From an uncultured bacterium (lineage in GTDB: Bacteria > Verrucomicrobiota > Verrucomicrobiia > CAIQCK01), in NCBI GenBank assembly GCA_903870275.1, contig CAIQCK010000010.1:1-64000 (forward strand): a stretch of DNA of 64,000 nucleotides, given 5' to 3'. The position numbers and the translations under genes are program-made. Numbering within the stretch: position 1 is the first letter of the stretch; every line of letters starts with the position of its first letter. Below are positions 1 to 64,000 of the stretch, piece by piece. The notes below the pieces were generated by a model. That model had not been told where the DNA came from, ran no database searches, and was given only the letters and a program-made list of their open reading frames with translations.

Positions 1-63
1 GACTCCGTCGAGCCTCCTTCTTGGGCGTGTCGAGCTTTCAGACTGCGGAGGCTCGACGGAGTC
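1..63. repeat. Inverted-repeat hairpin (17-bp perfect arms, REP-like)
   Basis: gactccgtcgagcctcc at 1-17 is the reverse complement of ggaggctcgacggagtc at 47-63. Confidence 0.8.
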
Positions 64-311
64 TCGCCCCACCGATCATAAATCTTCGTGGCCTGCGACG
101 ACTCTTCGACATTGTAATACAGATGCACACGGATTCTTGAGTCCCTGATGGGACACTCTCCTGTTGCCGGATGGCGCACCGCTTTCATCGTTGGACGCAG
201 CATAGAGAATTTAACTCATTGCGTCAAGTGAAATTATCTACATTCCGGCAGCCGGTTCCAATCCGGTTGCGCGAAACGCGCTATCTGGGTCAACGAACCC
301 CAAAATCCATT

Positions 312-647
312 CTACCCTGAAAGGGTAGAATCAATCCCACACATACCGTTCGTCGAATTCGACCGCATACCGCCGCAACAACTCGCGTAATTAGTCCTGA
401 AACGACATCTTGCGACGATGTTCCTCCTGCTTGGCGATGTAACCCCGCACCGCTTCGATTTTCGAAAACCCGATGGAGAAAACTCCATATCCGTTCTGCC
501 ACGCGAACTCCTCCAACCCCGGCCCCTTCGTCTTGATCCACAACGATGACCCGCGTTTCGCCTCCCTGACCATCGCCGCCGCATCGCGCGTGCGCGACAA
601 CGCGCAGAGGAAATGAACATGGTCTTCCGCGCCGTCTACGATGACTT
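312..647 (-). pseudogene. Decayed REP-associated (Y1/IS200-like) transposase copy
   Basis: Translation SRTRDAAAMVREAKRGSSLWIKTKGPGLEEFAWQNGYGVFSIGFSKIEAVRGYIAKQEEHRRKMSFQD then in-frame stop; near-identical to the intact copy at 2362-2817; lacks the 5' part. Confidence 0.85.
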
Positions 648-825
648 GAAGGCACTGTCAAGAAGGGATAGAAATGCTGGTCAATGAAACCGAATGGCCC
701 GAGATGGTCGTGGGCGCATGTCATATGGGAGATGTCGGCTGGAGTGCGGACATGAAGGAAACGTCTGGAGGAGAAGTCTCTTGGTGTTGAATTGGCTGTC
801 TTCCAAGTCTTGCATGAGGATTTCC

Positions 826-2211
826 ATGAAGAAAAATTGGGGCTGGTGGGTCGCGGCGGGTGCGCTATTTGCGGTTTTCTGTGCGTCGGCGGCGGAGAAG
901 ACGGCGGAGCGGATCAAGCTCGTGATGGGGGACGAGCATGTCATCGTTCGGGGGATTCGTCCCGAGGAGCAGCTCTGGGGCGCGTATCAGTTTCCGCGGC
1001 CCTACAAGCTGGGGGATCGGTTTGTGGTTTCCGTCCACATCGCCGAAGACAGCATTAGCAGCTATGGGGCAACGGCCCGCTGGTTTGAAAGCCGCGATGA
1101 AGGCAAGACGTGGAAGGAGACCGACGCCTCGGTCGCCAAGGAGTGCGGCTTGCTCCTCAAAAACGGAGACAAGGTCTACTTCCCCCCGGAATCAGGCATC
1201 GACGTCACCCAATACACGATGACGCCTTGGAACAAGTACACGCCCGGCTACGATTTCTCGAAGAAGGCCGAGGAGGGTATATTGCCGATTCCGGACGGCA
1301 TGACCTTTTGGATGGGTGGCACGACTATCCATGCGTACAACGCCGACCGCCTGCCTCCGAGTCTTTCGAAAAGGGAATGGACGCTCCATCGAATCCCGGC
1401 GGGGCAGGCGAAACCCGTTGCCGAACGCGCCCAGGTGGATTGGCCGTATCTGACGCGCGTCGTCCACGTCGAAAGGAACGGCAGGAAGATCCTGAAGTCG
1501 ATCTTCCCGCGGGGCAACCCGAAGCTCGGCCCAGACGGGGCGATCTGGGTCAGCGTCTTTTCCGGCGAGGGCCATCTCAATCCCGAAAACGGGCAATACA
1601 GTCCCTACTATTCGGCGGAAATCTTCCGCTCCGAGGACAACGGCCGGACCTTCAAGCGGCGCGCACACATGGAATACGAGGCCGACGGGCACATATACCC
1701 CTACAAAAGCGGCGGGTACAGCGACAGCGACTTCGAATTCATGCCGGACGGCTCCATCGTCTGGTTCCTCCGGTCGACCTGGTATGCGTCCACCGGCAAG
1801 GAATGGGATCCCATGTACATGACACGTTCAACGGACGGTGGCCATACATGGTCGAAGCCCGTCAAGTTTGACGAGCTTGGCATCCTGCCGCGCTTGTGCA
1901 AGCTCGACTGCGGCGTGACGATGCTCTGCTATGCCCGCCCCGGGATGTTCGTCCGTGCGTCCCTGAACGACAGCGGAACGAAGTGGACTGAACCTCTCGT
2001 CGTCATGACCCCCGGCGACCGCAGCGCGCTCGCCAACAAGAAGGCAGCCGATCCGACCTTCCACGACTGGGACGGTGCCTGCAACAATCCGGAGATCGTC
2101 CCCCTCGACAAGAACAGCGTCCTCTTTTTCTACAGCGATTTCTACTATCCCGATGAAACCGGCGTTAAACGAAAGACAATTCTCTGCCGGAAGATCTCGG
2201 TCGAGAAGTAG
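826..2211 (+). CDS. Secreted sialidase/BNR-repeat-like protein
   Basis: Signal peptide MKKNWGWWVAAGALFAVFCASA; Asp-box-like motifs (SRDEGKTW, RSEDNGRTF, RSTDGGHTW). Confidence 0.7.
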   Translation: MKKNWGWWVAAGALFAVFCASAAEKTAERIKLVMGDEHVIVRGIRPEEQLWGAYQFPRPYKLGDRFVVSVHIAEDSISSYGATARWFESRDEGKTWKETDASVAKECGLLLKNGDKVYFPPESGIDVTQYTMTPWNKYTPGYDFSKKAEEGILPIPDGMTFWMGGTTIHAYNADRLPPSLSKREWTLHRIPAGQAKPVAERAQVDWPYLTRVVHVERNGRKILKSIFPRGNPKLGPDGAIWVSVFSGEGHLNPENGQYSPYYSAEIFRSEDNGRTFKRRAHMEYEADGHIYPYKSGGYSDSDFEFMPDGSIVWFLRSTWYASTGKEWDPMYMTRSTDGGHTWSKPVKFDELGILPRLCKLDCGVTMLCYARPGMFVRASLNDSGTKWTEPLVVMTPGDRSALANKKAADPTFHDWDGACNNPEIVPLDKNSVLFFYSDFYYPDETGVKRKTILCRKISVEK

Positions 2212-2258
2212 AGCTTCTTTGACTGTTTACGGGGTCAGACTCTCAACCGGCCCGGGAA

Positions 2259-2322
2259 CAATCCCGAAGGGATTGAAATCACTCAGCCCAGGGTTGCCGA
2301 GTCTGCGAGGCTACCCTGGGTC
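2259..2322 (+). repeat. REP-like outer repeat, left flank of RAYT
   Basis: caatcccgaagggattg...actcagcccagggttg...ctaccctgggt; inverted counterpart at 2889-2950. Confidence 0.8.
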
Positions 2323-2339
2323 AACGAACCCCAAAATCC

Positions 2340-2362
2340 ATTCTACCCTGAAAGGGTAGAAT
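2340..2362. repeat. Palindrome attctaccctgaaagggtagaat
   Basis: Perfect 10-bp arms, 3-nt loop; identical copy at 309-331, imperfect inverted copy at 2847-2868. Confidence 0.85.
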
Positions 2363-2817
2363 CAATCCCACACATACCGTTCGTCGAAATCCACCGCATA
2401 CCGCCGCAACAACTCGCGCAACTCGTCCTGAAACGACATCTTGCGATGATGCTCCTCCTGCTTGGCAATGTAATTCCGCACCGCTTCGATTTGCGAATAC
2501 CCGATGGAGAAAATCCCGTAACCGTTCTGCCACGCGAACTCCTCCAAACCCGGCCCCTTCGTCTTCAACCACAACGACGACCCGCGTTTCGACTCCTTGA
2601 TCACCGTCGCCGCATCGCGCGTGCGCGACAACGCACAGAGAAAATGCACATGGTCTTCCGCGCCGCCCACGATGACGGGCTGGCAATCGAGATTGGCGAG
2701 AACACCGCCGAGGTAACGGTGCAATTCTTCGCCGAGGGTTTTGTCGCGCAGAAACGGCCGGTGCTCTTTGGTCGAGAAGACCGTATGCACCAGAATCTTT
2801 GCGAGCGATTGCGGCAT
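2362..2817 (-). CDS. REP-associated tyrosine transposase (RAYT, Y1_Tnp/IS200-like)
   Basis: MPQSLAKILVHTVFSTKEHRPFL...AEDHVHFLCALSRT...QNGYGIFSIGYSQIEAVRNYIAKQEEHHRKMSFQDELRELL; HxH motif and Tyr typical of Y1 transposases. Confidence 0.92.
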   Translation of the reverse strand: MPQSLAKILVHTVFSTKEHRPFLRDKTLGEELHRYLGGVLANLDCQPVIVGGAEDHVHFLCALSRTRDAATVIKESKRGSSLWLKTKGPGLEEFAWQNGYGIFSIGYSQIEAVRNYIAKQEEHHRKMSFQDELRELLRRYAVDFDERYVWD

Positions 2818-2888
2818 GGCGGAATGATGGGCTTTTACGACGGTGGATTCAACCCTTTCAGGGTAGATGATTTTTGTTTTGTTGCTGT

Positions 2889-2950
2889 CCCAGGGTAGGC
2901 CCGTCTGACGGGCCAACCCTGGGCTGAGTGATGCAATCCCTTCGGGATTG
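2889..2950 (-). repeat. REP-like outer repeat, right flank of RAYT (inverted)
   Basis: cccagggtaggcccgtctgacgggccaaccctgggctgagtgatgcaatcccttcgggattg mirrors 2259-2322. Confidence 0.8.
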
Positions 2951-2974
2951 ATGCCACATGCGATGGCGTGTGCC

Positions 2975-3868
2975 TCATTGATCTTTGTAGCGATCAATGA
3001 GGGCATCTACGATACGTTGAACACAAGTCGCAACATCTGCATGGATAGCGGCCTCAGGGAACCGGAAAACTTTGTAACCCCTGCTCTTGAGGTAGCCGTC
3101 CTTCTTCCGGTCTCTCTTGACCATTTCGGGAAGCGAGTGCCAGTATTTGCCGTCGCACTCCACGACCAGTCGCGCCCCAGGTATTAGGGCGTCAACGACC
3201 CATAGACCGTCAATGACTTGCTGTTTTACGAACGTAACCCCGCGCCGCTCCAGTTCCTGATACATCTTCGCTTCGATGGCCGTTTCCCGAGGCATCGTAT
3301 AGTGCAATTTCTTCACCGGGATTCCAAGTTCCGCCATTCGCCGAAGAACCGTCCCGCGACCGACTCTCAGACGGACGGCAATTGCTGAAGCACTGAGACC
3401 TTCGACCTCATAGAGATACTGGAGACCATCTTTACAGATTTGCAGTTTGCGTTGACCCTTGTTCCAACCTGGGATGACATTAGACGGCTTAACGGAAACA
3501 AAAGGCGGAAGCCCAGCAGTCCGGCACGCAGCTTCCCATGACCCGCCCAAGCGTTGGATGAGTGTAGATGATCTCATCTGGGATCGCTCATCGAACTCAG
3601 TTGTTGACGGTGTCCTGCTCAGTTCGGACGCCACGCGTCTGAGTTCCTCCACCATTTCGATGTCCTGATACGTAAGCCCTGCTTTTTTCGGATCAAAACC
3701 AGCAGAGGCCAGAGCCTTTTTCCAGCCGCCAAATCGCGTGGCAACGGTAACCGGTGATACTTTGCTCTCGCGCCGGAATTCATCCATGCTCGGGATCTTG
3801 CCAAGCAACCTTGCGACTCGCCTCAATTCGGCCAGCAGGTATTCCCGCGGATATCTTTGCTGTGCCAT
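2975..3868 (-). CDS. Homing-endonuclease-associated-repeat protein with C-terminal Vsr/DUF559-like PD-(D/E)XK nuclease domain
   Basis: Two helical repeats (LRRVARLLGKIPSMDEFRRESKVS..., LRRVASELSRTPSTTEFDERSQM...), an HTH-like segment, then VVDALIPGARLVVECDGKYWHSLPEMVKRDRKKDGYLKSRGYKVFRFPE. Confidence 0.75.
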   Translation of the reverse strand: MAQQRYPREYLLAELRRVARLLGKIPSMDEFRRESKVSPVTVATRFGGWKKALASAGFDPKKAGLTYQDIEMVEELRRVASELSRTPSTTEFDERSQMRSSTLIQRLGGSWEAACRTAGLPPFVSVKPSNVIPGWNKGQRKLQICKDGLQYLYEVEGLSASAIAVRLRVGRGTVLRRMAELGIPVKKLHYTMPRETAIEAKMYQELERRGVTFVKQQVIDGLWVVDALIPGARLVVECDGKYWHSLPEMVKRDRKKDGYLKSRGYKVFRFPEAAIHADVATCVQRIVDALIDRYKDQ

Positions 3869-3885
3869 TACAGATTTCCCAGTGT

Positions 3886-4644
3886 TCACCGCTTCACCGG
3901 CTCTGCGTTCCACACCTTGATGTCGCCGAACCAGCCGTCTTTGCCGGCGACGCCGAGTTCGATCTTGGACTTGGTGGGGTGGGCGATGCCGGAGGACTTG
4001 AGGAAGGCGGCGGGTTTGCCGTCGAGGGTGACGCGCATTTCATCGCCGACGGTCTCGACGCCGAGGACATACCACTTGCCGGCTTCGAGCTTGGCGGGGT
4101 AGGTGATCTGGCGGCCTTTGAGGAGCTTGGCGACCTCGTCCTTCTTGGTCGGGTCGTTGCGCATGTCGCGGATCTCGTTCTTCATGCCGCCGTCGCGCTC
4201 GTCAATGATGGTGACGCCGTTGAGGCGGACCTGGGCGCGGCAAAGGTGGCCGTAGTGGGAGCCGGTGAATTTGCGGTCGTCGAACTCGACATCAATCATC
4301 GTGGCGCCCTCGAACTTGATCTTGCACTCGACGACGCTGTCCTTGGTGGGGATTTCCAGTCCGTGCACGGCGGCGTGGGCCTTGACCTCGGGTTTGCCGT
4401 CGGCGGCGGGGATGTTCTTGTCGCGGGTCTGCGTGCCCTTGAGCGCGCCGTCCTCGACGACGAAGGTCGCGACGACCTTGTGCCAGCGCTTGTCCGGCGT
4501 GGCGCCTTTGAAGTCGTCGGAGAAGAGGAGTTCTTTTTTCACGGCGACCGGCCCGGCCGGGATCTCCGGCAATTTGGGCGCGCTGGCGGCCAAGGCAACG
4601 GCGGTGATGAGGACGAGAGGGGCGAGGATGAGACGTGTGTTCAT
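3886..4644 (-). CDS. Secreted DUF1080/LamG-like protein
   Basis: Signal peptide; LLFSDDFKGATPDKRWHKV...EDGALKG...AGKWYVLGVETVGDEMRVTLDGKPAAFLKSSGIAHPTKSKIELGV pattern. Confidence 0.6.
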   Translation of the reverse strand: MNTRLILAPLVLITAVALAASAPKLPEIPAGPVAVKKELLFSDDFKGATPDKRWHKVVATFVVEDGALKGTQTRDKNIPAADGKPEVKAHAAVHGLEIPTKDSVVECKIKFEGATMIDVEFDDRKFTGSHYGHLCRAQVRLNGVTIIDERDGGMKNEIRDMRNDPTKKDEVAKLLKGRQITYPAKLEAGKWYVLGVETVGDEMRVTLDGKPAAFLKSSGIAHPTKSKIELGVAGKDGWFGDIKVWNAEPVKR

Positions 4645-4758
4645 AGTGGATTTGTGTTGAATGTGTCGGGCGATGTATAGCGATTTGACGCGGTGAGCGC
4701 AAGCCAGACGTGGGGTGGGGGCGGGGCATTCGAAAACTGTAGATATGGTCTTGGGGTG

Positions 4759-5754
4759 TCAAGCGGTTGCATAGTTGGGGTCGAAAGGTTTTTCATGCTT
4801 GAGGATGCCGAAGATGATGTGCAAGAGCTTGCGCATGACGGCACAGATCACCGCTTTCTTGCTTTTGCCTTTGGTGGCCAGCCGATCCGCAAACGCCTTC
4901 AGCAACGGATTTCTCCACCGCGCCACCAGCGCCGGCATGTAGAGCGCCGCTCGCAACGGCCGGCGGCCTTGCTTGCTGAGCCGGCTGGCTTGCCGCACGC
5001 TGCTGCCTGATTCATGCCGCCGCGGATGCAGTCCCGCCAAGGCCGCCGCCCGGCGCGCTTGCCGCAACTGTTGCGGGGGCGGCAATTCCGCCAGCACCCG
5101 CGCCGCACTGAGCCAAGCCACGCCCGGAATGCTGCACAGCAACCGGCTTTGCCGTTGCAGCATCGAGTCCTGATCCAAACATTGGCGGATGTGCTTGAGC
5201 AAGGTCTGCACTTCGGCCGTCAGCAGCCGGACCAACCGCTGGATTGAACCGGCCACTGCCGGCGCGGCTTGCGTCAAACGATTCTTCTCCGCGTGCAGCA
5301 ACCGTTGTACGTCCTCGAGCCGGCGCACCAACGCTTGCAGACGCGCTTGCTCTTGGCTGGGCGGCTGCCAGGCGGGCGGGCGTTGGCTCTGCACGAATTC
5401 GGCGATGAGTTCGGCGTCGGCACGGTCGGTCTTGTTGCGTTTGCCGCTGGCGGTGCCGTAGGCCTTGACGCGGTAGGGGTTGAGCACGCTGGTCCAGTGA
5501 TGATGCTCGTGCAACCAGCACGCTAACGCCAAGCCGTAGCGGCCGGTGGCCTCCAAGCCCACATGGACGCTGCCGACGTGCATCGCTTCCAGCCATCGCT
5601 GGAGTTGGCCAAAGCCGGTGGGGTTGTTATCGAAGCGGCTGGCGCGGCGCTGGCCGCTGTCGAGCAGCAAGACTGCATCGAAGCAGGCTTTGGAAATGTC
5701 CACGCCTAGGACGGTGTGGGGTGGTGTCTGCGGACCGGAATGAGTTGAGTTCAT
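4759..5754 (-). CDS. IS110 family transposase/recombinase (DEDD)
   Basis: VLGVDISKACFDAVLL, VGLEATGRYGLALACWLHEHHH, KTDRADAELIAEF, C-terminal LLCSIPGVAWLSAARVLAEL...GLHPRRHESGSSVRQASRLSKQGRRPLR. Confidence 0.95.
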   Translation of the reverse strand: MNSTHSGPQTPPHTVLGVDISKACFDAVLLLDSGQRRASRFDNNPTGFGQLQRWLEAMHVGSVHVGLEATGRYGLALACWLHEHHHWTSVLNPYRVKAYGTASGKRNKTDRADAELIAEFVQSQRPPAWQPPSQEQARLQALVRRLEDVQRLLHAEKNRLTQAAPAVAGSIQRLVRLLTAEVQTLLKHIRQCLDQDSMLQRQSRLLCSIPGVAWLSAARVLAELPPPQQLRQARRAAALAGLHPRRHESGSSVRQASRLSKQGRRPLRAALYMPALVARWRNPLLKAFADRLATKGKSKKAVICAVMRKLLHIIFGILKHEKPFDPNYATA

Positions 5755-5804
5755 CGAATAGCTCCAGAGTTGAGGTTTGAGGTCACGGCCGACGGCTTCG
5801 AGGC

Positions 5805-5972
5805 AGGGCCGGCTGGAGCACAAGCTTGTATGCGCGCTCGAGGGCGGTTAAGCTCTCGGCGCTGGATATGGTTCGGCTTACCAGCCGACAACGAGGCCAG
5901 GCAAGGGAGCTTATCTACAGTCGGGCTCGTAGCCCCAGCGGCGGCACAGTCTTCCCTTGCCTGCGCCTCGAA
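5805..5972 (-). ncRNA. IS110 bridge RNA (predicted target-binding and donor-binding loops)
   Basis: Noncoding, upstream of recombinase. Stem 1 5892-5908/5953-5970 encloses hairpin 5923-5935; stem 2 5810-5816/5881-5887. Guide segments match the target and donor junctions. Confidence 0.85.
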
Positions 5973-6025
5973 GTTGTCAGTGAAGGTCTTCTTGCCCATA
6001 AATGGGGGACGAGGGCAAGATACAA

Positions 6026-6092
6026 GCGGCGGTCTCTGACCGCCGGTCATTGATGATGGATGATTTCGGCGGTCAGAGACCGCCGCTACAGT
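6026..6092. repeat. REP-like palindrome pair (gcggcggtctctgaccgccg ... inverted), family A
   Basis: 20-bp perfect inverted arms 6026-6045/6067-6086; each arm is itself palindromic; second member at 62814-62886. Confidence 0.9.
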
Positions 6093-6101
6093 GAACGGAG
6101 A

Positions 6102-7517
6102 TCACGGCTCAAGCCGCTTCAACCGGATTGCAACGGAGTCTTGAAATTCCCCAAGCTCGATCCGCAAGCGCTGGTCCTGAACGCTGATTTGCGTCTTGCC
6201 GGTGGACTTGCCGGTGACGGGATCGAAGAACTCGGCCTGCCATGAACCACCCGGAGCGTCCATGGTCACGTATTGCCCCGACAACGGTTTCACCGGCCAA
6301 TCGGGCGGCTCGCAGTTGGCGTCGCGGAACCACGCAAGCCGCACCCGCTGGTTGCCGAGGACGGCCCCTTTCACTCCGGGCGAAGACTCGCACGGGACTG
6401 GCGCGAAATCGCTGAAGTCCATGCCGCGAACGAACGACACCGCTGTTGCGGCGGCCTCGTGGTAGTCGCGGCACACATCGGCCTTCTCGAACTTGTCGTA
6501 GCCGTCCTGCCACCAGAGCGCGCGGCCGTTCATCGCGCCGCTCACCACGGCGGCCCAGATGGCGTGCCGGATGCCGACCTCCGCGCGCGGCGCGACATCC
6601 AACGTGCCGTGCGGCGGTCCGGCGTTCAGGCCGCTTTCGCCAATGAGAACCGGCTTGCCGTATTTCTTGAGCCGATTGTGGACCGTCGCAATGATCAAGT
6701 CGTCCAGCCGGCCTCGGAAAGGTCCATTTGCGTAGGGGTGGATTTCGATAAAGTCGAGCGCGGCGCTTCTCAGCAGCTTCGGCCATTCGAGGACGCCGGC
6801 CTGCGAAGCCGTAACCGGTCGCTTCCGCGGATCGGCCGCGCGAATCACAGCGGCGGCGCGTTCGGTGAACTCGACCGCGCGCTCTTCGGTCGCCCCGGTG
6901 ACGAGGTCCAGTTCGGAGAAGAGTTCCCACCCCACGATGGCGCGGCGAGGCGACCAGCGCCTGACGAACGTCTCCAGCCGTTTCAGCCAGAGCTGGCGGC
7001 AGGGCGTATCGTCGAACAACTCACTGGGTCGTTTCGCCGGGCCACCGCGGGCGATGTTGAAGGGGTTTTTGTCCCAAGTGTGCCAGGTCTCCTTGTTGCT
7101 GCCGTCGTTCCAATCCGACCACACGCCCAGCACCGGCAACACGGCGAGGCCGAGCTCCTCGGCGAAGTCCAGAATCTTGTCCCAAGCCGCCAGCATCCCG
7201 GGATCAATTTCACCGGGCTTCTCGCCGGGCGGAATATAGGTGAAATGGATGCGCATGAACCGCTCGCCAGCCGCGGCGGCCTGGCGGAAATGGTCATCAT
7301 ACGCTTTCGGGCCGATGCCTGCCGGGTTGCGCCCCAGCACGAACGCCGGCTGGCCGTCCACGCGGAAATATTTCTCGCCCGGTCGCAGTTCGAAGATCGG
7401 CGGTTGACCGTTCGGGCTGGCGGAAAAAACGGTCGTGCTGCACGGTGCGAGCAGCCACACCCACAACACGGCGAGAAGAAGTCGGATTGCGATCCAGTCG
7501 GTCATAGCCATTGCCAT
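6102..7517 (-). CDS. Secreted glycoside hydrolase-like (cellulase/GH5-like TIM barrel)
   Basis: Signal peptide; RFMRIHFTYIPPGEKPGEIDPGMLAAWDKILDFAEELGLAVLPVLGVWSDWN...AIVGWELFSELDL...KPVLIGESGLN. Confidence 0.65.
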   Translation of the reverse strand: MAMAMTDWIAIRLLLAVLWVWLLAPCSTTVFSASPNGQPPIFELRPGEKYFRVDGQPAFVLGRNPAGIGPKAYDDHFRQAAAAGERFMRIHFTYIPPGEKPGEIDPGMLAAWDKILDFAEELGLAVLPVLGVWSDWNDGSNKETWHTWDKNPFNIARGGPAKRPSELFDDTPCRQLWLKRLETFVRRWSPRRAIVGWELFSELDLVTGATEERAVEFTERAAAVIRAADPRKRPVTASQAGVLEWPKLLRSAALDFIEIHPYANGPFRGRLDDLIIATVHNRLKKYGKPVLIGESGLNAGPPHGTLDVAPRAEVGIRHAIWAAVVSGAMNGRALWWQDGYDKFEKADVCRDYHEAAATAVSFVRGMDFSDFAPVPCESSPGVKGAVLGNQRVRLAWFRDANCEPPDWPVKPLSGQYVTMDAPGGSWQAEFFDPVTGKSTGKTQISVQDQRLRIELGEFQDSVAIRLKRLEP

Positions 7518-7593
7518 TGCGCGGCTTCTTCACTATCAGAAAGCCGCTCGTGGAGAAACTCATTCTCCAAGCCGTGACCCTTCAGTTGAAACA

Positions 7594-7893
7594 GCCCCTC
7601 ACCCCGGCCCTCTCCCCGTTCGACGGGGAGAGGGAAAAATTCTGCGCGTTATCCTGCGGCCTGCTGACTAATGCTGCGCAACAACCAAACCGTAACGCGG
7701 ACACTCTTGTCCGCGTCGTTGTGCTCACGGAGAACAGCGCGGACAAGAGTGTCCGCGTTACGTGGCCCGGCCAAATCCTCTTCGCAAAAATGCCGCGTCT
7801 TTCAACCGGGGATTCTGGCAATGCCCGCTTTCGCATCAGGAGAAAACGATTCCCTCTCCCCATCCGATGGGAAGAGGGCAAGGGTGAGGGGAC
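7594..7893. repeat. Nested inverted-repeat cassette of two REP-like families
   Basis: Inner: cgtaacgcggacactcttgtccgcg (7691-7715) with perfect 25-bp inverted copy (7738-7762). Outer: cctcaccccggccctctccccgttcgacggggagaggg versus ccctctccccatccgatgggaagagggcaagggtgagggg. Confidence 0.8.
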
Positions 7894-7955
7894 GCGGCGA
7901 CTGCATGGACACGGCCAAGAGGCTGATGGCCTTCACGAACTTCGCGACAGGCCGG

Positions 7956-9863
<1,908 letters not shown>

Positions 9864-9867
9864 TCAT

Positions 9868-9950
9868 CGCAGTTCCCTTCGCCGGCATTACCCGGATCAG
9901 GTTCAGTGGGTCGCCCGAATATCTTCGGGCCTCTCAGCCTGGCCGTTGCG
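9868..9950 (-). promoter_or_regulatory. TPP riboswitch (THI element) upstream of thiC
   Basis: Minus strand has GGCTGAGAGGCCCGAAGATATTCGGGC...CCCACTGAACCTGATCCGGGTAATGCCGGCGAAGGGA. Confidence 0.95.
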
Positions 9951-9987
9951 ACCGGCCTCCGGCTCCCCAACGCAAAAAGAACACGCC

Positions 9988-10404
9988 TTAGTGGCTGCAA
10001 CCGCAACTGCCGCCGCCTTCGCTTTCGCCTTCGTCTTTGGAACTGCAACCGCAGCCGCCGCCGCTCTTGCCTTCGGAACTGCAACCGCCGCCGCAGCCGG
10101 CGTTCGGGTTTATAATCTTAAAGCCCGCGCCCTGCAAGCTGTCGTCGAAGTCCACCGTCGAGCCGCGCAGATAGTCGGCGCTCAGGCCGTCCACGACGAC
10201 CTCGACGCCGTGCGCGTTCATCACGTTGTCGTCGGCCTGTTTCTCATCGAATGCCATGCCGAATTGCATGCCGCAGCAACCGCCGCCTTCGGCGTAAACG
10301 CGCAACGGTTTGCCTTTGGTTTCTTCCTTGGCGTCGCGGACCTGCTTTACCTTGTCCGCCGCTTTTTGCGTCAGTGTAATCACGTTTTCAGATGTCGTTT
10401 CCAT
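9988..10404 (-). CDS. Iron-sulfur cluster assembly A-type protein (IscA/ErpA/HesB) with extended Cys-rich C-terminus
   Basis: ITLTQKAADKVKQ...PLRVYAEGGGCCGMQFGMAFDE...VVDGLSADYLRGSTVDFDDSLQGAGFKIINPNA then GCGGGCSSEGKSGGGCGCSS...CGCSH. Confidence 0.88.
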   Translation of the reverse strand: METTSENVITLTQKAADKVKQVRDAKEETKGKPLRVYAEGGGCCGMQFGMAFDEKQADDNVMNAHGVEVVVDGLSADYLRGSTVDFDDSLQGAGFKIINPNAGCGGGCSSEGKSGGGCGCSSKDEGESEGGGSCGCSH

Positions 10405-10468
10405 AAGTTTTCAGACTGCGGCGGACACTACGTGCGCGCAGCGGTTTGCGCAAATGGCATTTGTCCCG

Positions 10469-11191
10469 CTACGCCAGCACCTCATGCAGGGTCAAGCGAC
10501 CGTCGTAGAGCGCCTTGCCGATGATGACGCCGACGAGGTTCGGTTTGCCGAGGGCGCGCAGCTTGAGCACGTCGTCGGCGCACGAGATCCCGCCGCTGGC
10601 GATGACACCGGTCGGCGTGGCGGCAAGCGCGTCGGCCATCTCGCCCATCGCGGCAAAATTAGGGCCTTGGAGCATCCCGTCCTTGGCGATATCCGTATAT
10701 ATGATGGTCTTCACCCCGGCGGCGGAGACCTGCCGGGCGAAATCCACCGCCTTCAATGTCGAAGCCGCCACCCAGCCGCGCATGGCCACGAAGCCGTCCT
10801 TGGCGTCCACGCCGACAGCGATACGGTCGCCGTGGCGTTTGGCGAGGCTGGCGACGAAGTCGAGCGACTCGCATGCCTTGGTGCCGACGATGGCGCGGGT
10901 GACGCCGAGTTCCAGCGCGCGGGCGATGTGCTCCTCGGTGCGCAAGCCGCCGCCGAGTTCGACGGGAATCTGGACCGCGCCGAGGATGCGCTTGAGCGCG
11001 TCCCAGTTTTTCGGCTCGCCCTCGAAGGCGGCGTCGAGGTCCACGACGTGCAGGTAGCGCGCGCCCTCGCTTTCCCAACGTTTCGCAAAGGCCGCGGGAT
11101 CGTCGGAGTAAGTCGTCACGTCGCCCGCGCGCCCTTGGCGCAGCCGGACGACCTTGCCGCCTTTCAAATCAATGGCAGGGAGGATGAGCAT
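10469..11191 (-). CDS. hisA: Phosphoribosyl-formimino-AICAR phosphate isomerase HisA
   Basis: MLILPAIDLKGGKVVRLRQG, PVELGGGLRTEEHI, VIASGGISCADDVLKL. Confidence 0.95.
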   Translation of the reverse strand: MLILPAIDLKGGKVVRLRQGRAGDVTTYSDDPAAFAKRWESEGARYLHVVDLDAAFEGEPKNWDALKRILGAVQIPVELGGGLRTEEHIARALELGVTRAIVGTKACESLDFVASLAKRHGDRIAVGVDAKDGFVAMRGWVAASTLKAVDFARQVSAAGVKTIIYTDIAKDGMLQGPNFAAMGEMADALAATPTGVIASGGISCADDVLKLRALGKPNLVGVIIGKALYDGRLTLHEVLA

Positions 11192-11254
11192 GGGAGTGGG
11201 GTTCGTGACTGGTGATTCGAGATTCAAGATTTAAGATTTGAGATACGGCGGAAT

Positions 11255-11872
11255 TTAGCGTGCCAGCGCCACGAAGTTCTCCAGCATCTTCAGGCCGATG
11301 GCCTGGCTTTTTTCCGGGTGAAATTGCGTGGCGAAAACGTTGTCCTTCCAGATGGACGACGCAAAGCCGCCGCCGTAGTCGGTGCGCGTCGCGACGAGCG
11401 AGTCGTCCGCCGGTTTCGGAAAGTAGCTGTGGACGAAATACACGAAGCTGCCGTTCGGGATGCCGCGATAGAGCGGGCAATCGGGCTTCACCAACTCGAT
11501 CCGGTTCCAGCCCATCTGCGGAATCTTCAGTCCCGGTTGTTCGGCGAACCGCACGACCTTGCCGGCGAAAAGGCTGAGGCCGGCGGCGCAACTGTTGAAC
11601 TCCTCGCTGCGCTCGAACATCGCCTGATAACCGACGCAGATGCCCAGAAACGGCCGGCCGCCGCGGATGAACTCGCGCACGGCCTCAAACAGCTTCTGCC
11701 GTTGCATGGCGTTGACACAGTCGTCGAACGCGCCGACGCCGGGCAGCACCGCCGCCTGCGCGTCGCGCATTTCCTCCGGCCGCGTGGCGAGGCGCACGTC
11801 GGCACCCGCCTTTTGCAGGGCCTTTTGGACACTGCGCAGGTTGCCGGAGCCGTAATCAAGCAAAGCAATCAC
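11255..11872 (-). CDS. hisH: Imidazole glycerol phosphate synthase subunit HisH
   Basis: MIALLDYGSGNLRSVQKAL, PFLGICVGYQAMFE, FATQFHPEKSQAIGLKML. Confidence 0.95.
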   Translation of the reverse strand: MIALLDYGSGNLRSVQKALQKAGADVRLATRPEEMRDAQAAVLPGVGAFDDCVNAMQRQKLFEAVREFIRGGRPFLGICVGYQAMFERSEEFNSCAAGLSLFAGKVVRFAEQPGLKIPQMGWNRIELVKPDCPLYRGIPNGSFVYFVHSYFPKPADDSLVATRTDYGGGFASSIWKDNVFATQFHPEKSQAIGLKMLENFVALAR

Positions 11873-12302
11873 GCCGGCAGCGTAGCGGCTCGCGCCGGTC
11901 CGCGCAAGCGCGTCCGGTTGCTGTTGGAGGATGACACAACGCGAGCCTCAAAAACGTCTCTGGGCGTGATAATCCTTGGTTTGAGTAACCGAGCCAAGTT
12001 GTTCGCGCTGGAGCGTGAAGCAATATGCGCTATAAGAAAGCCAATCAGCGCGTAGTGACTCTGGCCTGCCGACCCTACGATGGGTTGAAACTTTCGGATG
12101 GTCTGGCCAGAAGCCGGACCCAAAGAAGTTGTCAGGAAGCAATCAATGGTTACTGCTGATATCGCAGGGCAGACCGAGAGGCGGGAGGAGCCGGGCCTCG
12201 ATGTGAGGCCGATGGCCGCGCTTTGGCGCGGCGGGGAACAGTTTTGCCAGCGTCCATTCATCAATCAACCCATGTTCAAAGAACCCAGAGAGGTGTCCAG
12301 CC

Positions 12303-12851
12303 ATGTCTGATACCAATGTCCAATCCGCATCCTGGGAGCCGCGCATCGTGGCGTTTTTCTGCAACTGGTGCACCTACACCGCTGCAGACCTCGCCGGCGT
12401 CTCCCGCATGAAATACGCGCCCAACACCCGGATAATCCGCCTGATGTGTTCGGGGCGCGTGGACCCGCAATTCATCGTGGACGCGCTCGCCAAAGGCGCC
12501 GATGGGGTGCTGATCGGCGGCTGCCATCCGGGCGACTGCCATTACGTCGAGGGCAACTACAAGATGCTCCGGCGCTTCGATCTGCTGCAACGGATGCTCG
12601 CCGACATGGGCATCGAGAAGGAGCGCGTGCGGCTCGAGTGGATTTCCGCCGCCGAAGGCGAGAAGGTCAAGCGCGTCGTCAACGAGATGGTCGAGACCGT
12701 CAAGAAACTCGGCCCGCTCGGCCTGCCGCAGAAGTTCAACGATTGGGATTCGGAAATGGAAGATTTCGCCGCCCACGTCGCCGCCCAGGAAGCCGCGACA
12801 GGTTGCGGTTGCGCCGTTCATGGCAAGAAGGAGACCACCGTCAATGCCTAA
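12303..12851 (+). CDS. mvhD: F420-non-reducing hydrogenase iron-sulfur subunit D (MvhD-like)
   Basis: IVAFFCNWCTYTAADLAGVSRMKYAPNTRIIRLMCSGRVDPQFIVDALAKGADGVLIGGCHPGDCHYVEGNYK. Confidence 0.93.
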   Translation: MSDTNVQSASWEPRIVAFFCNWCTYTAADLAGVSRMKYAPNTRIIRLMCSGRVDPQFIVDALAKGADGVLIGGCHPGDCHYVEGNYKMLRRFDLLQRMLADMGIEKERVRLEWISAAEGEKVKRVVNEMVETVKKLGPLGLPQKFNDWDSEMEDFAAHVAAQEAATGCGCAVHGKKETTVNA

Positions 12852-13821
12852 ACCAAAAGTCGCTTTTTACTGGTGCGCCTCGTGCGGAGGCTGTGAAGAA
12901 ACCGTCGTGGACCTCGCCGAGGACATCCTCGCCGTGGTCGAGGTCGTGGACATTGTCCTCTGGCCCGTCGCGATGGACTTCAAATACAAGGATATCGAGG
13001 CGATGCCCGACAAGTCCATCGTCGCGACGCTGCTCAACGGCGCCATCCGCTCGACCGAGCAGGAGGAAATGGCGCGGCTGATGCGCCGCAAGAGCCAGTA
13101 TCTCATCGCTTACGGCGCTTGCGCGGTTTCCGGCGGCATCCCCGCCATGGCCAACCAATTCCCGCGCGAGCAAATCCTCAAGTTCAACTACGAGGACTGC
13201 CCCACCATGGTCAACGAGCAGAAAGTCCGCCCGCAGCTCAAGACCACCGACGATGGCCACGAGGTCACCTTGCCCGCGCTCCACAACGTCGTGCGTTCGC
13301 TCGATCAGGTTGTGGATGTGGACTACTACGTGCCCGGCTGCCCGCCGACGCCGAAGTTGACCAAGGCCGCCATCACCGCGTTGCTCGAGGGCAAGCTGCC
13401 GCCGAAAGGCTCAGTCATTGCGCCGGACATCGCGCTGTGCGACGAGTGTCCGCGCAAGGCGACCAAGCCGGCCGACCTCAGCATCACGGAATTCCACCGG
13501 CCGCATCAAATCCTAATGGACCCGGAGAAATGCTTCCTCGCGCAAGGCGTGGTTTGCATGGGCCCGGCCACGCGCAGCGGCTGCGAAGCGGCCTGCACCA
13601 AGGGCGGCATGCCCTGCACGGGTTGCTTCGGCGGCACCTCGCGCGTGCATGACCAGGGCATGAAGATCATGTCCTCGATTGCCGCGAACATCGCCCCGAA
13701 GGACGAGGCCGGCATCAGCAAGGCCCTCGCCGGCATTCCCGATCCCATTGGCACGTTCTATCGTTACGCCCTCGCGAAGTCCTCGCTGCGGCGCAAAGTC
13801 AATCTTCCAAAGGAAGCCTGA
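12844..13821 (+). CDS. mvhG: [NiFe] hydrogenase small subunit (MvhG-like, group 3c type)
   Basis: FYWCASCGGCEETVVDL...YYVPGCPPTPK; start overlaps the mvhD stop (atgcctaa). Confidence 0.9.
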   Translation: MPKPKVAFYWCASCGGCEETVVDLAEDILAVVEVVDIVLWPVAMDFKYKDIEAMPDKSIVATLLNGAIRSTEQEEMARLMRRKSQYLIAYGACAVSGGIPAMANQFPREQILKFNYEDCPTMVNEQKVRPQLKTTDDGHEVTLPALHNVVRSLDQVVDVDYYVPGCPPTPKLTKAAITALLEGKLPPKGSVIAPDIALCDECPRKATKPADLSITEFHRPHQILMDPEKCFLAQGVVCMGPATRSGCEAACTKGGMPCTGCFGGTSRVHDQGMKIMSSIAANIAPKDEAGISKALAGIPDPIGTFYRYALAKSSLRRKVNLPKEA

Positions 13822-13823
13822 GT

Positions 13824-15350
13824 ATGAATCCAGAAGTCCAGCAAGCTTGGAACGAATCCAACTTCAAAGCCAACGCGGCCTACCAGAAGAAGCGCCACGT
13901 CAGCATCAACCCCGTCACCCGCCTCGAAGGCCACGGCAAAATTGACGTGTTCCTTGACGACAAGGGCGACGTCGAGCGCGCCTATTTCCAGGTGCCGGAG
14001 TTGCGCGGTTTCGAAGTGTTCTCGCTCGGCCGGCCCGCCGAGGACATGCCGCAAATCACCTCGCGCATCTGCGGCGTCTGCCCGACGGCGCACCACATGG
14101 CCTCCACGAAGGCGCTCGACGATCTCTACAAGGTCGAGCCGACCAGCGCCGGCCGGAAAATCCGCGAGTTGGTCTATAACACCTTCACGCTCGAAGACCA
14201 CGCGCTGCACGTGTTCGTGCTGGGCGGCCCCGACTTCATCGTCGGCCCGCAGGCGCCGGCCGGCGAGCGCAACATTGTCGGCGTCATCGGCAAGGTCGGC
14301 ATCGAAGCCGGCAGGAAGGTCATCAGCACCCGCCGCCGTTTGCGCGAGCTGATCAGCTACTTCGGCGGCAAGGTTGTGCATCCGGTGCTCGGTTTGCCCG
14401 GCGGCGTCAGCAAGCCGCTCGCGGCCGAGGACCTGCCGAAGTTCAAGCAGCTCGCCAAGGACGGCGTCGAGTTTGCGGAGTGGACGCTGGCGGTGATCAA
14501 GCAGATCGTGCTCGGCAATCCCGAATACGTGAAGCTCATCACCGGCGACGCCTACACGCACAAGACCTGCTACATGGGCCAGGTGGACGAGCAGAACAAG
14601 GTCAATTTCTACGATGGCAAGGTTCGCGTCGTGGATTGCAACGGCAAGGAAGTCTGCAAGTTCGCCCCCCAGCAATACCGCGACTACGTGGCCGAACACG
14701 TCGAGCCGTGGAGCTACATGAAGTTCACCTTCCTGAAGAGCCGCGGCTGGAAAGGCTTCGTCGAAGGTCCCGACACGAGCATCTACTCGGTCGGCCCGCT
14801 GGCCCGCCTCAACGCCTCCGACGGCATGGCTACGCCCAAGGCGCAGGCCGCCTACGAGGAGTTTTACAAGACCCTCGGCGGCAAACCGGTTCATCACACG
14901 CTCGCCAACCACTGGGCGCGCGTGATCGAGATGATCCAGGCCGCCGAGCGGATCGAGCAGCTCGTCAACGATCCCGAGATCACCAGTCCCGACGTGCGCC
15001 GCGTGCCGACCAACAAACCGGTCGAGGGCATGGGCATTGTCGAGGCGCCGCGCGGCACGCTGTTCCATCATTACAAGACCGACGAGCGCGGCATCATCAC
15101 AATGGCGAACATGGTGGTCGCCACCGGCAACAACGCCGCCCGCATCGCGATGAGCGTGGACAAGGCGGCCAAGGGCCTGATCAAGGGTGGCGTCGTCACC
15201 GACGGCCTGCTGAACATGGTGGAAATGGCGTTCCGCGCCTACGACCCGTGTCTGGGCTGCGCGACACACACGTTGCCGGGCCAGATGCCGCTGATCGTGC
15301 GCATCTACAATCCGAAACGGGAGTTGGTGAAAGAAATCCGTCAGAACTGA
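13824..15350 (+). CDS. mvhA: [NiFe] hydrogenase large subunit (MvhA-like)
   Basis: L1 RICGVCPTAHH and L2 DPCLGCATH with C-terminal peptide; VNPVTRLEGHGKID N-terminal motif. Confidence 0.93.
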   Translation: MNPEVQQAWNESNFKANAAYQKKRHVSINPVTRLEGHGKIDVFLDDKGDVERAYFQVPELRGFEVFSLGRPAEDMPQITSRICGVCPTAHHMASTKALDDLYKVEPTSAGRKIRELVYNTFTLEDHALHVFVLGGPDFIVGPQAPAGERNIVGVIGKVGIEAGRKVISTRRRLRELISYFGGKVVHPVLGLPGGVSKPLAAEDLPKFKQLAKDGVEFAEWTLAVIKQIVLGNPEYVKLITGDAYTHKTCYMGQVDEQNKVNFYDGKVRVVDCNGKEVCKFAPQQYRDYVAEHVEPWSYMKFTFLKSRGWKGFVEGPDTSIYSVGPLARLNASDGMATPKAQAAYEEFYKTLGGKPVHHTLANHWARVIEMIQAAERIEQLVNDPEITSPDVRRVPTNKPVEGMGIVEAPRGTLFHHYKTDERGIITMANMVVATGNNAARIAMSVDKAAKGLIKGGVVTDGLLNMVEMAFRAYDPCLGCATHTLPGQMPLIVRIYNPKRELVKEIRQN

Positions 15351-15368
15351 GTTTCCAAGGACAAGGGC

Positions 15369-16577
15369 ATGAGCACTGCAACCGCATCGGCTGACAAAGA
15401 CAACGGCGTGATGACGTTGGAGAACCTCGCGAAGTTTCCCGAGGGACAGAAGGTCTATAGCTGCATGCAGTGCGGCACCTGCGCGGCGACCTGTCCCTAC
15501 GGCGACGACCTGGTGTTTCCGCCGCGGGCGATCATCACGATGTTGGAGTCGGGCCTGATTGAGGAAGTCTTCGCCAGTCCCGGCTTGCTCAATTGCGTTA
15601 CCTGCTACGCCTGCATGGCCAAGTGCCCCCGCGGCATCAAGCTCACCGAGGTGCTCCTGCCGCTGGTGAAGGAACAGGTCTTCACGCACCTGAAGGAAGT
15701 GCCCGCCGAGTTGCAGAAGGCGCTCGAAAACACGATGCGCTACGGCAACCCGATGGGCGAGTCGCCCCGCAAGCGCGCGCTTTGGGCCAAGTCCTCGCCC
15801 GTGCCGGTGCCGGTCATCTCGGAGATCAAGCGGCCGGTGGACGTGCTCTGGTTCGTGGAGTGCTATCCGTCGTATCATCCGCGCGGCAACGACGGCAACC
15901 GCGCGACAGCGAAGCTCTTCAAGGCGCTCGGCATTGACTTCGCGATCCTCGGCAACGAGGAGAAGTGCGCCGGCGAGTGCGCGCGGCTGCTCGGCGAGAC
16001 GGGCCTGTTCGAGATGCTCACGGACTCGAACATAAAGCTGCTGCGCAAGTATCAGTTCAAGCGCATCGTCACCGGGGGCGCGCACGCCTACGACGCCTTC
16101 AAGCACAAGTATCCGGCAGCCGGCTTTGACTTCGAGGTGCATCACACGACGCCGTTCTTCGCGCAGCATCTGGCGCAGCTCAAGCCGAAGCTCACCAAGA
16201 AGCTCGATTACACCGTCACCTACCACGACGCCTGCGCCCTCGGCCGGCACAACGGTTTTTACGAGGAACCTCGCGCGCTGCTCCAGGCCATCCCCGGCGT
16301 GAAGCTGGTTGAGATGGCCCACAGCGGCGTCAATTCGATCTGTTGCGGCGGCGGCGGCGGCGGAATGTGGCTCGACACCTACTATGCGGCGAAAGGTTGC
16401 GAGCGCCTCTCCGAACGCCGGGTCAAGGAAGCGCTCGACACCGGTGCGAACGTGCTGGCGGTGAGCTGCCCCTATGAAATCTCGCGTTTCGAAGACGCCC
16501 TGAAGGTCCAGGGCGGCGAGAAGCGGATGGTGGTCCGTGATGTGGTCGAACTATTGGCTGAAGCCTTGGAGGGTTGA
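15369..16577 (+). CDS. HdrD-like (Fe-S)-binding protein (two 4Fe-4S plus CCG domains)
   Basis: CMQCGTCAATCPYG, CVTCYACMAKCPRG, EEKCAGECARLLGETGLFE, SICCGGGGGGMW. Confidence 0.88.
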   Translation: MSTATASADKDNGVMTLENLAKFPEGQKVYSCMQCGTCAATCPYGDDLVFPPRAIITMLESGLIEEVFASPGLLNCVTCYACMAKCPRGIKLTEVLLPLVKEQVFTHLKEVPAELQKALENTMRYGNPMGESPRKRALWAKSSPVPVPVISEIKRPVDVLWFVECYPSYHPRGNDGNRATAKLFKALGIDFAILGNEEKCAGECARLLGETGLFEMLTDSNIKLLRKYQFKRIVTGGAHAYDAFKHKYPAAGFDFEVHHTTPFFAQHLAQLKPKLTKKLDYTVTYHDACALGRHNGFYEEPRALLQAIPGVKLVEMAHSGVNSICCGGGGGGMWLDTYYAAKGCERLSERRVKEALDTGANVLAVSCPYEISRFEDALKVQGGEKRMVVRDVVELLAEALEG

Positions 16578-16580
16578 ACC

Positions 16581-17354
16581 GTGAATATCCTCGTATTGAT
16601 GAAGGTGGTGCCGGACGTGGTCGAAGAGCTGGAAGTCGGCTCGGACGGCAAGTCATTGGACACAAGCTTCCTGCGCACGATCATCAATGAGCGTGATGAT
16701 CACGCGCTGGAACAGGCGCTGTTGCTCAAGGACAAGCACGGCGGAAAAGTCACGCTGCTGACGCTGGACGCGCCCGACATTGACGACGTGCTGTTCACGG
16801 CGCTGGCCAAGGGCACCGACCGCGCGGTGAAGATTTGCGGCGTCGAGTCGGTGCAGAGCACCCAGACGGCGGTGAAGCTCTTCGGCGACGTGATTGCCAA
16901 GACGCCGGACCTGCTGCCGGTGGACCTGATTCTGACGGGCGTGTCGGCCATTGACGACCTCGACGGGCTGATGGCCGCGCCGATCGCGCATCAACTGGGC
17001 TGGCCTTACACGGGCGTCGTGACGCATGTGACGCTTGCCGACAAGACGGCCACGGTCATCAAGGAATTTGCCGGCGGCGTGCGCGGCGAATACGACGTGC
17101 CGACACCGGCGGTGCTGGGCATCCAGGCCGCCGAGAAACCGCCGCGCTACGTGCCGGTGGCGAAGGTGCGCGCGGCAATGAAATCGCAGACCATCGAAAC
17201 CGTGGACGCGCCGGCGGTCGAGGCGGCCACGACGGTCGAGGTGCAGCAGATGGCCAAGCCACAGGTGACCGGTCACGCCGAGATGCTCGAAGGCTCGGCG
17301 GAGGATGTGGCTGGGAAGATTTGCGAGCTGTTGGCTAAACGCGGTTTGCTCTGA
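16581..17354 (+). CDS. etfB: Electron transfer flavoprotein beta subunit
   Basis: MNILVLMKVVPDV...NERDDHALEQALLLKDKHGGKVTLLTL; DLILTGVSAIDDLDGLMAPIAHQLGWP pattern. Confidence 0.93.
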   Translation: MNILVLMKVVPDVVEELEVGSDGKSLDTSFLRTIINERDDHALEQALLLKDKHGGKVTLLTLDAPDIDDVLFTALAKGTDRAVKICGVESVQSTQTAVKLFGDVIAKTPDLLPVDLILTGVSAIDDLDGLMAAPIAHQLGWPYTGVVTHVTLADKTATVIKEFAGGVRGEYDVPTPAVLGIQAAEKPPRYVPVAKVRAAMKSQTIETVDAPAVEAATTVEVQQMAKPQVTGHAEMLEGSAEDVAGKICELLAKRGLL

Positions 17355-17367
17355 GGAGGACACGAAC

Positions 17368-18339
17368 ATGGCTGGCAACATCTGGATCGTAGCGGAAGCG
17401 TGGCGGGGACAAGTCTCCGAAATCACCTTTGAACTGCTGGCGCTGGGCCGCGAAGTGGCGGGCCAGGCCGGCGTGCCGTTGGAAGCCGTCCTGCTCGGCA
17501 GCAACGCGCGCGAACTCGCCCAGAAGCTCGGCGCGGCCGACACGGTGCTCTACGCTGACAACGCGGCGCTGGCCGATCCCGTGCCGGAGAATGCCGCCGC
17601 GGCGCTGGCACAACTCATCAAGGAGCGGCAGCCGGCGGCGGTGTTGGTGCCGCTGACGAACCTCTCGGTGGACGTTGGCGTGGTGCTGGCGGCGCAGCTC
17701 AACGTGCCGTTCCTCAACTACTGCAAAAACCTCAAGGCGGATGGCGGTAACCTGACGGCGACGTGCGTGCTTTACGGCGGCAAGATGGAAGCCACCGTCA
17801 CCGCGTCGGCGAAGCCGGCCATCATCGGCATCCTGCCCGGCGCGCGCTCCGTCGAACAGGGCCGCTCCGACAAGGCTGCGGCGATTACCGACGTGGCCGT
17901 GACGCTGGCCGCGCCGAAGGTTCACTTCAAGAAATACCTCGACCCGGAAACGGCCGACGTGGACATCACGCAGAAGGACTTCCTCGTGGCGGTTGGCCGC
18001 GGCATCCAGACCAAGGACAATCTCGAGCTGGCCGAAGACCTCGCCGCCTCGCTGGGCGGCGCGGTGTGCGGCTCGCGGCCGGTGATTGACCAGGGCTGGC
18101 TGGGGTTGTCCCGGCAGGTTGGCAAGTCGGGCATGCTGGTGAAGCCGAAGCTTTATGTGATGCTGGGCATCAGCGGCGCGCCAGAGCACGTCGAGGGCAT
18201 GAAGAGTTCGCAGTGCATCATCGCCGTGAATACCGACGCCGCGGCGCCCATCTTCAACGTCGCCCACTACGGCGTGGTCGGCGACGCGCTCGAAGTGGCG
18301 CCGGCGTTGACGGAGAAAATCAAAGCGAGAAAGGGGTAA
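17368..18339 (+). CDS. etfA: Electron transfer flavoprotein alpha subunit
   Basis: IWIVAEAWRGQVSEITFELL...LAASLGGAVCGSRPVIDQGWLGLSRQVGKSGMLVKPKLYVMLGISGAPEH. Confidence 0.94.
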   Translation: MAGNIWIVAEAWRGQVSEITFELLALGREVAGQAGVPLEAVLLGSNARELAQKLGAADTVLYADNAALADPVPENAAAALAQLIKERQPAAVLVPLTNLSVDVGVVLAAQLNVPFLNYCKNLKADGGNLTATCVLYGGKMEATVTASAKPAIIGILPGARSVEQGRSDKAAAITDVAVTLAAPKVHFKKYLDPETADVDITQKDFLVAVGRGIQTKDNLELAEDLAASLGGAVCGSRPVIDQGWLGLSRQVGKSGMLVKPKLYVMLGISGAPEHVEGMKSSQCIIAVNTDAAAPIFNVAHYGVVGDALEVAPALTEKIKARKG

Positions 18340-18345
18340 AGAACC

Positions 18346-20328
18346 GTGGACCTCGATCCAGTCAGAATCTCGTTGATGGGCCTGCCCGCTTGGGCAGTGC
18401 TTTGGGTGCTGACGCTTGGCGCGTTTGGGGTGTTCGGTTTCCGCGCATGGCAACTGATCGGCCTGCTGTTCAAGGCCCGCTCGGAGAACCGCTTCGACCA
18501 ACTCGGCGCGCGCGTGATGCGTTTCGCGCGGCATGTGTTGCTCCAGCCTCGCCTTTTCAACGAGCCAAGCATCGGCCTGGCCCACTTCCTCATCTTCTGG
18601 GGGTTCGTGGTCTATGTCATCTGCTTCAACTGGGCCCTCATCCGCGGTCTGGCGCCGGTGCTGCCGATTCCGTATCCCGATGAAGTCGGCCTCTCGGCGT
18701 TTTTCCTCGACGTGTTCTCCGTGACGGTCCTGATTTCCCTTGCCGCGGCGGTGGTGCGGCGCGTGTTCTTCCCGCCGGCGCATCTGCACCTGAGCTGGGA
18801 TGCGAACCTGATCCTGACGCTGATCGGCATCCTGATGCTGACGACGCTGTTCGGCGCGGGCTTCCGGCTCGTGGGCGAGGGCAAGGCCGCGAGTGGCTGG
18901 ACACCGTTTGGCAGCCTGCTAACGGCGGTGTTGCCCCCGATGACGGCGCCCACGGCCCACGCCTGGGCCAAAGGCATGTGGTGGATGCACATCATCACCG
19001 TGCTGATCTTCCTCGTTTATCTGCCTTACTCGAAGCACCTGCACCTGCTGGCGTCGCCGTTCAACGTTTTCTTCGGGAACCTGCGCCCGGCGGGCGACCT
19101 GAGCATCGCCGGCGGCAGTGAGGAACTCGCGGCCGGTTCGGCGAAGTGGAATGAGTTCACGTGGAAGCAACTGCTCAGCGGCTTCTCCTGCGCCGAGTGT
19201 GGCCGGTGCGATCGTTCCTGCCCGGCGGCGAATTCCGGTTTCCCGTTGGAGCCGCAGCAGCTCGTCCAAAAGCTCAAGAAGCACACGATTCATGCCGGCC
19301 TCGCGAAGCCCAACGGCAACGGCGAGAAGCTGATCGGCGACGTCATCACCGAGAACGAGATCTGGTCCTGCACCACCTGCATGTCGTGCATCGAGCGTTG
19401 CGCGGTGCTCAACGAGCAGATTCCGATCCTCGTGCAACTGCGCCGGCACCTGGTCAGCGAAGGCCAGATGGCCAAGACCGTGCAGGACGCGCTTAACAAC
19501 TTCAACCGCTACGGCAATTCGTTCGGCAAGTCGGACCGCATGCGCGCGAAGTGGACGCAGGCGCTCGGCTGGAAGGTCAAGGACGCCCGCAAGGAAGAGG
19601 TGGAATATCTTTGGTTCGTCGGCGACTACGCGTCGTTCGACCCGCGGTTGGAGGAGAGCACGCGCAAGACGGCAAACGTGTTCAAGGCCGCCGGCGTGGA
19701 CTTTGGCATTCTCTACGAAGGCGAGCGCAACGCCGGCAACGACGTGCGGCGCATCGGCGAGGAAGGCCTGTTCGAGATGTTGCGGGACAAGAACCTGCAA
19801 GCGATGGGCAAGGCCAAATACAAGACCATCGTCACCACCGACCCGCACGCGTTCAATACGCTGAAGAATGAATACGATCTCAAAGGCGTCGAAGTGCTGC
19901 ACTACAGCGAAGTGCTCGACCGGCTGGCGGCGCAGGGGCGCTTGACCTTCAAGAACAAACTGGCCGGCCGGGTCACGTATCACGATCCCTGCTACCTCGG
20001 CCGCTACAACGACATTTACGAACCGGCGCGCCGCGTGTTGAAGGCCACGGGCGTCGAGTTGGTGGAGATGCCGCGCAGCTTCAACCGCAGTTACTGCTGC
20101 GGCGCCGGCGGCGGGCGCATCTGGATGGAAGACGTGGAGGGCGTGAAGGAGCGACCGGCCGAGAGCCGCGTGCGCGAAGCGGCGGCCTTGGGCGTGACCA
20201 CACTGGTGGTCGCGTGCCCGAAGGATTTGGTGATGTTCCAGGACGCGCTGAAGACCGCGGGCCTGGAAGGCAAACTGGCAATCAAAGACGTTATCGATTT
20301 GGTCGAGGAAGCCACTCGACAAGCATAA
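18346..20328 (+). CDS. Membrane HdrD-like protein (ETF:quinone oxidoreductase type; NarI-like TM domain + 4Fe-4S + CCG)
   Basis: Hydrophobic N-terminus; CAECGRCDRSCPAA, CTTCMSCIERCAV; GERNAGNDVRRIGEEGLFE; SYCCGAGGGRIWMED; GTG start. Confidence 0.87.
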   Translation: MDLDPVRISLMGLPAWAVLWVLTLGAFGVFGFRAWQLIGLLFKARSENRFDQLGARVMRFARHVLLQPRLFNEPSIGLAHFLIFWGFVVYVICFNWALIRGLAPVLPIPYPDEVGLSAFFLDVFSVTVLISLAAAVVRRVFFPPAHLHLSWDANLILTLIGILMLTTLFGAGFRLVGEGKAASGWTPFGSLLTAVLPPMTAPTAHAWAKGMWWMHIITVLIFLVYLPYSKHLHLLASPFNVFFGNLRPAGDLSIAGGSEELAAGSAKWNEFTWKQLLSGFSCAECGRCDRSCPAANSGFPLEPQQLVQKLKKHTIHAGLAKPNGNGEKLIGDVITENEIWSCTTCMSCIERCAVLNEQIPILVQLRRHLVSEGQMAKTVQDALNNFNRYGNSFGKSDRMRAKWTQALGWKVKDARKEEVEYLWFVGDYASFDPRLEESTRKTANVFKAAGVDFGILYEGERNAGNDVRRIGEEGLFEMLRDKNLQAMGKAKYKTIVTTDPHAFNTLKNEYDLKGVEVLHYSEVLDRLAAQGRLTFKNKLAGRVTYHDPCYLGRYNDIYEPARRVLKATGVELVEMPRSFNRSYCCGAGGGRIWMEDVEGVKERPAESRVREAAALGVTTLVVACPKDLVMFQDALKTAGLEGKLAIKDVIDLVEEATRQA

Positions 20329-20340
20329 AAGGACATTATC

Positions 20341-22368
20341 ATGGTAAACATCAAAGGAAATGAAGAACCGCGAATCGGCGTGTATGTGTGCCATTGCGGC
20401 CACAACATCGCAGCCACGGTGGACGTGGAAGCGGTGTCCAAATACGCGGCCGCGCTGCCCAAGGTGGTGGTCTCTCGCGAATACAAATACATGTGCTCCG
20501 ATCCGGGTCAGGAGCTGATCCAGAAGGACATCAAGGAGTTCAATCTCAACCGCATTATCGTGGCCTCGTGCTCGCCGTTGCTGCACGAGCACACGTTCCG
20601 CACCGCCACCGAGGCGGGCGGCCTGAACCCGTTCTTTTTCCATATGGTCAACATCCGCGAGCACAACTCGTGGGTTCACACCAATCGAGCGGCGGCCACG
20701 GAGAAGGCCAAGGCGCTGGTCCACGCGGCGGTGCGCCGCGTGCCGGCGCATCGGGCCTTGGAAACCAAGCGGGTGCCGATCCATCCCGACGTGCTCGTGG
20801 TCGGCGGCGGCATCGCGGGCATTCACGCCGCGTTGACGATGGCCAACGCCGGCAAGAAGGTCTATCTGGTCGAGCGCGAACCTTCGATCGGCGGCCACAT
20901 GGCGAAGTTCGACAAGACCTTCCCGACGCTCGATTGCGCGGCGTGCATTCTGACGCCGAAGATGTCGCAGGTCGGCAATCATCCGAACATCACGCTCTGG
21001 ACGTATTCCGAGGTCGCCAAGGTGGACGGCTACGTCGGCAACTACACCATCCAGGTGAAGCGCAAGGCGCGTTACATCAACGAAGATCTGTGCACCGGCT
21101 GCCAGGAGTGCATATCGCACTGCGTCTTCAAGGAGCCGAAGTTCCCCGACGAGTTCAACGAGAAGCTCGGCAAACGCCGGCCGGTTTACATTCCCTTCGC
21201 CCAAGCCACCCCGCAGGTGGTGCTGATTGACCCGGAGGTCTGTCTGAACTTCAAGCGCGGCGCCAAGAACCCCGACGGCTCGCCGGTGGTCGGCGACAAG
21301 TGCAAGAAGACCTGCGTCGAGGCGTGCGGCGACAAACAGGCGATTGATTTCAAGCAGACCGACAAGGTCGAGACGATCCAGGTCGGCACGGTCATCGTGG
21401 CGACCGGCTTCAAGACCTTCGACGCCAAGCGCGTGCCTTACTTCGGCTACGGCAAGTATCCGAACGTCTATACGTCGTTGGAAGTCGAGCGGCTCGTCAA
21501 CGCCAGCGGCCCGACCGGTGGCGAGGTCATCCTGCGCGACGGCAAGACACCGAAAACCATCGCCATTGCGCATTGCATCGGCAGCCGCGACGAGAACACC
21601 AACCGTCACTGTTCGCGCGTTTGCTGCATGTATTCGCTGAAGCTCGCGCACCTGCTCAAGGAGCACACCGACGCGGAGATTTACAACTTCTACATTGATA
21701 TGCGGACGCCGGGCAAGGCGTTCGAGGAGTTCTACCAGAGCGTGGCGACCGAGGGCGTGCATTTCGTCCGCGGCAAGATCGCCGACGTGTATCCGGAGGC
21801 GGGCAACACCGGCAAGCTGATCGTGCAGGCCGAGGACACGCTGCTGGGCCGCGTGCGCAAACTGCCTGTGGACATGGTGGTGTTGTCAGTGGGTCTGGAA
21901 CCGCAAGCCGACGCGCAGGACGTGCGCCGCATGTTCAACATGAGCTGCGGCTCGGAAGGCTTCTTCCTGGAGCGCCACCCGAAGCTCGCGCCGGTGAGCA
22001 CCTTCACCGACGGCGTGTTCATCGCTGGCGCCTGCCAGGCGCCGAAGGACATTCCCGACACGGTCGCGCAAGCCGGCGCGGCGGCGGCCGAGGCGATGGC
22101 GCTGATTGACAAGGGCCACGTCGAGCAGGAGCCGAACACCGCGTATATCATCGAGGAGGAGTGCAGCGGCTGCAAGTCGTGCGTTCCGCTCTGCCCCTAC
22201 ACCGCGATTTCGTTTGACGAGGCCAAAAAGAAAGCCGTCATCAACGAAGCGCTTTGCAAAGGCTGCGGCACGTGCGTGGCGAGTTGCCCCAGCGGCTCGA
22301 TCAAACAGAACCTCTTCGAGGACGAGGAAATCTTCGCTGAGATCGAGGGCGTGCTGGCCCAAGTCTGA
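20341..22368 (+). CDS. hdrA: Heterodisulfide reductase subunit A-like flavoprotein
   Basis: VYVCHCGHNIAATVDV, VVGGGIAGIHAALTMANAGKKVYLVEREPSIGGHMAKFDKTFPTLDCAACILTPKM, C-terminal CSGCKSCVPLCPYTAI/CKGCGTCVASCPSGSI. Confidence 0.96.
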   Translation: MVNIKGNEEPRIGVYVCHCGHNIAATVDVEAVSKYAAALPKVVVSREYKYMCSDPGQELIQKDIKEFNLNRIIVASCSPLLHEHTFRTATEAGGLNPFFFHMVNIREHNSWVHTNRAAATEKAKALVHAAVRRVPAHRALETKRVPIHPDVLVVGGGIAGIHAALTMANAGKKVYLVEREPSIGGHMAKFDKTFPTLDCAACILTPKMSQVGNHPNITLWTYSEVAKVDGYVGNYTIQVKRKARYINEDLCTGCQECISHCVFKEPKFPDEFNEKLGKRRPVYIPFAQATPQVVLIDPEVCLNFKRGAKNPDGSPVVGDKCKKTCVEACGDKQAIDFKQTDKVETIQVGTVIVATGFKTFDAKRVPYFGYGKYPNVYTSLEVERLVNASGPTGGEVILRDGKTPKTIAIAHCIGSRDENTNRHCSRVCCMYSLKLAHLLKEHTDAEIYNFYIDMRTPGKAFEEFYQSVATEGVHFVRGKIADVYPEAGNTGKLIVQAEDTLLGRVRKLPVDMVVLSVGLEPQADAQDVRRMFNMSCGSEGFFLERHPKLAPVSTFTDGVFIAGACQAPKDIPDTVAQAGAAAAEAMALIDKGHVEQEPNTAYIIEEECSGCKSCVPLCPYTAISFDEAKKKAVINEALCKGCGTCVASCPSGSIKQNLFEDEEIFAEIEGVLAQV

Positions 22369-22476
22369 ACCCCTGTGCACACGAATGGCGTCGACACCCA
22401 CAATCGTTTTGGCCCGGACTGCCACGGGCCGCGATGAAGAACCAGCCCCGGTGAATCCTGCCGGGGTGATGGAAGG

Positions 22477-24492
22477 ATGGCGCGCGCCGTGAGCACGGGC
22501 AACCAGACGGGCGAATCGAAAGACGGGGGGAAGGTCGCGGGATTTTCACTGGCGGCTTTGCGCCGGATGCGAGTCACCATCGCGACCAAGCTGATCGCGG
22601 GCTTTCTGCTGGTGTGCCTGATCGTCGGCATCACGTTCGGCGTCGTGGGCATCAAAATCATTGGCGGGCTGGTGGTGGATGAGGCCCAGGAGAAAGTGCA
22701 CACCGACCTCAACGTGGCGCGCGAGATTTATCTCAATTACCTGGACCGGATCGGCGACAAGGTGCGATTCGTCGCCGATCGTTTCTTCGTGCGCGATGGC
22801 ATGGCCCAGCACAACCGGTCGAAATTGCTGGAAACACTGGTGACGATTCGCGAGCGCGAGGGGCTTGACACGCTCGATATTGCGGACGCTTTCGGCACGG
22901 TGATGTTGCGCGCGAGCAATCCCAATCTCTTTGGCGACGATCAGAGCGGGGACATCCTGATTGGCCGCGTCCTGCAACGCCACGAACCGGTGGCTGCCAC
23001 ATGCGTTGTGACGGCCGACCAGTTGAGCAAGGAATCGGCCGCTCTGGCGGAACGCGCCCGGTTTGAGATCGTTCCCACGCCGAAAGCCCGGCGCCGCGCT
23101 GAACGCGAGGAGACCTCGGGGTTGATGATGAGAGCGGCGGCGCCGATCCTCGATTTGGAGAACCGGTTCGTCGGCGTGGTCTATGGGGGCGTGCTGCTGA
23201 ACCGCAATTTTGAAATCGTGGACAAGATCAAGCAGACGGTTTTTCAGGGCGTGAAGTATCACGGCGAGGACATCGGCGCGGCCACGATTTTTCAGGATGA
23301 TTTGCGCATTTCCACCAACGCCAAAAACGTCGACGGCTCGCGCGCGCTCGGCAGCCGTGCGGCTGAGGACGTTTACGCGGAGGTGGTGGGCCGCGGCGGA
23401 CACTGGGGTGGCAGGGCTTATGCGGTCAACGCCTGGTATCTGATTGCTTCCGAGCCGATTCGCGATCTCAACGACCGCATCATTGGCATGCTCAGTTTGG
23501 GCGTTCGCGAGGAGAAATACACCGATACCCGGTTGAAGGCGACGGCGGCGTTCGTGGCGATTACCCTCACGGGCGGCGCGGCCTCGATGTGCCTGTTCTA
23601 TTTCATCGCCAGAAACATCTCGGTTTCCGTCCACAAACTGGTCCTGGCCTCGCGCGAGGTCGCGCGCGGCAACCTCGACGCGCGCGTGGCGATTGCCTCC
23701 CAGGACGAGTTGCACGAACTGGCTGACACCTTCAACTCCATGGCTTCGTCGTTGAAAAAGCGCGACGAGAAGCTCAAGGAATTTGCCCGCAAGAAAATCA
23801 TGCAGTCCGAGCGGCTCGCCGTCATCGGCCAGTTGGCGGCGGGCGTGGCCCACGAGATGAACAACCCGCTGACGGGCATCGTGACCTACTCCCACCTGTT
23901 GTTGGAACGAGCCGATGTCCGGGATAGCACCAAGGAATTCTTGCGCAAGATCGCCACGCAGGCGGATCGCTGCCGTGTCATCGTGCGCGGGCTGTTGGAT
24001 TTTTCGCGCCCGAAGAAGCCCGACAAGCGTTCCTGCAATCTCAACCTCGTGTTGCAGGAGTGCGTGTCGTTGGTGGAAAACCAGTCGCTGTTCCACAACA
24101 TCAAGGTCGAGAAGAATTTCCAGAGGAACCTGCCACTGGTGATTGTTGATCCGGCGCTCATCCAGCAGGTGTTTATGAACCTCATCATCAACGCCGCCGA
24201 AGCCATGGACGGCAACGGCCGGATGGATTTGACGACGCGGCTGGAGCCGGACGGCGAGTTTGTCGAGATTCTCTTCGCCGATTCCGGCCACGGCATCAGC
24301 GAGGAAAACCAGGAGCGCATTTTCGATCCGTTCTTCACGACCAAGGAAGTCGGTCACGGAACCGGCTTGGGCCTGGCCATCAGCTTTGGTATCGTCAAAG
24401 AACACGAAGGGACCATCGCGGTGGAAAGCGAACCCGGCAAAGGCGCAACCTTCACGGTCCGTCTGCCGGCACGGGACCAGAACAAAGCTTAG
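22477..24492 (+). CDS. Membrane sensor histidine kinase (Cache-like sensor, HAMP, HisKA, HATPase)
   Basis: Two TM segments, HAMP region, LAAGVAHEMNNPLTGIVTYSHLLL, GTGLGLAISFGIVKEHEGTIAVESEPGKGATFTVRLP. Confidence 0.93.
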   Translation: MARAVSTGNQTGESKDGGKVAGFSLAALRRMRVTIATKLIAGFLLVCLIVGITFGVVGIKIIGGLVVDEAQEKVHTDLNVAREIYLNYLDRIGDKVRFVADRFFVRDGMAQHNRSKLLETLVTIREREGLDTLDIADAFGTVMLRASNPNLFGDDQSGDILIGRVLQRHEPVAATCVVTADQLSKESAALAERARFEIVPTPKARRRAEREETSGLMMRAAAPILDLENRFVGVVYGGVLLNRNFEIVDKIKQTVFQGVKYHGEDIGAATIFQDDLRISTNAKNVDGSRALGSRAAEDVYAEVVGRGGHWGGRAYAVNAWYLIASEPIRDLNDRIIGMLSLGVREEKYTDTRLKATAAFVAITLTGGAASMCLFYFIARNISVSVHKLVLASREVARGNLDARVAIASQDELHELADTFNSMASSLKKRDEKLKEFARKKIMQSERLAVIGQLAAGVAHEMNNPLTGIVTYSHLLLERADVRDSTKEFLRKIATQADRCRVIVRGLLDFSRPKKPDKRSCNLNLVLQECVSLVENQSLFHNIKVEKNFQRNLPLVIVDPALIQQVFMNLIINAAEAMDGNGRMDLTTRLEPDGEFVEILFADSGHGISEENQERIFDPFFTTKEVGHGTGLGLAISFGIVKEHEGTIAVESEPGKGATFTVRLPARDQNKA

Positions 24493-24495
24493 GCA

Positions 24496-25587
24496 ATGCA
24501 AGAAACAAAGATATTGGTCATTGATGACGAGGAAGTCGTGCTGGACTCCTGCAAACTCGTGCTGGAGCCGGCCGGCTACAAAGTGACCACGGCCAGCAAC
24601 GGCACGGCAGGGCTGGACCTGGTGCCCGAGTTCCAGCCGGACCTGATCTTCGTGGACTTGAAGATGCCGGGTATCTCCGGCTTCGAGGTGTTGGAGCGGC
24701 TGCACGTGATGGACCCGAACCTGGTCGCCATCGTCATCACCGGCTATGCCACGGTCAGTTCGGCCGTGGACGCCATGAAGAGAGGCGCTTACGATTTCCT
24801 GCCCAAGCCGTTCACGCCCGACGAGTTGCGCCTTATCGCCAAGCGTGGCCTCGAAAAACACCGCCTCGTGCAGGAGGCGATCGCGTTGCGGCGCGAGAAG
24901 GAAATGCTGCGCGAAAATTTTGCCGCCATCCTCTCGCACGAACTCAAGTCGCCGCTGAGCGCCCTGCAGCAACATCTTTTCGGCCTCATCGCCGACCTCG
25001 CCGACAAGCTGTCCGAGGAACAAAAGACGCGTCTGGAGCGGATGAAAGGCCGGCTCGACGACTTGCTGAAGTTGATTCACACCTGGCTTCGGGTTTACTC
25101 CGTGGACGTGAACAAGATCAAGGAGCAGTTCCAGCCGGTCGCTGTGCCTTCTGTGATCGCACGCGCGGTGGAGAACACCCTGCCGCACGCGACGCGTAAG
25201 AACATTGAAATCGTCAGCACCGTCGGGGACTCGCTGCCGACAGTGTCGGGCGACGCGGTTAGCCTCGCGGAAGTCATTGGCAATGTCCTCAACAACGCGG
25301 TTAAATACTCGCAGCCGCAAACGACGGTCCGGCTGACGGCCGAAGCTGCGCCGGGCGAAGTGGTCATCACGGTGGCCGACACCGGCGTGGGCATCTCTGC
25401 GGAGGACCTGCCGTTTGTTTTTGGCGATTTTTACCGCGGCAAAGGCGCGGCGCAGATGGACAGCGGATGCGGATTGGGCCTGGCGATCAGCCGGCGCATT
25501 GTCGAGGCCCACGGCGGTTCGATTGCGGCGGAAAGCGAGCCGGGCAAAGGGAGCAAATTTACCATTCGCCTGCCGGCGAAAACTTGA
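24496..25587 (+). CDS. Hybrid response regulator/histidine kinase (REC-HisKA-HATPase)
   Basis: ILVIDDEEVVLDSCKLVLE...DLIFVDLKMPGISG...AILSHELKSPLSAL...GCGLGLAISRRIVEAHGG. Confidence 0.92.
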   Translation: MQETKILVIDDEEVVLDSCKLVLEPAGYKVTTASNGTAGLDLVPEFQPDLIFVDLKMPGISGFEVLERLHVMDPNLVAIVITGYATVSSAVDAMKRGAYDFLPKPFTPDELRLIAKRGLEKHRLVQEAIALRREKEMLRENFAAILSHELKSPLSALQQHLFGLIADLADKLSEEQKTRLERMKGRLDDLLKLIHTWLRVYSVDVNKIKEQFQPVAVPSVIARAVENTLPHATRKNIEIVSTVGDSLPTVSGDAVSLAEVIGNVLNNAVKYSQPQTTVRLTAEAAPGEVVITVADTGVGISAEDLPFVFGDFYRGKGAAQMDSGCGLGLAISRRIVEAHGGSIAAESEPGKGSKFTIRLPAKT

Positions 25588-25599
25588 AAAGGAGATACC

Positions 25600-26019
25600 A
25601 TGAGCGAACAAAAACAGTTGCTGATCATTGACGACGATCCCGATTTTGTGGACGGGATCAAATCCATTCTTACAAAGGGCAATTACAAGGTGGATGTCGC
25701 CTACACACCGAAAGACGGCTGGGCCGCCCTTGAAAAGAACAAATACGACTTGCTGCTGCTCGACGTGATGATGGGCCGCGGCGCCGAGGGCATTATGATC
25801 GCACGCAAGCTCGGCAAGGACGTGAACCTCCGCGAAATGCCCGTCTTGATCATCACCAGCATCCGCGAACAGATGGCGTTCCTGTTCCCCGGCGGCGCGG
25901 TGCATCCAAACTTTGTGAATGTGGACGAACTGGTCGAGAAGCCCGTCGAGCCGAAACTGCTGCTCGAGAAAGTCAGCTCGCTCATCAAGTCCTCCGAGTC
26001 CAAAAAGAAAAAGAAATAG
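25600..26019 (+). CDS. Stand-alone response regulator (REC only)
   Basis: LLIIDDDPDFVDGIKSIL...YDLLLLDVMMGRGAEG; no output domain; Lys-rich tail. Confidence 0.9.
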   Translation: MSEQKQLLIIDDDPDFVDGIKSILTKGNYKVDVAYTPKDGWAALEKNKYDLLLLDVMMGRGAEGIMIARKLGKDVNLREMPVLIITSIREQMAFLFPGGAVHPNFVNVDELVEKPVEPKLLLEKVSSLIKSSESKKKKK

Positions 26020-26026
26020 GAACCTC

Positions 26027-26584
26027 ATGTCAACGACAGTTACATTCGGACAGGAGATTGCCAATTTGCTCCAGGAGGCGGGCGGCACGCCCGTCAGCGC
26101 CTGCATGCAATGCGGCACTTGCTCCGGCACCTGCCCCGTCGGCGATTTCATGGACGTGCGGCCCCAGCGCCTCATCCACATGATCGACGCCGGCCTCAAA
26201 GACAAGGTGATGGCCACCCGCGCCTTCTGGTATTGCGCCTCGTGCTATCAATGCACCGTGCGCTGCCCGCGCGGCATTGACATCGCCGAGTTGATGTATG
26301 GCCTGAAGCGCTACACCATCTGGAAGAACCAGTATCCCGCGGACCTCATCGGCCCGGCGTTCTCCGAGACCTTCATCAAGACCATCATGCGCGCCGGCCG
26401 CAGCTATGAGCCGGTGCTGGCGACCAGCTACTTCTTCACGCTCGGCCTGAAGGAAATGCTGTCCGAGGCGCAGAACGCCACGATGCTCATGCTCAAAGGC
26501 CGCCTCCCCGTCCTGCCGGCGCGGATCAAGCGGCTGGAGAATTTCAAACGGATGATCAAACGCATTATCCCGATCGGAGACTAA
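26027..26584 (+). CDS. hdrC: Heterodisulfide reductase subunit C-like
   Basis: CMQCGTCSGTCPVGDFMDVRPQRLIHMIDAGL...CASCYQCTVRCPRGIDIAELMYGLK. Confidence 0.94.
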   Translation: MSTTVTFGQEIANLLQEAGGTPVSACMQCGTCSGTCPVGDFMDVRPQRLIHMIDAGLKDKVMATRAFWYCASCYQCTVRCPRGIDIAELMYGLKRYTIWKNQYPADLIGPAFSETFIKTIMRAGRSYEPVLATSYFFTLGLKEMLSEAQNATMLMLKGRLPVLPARIKRLENFKRMIKRIIPIGD

Positions 26585-26588
26585 GTTA

Positions 26589-27479
26589 ATGACCCCAAAG
26601 AAGTTCGCATATTTCCCAGGATGTTCCCTTGAGAAGATGGCGGAGAGCTACCACCTCTCCACCGTCGAGATTGCCCGCGTGATGGGCATGGAACTCAAGG
26701 AGTTGGAGGATTGGAATTGTTGTGGCGCCACCGCCTATTTCCACGTGGACGAACTGCTCGCCCACACGCTTTGCGCGCGGAACCTGGCCATGGCCGAGAA
26801 GGAGGGCTTGGATCTCGTGGCGCCGTGCAGCGGCTGCTACAAGAACATGCACTCCTGCAACGCCCACCTCCAGAAGGACCACGACCTGGCCGACCACATC
26901 AACTTCGCCCTTGAAGAGGACAATCTTCACTTCGACGGCAAGATCAAGGTCCATCACCTGATCGAGGTGTTTTGCGAAGATCTCAAAGAGGTCAAGGCCA
27001 AGGCCACCAACCCGCTGACCGGCTTGAAGGTCGCGCCTTACTACGGCTGTCAGATTCTGCGGCCGAGGAAGTTCGAGCACGAGAACGTCGAGGAACCGCG
27101 CTACTTCGAGGACCTGATGACGGCCATCGGCGCGACGCCGGTGGATTTCCTGCTCCGGCTGCGTTGCTGCGGCGGCGCGTTGATCATCACCAACCGGCAG
27201 GCGGCGTTGAGCATGGTCCGCAACCTGTTGCAGAACGCAGTGGATTCCGGCGCGGACGTGATTGCGACCGCCTGCCCGCTCTGCCAGGTCAACCTGGAGT
27301 GCTATCAGGACCAGGTCAACACGGAATTCGGGACGAAGTTTTCCGTGCCCATCTTCTATTTCACGCAACTGATGGGCCTCTCGATGGGCATCCCGGCCAA
27401 GCGGCTGGGCATCGGCACCGAGTTCCTGTCGCCGCCGCCGGCGATGCTTGCGGCTTGCAGAAAAGCGGCGGTTGTGTAA
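26589..27479 (+). CDS. hdrB: Heterodisulfide reductase subunit B-like
   Basis: Two complete CCG motifs: FPGCSLEKM...EDWNCCGAT...CSGC and YYGCQIL...LRCCGGAL...CPLC. Confidence 0.95.
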   Translation: MTPKKFAYFPGCSLEKMAESYHLSTVEIARVMGMELKELEDWNCCGATAYFHVDELLAHTLCARNLAMAEKEGLDLVAPCSGCYKNMHSCNAHLQKDHDLADHINFALEEDNLHFDGKIKVHHLIEVFCEDLKEVKAKATNPLTGLKVAPYYGCQILRPRKFEHENVEEPRYFEDLMTAIGATPVDFLLRLRCCGGALIITNRQAALSMVRNLLQNAVDSGADVIATACPLCQVNLECYQDQVNTEFGTKFSVPIFYFTQLMGLSMGIPAKRLGIGTEFLSPPPAMLAACRKAAVV

Positions 27480-27529
27480 CCTCGCGGTCATGAACCGCTG
27501 CCGTAATTGTTGGACCACAGGTTGTCAGC

Positions 27530-29557
27530 ATGGCGCATAAGCTGACAACCTGCACATTCTGCGGTGTGGGTTGCGGTCTCTATTTGGAGACGACGGACAA
27601 CCGCAACGTTGCGGGCGTCTATCCCAGCATGTCGCACCCGACCAACGAAGGGAAGATTTGCGTGCGCGGCTGGCACGTCCACGAGGTCGCCACGTCGCTG
27701 GACCGCCTGAAGCAGCCGTTGCTCCGCAAGAACGGCCAGTTCGAGGAGGTATCCTGGGATGAAGCGATTGGTTTCATTGCCGGGCGGCTCAGAAGCATTC
27801 GCGACCAATACGGTCCCGACGCGCTGGCGTTCCTGAACTCGCCGCGTTGCTCAAACGAGGAGACCTATCTGCTCCAGAAGCTCGCCCGCGCCGTCGTGGG
27901 CACGAACAACGTGGATCACGGCACGGGCGTTTATAGCAACAACTCCATCAACGTCCTGCTCGACATGATTGGCGTGCCGGCCACGACGAACTCGATTGGC
28001 GAGTTGGCTTCAAGCGAAGTCATCGTGGTGGACGGCGTGGACCTCGGCCGGCAATTGCCGACCATCGGCGGCCACGTCATCCGCGCCCGGCTCAACGGCG
28101 CCAAGCTCATCGTCATTGACGCGCGCCGCCACCGCGTGGCCGAAAGCGCCGATCATTTTCTTCAACTCAAACCCGGCTCTGAGACGCTGCTCTATGGCGC
28201 GATGGCGAAGGTCATCGTGGACCGCGGTCTAATGAACCTGCCATTCATCAAGGCTCACTGTCGCGACTACGAGGCGTTTCTCGACCAAGTGGCCGGCTAC
28301 GATCTGTTGGCTGGCGCCGCGGGTTGCGGCCTGCCGGCGGACCTCATCGAAACCACCGCGCTCGCCTACGCCCGTGCGAAGTCCGCTGCCATCCTTTACT
28401 CCACCGGCATCGAGTCGCGCGACGCGGATAGCATCCAGGCGCTCGTGAACCTCGCGTTGCTCACAGGCCAGCTCGGCAGGGCCGGTGCGGGCATCTTCGC
28501 GCTCACCGAGCACAACAATCTCCAAGGCGTCTGCGACATGGGCATGTTGCCCGACCGCCTGCCCGGCTACCGTTCCGTGACCAGCGCTGCGGCGCGCGCC
28601 GAGGTGGAGGCGGTTTGGAAAACGAAATTGCCCGCCACGCCCGGCTCGAACGCTCGCTCGCTGCTCGCCGACCGCGGCGGCGGCAAGGTGAAGGCGCTCT
28701 GGCTCTGCCGCTACGATCCGGTGAGCACGGCGTTCTTTGGCGACGCGGCCAACTCGCTCAGGCAGTTCGACCTTGTGGTGGTGCAGCACCTGTTCATGAC
28801 AGGCACGGCGCAGTTCGCGCACGTCGTGCTGCCGTCGTCCGCGTTCGGCGAGGAAGAGGTGTCGTTCACCAGCAGCGACCGGCGGATACAGTTGGCGCGG
28901 CAGGCGATTGAGCCGCCGCCTGGACCGATTCCTGCCTGGGAACAAATCGCGCGCGTGGGCTGCGCGATGGGCGCGGGCTGGAATTACAGGTCCGCCGCCG
29001 ACGTGATGGACGAGATCGGCGAGGTGGTGCCGTTCTACAGTGGCGCGAGCCACGACAATCTCGCCCGTGACTATGGCCGCCAGTGGCCCTGTACCAAGGA
29101 CCGGCCGCTCGGCACGCGTTTCCTTTTCGCAGATGGCAGCGGCGCCCGGCGGTTCAAGTTCGTGCCGGTGCCGAAACCGGCGCTGGAAGTGTCCCCCAAG
29201 GATTATCCGTTAACGCTGGTTTTCGGCCACTCGCTTTATTACTGGAACCAGAACGTTCTCATCCAGCACAGCGAGACGCTCAAACGCGAATACCGCATCC
29301 TGCTGCTCGACTACCCGGACGGTTTCGTCGAAATCAATACCGCCGATGCCAAGGCGCTCGGCATTCGCGACGGCGAAAAAATCCGTCTGCGCTCGGCCAG
29401 CGGCTCGGCCGTGACCGCCGCGCGTGTGACGCACGAGGCGCGCAGTGGCGCCATCTTCGTGCCGTATTTCGTTCGCAAGGTGCAGAGACAGATTTTGGGC
29501 CGGCCACACAGCGGACACCAACTCGTGCCCGTGCGCGTGGAAAAGGAGGCGGCATGA
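27530..29557 (+). CDS. Formate dehydrogenase alpha-like molybdopterin oxidoreductase with substituted active site
   Basis: CTFCGVGCGLYL...GKICVRGW, ARAVVGTNNVDHGTGVYSNNSINVLLDMIG, LALLTGQLGRAGAGIFALTEHNNLQGVCDMGMLPDRLPGY. Confidence 0.88.
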   Translation: MAHKLTTCTFCGVGCGLYLETTDNRNVAGVYPSMSHPTNEGKICVRGWHVHEVATSLDRLKQPLLRKNGQFEEVSWDEAIGFIAGRLRSIRDQYGPDALAFLNSPRCSNEETYLLQKLARAVVGTNNVDHGTGVYSNNSINVLLDMIGVPATTNSIGELASSEVIVVDGVDLGRQLPTIGGHVIRARLNGAKLIVIDARRHRVAESADHFLQLKPGSETLLYGAMAKVIVDRGLMNLPFIKAHCRDYEAFLDQVAGYDLLAGAAGCGLPADLIETTALAYARAKSAAILYSTGIESRDADSIQALVNLALLTGQLGRAGAGIFALTEHNNLQGVCDMGMLPDRLPGYRSVTSAAARAEVEAVWKTKLPATPGSNARSLLADRGGGKVKALWLCRYDPVSTAFFGDAANSLRQFDLVVVQHLFMTGTAQFAHVVLPSSAFGEEEVSFTSSDRRIQLARQAIEPPPGPIPAWEQIARVGCAMGAGWNYRSAADVMDEIGEVVPFYSGASHDNLARDYGRQWPCTKDRPLGTRFLFADGSGARRFKFVPVPKPALEVSPKDYPLTLVFGHSLYYWNQNVLIQHSETLKREYRILLLDYPDGFVEINTADAKALGIRDGEKIRLRSASGSAVTAARVTHEARSGAIFVPYFVRKVQRQILGRPHSGHQLVPVRVEKEAA

Positions 29558-30648
29558 AAGCGCGCGTCCTCGACAGCGCCGACGTGCTGAAGATCGTGGA
29601 CCTGCTCCGCGAGCAGGGCTGCGAGGTTTTTGCGCCATTTGGCGGCCATGGCCGCGACACCTGTTACGACAAGGTCACCGACCAGAACCGCGGCCAGATT
29701 CAGATTCACCTGCCGAATCCCTACTATCCGCCGAAACGGTTCATCTTCCCGCACATCGAGCGGCTGATGAAAGTGCAGCGCAGCGGCGGCGGCATCCAGA
29801 TTGAGCCGACCTATCGCGAGCCGAAGCGCGCCATCTTCGGCATCCGCTCGTGTGACGTGGCGGGCCTCTGGCACCTCGACCGGTTCTTCATGGGCCGCGA
29901 TTTCCGCGACATCTACTATGAGAAGCGCCGCAAGAACATGTTCCTCGTCAACGTCGTCTGCACCGACCCGGCGCGCGATATCGGCGAGGAGTGTTTCTGC
30001 GTCTGCGCCGACACCGGCCCGGCCGCGCGCGAGCATTTCGATCTCCAGTTGATGGACCTTGGCGACGGCGAGTTCATGGCGGTGGCTGGCACGCCGGCGG
30101 GCGAGGCGTTGTTCAGCGCGCCGTTTTTCCGGAAGGGAACCGACGCGGACGTTGCCAGACGCCGCGCCATCCTCGGCGAGGTCCGCAAGAGTTTCAAACC
30201 GTCCACCACGAGCTGGTTCTCCGCCGCGATCCGCCACGTGTCGGCGGGCCGGATTCAGGAAAAGACGTGGGAGGAAATCGGCAAGCGTTGTCTCGAATGC
30301 GGCGGCTGCACCTACGTCTGCCCCGCCTGCACCTGCTTTACCGTCAGCGACCGCCAGGTCGGGCCGGACGAGGTTGAGCGCGTCCGCATCTGGGACGCCT
30401 GCGCGCTCGGCGGTTTCACGCGGATGGCCGGCGGCCACAACCCGCGCAAGGCCGTCCACGATCGCCGCAACCGCCGCTTCTTCCGCAAACTGTCGCATTA
30501 CTTCATCCAGCGCGAGCTTTCGATGGCTTGCGTCGGCTGCGGCCGCTGCGCCGCCGTCTGCCACGGCGACATCGGCATGCCCAGCGTCGTGGAAATGATC
30601 CGCCGCGAAACGGCAGAGGTTGACAAGCATGAACCCGTCGCCCGCTGA
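29554..30648 (+). CDS. 4Fe-4S dicluster protein, sulfhydrogenase beta/AsrA-like
   Basis: RAIFGIRSCDVAGLWHLDRFF, CLECGGCTYVCPACTCF, CVGCGRCAAVCHGDIG. Confidence 0.87.
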   Translation: MKARVLDSADVLKIVDLLREQGCEVFAPFGGHGRDTCYDKVTDQNRGQIQIHLPNPYYPPKRFIFPHIERLMKVQRSGGGIQIEPTYREPKRAIFGIRSCDVAGLWHLDRFFMGRDFRDIYYEKRRKNMFLVNVVCTDPARDIGEECFCVCADTGPAAREHFDLQLMDLGDGEFMAVAGTPAGEALFSAPFFRKGTDADVARRRAILGEVRKSFKPSTTSWFSAAIRHVSAGRIQEKTWEEIGKRCLECGGCTYVCPACTCFTVSDRQVGPDEVERVRIWDACALGGFTRMAGGHNPRKAVHDRRNRRFFRKLSHYFIQRELSMACVGCGRCAAVCHGDIGMPSVVEMIRRETAEVDKHEPVAR

Positions 30649-31477
30649 AAACGTATATCTGCCGAAAGTCGCTGTCCTTGACCGGGTGGTGGACGAAATC
30701 GCCGAGGTCAAGACGTTCTACTGGCGCTTCGAGGACCCGGCCGAGCAGGCGGCGTTCAAAAAATTCCGCCCCGGCCAGTTCGCGCAGGTGTCGCTCTTCG
30801 GCGCCGGCGAATTTCCCGCGTCGCTGCCGCCCAGCCCGACGGAGGAGAAGACGTTTTTCACGGTTCGCACCGTCGGCAGTTGCACGGCGGCGTTGCACCA
30901 GCTCAAGCCCGGCGACAGGTTTGCCGTGCGCGGCCCTTACGGCAACGGCTTCCCGATGGAGGATTATTACGGAAAGAACCTGGTGTTCGTCGCCGGCGGC
31001 ATCGGCTTGATCCCGCTGCGCTCGTGCATTATCTACGCGCTGGCCCACCGCGAGAAATACAAGCGCATCCAGATTTTCCTCGGCGCCAAGACGCCCCGCG
31101 ACCTGATGTATCGGGACAACCTCCGCGAGTGGGCGCAATCCGCCGGCGTCGAGTGCCACCTCACCGTGGACCGCGCCGCCGAGGGCTGGACCGGCAACGT
31201 CGGCGTCGTCGGCAGCTTGTTCAAGAAACCCGGCGTGCAGGTGGCGGTGGAGGACACGGTGGCGTTTGTGTGCGGCCCGCCGATCATGTTCCGATTCGTC
31301 ATCAAGGACCTGAAGGCGCTCGGTTTCCAGGACAAGAACATCGTCTCGACGCTGGAGCGCTACATGAAGTGCGGCGTCGGCAAGTGCGGCCACTGCTGCA
31401 TCGGCGTCGCTTACGTCTGCGTGGACGGTCCGGTGTTCACCTACGAACAAATCCAGAAACTCGGCGAGGACATCTGA
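30629..31477 (+). CDS. FAD/NAD(P)-binding oxidoreductase, sulfhydrogenase gamma/AsrB-like
   Basis: FRPGQFAQVSLFG, FVAGGIGLIPLRSCI, FVCGPPIMFRFV, MKCGVGKCGHCCIG. Confidence 0.9.
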   Translation: MNPSPAENVYLPKVAVLDRVVDEIAEVKTFYWRFEDPAEQAAFKKFRPGQFAQVSLFGAGEFPASLPPSPTEEKTFFTVRTVGSCTAALHQLKPGDRFAVRGPYGNGFPMEDYYGKNLVFVAGGIGLIPLRSCIIYALAHREKYKRIQIFLGAKTPRDLMYRDNLREWAQSAGVECHLTVDRAAEGWTGNVGVVGSLFKKPGVQVAVEDTVAFVCGPPIMFRFVIKDLKALGFQDKNIVSTLERYMKCGVGKCGHCCIGVAYVCVDGPVFTYEQIQKLGEDI

Positions 31478-31998
31478 TGCCCGACCTTCGCGAACAACTT
31501 CAGTCGTGTTTCGCGGGCCGTGTTTGTCTGATGGGCCTCGGCAACATCGACTATGGCGACGACGGCTTCGGCGTGCGTCTGGCGGAAGCGCTTGCCGCCG
31601 CGGGCGTGCCGGACGTGGTCGTCGCCGGCACGACACCCGACCGGTTTATCGGCCGGATGGCCAACGGCGGCTTCGACAGTCTGATCTTCCTCGATGCCGT
31701 CGAATTCGGCGGCGCGCCCGGCTCGGTGGTGTTTCTGAACGCCGGGGAGATGGCGGCGCGTTTCCCACAGATTTCCACGCACAAGATTTCACTGGGCGTG
31801 CTGGCCCAATGGGTCGAAGCCAGCGGTCCGACGCGGGCGTGGCTGCTTGGCGTCCAGCCGCAGTCGCTCAAGCCCGGTGCTCTTCTGACAACAACGATGC
31901 AAAGCACGCTCGACGCGCTTGCCGGCCTGTTGGGCGAGATGGCCGCGTGCGCCTCCGCCGATTCCGCCATCCGCCCTCCGCAATCCGCAATCGCATGA
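31477..31998 (+). CDS. Hydrogenase maturation protease (HycI/HyaD family)
   Basis: LMGLGNIDYGDDGFGVRLAEAL...DSLIFLDAVEFGGAPGSVVFL. Confidence 0.9.
   Translation: MPDLREQLQSCFAGRVCLMGLGNIDYGDDGFGVRLAEALAAAGVPDVVVAGTTPDRFIGRMANGGFDSLIFLDAVEFGGAPGSVVFLNAGEMAARFPQISTHKISLGVLAQWVEASGPTRAWLLGVQPQSLKPGALLTTTMQSTLDALAGLLGEMAACASADSAIRPPQSAIA
31955..31995. repeat. Short tandem repeat (attccgcc/aatccgc) at maturation-protease 3' end
   Basis: gccgattccgccatccgccctccgcaatccgcaatcgc encodes ADSAIRPPQSAIA. Confidence 0.6.
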
Positions 31999-33935
31999 TG
32001 ACTCCCGAACAAGCCGTTGTCGTCTCCATCTTCCTCTGCGTTGCAGGGGCGGTGCTGACGCTGCTTGTATCGCGGAACAAGACCGCGGCGGGCTGGCTTG
32101 CGTTCGCCGTGACAGCGGCGACGGCGGTACTGATCTTCTCCGCGGTGGCGCAGGTGTTGACGGCCGGGCCGTCGGCGCTTCCGGCGGAGTTCTGGAAACT
32201 GCCGAAGTTTGGCTTCGCGTTGCGCATCCACGTGGACGGGCTGACGGCGATGTTCCTGATGCTGGCGGCGCTGATCGCGGTGCCGGCGGCGTTTTACTCC
32301 ATCGCCTACATGCGGCATTACGAAGACTACGGCGTGGCGCGCTACTACCCGAATTTTCTGCTGTTCCTCGCGGCGATGTATGGGCTGCTCAGCACCACGG
32401 ACATGATGTGGTTCTTTTTCATCTTCTGGCAACTGATGACGCTGCCGGGCTACGCGCTCATCCGCTTTGAGAACAAGAAGCCGGAAAACATCCGTGCGGC
32501 GAACAAATTCCTCATCATGATGCAGATTGCCTGCGTTGCGACGATGGTCGGCGCGGAGATCCTCGCCGTCACAGGGGCGCAGGTGAGCGGCAGCGCGAGC
32601 TTGAAATATGATTTCGGCACCGTTTGCGCAAACCTGCCTGCGTTGCTTGTCGCCAAACCCGTCGTCACCGCGCTGGCGTTCACGCTCTTCCTGATCGGCT
32701 TCGGCATCAAGATGGGCATGTGGCCGTTCGGCCAGGTCTGGCTGCCGGACGCGCATCCCGCCGCGCCGTCGCCCGTCAGCGCGATGCTCTCCGGCGTGAT
32801 GATCAAGACCGGCGTTTATGGATTGATGCGTTATTTCCTCTGGCTCGTGCCGATCTCGGCGCAGGCCGACTACCCGCTGGCCCGGTGGGGCCTTGTCGTT
32901 GCCACGCTCGGCACGATCACGCTGTTCACCGGCACGATGCAGGCGCTGAAACAGGAACAGACGAAGCGGCTGCTGGCGTTTCACAGCATTGGCCAGATCG
33001 GCTACATCCTGCTCGGCACCGGCGCGTGCATGGCGTTGCTGCCCGCGAAAGGTCCGAACGCCGCCGTGCTTGCATCCGTCGCTTTCTTCGGCGCGCTGTT
33101 CCACGTGCTGAACCACGGTATTTTCAAGGGTTTGCTCTTCCTCAACGCCGGCTCGATGCTCCACGCCACCGGCACACAAGACCTCAACAAAATGGGCGGG
33201 CTGATCCAGTTCATGCCGCTGACCGCGATCACAGCGATCATCGCGTCGTTTTCGATTGCGGGCGTGCCGCTCTTCAACGGCTTCGTCAGCAAGTGGAGCA
33301 TCTACGTTGCGGCGGTGCAGGGCGGCGGCTCGGCGGCATACCTCCCCATCTGTGCCGTCGTCGCCATCCTGACCAGCGCGCTGACGCTGGCGTCGTTCAT
33401 CAAGTTTTTCGGCGTGAGCTTCCTCTCGCGCGCCAGCACGCTCGTGATCGAACAAGCCAGGAAACGGGGCCGGCTCGAAGTCGGCTGGATGATGCAGTTG
33501 CCGCAGGTGTTTCTGTGCGCGCTTTGCGTGCTGCTTGGCGTGGCGCCGGTCATCGCGTTCAACATGATGCAAGCCGCCATGAACGCGAGCCAGCAGAGCT
33601 TTGGTGTGGCGCTGGCCCAAGCCGCGCCCATGATGGGCGGGCCGTTGCGCGGCCTGGAGGCGATGAACTCGGCCGCATTGTTTGCGCCCGTCACGCTCGC
33701 GGCGGTGCTGGTTTTGATGTACGTGGCCGCCTGTCTTGTCTCGAAACTCGGCAGCGCACCGCGCCGTGCCGCCTCGCCGTGGCTTTGCGGTTACGTGCGC
33801 GAGGCGGACTGCCACCGCTACGGCGCGCACAATTTCTATGGTGAGATCAAACGCTACTTCCGCTGGCTGGGCGGAATGCCGGCGTCTCATGGAGCCAGCC
33901 GGACTCATCCCGTATCGCAGCCGAATCTGCATTAA
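31995..33935 (+). CDS. Proton-conducting antiporter-like membrane subunit 1 (NuoL/HyfB-like)
   Basis: TDMMWFFFIFWQLMTLPGYALIRF...GIKMGMWPFGQVWLPDAHPAAPSPVSAMLSGVMIKTGVYGLMR. Confidence 0.93.
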   Translation: MMTPEQAVVVSIFLCVAGAVLTLLVSRNKTAAGWLAFAVTAATAVLIFSAVAQVLTAGPSALPAEFWKLPKFGFALRIHVDGLTAMFLMLAALIAVPAAFYSIAYMRHYEDYGVARYYPNFLLFLAAMYGLLSTTDMMWFFFIFWQLMTLPGYALIRFENKKPENIRAANKFLIMMQIACVATMVGAEILAVTGAQVSGSASLKYDFGTVCANLPALLVAKPVVTALAFTLFLIGFGIKMGMWPFGQVWLPDAHPAAPSPVSAMLSGVMIKTGVYGLMRYFLWLVPISAQADYPLARWGLVVATLGTITLFTGTMQALKQEQTKRLLAFHSIGQIGYILLGTGACMALLPAKGPNAAVLASVAFFGALFHVLNHGIFKGLLFLNAGSMLHATGTQDLNKMGGLIQFMPLTAITAIIASFSIAGVPLFNGFVSKWSIYVAAVQGGGSAAYLPICAVVAILTSALTLASFIKFFGVSFLSRASTLVIEQARKRGRLEVGWMMQLPQVFLCALCVLLGVAPVIAFNMMQAAMNASQQSFGVALAQAAPMMGGPLRGLEAMNSAALFAPVTLAAVLVLMYVAACLVSKLGSAPRRAASPWLCGYVREADCHRYGAHNFYGEIKRYFRWLGGMPASHGASRTHPVSQPNLH

Positions 33936-33942
33936 TTGATTT

Positions 33943-35868
33943 ATGATAGCCGCCGAACATACCGTTGCCGCCGCCATGTTGGTTTGCTTCAGCGGGGCGC
34001 TGGTGACATGGACCAGGGCTTGCCGCAGGTCTTCCGCCGGGTGGGTTGCGTTCGCCACCGTCGTCGTGTCGAGCCTGCTGGTCCTGACGGGTGTCGGCCG
34101 CGTGCTGATTTTCGGGCCCGGCGAGCCGGTCACGTGCCTCGAAGTCTATTCGATTGGCTTCGCGCTCCGGTTGCATGTGGACGGCCTGAGCGCCGTGTTT
34201 CTCGGCCTGATCGCGACTGTCGCGATTCCCTCCGCGCTCTACTCCATCGAATACATGCAGCATCACCTCGAGCACGGCAAGGGACGCTACTACCCGGATT
34301 TCCTCATCTTCATCACCGCGATGTATGGATTGGTGAGCACCACGGACATGATGTGGTTCTTCTTCATCTTCTGGCAGATGATGACGCTGGCGGGCTACAC
34401 GTTGATCCGGTTCGATCCGATGAATCCCGGCCGGCTCCGCGCCGCCAACAAGTTCCTCATCATGATGCAGATCGCCTGCGCCGTGAGCATGATCGGCGCG
34501 CAGTTGCTCGTCAACGCCGGCGGGCCGTCCAGTGCCTCGCCGATGTTGCGGTATGACTTCGGCAGCGTCAGCCACCATCTTCCGGAGCTTTTGATCAAGA
34601 GTCCCGGCATTGTCACGACGGCTCTGGCGCTTTTCCTTGTCGGTTTCGGCATCAAGATGGGCATGTGGCCGTTTGGTCAAATCTGGCTGCCGGACGCGCA
34701 TCCTGCCGCGCCGTCGCCGGTGAGCGCGATGCTCTCCGGCGTGATGATCAAGACCGGCGTGTATGGCCTGATGCGCTGCTTCCTCTGGCTCGTGCCAGCC
34801 AAGGCGTGTGTGGATTATCCCATTCACTACTGGGGTGTCGTCGTGACGCTGCTCGGCACGGTGACGTTGCTGACCGGCACGGTGCAGGCGCTGAGCCAGG
34901 ATTCATCGAAACGCTTGCTGGCTTTCTCCACCATCGGCCAGGCCGGCTACATCCTCCTGGGCTTGGGCGTCTGCATGACGCTGATAGGCTCGGCGGACCG
35001 CGCGGTGTCGGCGCTGGGCGTGGCGGCGTTTTACGGCACGCTGTTCCACACGCTCAACCATGGCGTGTTCAAGAGCCTCTTGTTCCTCAACGCGGGCTCC
35101 GTGCTTCACGCCACCGCCACGCAGGACCTGAACAAGCTCGGCGGCCTGATGCGTTACATGCCGGTGACGGCAGTGACGGCGCTCATTGCATCGTTCTCGA
35201 TCGCGGGCGTGCCGCTCTTCAACGGCTTCGCCAGCAAGTGGGGCATTTTCACCGCGGCCATCCAGGGCAACCCGGCTTGCCGGCTGCTGCCCGTGTGCGT
35301 GATGGTGGCCATCATCACCAGCGCCGTCACACTGGCGTTGTTCATGAAGTTCTTCGGCGTGATCTTTCTGTCGCGGACCAGCCTGCTGGTGGCGAATAGG
35401 GCACGGCGGCATCGCCGGCTTGAGGTGGGCTGGAAAATGCGGGTGCCGCAGATCGCTCTGGCGTCGATTTGTGTCCTGTTCGGCCTGCTGCCGGCGCTGC
35501 CGATCTCGATCATCCGTCGCGCGCTGGAAGGAAGCCGGCAGGGGTTTGGCGAGATGCTCGCCGCGGCATCGCCGTTGCCTTCCGGCGGTTGGGCGGGCAT
35601 CGGCAGCTCGAACCATGAATTCATCTATGTGCCGGTGTTTCTTGCGTTTGTGCTGGTGGCGATGTTTCTCGTGACGCGCCGCGTCGCCAAACTGGGCGGC
35701 TCGCAGCGCCGTTCCGCGAAACCCTGGCTTTGCGGTTACGCCAAAGAGGCCGAGATGAATCGTTACCGCGCCAGCAATTTTTACGCCGAGGTCAAACGCT
35801 GCGTGCGCTGGATGGGTGGCGCGCCGCGTCCGCAGCCGGAGCCGGTTCCCGTGCCTGATGACAAGTGA
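33943..35868 (+). CDS. Proton-conducting antiporter-like membrane subunit 2 (paralogue of subunit 1)
   Basis: TDMMWFFFIFWQMMTLAGYTLIRF...GIKMGMWPFGQIWLPDAHPAAPSPVSAMLSGVMIKTGVYGLMR. Confidence 0.93.
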   Translation: MIAAEHTVAAAMLVCFSGALVTWTRACRRSSAGWVAFATVVVSSLLVLTGVGRVLIFGPGEPVTCLEVYSIGFALRLHVDGLSAVFLGLIATVAIPSALYSIEYMQHHLEHGKGRYYPDFLIFITAMYGLVSTTDMMWFFFIFWQMMTLAGYTLIRFDPMNPGRLRAANKFLIMMQIACAVSMIGAQLLVNAGGPSSASPMLRYDFGSVSHHLPELLIKSPGIVTTALALFLVGFGIKMGMWPFGQIWLPDAHPAAPSPVSAMLSGVMIKTGVYGLMRCFLWLVPAKACVDYPIHYWGVVVTLLGTVTLLTGTVQALSQDSSKRLLAFSTIGQAGYILLGLGVCMTLIGSADRAVSALGVAAFYGTLFHTLNHGVFKSLLFLNAGSVLHATATQDLNKLGGLMRYMPVTAVTALIASFSIAGVPLFNGFASKWGIFTAAIQGNPACRLLPVCVMVAIITSAVTLALFMKFFGVIFLSRTSLLVANRARRHRRLEVGWKMRVPQIALASICVLFGLLPALPISIIRRALEGSRQGFGEMLAAASPLPSGGWAGIGSSNHEFIYVPVFLAFVLVAMFLVTRRVAKLGGSQRRSAKPWLCGYAKEAEMNRYRASNFYAEVKRCVRWMGGAPRPQPEPVPVPDDK

Positions 35869-35884
35869 TGAAAGAAGATTTCGC

Positions 35885-37561
35885 ATGGTCGCTCGAGAGA
35901 AACTGAATCAGTTGAAGGAAAAGTTTGGCGGCGCCGTTCAACGGGCCGACATGCCTTGCAACGAACGCCTGTTCGTCTTCGTGGAGGCGTCGGCGCTGAA
36001 GGCCGTCTGCCAATATCTTTTCCGCGACCTCGACGCCCGCTACGTCATCAGCATCGGCATGGACGACCGGCCGTTCTCCGGGAAGTTCATGGTTGCGCAC
36101 GACTTCGCGTTCGACCAGGACCATCTGCTTTGCAGCGTGCTCACGCACCTGCCGGCGGACAACCCGAAGGTGGACAGCATCTCCGACGTGGTGCCGGCGG
36201 CGAACTGGGCTGAACGCGAAATCCGCGACCTCGTTGGCATCGAGCCGGTGGGCCACCGCTACCTGAAACGCCTGGTGCTGCCCGACGGCTGGCCCGACGG
36301 CGTGCATCCGCTGCGGAAGGATTTCGCGTGGAACCAGGTGCCCGAAGGCTATGACGATACGCGGGAGTTCAAGTTCGATGAGCCGCCGGAGGGATGCACC
36401 GTCGTGCCGTTCGGGCCATTCCATCCCACGCTCGACGAGCCGGCGCATTTCCGGCTCTACATCGAAGGCGAGATGGTGCGCGGCTGCGAATATCGCGGCT
36501 TCATGGTCCATCGTGGCATTGAGAAGCTCGCCGAGTCGGTGCTGACCTACAACGAAATCCCGATGATGGCCGAGCGCATTTGCGGCATCTGCGGCTGCGT
36601 CCACAACGTCGCCTACGCGCAGGCCGTCGAGAGCGCCGCCGCGATCAAGCCGCCGCCGCGCGCCGAATACATCCGCACCATCATGCTGGAGATCGAGCGC
36701 TTGCACAGCCACCTGCTCTGGGTCGGTCTTGCCTGCCACATCGTCGGCTTCGACACGCTGTTCATGCAGAGTTGGCGCATCCGCGAGCCGCTCATGTGGA
36801 TCGCGGAAAAAATCAGCGGCAACCGCAAGACTTATGCGCTTTGCGTCATCGGCGGCGTGCGTTGGGACATCACGGCGGAAGTGAAGGGCGAACTCCGCAA
36901 GGTGCTCGACAAACTCGAATCCGAGTGGACGCCGGTCGTGGCCGCCGTCAGTAAGGACAAGAATATTCAGAAACGCACGCGCGGCATCGGCGTCGCGGAT
37001 CGCGCTCTTGTGAAAAATGCCGGCCTCGTCGGCCCCGTGGCGCGCTCGGCGGGCGTGAACATGGATTGCCGGCGCGATCACCCGTATGCTGCTTACGACC
37101 GCCTGGACTTCGATGTGATCACCGAAAACGGCTGCGACGTCTGGTCGCGCGTGCTCGTGCGGGCCAAGGAGGTTTTTGAGTCCATCAAGATCATCCGCCA
37201 ATGTTTGGAAAAGATGGAGGACGGACCGTTGCAATTGACGATCAAGGATGAACTGCCCGTGGGCCGGATCGGGTTGTCGTCCGTCGAAGCGCCGCGCGGC
37301 GAGAGCCATCACTTCGTCATCACCGGCGAGAACAACCGTCCGCGCCGCTGGCGTGTGCGCGCGCCGACCTACCAGAATCTCCAGGCCATTCCGGCGATGA
37401 TCAAGGACCAGCAGCTTGCCGACATGACGATCTCGCTCGGCAGCATTGACCCCTGTTTCTCGTGCACGGACCGGATGGAAACGATAGACCTCAAATCCGG
37501 CGCGACGAAAGTCTGGACGCAGGAGGAACTGTTGAAGCTGACGCGAACGAAGAAGACATGA
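35885..37561 (+). CDS. Group 4-type [NiFe] hydrogenase large subunit, NuoCD/HycE-like fusion
   Basis: N-terminal NuoC-like (WAEREIRDLVGIEPVGH); both NiFe ligand motifs ERICGICGCVH and DPCFSCTDR, with C-terminal extension. Confidence 0.92.
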   Translation: MVAREKLNQLKEKFGGAVQRADMPCNERLFVFVEASALKAVCQYLFRDLDARYVISIGMDDRPFSGKFMVAHDFAFDQDHLLCSVLTHLPADNPKVDSISDVVPAANWAEREIRDLVGIEPVGHRYLKRLVLPDGWPDGVHPLRKDFAWNQVPEGYDDTREFKFDEPPEGCTVVPFGPFHPTLDEPAHFRLYIEGEMVRGCEYRGFMVHRGIEKLAESVLTYNEIPMMAERICGICGCVHNVAYAQAVESAAAIKPPPRAEYIRTIMLEIERLHSHLLWVGLACHIVGFDTLFMQSWRIREPLMWIAEKISGNRKTYALCVIGGVRWDITAEVKGELRKVLDKLESEWTPVVAAVSKDKNIQKRTRGIGVADRALVKNAGLVGPVARSAGVNMDCRRDHPYAAYDRLDFDVITENGCDVWSRVLVRAKEVFESIKIIRQCLEKMEDGPLQLTIKDELPVGRIGLSSVEAPRGESHHFVITGENNRPRRWRVRAPTYQNLQAIPAMIKDQQLADMTISLGSIDPCFSCTDRMETIDLKSGATKVWTQEELLKLTRTKKT

Positions 37562-38478
37562 AGACGCTTCTGTCCATTCTCGGTGGTCTGGCGAACGTGG
37601 CCATCGTGCTGCTGGTTGCGCCGTTTTTCCAGGGCGTGCTGCGCAAGATCACCGCGCTCATCCAGTCCCGCCAAGGCCCGCCCATCTGGCAGCCCTATTT
37701 CGATTTGCTGAAGCTGCTCGGCAAGGAGGACATCGAATCCGGCGAATCGCCGCTCATGCAGCGGTTTGCGGTTTACCTGTCGCTGGCGACGGTGCTCACG
37801 GTGGCGTGCCTGGTGCCGATGGGCTTCACCGCGCCAATGAACGCCGCAGGCGACGTGATCCTGCTGATTTACCTGCTGACGCTCTGCGGCATCTGTACGC
37901 TGCTGGCGGGTCTCGCGGCCGGTTCCACCTACTCGCTCCTCGGCGCCAGCCGTGAGATGATGACGATGATCGCGCTGGAGCCGCTGTTCGCCGTCGCCAT
38001 CGTCGTTGGCGCGGTGCACACGCAGTCGTTCCGGCTCGACACGGTGCTGAACGGCTCCGTTTACGCGAGCGCCGCGTTTCCGTGGTCGGGCGTCATCATG
38101 TTCGGCGTGATGCTGCTGTCGTTCCAGGCGTTCGTGCAGCGCGTGCCGTTCGACATCTCCGAGGCGGAGACGGAAATCATGGAAGGCCCGCTGATGGAAT
38201 ACTCCGGGCCGAAGCTGGCGCTTTTCAAATACGCGCAAATGGCCAAGCTCGTCATCTACAGCGCGCTCTTCGTGACGCTGTTCGTGCCGTGGGGCACGGG
38301 CCTGATGTTTCCGCTCGGCTGGCTGGTGTTCTGGGCGAAGGTCACGGGCCTCGTGCTGCTGGTGACGCTGGTGGCGGCGACGCACGCGCGCTACCGGATT
38401 GACCAGGCCATCCGCTATTTCGCGGCGTTGCTGGCGGTGGCGCTGGTGGCGTTGGTGCTGGCGAGCTATGGCTATTGA
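37558..38478 (+). CDS. NuoH/HycD-like membrane subunit
   Basis: ALIQSRQGPPIWQPYFDLLKLLGKE, VPFDISEAETEIMEGPLMEYSGPKLALFK. Confidence 0.94.
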   Translation: MKTLLSILGGLANVAIVLLVAPFFQGVLRKITALIQSRQGPPIWQPYFDLLKLLGKEDIESGESPLMQRFAVYLSLATVLTVACLVPMGFTAPMNAAGDVILLIYLLTLCGICTLLAGLAAGSTYSLLGASREMMTMIALEPLFAVAIVVGAVHTQSFRLDTVLNGSVYASAAFPWSGVIMFGVMLLSFQAFVQRVPFDISEAETEIMEGPLMEYSGPKLALFKYAQMAKLVIYSALFVTLFVPWGTGLMFPLGWLVFWAKVTGLVLLVTLVAATHARYRIDQAIRYFAALLAVALVALVLASYGY

Positions 38479-38491
38479 TTGAGGTGAACGC

Positions 38492-39016
38492 ATGTCTGTT
38501 TTGAGCAAACTCAAAGAAACGCTGGTCTGCCTGAAGGCGGGTCGCGTGACACTGCCGTATCCGGCGCAGGCGCAACCGGTGCCGGAGAAGTTCCGCGGCC
38601 GGCCCCTTTTCGACGCCGCCAAATGCACCGGCTGCGGCGGCTGCGCCAACAACTGCCCTGCGCGTGAAATCCTCCTCTTCGACCTTTGCCAGGAGATTCG
38701 CATCCTCCAGTATCTTGGCCGCCGCTGCGCCTACTGCGGTCGTTGCGCCGACGTGTGCCCGGAGAAGGCCATCACGATGAGCCACGAATTCGAGACCGGC
38801 ACGAACAGCATCGGCGACATCCAACAGCGGGTCGAGTTGTTCATGAGCACCTGCCAGCGGTGCGGCCGGTGTTTCAAGGAACCGTCGGCGCTGGAGCAGT
38901 TGAAACTGAAGGGCTACCGCGTCGATGACGTGGCCCACGAGCGCTGGGTGTTCCGCTCAAAGTCCTATCTCGATACCGAGCCTGTGGTGGACGACATCAA
39001 GATTGAAATGGACTGA
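38492..39016 (+). CDS. NuoI/HycF-like ferredoxin subunit
   Basis: AAKCTGCGGCANNCPAREI, CAYCGRCADVCPEKAI, plus additional CQRCGRC. Confidence 0.92.
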   Translation: MSVLSKLKETLVCLKAGRVTLPYPAQAQPVPEKFRGRPLFDAAKCTGCGGCANNCPAREILLFDLCQEIRILQYLGRRCAYCGRCADVCPEKAITMSHEFETGTNSIGDIQQRVELFMSTCQRCGRCFKEPSALEQLKLKGYRVDDVAHERWVFRSKSYLDTEPVVDDIKIEMD

Positions 39017-39022
39017 GCCGCC

Positions 39023-39559
39023 ATGCTGAAAAACCTCTGCCAAAAAATGTTCGGCCGGTCGCTGTGGGTCTATCACGCCAATAGCGGCGGCTGCAACGGC
39101 TGCGACATCGAGGTGCTCAACGTCCTCACGCCCTACTACGACGTCGAGCGCTTCGGCATCAAACTCGTCGGTTCGCCGCGCCACGCCGACGTGATGCTCT
39201 GCCAGGGACCGGCGATGCGCGCGACTGCCCAGGCCCTCAAACGCGCCTACGACGCCATGCCCGCGCCGAAGCTCGTTTTCGCCATCGGCTCCTGCGCCTG
39301 TGGCGGCGGCATCTGGTTCGACAGCTACCCCGTCCTTGGCCCCGTTGAGAAGGTCGTGCCCGTGAACTTCTACATCCCCGGCTGTCCGCCGCGTCCCGAG
39401 GCGATCATCTACGGCGTCGCCGTCGCCGTCGGCCTTGTGGACAAGAAGACCGCGCCGGTGAAGTTCAAACAGATCGAACTGCCCATTCCGCGCTACCATC
39501 CCAACGACCTGATCGGCCGCGACGAACTGGTGGTTTACGAAAAAGTCGAGAAGGTCTGA
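39023..39559 (+). CDS. NuoB/HycG-like [NiFe] hydrogenase small subunit
   Basis: HANSGGCNGCDIEVLNVLTPYYDVERFGIKLVGSPRHADVMLCQG...AIGSCACGGG...YIPGCPPRPEAI. Confidence 0.94.
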   Translation: MLKNLCQKMFGRSLWVYHANSGGCNGCDIEVLNVLTPYYDVERFGIKLVGSPRHADVMLCQGPAMRATAQALKRAYDAMPAPKLVFAIGSCACGGGIWFDSYPVLGPVEKVVPVNFYIPGCPPRPEAIIYGVAVAVGLVDKKTAPVKFKQIELPIPRYHPNDLIGRDELVVYEKVEKV

Positions 39560-39572
39560 TTAAAAAATGTCT

Positions 39573-39714
39573 GCCCGCTAAACACGCGAAAGGAAGAAAA
39601 ACAGGGATGGACAGGATGATAAATCGTGGAGCGTCGAAGGTCACACTATCCTGTATATCCTGTCCATCCCTGTTCAAAAAAATCCTTTAGCGTCCTTTAG
39701 CATATTTAGCGGGC
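39573..39714. repeat. Nested intergenic inverted repeat
   Basis: aacagggatggacaggat (39600-39617) and atcctgtccatccctgtt (39657-39674), 18-bp perfect; outer gcccgctaaa/tttagcgggc. Confidence 0.8.
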
Positions 39715-39728
39715 CAATCCATCCGTTT

Positions 39729-40064
39729 ATGCACGAATTCCCCGAAGTCCAGGCGATGATCCGGCAAGCCTGCGCTCAAGCCCCCGCTGCCGCACGCATC
39801 ACGCGCCTGAAAATCGTTGTCGGCGAAGCGTCGGGCCACGATCCGCGCCACATCGAAGCGCATTTCGCCGAAGCGTCACGCGGCACTCGGGCTGAAGGCG
39901 CGGCGTTGGAATTCATCCGCGAAAAACTCGCCGCCCGCTGCGCCGCCTGCGGCACGGAGTTCAAAGCCGACGCCGTGGCGTTTGCCTGCGCCGGCTGCGG
40001 CGGCACGGAACTGGTCATCACCGCCGGCAAAAACGTGCGCCTCGCCGGCATTGAAGCGGAGTGA
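39729..40064 (+). CDS. hypA: Hydrogenase nickel incorporation protein HypA
   Basis: MHEFPEVQAMI...LKIVVGEASGHDP...CAACGTEFKADAVAFACAGCGGTELVITAGKNVRLAGIEAE. Confidence 0.88.
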   Translation: MHEFPEVQAMIRQACAQAPAAARITRLKIVVGEASGHDPRHIEAHFAEASRGTRAEGAALEFIREKLAARCAACGTEFKADAVAFACAGCGGTELVITAGKNVRLAGIEAE

Positions 40065-40085
40065 TTCCCGCGTTACGATGGCCGC

Positions 40086-41300
40086 ATGACCGTCGAAGAT
40101 GTTTCTCTCAACCAGCCTGCCGGCGATCCGGCGATCTGGCCGCTCGATCCGGATGTCATTTTTTTGAATCACGGCTCGTTCGGCTGTTGCCCGCGACCGG
40201 TGCTCGAATTTCAGCAGCAAATCCGCGCGCGGATGGAGCGGCAGCCGGTGCAGTTTTTCGTGCGCGATCTTGAAGGGTTGCTCGACTCGGCGCGGGCCGT
40301 GCTGGCGGAGTTTCTTGGCGCGGACGCGGACGATCTGGTCTTTGTGCCGAACGCCACCGCCGGCGTCAACGCGGTGGTGCGCTCGCTGCGGTTCGAGCGC
40401 GGCGACGAGCTGTTGGTGACGGACCACGAATACAACGCCTGCCGCAACGCGCTGGATTTCGCGGCGGCGCGGTGGGGTGCGCATGTGACGGTCATCGCGG
40501 TTCCGTTTCCGCTGGCGTCGGCGGACGACATCGTGACGGCGGTGCTGGAGCGCGTGACGCCGCGGACGCGGCTGGCGTTGTTCGACCATGTCACCAGCCA
40601 GACCGGTTTGGTGATGCCGATTCGGCGGCTGGCGGAGGAACTCGCCGCGCGCGGCGTCGAGACGCTCGTGGACGGCGCGCACGCGCCGGGCATGGTGCCG
40701 CTGCGATTGCGCGAGATGGGCGCGACCTACTACACCGGCAACTGCCACAAGTGGCTTTGCGCGCCGAAAGGCGCGGGCTTTCTCGTGGTGCGCCGCGACC
40801 GGCAGGCGCTCATCCGGCCCACCGTCATCAGCCATGGCGCGAACACGACGCGGACCGACCGGTCGCGTTTCCAGGTTGAGTTTGGCTGGACGGGCACCTG
40901 CGATCCTTCGGCGTGGCTGAGCGTGCCGGAATCGCTGCGGCTGATTGGCTCGCTGCTTCCCGGCGGCTGGCCGGAAGTGATGGAGCGCAACCGCGCGCTG
41001 GCGTTGGCGGGGAGAAAAGTATTGTGCGACGCGCTTGGCATCGCGCCGCCGTGTCCGGACGAACTCATTGGATCGCTGGCGTCGGTGCCGATTCCCGATT
41101 CTGCCGACGACGGTGCTCCGGCTTCGCCGCTCTACGCCGATCCGCTTCAGGACGAGCTCCGCCTCCGGCATCGCATCGAAGTGCCGATCATCCCGTGGCC
41201 CGCGCCGCCGAAGCGACTGCTGCGCATTTCGGCCCAACTCTACAACTCGTTGCCGCACTACCGGCTCCTCGCCGGGGCATTGAAGGCGGCGCTGCGTTAA
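40086..41300 (+). CDS. Class V aminotransferase (isopenicillin-N epimerase/cysteine desulfurase-like)
   Basis: DVIFLNHGSFGCCPRPVL, VFVPNATAGVNAVV, YYTGNCHKWLCAPKGAGFLVV. Confidence 0.88.
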   Translation: MTVEDVSLNQPAGDPAIWPLDPDVIFLNHGSFGCCPRPVLEFQQQIRARMERQPVQFFVRDLEGLLDSARAVLAEFLGADADDLVFVPNATAGVNAVVRSLRFERGDELLVTDHEYNACRNALDFAAARWGAHVTVIAVPFPLASADDIVTAVLERVTPRTRLALFDHVTSQTGLVMPIRRLAEELAARGVETLVDGAHAPGMVPLRLREMGATYYTGNCHKWLCAPKGAGFLVVRRDRQALIRPTVISHGANTTRTDRSRFQVEFGWTGTCDPSAWLSVPESLRLIGSLLPGGWPEVMERNRALALAGRKVLCDALGIAPPCPDELIGSLASVPIPDSADDGAPASPLYADPLQDELRLRHRIEVPIIPWPAPPKRLLRISAQLYNSLPHYRLLAGALKAALR

Positions 41301-41401
41301 ACGAAGCGGAAATTGCGGCCGCTGAAACTTCGTCTTGGAATTTGCCGTGCCATTCGCGACTATGCGTGACAACCGCATTTGATATCGGAGTCAGGTTCAT
41401 C

Positions 41402-44400
41402 ATGAAAAACTGTTTCATCTTCCTCAGCATCGCTTCCTGCGTCGCGCTGGCGGCCGCCGCCGATCCCGTCGTGTTGGAAAACCGCGCGCTTCGCGTCGAG
41501 ATCGCGCCGGACAGCGGACGGATCAGCGTCCGTGAAAAAAGTAGTGACCAACTCTGGCAACAAGCCGCGCCGACCGACGGCTCGGGGAAAACTCCGCCGC
41601 GGCAGCCGGGTTCCGTCTATCGCGTCGTCAAGACGTCGCAGCGGTCGGCGGTGCTGGAGCGGGCGTTTGGCGCGGGGAAGGGGAGCAAACTGGCGCTGAA
41701 GCTGTCGTTCGTTCTGCCCGACGGCGGCGCGGCGGACCTGCGGGTCGAGGCGCGCGCCGAGGATGCGCAGTCGCCGGTGGAAGAGATCAAGTTTTTGGAG
41801 CCGTTCGTGCTCGACGCGCCGCACGGCGTGCTGGCGGTGGCGGACTACAGTAACGGACATCTTTACCCGCTCGACGCACAGCCGTTTCCGCGAAACAGCT
41901 TCGGCGGCGACCGGCTCGACATGCCGTGGCTGGGCCTGTGCGACCTCGACAGCGGGCGCGGTTACCTGCTGCTGATCGAGACATGCGATGATTCCAGCGT
42001 GGCGATGCAGAAAGTCGCCGGCAAGGACGGCCGGCCACTGGTGGCGCCGGTGGTGCGATGGCGTGGACAGAAGGGCGCGTTTGGCTATCCACGCAGCGTG
42101 CTGTACCACTTCGCGTCGGCCGGTGGCTATGTCGCAATTTGCAAACGCTACCGCGCCTACGCGAAAGAGCACGGCCTCATCGTGCCGTTCGCGGAGAAAT
42201 TGAAGAAGAACACGAATCTCAAGCGCTTGTTCGGCGCGCCGGACGTGTGGGGCAACGCTTCGCTGGCATTTGCGCGCGAAGCGAAGGCCGCCGGCGTCGA
42301 GAAGATGCTCATCCATGGCCGGCCCGCCAAGCCCGCCGACATGCGCGTCGTCAACGACCTCGGCTATCTCACCAGCGAATATGACAACTACACCGACATT
42401 CTTCCCGCGAAGGACGGCAAGATTGATCACGACCACGCCATCCTGCCCGACGACGCCGTTTTGAAGAGCGACCAGCAGCGCATGGCCGCGTGGCTGACGT
42501 GGGACAAGAAAACGCAATTCATGAAGCGCTGCCCGATGCTTTGGGCGGATGCGGCCAAGGCGACCGCCGACAAAGTGCTCGGCGAATGGCCGTTCATCGG
42601 GCGGTTCATTGACGTGACAACGGCTGAAGGCCTCTACGAATGTTTCGACCCGAAGCATCCGATGACCAAGACGCAGAAACGTGAGTGCGGGCCGGCGCTG
42701 CACCGCGTGTTTCGCGACCGCAAGCTGGTGATGGGCGGCGAACACGGCATCTGGTGGTGCGTGCCGTGGGTGGACTATATCGAGGGCATGCAGAGCGGCG
42801 GCTATGCGTCGTGGCCGGCGGGGCACCTGATTCATCCGAAGACGAAGGAGGAGGAATTTGAAGGCGCGGGGCGCAAAATGACCATCAAGTGGAGCGACTA
42901 CGCGAAGTGGGGCATCGGTCACGAATCGCGCGCGCCGTTGTGGGAACTGGTCTTTCACGATTGCATCGTTTCGACATGGTATTGGGGCGACGCGAGCGAT
43001 TTCCTGCTCGACGCCGCGCCGGAGATCACGCCGAAGAAGGATGCCTTTAACATTCTCTATGGCACCATCCCGCTGCTCTGGGCCGACAAAGGCGGCTCAT
43101 GGCAAAAAGACCGCGCCATCTTCCTGCGCACGTATCGCAACACCTGCAAGCTCCACGAGTCGCTGGCGACGGCGGAACTGGTGTCGCACGAGTTCGTCAC
43201 TGCCGACCATGCCGTGCAGCGTACGCGCTTCAGCGACGGCACGGTCTGCGTCGTCAACTTCGGTGAGAAACCGTATCGCGCCACGGTCGGCGGCAAGGCT
43301 TGCGAGCTGCCGCAAAACGGCTGGGTCGTGACCGGGCCGAAAGTGCAGCAATCGCTGACGATGGAAGACGGCAAGCCCGTGACGGTCATCCGCGCGCCCG
43401 GCTACGCTTTCAGCGACGGCGGCGGCGTGCCGGTGACGCAGATCGCCGAGTCCGAGGGCCGCCTGCGCGTGACGGTTGGCGCGGCGACGCCGTGCGTGAG
43501 CCTGCGGCCGGCGGACGCGGACAGGTCGCGCACGGCCACAACCGGCGTGCTCTACCGGTGCGACGCGCAGGGGCAGCCGCTCGACGTGATGGAGTTTCGC
43601 GCAGGCGCGAGGGGAGAAATCGAATTCGGCCCGGTGGACGCGCCGGCGTCGTTCCTTTTGTTGAAAGGCAAGGGCGTGCAACAAGCCGACCTCCGGGTCA
43701 GCGACATGCAGATTGAGCCGGCGATACCGAAGCAGGGCGGCAAGTTGCGCGTCTCGGCCACGATCTCCAACTACGGCGGCGTCGCGGTCAGCGGCGCGGT
43801 GGTGGAGTTTTGCGTGGACGGCCGCGCGACGAGCCGCGCGACGGTCAGTCTCAAGCCACGCGCGGGCACGCAAGTCGTTGCGGAAGTGGACACGGTGGCG
43901 GCCGATGGCGCTCGCGTCCTGTCGGTGGTGGCGGACCCGGCGGGCAAGGTGAAGGAATTGTCGAAGCAGAACAACCGCGCCGAGCGAGCGATCCAGGTCG
44001 CCGCCGATTGGTCGCGCTGGCCGCATCAGAAATGGCTGCGCGTCTCGGCTGCGGGGGTCGCACGCGAAGACGAGCCGGTGGTAGCGCCATTCGCGCTGCC
44101 CGCCGAGGCCGATGCCAACTCCGTGCGCGTCGCAGAAGTAGGAGCGGACGGCAAGCCGGCGAAAGCCGTGCCGGCGCAACTGGATGGCGGCGAGCTGTGC
44201 TTCGTTGTGCCCGGCGGTCTGGCGGCCGACGCGACGCGCAAGTTCGTCGTGCTTTGGCGTGACAAGTCCGCGCTTCCGGTGTCGTTGCCGCCCGGCGGAT
44301 CGCTCTGGCGCGCGGCGCAGCAGACGGTGGCCGCACCGGGCTACGAGGCGCGGTTTGAAAACGGCGCGCTGACGTTTCTCGCGGCACGCCACGACGGTGC

Positions 44401-44983
44401 GACCGGCGGGAATTTTCTGAAGAGCCTGATTCTCTCATCGCAGGAGACCGGCTGGAGCAGCGAGGAGGGCGCCGTGGAGAAGTTCGACGTGGAGCACAAC
44501 GGGCCGGTGCGAGCCGTTGTGCGCGTCCGCAAGGCGCTGAAGGCCGGCGTGGTTTACGAAAAACGTTACACGTTTTACCCGCAGCGATTCGACGTCGAGA
44601 CCAGCGTCAACAAACCCGCCGGCTGTCTTTACTCGCGCGCCCACTATCTCGAACATTGCACCTACGCCGACAACCGGGGCAACACGGCGATTGTGGACGG
44701 CCACGGCGATGCGGAAAATGTTTACGGCCGCAGCGCAAAGCCGAAGTGGTATGCGGTGTTTGCGCCGACCTGGGCGCACTCCTGTGTGGCGTTGACGCCC
44801 GCCGAGAGCGTGGCCTACTGGGACACGCCGGGCGGCTGGGGCAGCATCGGCTTTCACACCAGCCCGCGACAGACCAGCGGCATCCGGTTCAGCTACGTGA
44901 TTCATCCGGGCGCCAGCGATGCGGGTTTCGCCGAACGCGACTGTCAGCGTCTCACCAGGCCGGCGACGGTTGTTTGGGAATGA
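41402..44983 (+). CDS. Large secreted glycoside-hydrolase-like protein with CARDB-like domain
   Basis: Signal peptide MKNCFIFLSIASCVALAAA; VVLENRALRVEIAPDSGRISV; CARDB-like LRVSDMQIEPAIPKQGGKLRVSATISNYGG...VKELSKQNN. Confidence 0.55.
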   Translation: MKNCFIFLSIASCVALAAAADPVVLENRALRVEIAPDSGRISVREKSSDQLWQQAAPTDGSGKTPPRQPGSVYRVVKTSQRSAVLERAFGAGKGSKLALKLSFVLPDGGAADLRVEARAEDAQSPVEEIKFLEPFVLDAPHGVLAVADYSNGHLYPLDAQPFPRNSFGGDRLDMPWLGLCDLDSGRGYLLLIETCDDSSVAMQKVAGKDGRPLVAPVVRWRGQKGAFGYPRSVLYHFASAGGYVAICKRYRAYAKEHGLIVPFAEKLKKNTNLKRLFGAPDVWGNASLAFAREAKAAGVEKMLIHGRPAKPADMRVVNDLGYLTSEYDNYTDILPAKDGKIDHDHAILPDDAVLKSDQQRMAAWLTWDKKTQFMKRCPMLWADAAKATADKVLGEWPFIGRFIDVTTAEGLYECFDPKHPMTKTQKRECGPALHRVFRDRKLVMGGEHGIWWCVPWVDYIEGMQSGGYASWPAGHLIHPKTKEEEFEGAGRKMTIKWSDYAKWGIGHESRAPLWELVFHDCIVSTWYWGDASDFLLDAAPEITPKKDAFNILYGTIPLLWADKGGSWQKDRAIFLRTYRNTCKLHESLATAELVSHEFVTADHAVQRTRFSDGTVCVVNFGEKPYRATVGGKACELPQNGWVVTGPKVQQSLTMEDGKPVTVIRAPGYAFSDGGGVPVTQIAESEGRLRVTVGAATPCVSLRPADADRSRTATTGVLYRCDAQGQPLDVMEFRAGARGEIEFGPVDAPASFLLLKGKGVQQADLRVSDMQIEPAIPKQGGKLRVSATISNYGGVAVSGAVVEFCVDGRATSRATVSLKPRAGTQVVAEVDTVAADGARVLSVVADPAGKVKELSKQNNRAERAIQVAADWSRWPHQKWLRVSAAGVAREDEPVVAPFALPAEADANSVRVAEVGADGKPAKAVPAQLDGGELCFVVPGGLAADATRKFVVLWRDKSALPVSLPPGGSLWRAAQQTVAAPGYEARFENGALTFLAARHDGATGGNFLKSLILSSQETGWSSEEGAVEKFDVEHNGPVRAVVRVRKALKAGVVYEKRYTFYPQRFDVETSVNKPAGCLYSRAHYLEHCTYADNRGNTAIVDGHGDAENVYGRSAKPKWYAVFAPTWAHSCVALTPAESVAYWDTPGGWGSIGFHTSPRQTSGIRFSYVIHPGASDAGFAERDCQRLTRPATVVWE

Positions 44984-45194
44984 ACGGCTGAATCAAGGCC
45001 AGACAGTCCTGCCAGGCGATGCGTCCGCTCTGCACATGAATTATCCGGAGATCCTTTCCTTGCTGTAGAATTTTGTTCTACATGGAAATCAGGCTGTGTC
45101 GCTCAGGACATCTCTTTCCCTTTATGCGATCCATGGAGTTGACCGTTTAGTAGGATATACCGCGCAGATGAAAATGGACTAAATTAAGCTAGCG

Positions 45195-46505
45195 ATGCAG
45201 GCCGACAATAAATCATCAGGCGATATGAGGGGTGCGCATCCGGGGGAACGACCGATGGTGCATTTGCACATGACGCGTCGTGTTTACATCCTGTTGCTCC
45301 TGGTGTTGGTTGCGCCCTGGGTGTTGCTGGCGGCGGCGTGGACAGGCCGGGAATTGCTTCTGCGCGTCGAAGCAGCCAGGGTTTCGGCAAGAGCCGAGAC
45401 GGATGGCCGCGGGACCCATGCGGCGCCGGGACCGTGGGGCGCACTTGAATGCGTCCGCATCGCCATCGAACCGCCGGAGGAGGCCGTATTTGTCCGGCCG
45501 GAGGACGAAGCGCCGCCGCGCTGGTTTTTCCGGGGGTTTGCCATGGAGAAATTGCGCGAGTTGTTTGCCTCGGCGGGTCTTACACTGGAACAGATTTCGT
45601 TTCTGGTGGCGCGAACGACCGTGGATCCGGCGACGGGAACGCCGGTGGTGAGTCCCACGCCGGAGTTTGTATTGGAGATGACGCCGACGGCGCGACAGAC
45701 GATTTACCGCGTGCTGGCGGCCTTTCCGGAGAACCCTGCGCAGCGGTTTTCGTGCGCCTTGCAGCCGAAATACCTGGAGGAGCGTTTCGAACAGAGCGGC
45801 CTGTCGCCGGCGATCATCGCGGACATCCGGCGCATGCTCTATCCGTATGGAAACATCCTTTTGTTTTCGGACACCAACGTGCTGTTGCCCCGGCTGACGG
45901 ACGCGCATGAAAAAATCCATCTCCTGAAGACGCTCACGCGGAAAAATACCCTGCTCGTGGACCTTCAGGTCAACGCGGCCAGCAACATTGACGAACTGAC
46001 CGAGTATTGGGGCGTTGGCGGACGCTCCAAGGACATCCGGCCGTTGCTCGAATCGCTGCGGCGCACGCCTGGCGGCGCGTCGCTGGACATCACGCATTTG
46101 CTGCCCCGTTTCGCCCGAGATCGCCTCTACACGTTTCCTTATTCGAGCGGTCCGAAGATTGAAGCGAGCCGGGATTGTCACTGGACCAGCCTGAACTTTT
46201 TCAACAACCCGCCTGACGACCGTTATGCCGACGGAGCTTTTGCGATCAGCACCATCCGCGACGGTTATTACGCCATTTCGACCGGGGCGCATCTGGGGGA
46301 CCTGGTGTTGGTGCTGACTCCGAAAGACCAACTGGTTCATTCGGCCGTTTATGTGGCCGACGACATCGTCTTCACCAAAAACGGCCCCAAGGCGGCGCAT
46401 CCGTGGATGTTGATGAGAATCGAGGATGTTGTGGAGCTGTTTGAAGGCGCTTTCCAGGCAGAGGGGCCGCTGCACGTCCTGTATTACCGAAAGCGCGCCG
46501 AGTAG
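45195..46505 (+). CDS. Hypothetical membrane-anchored protein
   Basis: Long ORF with N-terminal TM segment (VYILLLLVLVAPWVLLAAAW); no family recognised. Confidence 0.65.
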   Translation: MQADNKSSGDMRGAHPGERPMVHLHMTRRVYILLLLVLVAPWVLLAAAWTGRELLLRVEAARVSARAETDGRGTHAAPGPWGALECVRIAIEPPEEAVFVRPEDEAPPRWFFRGFAMEKLRELFASAGLTLEQISFLVARTTVDPATGTPVVSPTPEFVLEMTPTARQTIYRVLAAFPENPAQRFSCALQPKYLEERFEQSGLSPAIIADIRRMLYPYGNILLFSDTNVLLPRLTDAHEKIHLLKTLTRKNTLLVDLQVNAASNIDELTEYWGVGGRSKDIRPLLESLRRTPGGASLDITHLLPRFARDRLYTFPYSSGPKIEASRDCHWTSLNFFNNPPDDRYADGAFAISTIRDGYYAISTGAHLGDLVLVLTPKDQLVHSAVYVADDIVFTKNGPKAAHPWMLMRIEDVVELFEGAFQAEGPLHVLYYRKRAE

Positions 46506-46562
46506 GCTGGCCGGGAAAACTTGCGCTGGCGGCGGTTTCGCGGAGCGATTACCATCGCGCGC

Positions 46563-48002
46563 ATGAAACCGTTGACGCTCGTCCTTTCGATGCTGGCCTT
46601 CGCCGCCGTCGCCGCCGAACCGCCCCAACCCTACGGTCCCGTGCCGAGCGAGCGGCAACTCCGCTGGCATGAATTGCAGTTCTACGGCTTTATCCATTTT
46701 ACGGTGAACACGTTCACCGACCGCGAGTGGGGCCTTGGTGACGAAGCGGAGACGGTTTTCAACCCCACCGCCTTCGACGCGGACCAGATCGTCCGCACGG
46801 CGAAGGAAGCCGGCATGCGCGGCCTGGTGCTCACCTGCAAGCATCACGACGGCTTCTGTCTCTGGCCGTCGGCGTTCACCGAACACTCGGTCAAGAACAG
46901 CTCGTGGCGCAACGGCCGCGGCGACATGGTGAAGGAGATTTCCGCCGCCTGCCGCCGCCACGGGTTGAAGTTCGGCGTTTATCTTTCGCCGTGGGACCGC
47001 AACCACAAGGATTACGCGCGGCCGGAATACATCGCCTATTATCGCAACCAGCTTCGCGAATTGCTGGCGAACTATGGCGAGGTTTTCGAGATGTGGTTCG
47101 ACGGCGCCAACGGCGGCGACGGCTACTACGGCGGCGCGCGGGAAAAACGGCGCATTGACAATCGCACCTACTACGACTGGGACAACACCTGGAAGATCGT
47201 GCGCGAACTGCAGCCGTTCGCCTGCATGTTCAGCGACGGCGGCCCGGACGTGCGCTGGGTTGGCAACGAACGGGGTTTTGCCGGCGAAACCTGCTGGGAG
47301 ACCATGACGCGCGAGGGCCTGATGCCCGGCCACGCCGACCCGAAGCTGCTCAACGCCGGCCAGCGTGACGGCAAGGACTGGCTGCCGGCGGAGGTGGATG
47401 TGTCCATCCGGCCCGGCTGGTTTTACCACGCCAAGGAAGACGCGAAAGTGAAAACGCCGGAGCAACTGGTGAAGATTTACTTCGAATCGGTCGGCCGCGG
47501 CGCCAACCTCATCCTCAACCTGCCGCCGGACCGGCGGGGCATCCTCCATGAGAACGATGTGCAATCGTTGCGCGGCATGCGGCGCATCCTCGACCAGACT
47601 TTTGCCAGGAACCTCGCGCGCGGCGCCAAACTGACAGCGAGCAACGTCCGTGGCGGCGACAAGGCATTCGGCCCGGCGAAACTGGTGGATGGCAAGCGAA
47701 CCACCTGCTGGTGCACCGACGACAACGTGGCGACGCCGGAGTTGACGCTGGAGTGGAAGAAACCGGTGCCGTTTGATGTGGCGAAGATCGCCGAAGACAT
47801 CCGGCTCGGCCAGCGCGTCGAGGAATTTGCGCTCGACCAGTGGAAGGATGGCGCGTGGCAGGAATTCGCCAAGGCCACGAGCATCGGCGCGGAACGCCTG
47901 ATCCGTTTCGCTCCGGTGACGACCGCCAAAGTGCGCCTGCGTATCACCAAGTCGCCGGTCTGTCCGGCGATTTCTGAACTCGGGTTGTTCAAGCAACCAT
48001 AG
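46563..48002 (+). CDS. Secreted alpha-L-fucosidase (GH29-like) with C-terminal discoidin-like region
   Basis: FYGFIHFTVNTFTDREWG, GLVLTCKHHDGFCLWPSAFTEHSVKNS, FGVYLSPWDRN, EVFEMWFDGANGG. Confidence 0.9.
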   Translation: MKPLTLVLSMLAFAAVAAEPPQPYGPVPSERQLRWHELQFYGFIHFTVNTFTDREWGLGDEAETVFNPTAFDADQIVRTAKEAGMRGLVLTCKHHDGFCLWPSAFTEHSVKNSSWRNGRGDMVKEISAACRRHGLKFGVYLSPWDRNHKDYARPEYIAYYRNQLRELLANYGEVFEMWFDGANGGDGYYGGAREKRRIDNRTYYDWDNTWKIVRELQPFACMFSDGGPDVRWVGNERGFAGETCWETMTREGLMPGHADPKLLNAGQRDGKDWLPAEVDVSIRPGWFYHAKEDAKVKTPEQLVKIYFESVGRGANLILNLPPDRRGILHENDVQSLRGMRRILDQTFARNLARGAKLTASNVRGGDKAFGPAKLVDGKRTTCWCTDDNVATPELTLEWKKPVPFDVAKIAEDIRLGQRVEEFALDQWKDGAWQEFAKATSIGAERLIRFAPVTTAKVRLRITKSPVCPAISELGLFKQP

Positions 48003-48005
48003 CCG

Positions 48006-48815
48006 ATGCAGTTCTCCATCATCACTCCAAGTTTTCGCAACTCGGATTGGCTGAAGCTGTGCGTCGCTTCCGTGGCCGATCAGGGCGTGGAGGTGGAGCA
48101 CATCGTCCAGGATTCCTGTTCCGACGACGGCACGCGGGAGTGGCTGCCGCGCGATTCCCGCGTGAAGGCGTTCATTGAGAAAGACAGCGGCATGTATGAC
48201 GCCATCAACCGCGGCTTGCGGCGCGCCACCGGCGAGGTCCTGGCCTATCTGAACGCCGACGAACAATACCTGCCCGGCGCGCTGGCGGCGGTGTGGAATT
48301 GTTTTCAAAGTCACCCGGAAGTGGAGGTGGTCTTCGGCGACGCCGTGGTGGTGGATCGCCAGGGCCGGTATCTGCAGTCGCGTCGGGCCAGCGTGCCGCG
48401 CCGATACCATGCTTGGGTCAGCGACACCATGTCGGTCACCAGTTGCGCGACTTTTTTTCGCCGGTCGCTGATCGGGAAACGTGGATTGTTTTTTGACACG
48501 ACATTCCAATCACTGGGCGACGTGGTCTGGATGCTGGATCTTATTGAGCAAAGCGTGCCGATGACCTTGCTCGGCCAATGGACCTCCGCTTTCACCGTGA
48601 CGGGAAAAAATTGGGGGCAGGGGCCGCGCACCAAACCGGAAAGGGCTGCGCTCGTCGCCGCCGCGCCTGCCTGGGCGCGATGCGTCCGGCCGCTGATTGT
48701 TCTTCAGTATCGGTTGCGCCGGCTGCTGGCGGGCCATTATTTTCAAAGGCCGTTTCGCTATTCACTTTACACGCTGGAAAGTCCGGCGGTTCGTGTCACA
48801 ATGAACGCAGCCTGA
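48006..48815 (+). CDS. Family 2 glycosyltransferase
   Basis: FSIITPSFRNSDWLKLCVASVADQGVEVEHIVQDSCSDDGT...DSGMYDAINRGLRRATGEVLAYLNADEQYLPGAL. Confidence 0.93.
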   Translation: MQFSIITPSFRNSDWLKLCVASVADQGVEVEHIVQDSCSDDGTREWLPRDSRVKAFIEKDSGMYDAINRGLRRATGEVLAYLNADEQYLPGALAAVWNCFQSHPEVEVVFGDAVVVDRQGRYLQSRRASVPRRYHAWVSDTMSVTSCATFFRRSLIGKRGLFFDTTFQSLGDVVWMLDLIEQSVPMTLLGQWTSAFTVTGKNWGQGPRTKPERAALVAAAPAWARCVRPLIVLQYRLRRLLAGHYFQRPFRYSLYTLESPAVRVTMNAA

Positions 48816-48838
48816 CCTAGCGATTGATAAAACTCGTC

Positions 48839-49570
48839 ATGCAACAACCCGCCTATCTTACCATCAGCGTGGACGACGGTTTCCCTCTCGATATGAGAGC
48901 GGCGGAATTGTTGGACCGGCACGGGTTGAAGGCAACCTTCTACGTCCCGGCTTCCAATCCCGAGCATGCGGTGATGACGAAGGAGCAGGTCAGGGAAATC
49001 TCCCGCCGGTTTGAAATCGGCGGCCACACTTATCATCACATCCCGCTCGCGTCGTTGCCCGACGACCAGGCTCGCGCCGAGATTCTCGACGGCAAACGGT
49101 GGATCGAAGACATCACCGGCCAGCCGGCACGCGCCTTCTGCTATCCGCAGGGCAAGTTCACCTCGCGCACCGTGGAGCTGGTGAAAGAGGCGGGCTTCGC
49201 CGGCGGGAGGACCTGTTATTTCAACCGCAGCGACATGCCGCGCGATCCTTACCGGTGCGGTGTGAGCACACACGCCTACAACCACTCCGCGCTGATCCAG
49301 GTCCGCCACGCGTTGCTGGAGTCGAACTTCAAGGGGGCCGTGGATTTCTTCCGCGTGCACAAGGTCGCGAGGGACTGGGAAACCCACTTCCAGCGCGCCG
49401 TGGCCGCTGTCGAGCGCGAAGGCGGTGTGGCGCACTTGTATTTCCACAGTTGGGAGATTGATGAGCAGCGCGAGTGGGACAAGCTGGAGCGGGTTCTCCA
49501 AAACCTCGCGGGGCACAAACAACTGACACGGGTAACCAATGGGGAATTGTTCACCCTGTGCCGTTCATAA
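48839..49570 (+). CDS. Polysaccharide deacetylase family protein
   Basis: LTISVDDGFPLDMRAAELLDRHGLKATFYVP...EIGGHTYHHIPL...ARAFCYPQGKF. Confidence 0.92.
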   Translation: MQQPAYLTISVDDGFPLDMRAAELLDRHGLKATFYVPASNPEHAVMTKEQVREISRRFEIGGHTYHHIPLASLPDDQARAEILDGKRWIEDITGQPARAFCYPQGKFTSRTVELVKEAGFAGGRTCYFNRSDMPRDPYRCGVSTHAYNHSALIQVRHALLESNFKGAVDFFRVHKVARDWETHFQRAVAAVEREGGVAHLYFHSWEIDEQREWDKLERVLQNLAGHKQLTRVTNGELFTLCRS

Positions 49571-50683
49571 ATGGCCACGGTCAGAGAAGCTTCATTCGCG
49601 GACTACGAGCAGATCGAGGCGCTCAAGGCGCGCCATCATTTGTCCGGCTACACGGAAGCCCGCTGGCGGCATATTTACGAAAACAGCCCGCTGCTGCGCC
49701 GGCATCAACGGACGTGGCCCATCGGCTGGGTGATCGAGAGCGACGACAACAAGATCGTGGGCCATCTCGGCAACACGCCGCTGGATTACGAGTGGAACGG
49801 CAAACCGTTGACATGCGCGGCGGCGAGCCTGTGGGTGGTGGATGAGGAACATCGCGGCCGGTCCTTGACGTTGGTTCGGAAATTCCTTCGCCAGCCCGAC
49901 GTTGATTTGTTTCTGGACACGACCGCCACGCGGTTGGCGGCCCGCGTTTTCGAGAAGTTGGGCATGAAACGGACGCCCGTGCTGGGTTACGACCGGACGG
50001 CGTTCTGGGTACTGGACCGCGAGCGGTTTGTGGCCAGTTTCTTTGATTGGAAACGCGTCCAAGCGCCCCGAATCCTGACCCGACCGCTTGCGGGCGTGAT
50101 GGCCGCCGCGGAAAAAATCACGGGAAGGTCCCGCCTCATGGCCGGGGCGGACGGACCGGTGGAATTCTGCGCGCAATTCGACGAGAGGTTTGACCGGTTT
50201 TGGAAAACTCTTCGTTCGCAGCGGCCCGGGCTTTTATGTGTCCGCGACCGGGAAAACCTCAACTGGCGTTTTCAAGAGGCGGTTGCCACCGGCGCCGCCT
50301 GGGTTCTGGCAGCGGGCGACAAGACGACCCCGCGCGCTTACGCCGTGTGCCTCAGGCAAGACAGCCTCGACATCGGTTTGAAACGAATGCGGCTGGCGGA
50401 CTTTCAATGCGTCGATGGGTCTCCCGACGCGCTGCCCGCCATTATCTCGGCAGCGCTGACCAGGTGCCGCCGCGAGGGAATTCACATGTTTGAAGTCGTC
50501 GGTTTTGGCACGGAAACAAAAGAGCGCATCGAGGCGCTCGCGCCGTATCGCCGGCGATTGCCGAGTTGGATGTTCCTTTACAAGGCGCAAGACGCGATTC
50601 TGGCGCGGCAACTGGAGGATCCCGCCGGGTGGGATCCGTGCACTTACGACGGCGACGGCTGGCTCGCGCAAATCACGTCCTGA
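49571..50683 (+). CDS. GNAT-type acetyltransferase-like protein
   Basis: REASFADYEQIEALKARH...IGWVIESDDNKIVGHLGNTPLDYEWNGKPLTCAAASLWVVDEEHRGRSLTLVRKFL. Confidence 0.65.
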   Translation: MATVREASFADYEQIEALKARHHLSGYTEARWRHIYENSPLLRRHQRTWPIGWVIESDDNKIVGHLGNTPLDYEWNGKPLTCAAASLWVVDEEHRGRSLTLVRKFLRQPDVDLFLDTTATRLAARVFEKLGMKRTPVLGYDRTAFWVLDRERFVASFFDWKRVQAPRILTRPLAGVMAAAEKITGRSRLMAGADGPVEFCAQFDERFDRFWKTLRSQRPGLLCVRDRENLNWRFQEAVATGAAWVLAAGDKTTPRAYAVCLRQDSLDIGLKRMRLADFQCVDGSPDALPAIISAALTRCRREGIHMFEVVGFGTETKERIEALAPYRRRLPSWMFLYKAQDAILARQLEDPAGWDPCTYDGDGWLAQITS

Positions 50684-50793
50684 TCGCGGTGCGGTCAGCG
50701 GGAAAGAACGGACCTTGACGATTCGCGCCGCTCACGGGCGTCACGAATCCGCCGACTCACGTCGGCGGCTACGAAGCGGGTGAAACCGCCATG

Positions 50794-52224
50794 CTACCGC
50801 CTCTCCTGCCTCGGCGTGTAGATATGCGGGCTTTGGCCGTGGAGAACTTCGGCGGCTTCCATCACCGTTTCCGACATGGTCGGGTGCGCGTGAATCGTTG
50901 CCTTCAGGTCGCCGGCGCGCGCGCCCATCTCCACAGCGAGCGTGCCTTCGGCGATCATCTCGCCCGCGCCGACGCCGACAATGCCGACGCCGAGGATTCG
51001 CTCCGTGCGCGGATCGAGGACGAGTTTGGTGAGTCCCTCGTTGCGGCCGAGCGTGGTGGCACGGCCGGAGGCGATCCACGGGAACCGCGCAACGACGTGC
51101 GTGACGTTCTGGTTGAGCGCCTGCGTTTCCGTCAGGCCGGTCCACGCAATTTCCGGATCGGTGAACACAACGGCCGGAATCGCCTGCGGTTCGAAGACGG
51201 TCGGTTTGCCGGCGATGGTATCCACCGCCACGCGCGCCTCATGCGTGGCCTTGTGCGCCAGCATCGGCTCGCCGGCGACGTCGCCAATGGCGAAAATCGA
51301 CGGTTCGGCGGTGCGGCGTTGCGGGTTGATCTCGATGAAACCTTTCGCGTTCACTTTCACGCCGGTGTTTTTGAGTCCGAGGTCTTTTGAATTCGGTTTG
51401 CGGCCGACGGCGACGAGCACCTTGTCGAAAACCCGATCCGGGTTGGGCAGGTCGAGGCCGATCAGCTTGGCGTGCACGCCATCGTCCTTCACTTCCATCT
51501 GCGCGACGCGCGTATCCACCAGGACTTCCTGGAGAATCTGCTTGAGCCGCCGCTCCAGCGGCGCGGCCAGGTCGCGGTCCACGCCGGCGAGCAGTTCCTT
51601 CGTCATTTCAACGACGGTGACCTGGCTGCCCAGCGCGGCATAGACGGTGCCAAGCTCCAGACCGATGTAACCACCGCCGACCACCAGCAGCGTCTTCGGC
51701 AGATCGCTCAACAGCAGCGCGCCGGTGGAATCCATCACGCGCGGCGAGCCAACGGGAAAACCCGGCACGACCGCCGGCTGCGAGCCGGTGGCGATGATCG
51801 CGCAGTCGAATTCCACCTGCTCCTGCGAGCCGTCGGCTTTTTCGACGACGATGGCATGGTTGTTCAGGAATCGGCCGTGTCCCTGGATTGAGTTCACCTG
51901 CCGCCGCTTCGACAGCGAGCCAAGGCCGCCGGTGAGCCGGCTCACGACGCGGTCCTTCCACGCGCGAAGCTTGTCGAGATCAATGTGCGGCTCGGCGAAC
52001 GTCACACCCCACTCAGCGACTTCGCGCGATTCAAACAATATGCGGGCGATGTGGAGCAGCGTCTTGGACGGGATGCAGCCGCGGTAAAGGCAGACGCCGC
52101 CGGGCGCAATCGCCGGGTCCACCAGCGTCACCTGCATGCCGTATTCCGCCGCGTGAAACGCCGCCGGATAACCGCCCGGCCCCGCGCCGAGCACCACGAC
52201 TCGTTGATTGGAAATGTCAGTCAT
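50794..52224 (-). CDS. lpdA: Dihydrolipoyl dehydrogenase
   Basis: VVVLGAGPGGYPAAFHAAEYGMQVTLVD, GVCLYRGCIPSKTLLH, C-terminal HAHPTMSETVMEAAEVLHG. Confidence 0.95.
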   Translation of the reverse strand: MTDISNQRVVVLGAGPGGYPAAFHAAEYGMQVTLVDPAIAPGGVCLYRGCIPSKTLLHIARILFESREVAEWGVTFAEPHIDLDKLRAWKDRVVSRLTGGLGSLSKRRQVNSIQGHGRFLNNHAIVVEKADGSQEQVEFDCAIIATGSQPAVVPGFPVGSPRVMDSTGALLLSDLPKTLLVVGGGYIGLELGTVYAALGSQVTVVEMTKELLAGVDRDLAAPLERRLKQILQEVLVDTRVAQMEVKDDGVHAKLIGLDLPNPDRVFDKVLVAVGRKPNSKDLGLKNTGVKVNAKGFIEINPQRRTAEPSIFAIGDVAGEPMLAHKATHEARVAVDTIAGKPTVFEPQAIPAVVFTDPEIAWTGLTETQALNQNVTHVVARFPWIASGRATTLGRNEGLTKLVLDPRTERILGVGIVGVGAGEMIAEGTLAVEMGARAGDLKATIHAHPTMSETVMEAAEVLHGQSPHIYTPRQERR

Positions 52225-52337
52225 AGGAGATTGGGTATTGGAGTATTGGAGTATTGGAGTGATGGGGTAATGGAGTGATGGGGTAATGGAGTGTTGGATT
52301 GTTGATGTCTTACATTACTCCATCACTCCATTTCGTT
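52225..52337. repeat. Minisatellite array between lpd and aceF
   Basis: ggagtattggagtattggagtgatggggtaatggagtgatggggtaatgg plus inverted cattactccatcactcc. Confidence 0.85.
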
Positions 52338-53615
52338 TCATTCCATGGCTGTCAGCAACAGTTTCTCCATCGCGTCCACGATCCAGTGCAGGAACCGCGC
52401 GCCGTCGGCGCCGTCCACGACGCGGTGGTCGAACGACAACGACAGCGGCAGCATCAGGCGCGGCCGGCAAAAACCGTCGGCGTAATCGGACTCCATCGCC
52501 GCGCGGCCGACGCCGAGGATCGCCACCTCCGGCGCGTTGACGATCGGCGTGAAATAGGTCGTGCCGAGTCCGCCGAGATTCGTGATGGTGAACGTGCCGC
52601 CCTGCATGTCATTGATGCCGAGCTTGCCGGCGCGGGCTTTCTCGCTGACCTGTGCCAGTTCGACGGCGATCTGGAGGATGCTCTTTTTGTCCGCGTCGCG
52701 AATGACCGGCACCACGAGGCCGCGAGGCGTGTCCACGGCGCAGCCGATGTGGTAGTAGCGTTTCAAAACCGTTTCCTGTTTCGCCAGGTCCACACTGGCG
52801 TTGATGCGCGGGAACGCCTTCAAGGCGGTGGCGGCGACCTTCAACAGGATGGCGGTGAGGGTCAGTTTGCCGCCGGCGGCTTCGGCCTTGGACTTGTATT
52901 GCTTGCGAAGCTCTTCCACGGCGGTGATGTCCGCGCGGTCGAAAACCGTGACGTGCGGAATTTCCGCCCAGCATCGCGCCATGTGCGCGGCGGTGGCGCG
53001 GCGGACGGCGTTCATCGGCTCGCGCGTGACCTCGCCGAATTTCGTAAAGTCCGGCAATGGCGTGGTGGCGGGGCGCGCGGTGGCCGGCGCGGGCGCTGCG
53101 GGCTGGCCGGCGGCAAGGCCGCGCGCGTGGTTCTTCACGTCGTCCAGTGAGATTCGTCCGGCGGGGCCGCTGCCTGGCACGGAGCGGACCTCCACGCCGA
53201 TTTCGCGCGCGAACTGCCGCACGGATGGCGAAGCGAACACCGGTTCTTTCCTCGACGCGGCGGCGGCTGCTGGCGCGGGCGCGGCCTTCGGCGGTTCCGG
53301 GGCCGCGGGCGCTTGTTTCTTCGACTCCGCCGCCTTGGCGGGCGCAGTTTGCTTCGGCGCGGCTGCGGCGGCGGCGACGCCTTCCTCGATAGTGATGATC
53401 ACCTGGCCGGGCTTGATTTTGTCGCCTTCCTTGACGCGGACCTCAGCGACCTTGCCGGCGAACGGCGACGGCACCTCGGCGCTGGCCTTTTCGCTCTCGA
53501 TCTCGATGACTCCCTGGTCCTTTTTGATGACATCGCCGGGTTTCACCAGCACCGACACCACGTCGGCGGACTTGATGCCTTCGCCCAGTTCCGGAAGTTT
53601 GAATGCAGTTGCCAT
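52338..53615 (-). CDS. aceF: Dihydrolipoamide acetyltransferase (PDH E2)
   Basis: Lipoyl domain VIEIESEKASAEVPSPFAG; E3-binding domain; C-terminal LSLSFDHRVVDGADGARFLHWI. Confidence 0.95.
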   Translation of the reverse strand: MATAFKLPELGEGIKSADVVSVLVKPGDVIKKDQGVIEIESEKASAEVPSPFAGKVAEVRVKEGDKIKPGQVIITIEEGVAAAAAAPKQTAPAKAAESKKQAPAAPEPPKAAPAPAAAAASRKEPVFASPSVRQFAREIGVEVRSVPGSGPAGRISLDDVKNHARGLAAGQPAAPAPATARPATTPLPDFTKFGEVTREPMNAVRRATAAHMARCWAEIPHVTVFDRADITAVEELRKQYKSKAEAAGGKLTLTAILLKVAATALKAFPRINASVDLAKQETVLKRYYHIGCAVDTPRGLVVPVIRDADKKSILQIAVELAQVSEKARAGKLGINDMQGGTFTITNLGGLGTTYFTPIVNAPEVAILGVGRAAMESDYADGFCRPRLMLPLSLSFDHRVVDGADGARFLHWIVDAMEKLLLTAME

Positions 53616-53629
53616 ATCGGTTCCTCGGC

Positions 53630-56317
53630 TCAAACAGTGACGGGACTTGCCTTTTCAGGATTGATGCCCAGTTCCTTGACCGCCTTCTGTGGCACATCGC
53701 GCTTGATGTGGCCGTCGCGGGCCAGTGCGTGCAACGCCGCCAGAGTCACGTAGCGCGCGTCCACCTCGAAGAAATCGCGCAGCGCCGTGCGGTCCTCGCT
53801 GCGGCCGAAGCCGTCGGTGCCGAGCGCCACGAGCGGTCCCGGCAGCCAGCGCGCGATCGAGTCGGGCAGCATTTTCACGTAATCCGACGCGGCGACGAAA
53901 ACGTGCGGGCCATCGCCGAACGCGGTGGTGACATAGGGCACGCGCGGTGTTTCCTGCGGATGCAGCAGGTTCCAACGCTCGCACTCCAGCGCGTCGCGGT
54001 GGAGCTGCTTGTAACTGGTGATCGACCATACATCGGCGGCGACACCGTATTTTTCGGCGAGCGTCTTTTGCGCCTTGACGGTTTCGTTGAGAATCGAGCC
54101 GCTGCCGAGCAGGTGCAGCTTCGGTTTGCCCTTCGCCGTGCCGCCGCTTTCGCGCAGCCGATACGCGCCGCGCAGGATGCCCGCCTCCGCGCCGGCGGGC
54201 ATCGGCGGGTGTGTGTAGGCTTCGTTGCCGACCGTGATGTAGTAGAAAACGTTTTCGTTGTTCCGATACATCCGCCGGATGCCGTCCTGCACGATCACGG
54301 CGATCTCGTAGTTGTAAGCAGGGTCGTAGGCGAGCAGGTTCGGCACCGGTTCGGCCAACAGGTGGCTGTGGCCGTCCTGATGTTGCAGTCCTTCGCCGGC
54401 GAGCGTCGTGCGGCCGGCGGTGCCGCCGACGAGGAAGCCGCGGCAGCGCATGTCGCCCGCAGCCCAGACCAAATCGCCCACGCGTTGCATGCCGAACATC
54501 GAGTAGAAAATGAAAAACGGAATCGCCGGCACACCGTAGTTCGCATAAGCCGTGCCCGCCGCGAGGAACGAGCAGAGCGAGCCGGCCTCAGTGATGCCTT
54601 CCTCGAGAATCTGACCGTTCTGCGCCTCCTTGTAGTAGAGGAAACTCGCTGCGTCCACCGGCTCGTAGAGCTGGCCGACGTGCGAGTAGATGCCGCACTC
54701 GCGGAACAGCGCGTCCATGCCGAATGTGCGCGCCTCGTCTGGCACGATCGGCACGACGTGGCGGCCGAGGTCCTTGTCCTTGAGGAGCTTGGCGAGCAGC
54801 CGCACAAACGCCATCGTCGTGGACGACGCGCGCTCGCCGGTGCCCTTGACGAACTCCTCCATCACTTTCTCCTTCGGCGGCTCAAAGTTGCAGGTGATCG
54901 TGCGGCGCTGGGGCACGAACCCGCCCAGCGCGCGTCGGCGGTCGAGCAGGTATTGCATCTCGGCGCTGTCCGGCGCGGGCTTGTAGAACGGCGCTTTCGC
55001 CACCTGGTCGTCTGAAATCGGAATGGCAAACCGGTTGCGGAACTTCAGCAGCTCCTCGTCGTTGAGTTTTTTCTGCTGGTGCGTGATGTTGCGGCCTTCG
55101 CCGGCCTCGCCGAGACCGTAGCCTTTGATCGTGCGGGCGAGGATGCACGTCGGCGCGCCCTGTGTCTCAACGGCGGATTTGTAGGCGGCGAAAACCTTGT
55201 CCGTGTCATGGCCGCCGAGCCGCATGTGCCAGAGGTCGTCGTCGGACATGTGCTCCACCATCTTCAGCAGGTGCTCGTCCGCGCCATAGAAATGCTTGCG
55301 GATGTAAGCGCCGCCTTCGACGGAGTATTTCTGATATTCGCCGTCCACCACTTCGCCGCAACGTTGTGCCAGCAGGTTGTCGCGGTCCTTGGCGAAGAGC
55401 GGGTCCCAGTCGCCGCCCCAGACGCACTTGATGACGTTCCAGCCGGAGCCGCGGAAGTCCGCCTCCAGTTCCTGAATAATCTTCCCGTTGCCGCGCACCG
55501 GGCCGTCGAGGCGCTGGAGGTTGCAGTTGATGACAAAGATGAGGTTGTCGAGCTTCTCGCGCGACGCGAGCGAGATGGAGCCGAGCGATTCCGGTTCGTC
55601 GCACTCGCCGTCGCCGAGGAACGCCCAGACCTTCGCGCCGCGGGCCTTGTGCAGGCCGCGGTCTTCGAGATAGCGCATGAACCGTGCCTGGTAGATCGCC
55701 TGCAACGGGCCGAGGCCCATCGAGACGGTCGGGAACTGCCAGAAGTCCGGCATCAGCCACGGATGCGGATACGACGAGAGGCCGCCGCCGGGCCGCAGTT
55801 CGCGGCGGAAATTTTCCAACCGCTTCTCCGTCAGCCGTCCTTCGAGAAACGCGCGGGCGTAGATGCCCGGCGTGGCGTGGCCCTGGAAATAAATCAGGTC
55901 GCCGCCGCACTCGTGGTCGGGGCCGCGGAAGAAATGATTGAAGCCGACCTCGTAAAGCGTCGCGGAGGAGGCGTAGGTGGAGATGTGGCCGCCGATGCCG
56001 GCGCTCTCGCGGTTGGCGCGCACCACCATGGCCATCGCGTTCCAGCGGAGGATGCTCTTGATGCGCCGTTCGATGTTGCGGCTGCCGGGGTAGGGCGGCT
56101 GCGCGCTGGCGGGGATGCTGTTGATGTAAGGCGTTTCCGAGGTGACCGGCAGCGTGACGCCGGCCTTCTGGGCGCGGATTTGCAGCGCGTGCAGCAACCG
56201 GCGCGTCCGCTCCGGCCCGCGCGCGGCCAGCACGTCGTCCAGCGACTCCAGCCAGTCGCGCGTTTCCATTGCCTCGGCGGCGTCTTTGTTCGATAACGGT
56301 TCGTTCATCTTGTCCAT
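53630..56317 (-). CDS. aceE: Pyruvate dehydrogenase E1 (homodimeric AceE type)
   Basis: PYINSIPASAQPPYPGSRNIERRIKSILRWNAMAMVVRANRESAGIGGHISTYAS; WAFLGDGECDEPESLGSISLASREKLDNLIFVINCNLQRLDGPVRGNGKIIQELE. Confidence 0.97.
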   Translation of the reverse strand: MDKMNEPLSNKDAAEAMETRDWLESLDDVLAARGPERTRRLLHALQIRAQKAGVTLPVTSETPYINSIPASAQPPYPGSRNIERRIKSILRWNAMAMVVRANRESAGIGGHISTYASSATLYEVGFNHFFRGPDHECGGDLIYFQGHATPGIYARAFLEGRLTEKRLENFRRELRPGGGLSSYPHPWLMPDFWQFPTVSMGLGPLQAIYQARFMRYLEDRGLHKARGAKVWAFLGDGECDEPESLGSISLASREKLDNLIFVINCNLQRLDGPVRGNGKIIQELEADFRGSGWNVIKCVWGGDWDPLFAKDRDNLLAQRCGEVVDGEYQKYSVEGGAYIRKHFYGADEHLLKMVEHMSDDDLWHMRLGGHDTDKVFAAYKSAVETQGAPTCILARTIKGYGLGEAGEGRNITHQQKKLNDEELLKFRNRFAIPISDDQVAKAPFYKPAPDSAEMQYLLDRRRALGGFVPQRRTITCNFEPPKEKVMEEFVKGTGERASSTTMAFVRLLAKLLKDKDLGRHVVPIVPDEARTFGMDALFRECGIYSHVGQLYEPVDAASFLYYKEAQNGQILEEGITEAGSLCSFLAAGTAYANYGVPAIPFFIFYSMFGMQRVGDLVWAAGDMRCRGFLVGGTAGRTTLAGEGLQHQDGHSHLLAEPVPNLLAYDPAYNYEIAVIVQDGIRRMYRNNENVFYYITVGNEAYTHPPMPAGAEAGILRGAYRLRESGGTAKGKPKLHLLGSGSILNETVKAQKTLAEKYGVAADVWSITSYKQLHRDALECERWNLLHPQETPRVPYVTTAFGDGPHVFVAASDYVKMLPDSIARWLPGPLVALGTDGFGRSEDRTALRDFFEVDARYVTLAALHALARDGHIKRDVPQKAVKELGINPEKASPVTV

Positions 56318-56529
56318 GTCGTGTTGGCCTCGGGGAAAAAACCGGGGCCAAATACATCTTCCTCAGTCCGGGTGAAGAGTTACTTAACAGCTTAACCCGC
56401 CTCCGCGCAAGTACTGCCGGCAAAAAGGCTTTGGGGCAAAGGGAAGCCGCTCTGTCGCCGGCGCGCAGGCCAGCCGTGCCTGTTTCTTGCCTGCGCTGCG
56501 TGGTTTGGTGGAAACGGCGGGCTTTGAGT

Positions 56530-57654
56530 TTACACGACAGGCAGGGTGAACCAGAAGGTGCTGCCTTTGCCGACTTCGCTCACAATGCCGATCTGGCCGC
56601 CATGGGCTTCGATGGCCAGTTTGCAGAAGGCCAGCCCCAAGCCGGTCGAATACCCGTGCGCGCCTTTGTCGAGCGCGCCAAACTTCTCGAAGATCTTCGT
56701 ATGATGTTCGGCGGGAATGCCCTCGCCGGTGTCCGTCACGGCCAGCCGCGCGCTCGCGCCGTCACGGCTCACGATGATGCGCACGTCGCCGAAGTCCGGC
56801 GTGAACTTCAGGGCGTTGGCGAGCAGGTTGGTCATCACGCGTTCGATGACCTCCTTGTCGGCTTTGACCATGACCGGTTCCGACGGTGCCTCGATGCTCA
56901 AATGCCGTTGGCGCACCAGGGAACCGAGCAGAGCCATGACGGTTTTGGCCAGCGTGGTCAAGTCATACGCCTGCCGGTTCAGCGGCATTTGGCCCGATTC
57001 GAGCCGGTTCACGTCCAAAGCCGCCAGGATCAACCGCATCATCTTCTCTGCGTTCTGCTGAACAACATCCAAAAAATTGGATTCCGCCGCGCTAAGTTTC
57101 CCTGTGGTTTTCGTCTTGAGCACATCCAGATAGCCGAGCATTCCCGCCAGGGGCGATCGCAGGTCGTGGATGATCATGAGGACCAGACTGTCGCGAAGCG
57201 ATTCAAGCTGGCGGAGGCGATTGTAGTTTTCTTCCAATTCCGCTTTTTGGCGGCGTTCGGCTTCCGCCAGGCGCGCGCGCTCGTCCTCCGCCGCCTTGAG
57301 CTTCACGGCGTTGCCCACGCGGTGCAGGATGTCCTCCTTGACGATCGGTTTGGTCAGGTAGTCGTAGGCGCCAACCCGCACGGTGGCTGCGGCGGTTTCC
57401 ATGGTGGGCTGGCCCGTCATCAGAATGACTTTCACGCGAGGCCATTGCTGACGGATCATTTCAAGAAGTTCCACGCCTGTGAGGCGCGGCATGATAATGT
57501 CCGTCACCACCACGTCAAAGGCCCCGTCCTTCAGCCATTGCTGTGCTGCAGGGACGTGTTCGGCAAGTTCGACCTCGTAGCCGGCCTTGCGCAGAAATAT
57601 GCCCAGGGTTTCCCGGATGCTCTCTTCATCATCCACTACCAGAATGCGCGCCAT
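56530..57654 (-). CDS. Hybrid REC-histidine kinase
   Basis: ILVVDDEESIRETLGIFLRKAGYEV...VVVTDIIMPRLTG...LVLMIIHDLRSPLAGMLGYL...GLGLAFCKLAIEAHGG. Confidence 0.92.
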   Translation of the reverse strand: MARILVVDDEESIRETLGIFLRKAGYEVELAEHVPAAQQWLKDGAFDVVVTDIIMPRLTGVELLEMIRQQWPRVKVILMTGQPTMETAAATVRVGAYDYLTKPIVKEDILHRVGNAVKLKAAEDERARLAEAERRQKAELEENYNRLRQLESLRDSLVLMIIHDLRSPLAGMLGYLDVLKTKTTGKLSAAESNFLDVVQQNAEKMMRLILAALDVNRLESGQMPLNRQAYDLTTLAKTVMALLGSLVRQRHLSIEAPSEPVMVKADKEVIERVMTNLLANALKFTPDFGDVRIIVSRDGASARLAVTDTGEGIPAEHHTKIFEKFGALDKGAHGYSTGLGLAFCKLAIEAHGGQIGIVSEVGKGSTFWFTLPVV

Positions 57655-57663
57655 GATTCTCCT

Positions 57664-60600
57664 TTAGCTTTTCACCGGCAAATCCAGATAGAAGCGGGTG
57701 TAATGTCCCTTCTCGGTTTCAAAATGCAGTTCTCCGCCATGCTCCTTGACGATACCGTAGCTGATCGAAAGTCCCAAGCCGGTTCCCTGGCCCGCGGGCT
57801 TGGTGGTGTAGAAAGGATCGAAAACGCGATCACGAACGTTCGTTGCGATTCCCGTGCCGTGGTCTTCGATGGTGGTCCGGATCCAGGGCGCGCCATTCTT
57901 CTCAAACAAACGGGCGCTGACGTGGATCGTCTTGTTCTCATGGTAACCCGGATACTTTTCGTTCAGGGCGTCCCGTGCGTTCGTCAGCAGATTCACCACC
58001 ACCTGCTCCAACTGCTGGCTGCGGCACTGCATTTGAGGCAGATCCTCCGGAATCTCCACCACCAGGGTGATCTGGTCGTGCCGGATCACCGTTTGCACCA
58101 GCATGAGAGCGGCTTTGATGATGTCATTGAGATGGGCCTGACTGCGTCCTTTCGCGTCTTGCCGCGAGAAGGCCAGCAAATTCCGGACGATCAGCGCCAC
58201 GCGTGCCGCTTCCTTCCTGATCTTGGCCAAGTGCTCTTGCAGGCTGCTATCGGACGGCAGCTCGTCGGAGATCAACTGCGCGTAGTTGATGATGCCGTTG
58301 ATGGGATTGTTGATCTCATGGGCCACGCCTCCTGCCAGCGTGCCGACGGCCTTCATTTTCTGCGCCTGCCGGAGCTGGTTCTCTATCGCGACCTCGTGGG
58401 TCACATCGAGCTTGATGGCCACGTAATTGATGATGGCGCCGGTGGTGTCGCGGACAGGCGTAATGGTGGCGTTTTCTTCGTAAAGCGTACCGTCTTTCTT
58501 CTTGTTGATGATATGGCCGCGCCAGACCTCCCCGCGGGTGAGGACCTCCCACATCTGCCGATAGAAGGCGTCACTGTGTTTGCCGCTCTTGAGGATGCGC
58601 GGGTTTTGCCCGATGGCTTCCTGCTGTGTGTAGCCCGTGGTCTTTTCGAAGGCCGGGTTGACATACAGGATCGTGCCGGCGGAGTCCGAGATGACGATGG
58701 TCTCCGCCGCTTGCTCGACGGCCATGGCCAGCCTCGTGTGCGATTCCAACGCCCGCTTGCGCTCGGTGATGTCGAAAAACGTTACAACCGAACCGACGAG
58801 TTCCTCGCCGCGGCGCACAGGATAAAACCAGTATTCCACGGGGAAGCACGTCCCATCGGCGCGCCAGTAATACTGGTCGTCCGCATGACGGGATTCTCCC
58901 CGGCGGCGCCCGAGCCGGATTCCGGACGCATCCTCGCGCAACGGTGTGCCATCCGGATGGCTGTGGTGGATGAGAGTGTGCATGTTCTTGCCCAGCAGGT
59001 CGCGCGCCTCCGCATAGCCCAACAGGCGCAGACAGGCCATGTTACAGAACGTGAAATTCCCGGCCATGTCCAAACCGAAAATGCCCTCGGCCGTGGATGC
59101 CATCAATAGCAGCACTTGTTCTTCACTCTTCCGCAAGGCCGTCTCTGCTTGCTTGCGCTCGGTGATGTCTCTGGCTACACCGACGGCAACCCATCGGCCT
59201 TCCAGCTTCACGGACGCCAGGGAAAGCTCGATGGGAAATTCCTCCCCGCCCTTTCGAACCGCAACCAGTTCCACGGTCTCGCCAACCGCGCCCCCCTCGC
59301 CTGTTTCCCGCCATTTCGGAAAAGCTTCGCGAAATCTCGGCATATACAGAGCCGGTGTAAGGAACTGGTGCATGTTTTTGCCGAAGACCTCTGCGGCGGA
59401 ATATCCGAAAATGGCTTCGGCAGCGGGATTCCAGAAGGAAATATTCCCCTCATCGTTGATCAGGATAACCGCATCTTTGGCCGAGTCGGTGATGGCGCGT
59501 AATTTCTTTTCGTTCTCCCGCAAGGCCGTCTCCGCTTGCTTGCGCACGGTGATGTCGCGACACAAGGACAGGATCCTGGCGGAGTCGCCTTTGCCCACCA
59601 CTGTCGCGTTGATCTCAACGGGGGTGATTTGCCCCTTCCGGTTCACGTAATCAATTTCCAGGTTTCGGATAAAACCCTGCTCGACACACTTCCTCAATTC
59701 GGCGGCATTTCGCTCACTGTCGTAGGGGGCCGTCCATTTCAGGAAGCTGTGGCCAAGGATTTCCTCCAATTTGCCATGGCCCGACAGCCGGACATATTCC
59801 GGATTGGCGTCCAGGACTTTGCCTTGGGCATCCAGAGTGAGAAAACCCGTGTTGGTGGTTTCGACCAAGGCCCGGTATTTTTCTTCGCTCTGGCGCAATG
59901 CCTGGTCCGCCTGATGGCGCTCGGTGATATCCCAGAAAATTCCCAAAATGCCCGTGCAATTTCCATGCTCATCTCGGACGGGTGTTTTGATGGCGCGAAC
60001 CGTCAGGGTCTTTCCACCATGGGAGTTGGTCTCATCGAACTCCTCCATCTGTCCCGTCTTTATCACATGGCGGTCGTCGGCCCGATATTTGTCCGCCAGT
60101 TCCCGCGGGTAAAAGTCATAGTCGGTCTTGCCGGCGACCTCGTCGGACTTGATCCCCAAGTCACGGGCGAAGTTCTCGTTGCAGGAGACAAAAGACGAGT
60201 TGCAGTCTTTGAGGAATACTCTCTGCGGCAGGTTCTCCACCAGCACCCGGTATTTGGCCTCGCTCTGGCGCAACTGCATCTCCGCCCGCCGGCGTTGCCG
60301 GCGTTGCTCGGCTTCGCGCAGCGCGCGTTCCACAGCCGGCACCAGGCGCTTCAGGTTGTCTTTCCTCAGATAATCATCCGCGCCGGCTTTCATGACGCCG
60401 ACCGCCACCTCCTCGCCCACCGTGCCGGTGACCAGGATGAACGGGATGTCCACCGCGCTTTCCCGGAGCAGTTGCAGTGCGACCAGTCCGTCAAACTGCG
60501 GCATTTTGTAATCCGAGATGACGATATCCCACGTTTCGCGCTCAAGGGCCGAGCGCATGGCATCGGCGGCCTGCACGCGTTCCGAAATCACGTCGTAGCC

Positions 60601-60708
60601 GCCTCGGCGCAGTTCCTCCAGGATCAACAGCGCGTCGCGGGCCGAATCCTCGGCCATCAGAAGATGAAGCGACTTGCTCATATTGTGATCTTGTTCGTTT
60701 GGCGACAT
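57664..60708 (-). CDS. REC-multi-PAS hybrid sensor histidine kinase
   Basis: N-terminal REC, several PAS/PAC repeats (ITERKQAE, ITERHQAD, DITVRKQAE), LAGGVAHEINNPINGIINYAQL, GTGLGLSISYGIVKEHGG. Confidence 0.93.
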   Translation of the reverse strand: MSPNEQDHNMSKSLHLLMAEDSARDALLILEELRRGGYDVISERVQAADAMRSALERETWDIVISDYKMPQFDGLVALQLLRESAVDIPFILVTGTVGEEVAVGVMKAGADDYLRKDNLKRLVPAVERALREAEQRRQRRRAEMQLRQSEAKYRVLVENLPQRVFLKDCNSSFVSCNENFARDLGIKSDEVAGKTDYDFYPRELADKYRADDRHVIKTGQMEEFDETNSHGGKTLTVRAIKTPVRDEHGNCTGILGIFWDITERHQADQALRQSEEKYRALVETTNTGFLTLDAQGKVLDANPEYVRLSGHGKLEEILGHSFLKWTAPYDSERNAAELRKCVEQGFIRNLEIDYVNRKGQITPVEINATVVGKGDSARILSLCRDITVRKQAETALRENEKKLRAITDSAKDAVILINDEGNISFWNPAAEAIFGYSAAEVFGKNMHQFLTPALYMPRFREAFPKWRETGEGGAVGETVELVAVRKGGEEFPIELSLASVKLEGRWVAVGVARDITERKQAETALRKSEEQVLLLMASTAEGIFGLDMAGNFTFCNMACLRLLGYAEARDLLGKNMHTLIHHSHPDGTPLREDASGIRLGRRRGESRHADDQYYWRADGTCFPVEYWFYPVRRGEELVGSVVTFFDITERKRALESHTRLAMAVEQAAETIVISDSAGTILYVNPAFEKTTGYTQQEAIGQNPRILKSGKHSDAFYRQMWEVLTRGEVWRGHIINKKKDGTLYEENATITPVRDTTGAIINYVAIKLDVTHEVAIENQLRQAQKMKAVGTLAGGVAHEINNPINGIINYAQLISDELPSDSSLQEHLAKIRKEAARVALIVRNLLAFSRQDAKGRSQAHLNDIIKAALMLVQTVIRHDQITLVVEIPEDLPQMQCRSQQLEQVVVNLLTNARDALNEKYPGYHENKTIHVSARLFEKNGAPWIRTTIEDHGTGIATNVRDRVFDPFYTTKPAGQGTGLGLSISYGIVKEHGGELHFETEKGHYTRFYLDLPVKS

Positions 60709-60940
60709 CCGCCTTCTTCAGGCAAAACCAAGACAACGCAAGTCCTATCATCCCCGCGACGTATTGACGAGCCTTTTTGACTTGTCCATCACCGCCGGCA
60801 AGGCGGAGGAGACGCGAAAGGCGCGGTAGCAGAAAAAATGAGCCATCCTTGTTGCCAATTGCAAAAAAACGGATAATGTTCGCGCGCGGTTATGAAAGGC
60901 GTCAGCGAAGACAAGGAGTGCTCAACATCCAAGGAAACGT

Positions 60941-62236
60941 ATGGACAAAGTCGCGAAGCTGGAGATTGATGGAAAAGTTCACGAACTGCCGATTGTGGTC
61001 GGCTCGGAAGGCGAACGCGGGATTGACATCAGCGCGTTGCGCCAGGCCACCGGCTGCATCACGCTCGACGACGGCTACGGCAACACCGGGTCCTGTCAGA
61101 GCAACATCACTTTCATTGACGGTGAGAAGGGCATCCTGCGTTACCGCGGGATTCCCATCGAGGTGCTCGCGGAGAAATCGTTTTTCATCGAGACGGCGTA
61201 TCTGCTGATCTACGGCTACCTGCCGACCCACAAGGAGTTGCGGCGGTTTTCGGAGTTGCTGACGCAGAACGAGATGCTGCACGAGGACCTGAAGTTCCAC
61301 TTCGAGGGCTTCCCCGCGCACGCGCATCCGATGGCGATCCTCTCCTCGATGATCAACGCCACGAGCTGCTTCGTGCCGGGCGTGCTGGACGCGTATGATC
61401 CGACGGTGTTCGAGTCGCAGGCGGCGCGGTTGCTGGCGAAGGTGCGCACGATTGCGGCGTTCGCCTACCGCAAGTCGCGCGGGCTGCCGATCATGTATCC
61501 GAAGCCGGTTTACAAATACACGGCCAACTTCCTGCACATGATGTTCTCGGAGCCGTATCAGGACTACGACTTGAACCCGGAGGTGGTGAAGGCGCTCGAT
61601 CTGATTTTCGTGCTGCACGCCGACCACGAGCAAAACTGCTCGACCGCGACGGTGCGCATGATCGCGTCGAGCCAGGCCAACATTTTCGCGTGCGCGGCCG
61701 GCGGCGTTTGCGCGCTGTGGGGGCCGCTGCACGGCGGCGCCAACCAGGCGGTGATCGAGATGCTGGAGCAGATCCATCGCGACGGCGACGACGGCTCGAA
61801 GTTCATCGCCGCCGCCAAAGACAAGAAGAGCGGCAAGCGGTTGATGGGTTTCGGCCACCGCGTTTACAAGAACTACGACCCGCGCGCCAAAATCATCAAG
61901 GCGCAATGCGACAAGGTGCTCGGCCTGCTCAAGATCAGCGATCCCCTGTTGGACATCGCCAAGCGGCTGGAGGCGGCGGCGCTGCACGATTCGTATTTCG
62001 TCGAGCGCAAGCTCTACCCGAACGTGGATTTCTACAGCGGCATCATCATGCGCGCCATCGGCATCCCGCTGGAAATGTTCACGGTCATGTTCGCCATCGG
62101 CCGCATGCCGGGCTGGATTGCGAACTACAAGGAAGTGATGGACGCGACCAACGGTCGCATCAGCCGCCCGCGCCAGATTTACACGGGGCCGACCGAGCAG
62201 CCTTATGTGTCGATAGACAAGCGCGGGAAGAAATAA
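60941..62236 (+). CDS. gltA: Citrate synthase
   Basis: GILRYRGIPIEVLAEKSFFIETAYLLIYGYLP, HADHEQNCSTATVRMIASSQANIFACAAGGVCALWGPLHGGANQAV, MGFGHRVYKNYDPRA. Confidence 0.97.
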   Translation: MDKVAKLEIDGKVHELPIVVGSEGERGIDISALRQATGCITLDDGYGNTGSCQSNITFIDGEKGILRYRGIPIEVLAEKSFFIETAYLLIYGYLPTHKELRRFSELLTQNEMLHEDLKFHFEGFPAHAHPMAILSSMINATSCFVPGVLDAYDPTVFESQAARLLAKVRTIAAFAYRKSRGLPIMYPKPVYKYTANFLHMMFSEPYQDYDLNPEVVKALDLIFVLHADHEQNCSTATVRMIASSQANIFACAAGGVCALWGPLHGGANQAVIEMLEQIHRDGDDGSKFIAAAKDKKSGKRLMGFGHRVYKNYDPRAKIIKAQCDKVLGLLKISDPLLDIAKRLEAAALHDSYFVERKLYPNVDFYSGIIMRAIGIPLEMFTVMFAIGRMPGWIANYKEVMDATNGRISRPRQIYTGPTEQPYVSIDKRGKK

Positions 62237-62250
62237 CGCGGAGCGCGCCG

Positions 62251-62778
62251 CTACTTGCGGTCGAAGAACGGGTTCTTGCCCGTGACGCTCAACGGGATGG
62301 CAAGCGCCTGCTTGACGTTCTCGCCGAAAAACTTCAACTCGATGCACGCGCGCGCGATGGAATACATCACCCGGTTGTCCATGTGCAGCTCCGCGGCCAG
62401 CGCGGCGGCCGAGCCGATGGCGATGCCGAGGTCCATGGAGTTGAAGGCGCAAACGCCGCCCCGCTGCCGCAGCTCGTCGCAGGTCGGGCAGCCGCACATG
62501 CCGCAGTTGAGATCGGCGGGGTTGGAGGCGACGCCGATCACAAGAATGGCCGGGGAGTTGGCGATATTGCCGGCGTCGCGCTCACAGAACGCCCGGTTTT
62601 CGCGCCGGGCAATTTCCACCATCTTCGCCGCCACCTGCGCCCGCGTGTCCGGGTCGTCAATGACGATGGTGGAGATGTTGTCAATGCCGCGCGCTTTCGG
62701 CGCCGTGCGCGCCGCCGCGGCCATGGCCGCCAGCGCGTTCACCGCGGCGTGTTTCTCGTATTCAGCGGAGTTGTTCAT
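62251..62778 (-). CDS. DUF2148 ferredoxin-like domain protein
   Basis: ARTAPKARGIDNISTIVID...CGMCGCPTCDELRQRGGVCAFNSMDLGIAIGSAAALAAELHMDNRVMYSIARA. Confidence 0.85.
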   Translation of the reverse strand: MNNSAEYEKHAAVNALAAMAAAARTAPKARGIDNISTIVIDDPDTRAQVAAKMVEIARRENRAFCERDAGNIANSPAILVIGVASNPADLNCGMCGCPTCDELRQRGGVCAFNSMDLGIAIGSAAALAAELHMDNRVMYSIARACIELKFFGENVKQALAIPLSVTGKNPFFDRK

Positions 62779-62813
62779 GGGAGTTCCTCTTATACCATCT
62801 GGAGTTTGTTTTG

Positions 62814-62886
62814 CACTGTAGCGGCGGTCTATGACCGCCGAAATTCCGATGGCAACAGCCGGCGGTCATAGACCGCCGCTACAGTC
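62814..62886. repeat. REP-like palindrome pair, family A, uninterrupted copy
   Basis: actgtagcggcggtctatgaccgccg ... cggcggtcatagaccgccgctacagtc. Confidence 0.9.
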
Positions 62887-62914
62887 ATCGCACAGTTCTC
62901 ATCTACAATTGACC

Positions 62915-63937
62915 TTATTTCTTTGCGGCGAGCAGTTCGTTCACCTTCGCCATCACCTGGAAGGCGTCGGCGATGTAGAGCACGTCCGCCTTGCCTCGCG
63001 CCCAGCCGCAGTTCGGGTCGAGATCAATCGCGCGGCGCTCGTTGACGAAGCGCCAGCCGACCGTGTGCGGCTCCTCGCCGTGGCAGCACGTGGACAGTCC
63101 CTTCGGATGGCGCGGCGTCGAGCCGGTCTGGCCAATCTGGTGCAGATGCGTCATGAACGGCAGCACCGCCTGGCCTTCGCCGCTGAGGTCCACGAGAGAC
63201 TTGCTGCTGCCGAGCGACGCCTTGGTCAGCCGCAGGAAATCGAGGATGTGTTTCTCGGCTTCGGCGATGTGAGCCTTGCCATCGGGCTGCGTCTTGGTCC
63301 AGCCGGCGCCGGCGACCAGCAGCATGGCGGCGTCGGGACGAATCGTCTGTTGGTCCGCCGCGGGCGCATGGATGCCGGTGACGGTTGTGCGCTTGCAGGC
63401 GTCGCTGAGGGTGACGGCGACGGCCTCGACGGCGGCGGAACCGGCGCTGCCTTTCCACGCTTCGCAACAGCCGCTTTCGAGCGCGATGACCCACGGCCGC
63501 TGCGTGCGTTGGAGGACCGCCTCCATGCGCTGGCGGTAATACCAGCGATTGACCGCGACGGCGCCGTTGGCGGCGGTTACGGCGGTGACGTGCGTGTCCG
63601 CGCGTCCGCCGAGCCGGTGCGCGACGCCCGCGAGCACGCGGTTCCAGCGCGACGTGGCCGGGGCGATGACGATGGCCGCGCCAGCCGCTTTGCAGACGGC
63701 CTCCGCTGCGGCGGCGTCGGTGGCGTAGCGCGGCTGTTTGAAATCCGCGCCGGTCGCGCCGAGGAACTTCACCGCGCCGCACGATGCGATGCTGTTGGCC
63801 GCGGCCTGGACGTTTTCACCGACGAGGCCGACGACGAACGCGCCGCCGAGTTGCTTGGCCGCGCCGATGGCTTCCAGCGCCGGCTTGGCGAGCGAGCCGT
63901 CGGTTTCCGTGTGAGCAAGAACAAGAATGGTTTCCAT
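62915..63937 (-). CDS. Electron transfer flavoprotein alpha subunit/FixB-like
   Basis: METILVLAHTETDGSLAKPALEAIGAAKQLGGAFVVGLVG...YIADAFQVMAKVNELLAAKK. Confidence 0.8.
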   Translation of the reverse strand: METILVLAHTETDGSLAKPALEAIGAAKQLGGAFVVGLVGENVQAAANSIASCGAVKFLGATGADFKQPRYATDAAAAEAVCKAAGAAIVIAPATSRWNRVLAGVAHRLGGRADTHVTAVTAANGAVAVNRWYYRQRMEAVLQRTQRPWVIALESGCCEAWKGSAGSAAVEAVAVTLSDACKRTTVTGIHAPAADQQTIRPDAAMLLVAGAGWTKTQPDGKAHIAEAEKHILDFLRLTKASLGSSKSLVDLSGEGQAVLPFMTHLHQIGQTGSTPRHPKGLSTCCHGEEPHTVGWRFVNERRAIDLDPNCGWARGKADVLYIADAFQVMAKVNELLAAKK

Positions 63938-64000
63938 GGGTCTTTTCGTGTGTTTCGTGTGATTCGTGGTTCCGATTCGCTCAGCTCTTGCTGATCCACT

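What the first reader, a model, noticed from the sequence alone, without database searches (positions are those of the whole stretch)
4736..6092. IS110 bridge RNA decoded from sequence: target and donor guides match both element junctions
The noncoding leader upstream of the IS110 recombinase (minus strand) folds into two stem-loops. In loop 1, a left guide gccgccgct (plus 5937-5945) and a right guide gactgtag (plus 5915-5922, complement of CTACAGTC) flank a small hairpin; together they specify CCGCCG-CT-ACAGTC. The genomic junctions, minus strand, are ...gaccgccgCT|tgtat (6034-6020) and ...ccatat|CTacagtt (4748-4735), so the flanks rejoin as gaccgccgCTACAGT around a CT core. In loop 2, accatatc (5865-5872) equals the element right end (4742-4749), and atacaag (complement of cttgtat, 5825-5831) pairs with core plus left end (6020-6026), specifying donor ACCATAT-CT-TGTAT. 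IS110 bridge RNA logic (IS621-type) is established; this instance and its guide/target assignment come from the sequence here.
Basis: partly seen in the sequence, partly recalled or inferred. Interest (0 to 1): 0.9.

Follow-up and report, generated by a model that had tools for sequence, protein, structure and literature searches.

The report
Bridge-RNA transposon inside a REP repeat
This is a complete jumping gene of the recently described bridge-RNA kind (IS110/IS621): its own small RNA spells out both its own ends and a repeated palindrome of the host genome, into one copy of which it has inserted, so it is a clean new example of a known system rather than a new system.

Summary
The finding holds. 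A covariance model built from 32 relatives, without this element, hits window 5800-5967 (-), E=1.6e-10. Ends of 47 relatives, defined by donor guides alone, have flanks that track their own loop-1 guides (mean 13.4/16 including the window; swapped flanks 9.9; none of 10,000 permutations above 10.7).

New here: joining the flanks restores an inverted pair of GTAG-type REP palindromes (a REPIN), intact elsewhere in this genome, which holds 117 exact arms against 0 in the control. The core CT lies inside CTAC, complement of the REP GTAG tag. Handshake positions and a split promoter across the circle junction (TTGACA-18-TATCTT) are present. The right donor guide pairs contiguously, without IS621's two-base bulge; the Ramlibacter/Variovorax group shares this.

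It is a new member of a known kind, IS621-type IS110. REP targeting by IS110 elements is already known. No orthologous empty site was found; expression and activity are untested.

The parts
4743..6026 (-). IS621-type IS110 element, 1284 bp counting one CT core; left end at 6026, right end at 4743
   Evidence: junctions read; blind decoding
4759..5754 (-). IS110 recombinase, 331 aa, ATG start, stop TGA 4759-4761; DEDD (D19, E68, D110, D113) and serine S249 present
   Evidence: PF01548 and PF02371, NF033542 218.6 bits, ISCro4 and IS621 structures 230 and 219 bits, invariant columns
5800..5967 (-). bridge RNA core: target-binding loop and donor-binding loop
   Evidence: covariance model from 32 relatives without the window, 42.7 bits, E=1.6e-10; fold z=-4.2
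5937..5945 (-). left target guide GCCGCCGCT (8 of 9 match ACCGCCGCT)
5915..5922 (-). right target guide GACTGTAG; pairs with CTACAGT of the flank, 7 of 7, eighth base unpaired at this site
5913..5914 (-). handshake guide AT after the RTG; complementary to donor positions 7 and 6 (T, A)
   Evidence: rule from PMC11208158
5865..5872 (-). left donor guide ACCATATC, 8 of 8
5825..5831 (-). right donor guide ATACAAG, contiguous 7 of 7, without the two-base bulge of IS621
   Evidence: two-base gap in the model alignment
5824..5824 (-). handshake base C after the RDG; complementary to target position 7 (G)
6025..6026 (-). CT core at the left junction
4741..4742 (-). CT core at the right junction
4757..4762 (-). 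TTGACA, -35 half of the circle-junction promoter, overlapping the recombinase stop codon
   Evidence: same arrangement in nearly all relatives
6017..6022 (-). TATCTT, -10 half of the circle-junction promoter; spacing 18 after RE-LE joining
4736..4742 (+). ACTGTAG, severed outer end of the interrupted REPIN
6027..6092 (+). rest of the REPIN: interrupted arm, spacer, and intact inverted arm ending CTACAGT at 6092

Best explanation
The feature is an intact IS621-type IS110 insertion sequence. The recombinase excises the element as a circle. Joining right and left ends would create a TTGACA-18-TATCTT promoter that drives a bridge RNA from the left end. Loop 1 of the RNA names a 14-bp target inside the host's GTAG-type REP palindromes (CCGCCG-CT-ACAGT) and loop 2 names the element's own end junction (ACCATAT-CT-TGTAT). 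A recombinase tetramer with bridge RNA exchanges strands at the shared CT. In this genome it has entered one arm of one REPIN lying between two genes, a site type offered more than 100 times per genome. Shown from sequence: the gene, catalytic residues, RNA homology, all four guides, junctions, repaired REPIN and junction promoter. Inferred from IS621: circle formation, transcription, RNA binding and recombination.
For: Recombinase family and catalytic residues. Blind decoding 30/31 against at most 27 in 1000 shuffles; IS621 as positive control gives its known ends with the same spacings, LTG-RTG 24 and RTG-LDG 49. Covariance model from relatives alone, E=1.6e-10. Loop-1 guides track own flanks across 48 elements, 13.4 against 9.9 of 16, no permutation of 10,000 above 10.7. 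Joined flanks restore a repeat that is intact elsewhere in the genome. Target motif 146 places with up to 1 mismatch against 5 in the reversed control; 117 exact REP arms against 0. Junction promoter in nearly all relatives, mean score 9.6 of 12 against 7.1 shuffled. Handshake bases match.
Against: Single copy in this genome, so no second insertion of this very element tests its guides. No orthologous empty site. The RDG lacks the two flipped-out bases seen in IS621, and the LTG has one mismatch to the site. No expression or activity data.
Confidence: 0.95

Rival explanations
1. A dead or inactive relic: the parts are inherited from an active ancestor, but this copy no longer moves, for example because the donor guide has lost the two-base bulge.
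For: Single copy although more than 100 target sites are available; RDG differs from IS621.
Against: Open reading frame without stops and all catalytic residues; all guides, cores and promoter halves intact; contiguous RDGs also occur in the Ramlibacter/Variovorax group, where several copies sit in one genome. Low copy number is common for insertion sequences.
Confidence: 0.15
2. Guide-flank matches are chance, because many short stretches can be chosen in a 270-base leader.
For: A permissive blind search reaches 22-27 of 31 on shuffled sequence.
Against: The window scores 30; register equals IS621; an independent model finds the RNA; relatives follow the same rule.
Confidence: 0.01
3. The leader is a riboregulator or mRNA leader controlling the recombinase, and target choice is made by the protein reading the palindrome.
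For: Antisense and sense small RNAs regulate the transposase of ISPpu9, another REP-inserting IS110 (PMC8450116, title and abstract seen). The target is a palindrome.
Against: Loop-1 sequence covaries with flanks over 48 elements with very different targets; IS621 target choice is RNA-programmed (PMC11208160).
Confidence: 0.03

Closest known systems
IS621 (E. coli; PMC11208160, PMC11208158; L098 here)
   Same: Recombinase about 40% identical end to end with the same catalytic residues; bridge RNA upstream of the gene; same order and spacing of LTG, RTG and LDG (24, 49); CT core; right donor CTTGTAT identical; handshake bases; promoter split across the circle junction; insertion at CTAC next to a REP hairpin.
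   Different: Different LTG/RTG, hence a different REP family; RTG pairs over 7 bases rather than 4; LDG ACCATATC instead of ACAGTATC; RDG contiguous (ATACAAG) instead of AT-TT-GCAAG; one base more in the TBL hairpin loop and a longer DBL hairpin.
ISCro4 (PDB 9t56)
   Same: Best solved-structure match by sequence, 230 bits over residues 15-326.
   Different: Its bridge RNA and target were not examined here.
IS110 elements of Ramlibacter/Variovorax (L169, L171, L172, L177)
   Same: Contiguous RDG (ATATCAG) like the window element; guides track flanks.
   Different: Right donor CTGATAT, targets such as CTCCTCCT-TTATT, not REPs with CTAC.
REP-inserting IS110 elements ISPa11, ISPpu9, ISPpu10, ISRm19 (PMC1525189)
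   Same: IS110 elements that break REP palindromes.
   Different: Other REP families and hosts; guides were not decoded in that paper.
Group 3 REPtrons, for example S. maltophilia (PMC8266576), and GTAG repeats (PMC3733652)
   Same: Target repeat has the same plan as the S. maltophilia REP: GTAG, 8-bp perfect stem, 3-base loop, 23 bases in all; arranged as inverted pairs; Y1 transposase genes lie amid the repeats.
   Different: Different stem sequence. REP mobility in this host was not tested.

Membership tests
IS110 family, IS621 type | RuvC-like DEDD domain plus Tnp domain with conserved serine | tested here: met
   PF01548, PF02371; D19, E68, D110, D113, S249 invariant with IS621 and others
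IS110 family, IS621 type | Long left end carrying the bridge RNA, short right end | tested here: met
   270 bases between core and ATG; 16 bases between stop codon and core; RNA at 5800-5967
IS110 family, IS621 type | Two-loop bridge RNA homologous to IS621 group | tested here: met
   42.7 bits, E=1.6e-10 with a model made without the window; A43, G48, A116, G121, A150, G155 equivalents present
IS110 family, IS621 type | LTG and RTG match target flanks; LDG and RDG match element ends; core included | tested here: met
   8/9, 7/7, 8/8, 7/7
IS110 family, IS621 type | CT core at both ends | tested here: met
IS110 family, IS621 type | Promoter formed at the RE-LE junction of the circle | tested here: met
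   TTGACA-18-TATCTT by sequence only
IS110 family, IS621 type | Discontiguous RDG pairing (two flipped-out bases), as in IS621 | tested here: not met
   Contiguous ATACAAG. A trait of IS621 and most relatives, not a defining trait of the family: 5 of 37 well-decoded elements lack it
IS110 family, IS621 type | Excision as a circle, RNA expression, RNA-guided recombination | not testable with these tools
   needs experiment
IS1111 group | Long right end carrying the RNA and subterminal inverted repeats | tested here: not met
   right end is 16 bases; RNA is in the left end
GTAG-type REP / REPIN (the target) | GTAG tag plus short perfect palindrome, high copy number, inverted pairs | tested here: met
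   CTGTAG-CGGCGGTC-NNN-GACCGCCG 117 exact copies, 0 control; inverted pairs of 66-72 bp
GTAG-type REP / REPIN (the target) | Associated Y1 transposase (RAYT) amid the repeats | tested here: met
   Two of 11 Y1_Tnp loci carry 5 and 4 REP arms within 3.3 kb, 0.05 expected; that these genes act on the repeats is inferred

The most novel reading that the evidence does not exclude
The bridge RNA of this element represents a sub-type with a contiguous right donor guide that arose more than once, and IS621-clade elements across several phyla have repeatedly evolved guides for the CTAC of GTAG-tagged REPs, the tag that guides the RAYT transposase, so that one mobile system uses another's conserved address as its landing site.
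Probability: 0.35. Interest if true: 0.55.

Novelty: new member of a known kind. Interest (0 to 1): 0.4.

Why it matters
It is a fully decoded bridge-RNA recombinase, about 40% identical to the characterised one, with an unusual but complete donor guide, so it gives a natural test of which RNA features are needed. It also shows a general, checkable pattern: 29 of 48 decoded IS621-clade elements, from several phyla, cut at CTAC, mostly next to a hairpin, which suggests that GTAG-type REPs are a widespread niche for this group. For the host, about 100 dispersed, mostly intergenic-looking copies of one guide-specified target make insertion cheap.

Tried and rejected
Rfam finds no bridge RNA family here at gathering or relaxed thresholds; the weak microRNA hits at 6021-6091 are the REPIN palindrome. 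A search of the genome collection with the single protein and with a nine-sequence alignment gave nothing usable; a three-sequence alignment worked. An orthologous empty site was sought in six genus and family relatives: the neighbouring gene is found in four, but the homology ends before the repeat. Testing relatives in the exact IS621 register alone failed (own 4.8, swapped 4.5 of 16), because most relatives have other spacings; a register window was needed. The handshake base after the RDG covaries only partly: where target position 7 is not C, 3 of 8 pair, so it counts as weak support. Some elements could not be decoded (for example L093, L094 and several viral-contig relatives), so failure of the rule there cannot be excluded.

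Full report
WHAT WAS CHECKED. All letters and coordinates of the finding are in the sequence. The recombinase is a 331-residue ORF (4759-5754, minus strand) with both IS110 Pfam domains, over the NCBIfam cut-off for IS110 RNA-guided transposase, and matching the ISCro4 and IS621 chains of the PDB over its whole length at 230 and 219 bits. D19, E68, D110, D113 and S249 are invariant in an alignment with IS621 and seven others.

BLIND DECODING. To avoid choosing matches by eye, I wrote a decoder that takes every CT upstream and every CT downstream of the gene as possible cores and looks for four guides in the order LTG, RTG, LDG, RDG. On 1000 shuffles the best was 27. IS621 itself, as a positive control, is decoded at its known ends, and the window has the same spacings (LTG to RTG 24, RTG to LDG 49).

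RELATIVES. Relatives were collected from plasmids, GTDB genomes and viral contigs. Ends were set by the donor guides only, with simple filters on the donor letters, giving 48 elements including the window. Their target flanks were then compared with their own loop-1 guides: mean 13.4 of 16, against 9.9 when flanks are dealt out among elements; no permutation of 10,000 passed 10.7. The guides allow some slack in position, which is why the swapped level is as high as 9.9.

RNA HOMOLOGY. Thirty-two relatives' RNAs, without the window, were aligned; the consensus helices show changes on both sides at all 12 pairs. The model made from them finds window 5800-5967 (-), 42.7 bits, E=1.6e-10; the next hit in the window is 7.3 bits. 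In this alignment the window lacks exactly two bases in the right donor guide. In IS621 these are the two flipped-out bases U159 and U160 (PMC11208158). Of 37 well-decoded elements, 32 have the bulge; the window and four Ramlibacter/Variovorax-like elements pair contiguously. The protein-contacted A and G bases named in that paper have equivalents here; two in the TBL hairpin are shifted by one base.

HANDSHAKE AND PROMOTER. After the RTG the RNA reads AT, complementary to donor positions 7 and 6, and after the RDG it reads C, complementary to target position 7, as the handshake model predicts. The right end carries TTGACA overlapping the stop codon and the left end TATCTT, 18 bases apart once joined. 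Nearly all relatives have TTGACN-17-TATNNT in the same place: mean 9.6 of 12 against 7.1 for shuffles. A promoter across the circle junction is reported for IS621.

THE TARGET IS A REPIN. Removing the element joins ACTGTAG to CGGCGGTC... and restores ACTGTAG-CGGCGGTC-TCT-GACCGCCG-spacer-CGGCGGTC-AGA-GACCGCCG-CTACAGT. Intact copies of this 66-72 bp inverted pair occur elsewhere in the genome with unrelated flanks, so they serve as paralogous empty sites. The arm occurs 117 times exactly in 7.1 Mb, none for the reversed control, and also in relatives of the genus, family and class. GTAG plus an 8-bp perfect stem and 3-base loop is the plan of the S. maltophilia REP (PMC8266576), and GTAG repeats are reported in Verrucomicrobia and other phyla (PMC3733652). 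Two Y1 transposase genes of this genome lie amid 5 and 4 such arms, the arrangement expected for a RAYT. The core CT of the IS is the CT of CTAC, the complement of GTAG.

A WIDER PATTERN. Of the 48 decoded elements, 29 have AC after the core, that is CTAC, where about 3 would be expected with equal bases, and the 26 bases before the core fold better than most of the upstream flank (median rank 0.06). So insertion next to a hairpin with the GTAG tag is frequent in this clade. This agrees with published REP targeting by IS621 and other IS110 elements (PMC1525189; PMC11208160). The elements are related, so the count is not a count of independent events.

LIMITS. This element is single-copy. The empty site is paralogous, not orthologous: the neighbouring gene 3889-4644 is found in four relatives, but the homology ends before the repeat. 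Transcription, circle formation and recombination are inferred from IS621, not shown.

VERDICT. Observation confirmed, interpretation supported; a new member of the IS621-type IS110 kind, with a minor variation in the right donor guide and a newly recognised REPIN target. Interest moderate.

Noticed in passing
window 2365-3006 (-): Y1 transposase gene (PF01797, 68.7 bits), RAYT-like, 1.7 kb from the IS110; not flanked by the REP that the IS targets. A second Y1 fragment lies at 427-642.
   Followed up: partly
L244 and L245 (G000 C31, about 83.1 kb and 47.2 kb): Y1_Tnp genes amid 5 and 4 arms of the target REP: candidate RAYTs for this REP family.
   Followed up: partly
window 62815-62885: A second, intact REPIN of the same family inside the window, with both CT target sites free.
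   Followed up: partly
window 1-63: Long inverted repeat GACTCCGTCGAGCCTCC...GGAGGCTCGACGGAGTC at the very start of the window, possibly another REP-like family.
   Followed up: no
window 9856-9979 (-): TPP riboswitch (Rfam RF00059, 65.9 bits) just upstream of a thiC-like gene at 7956-9833 (-).
   Followed up: no
window 2975-3913 (-): Protein with two homing-endonuclease-associated HNH repeats and a DUF559/MTES_1575 nuclease domain.
   Followed up: no
L063 (G003, same genus) 1275-1427: Another IS621-type bridge RNA (25.1 bits) beside a 36% identical IS110 gene, with a different target (CACGCCCT-ACATT).
   Followed up: partly
L129-L208: 29 of 48 decoded IS621-clade elements cut at CTAC, often beside a hairpin: REP targeting looks widespread in the clade.
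   Followed up: partly
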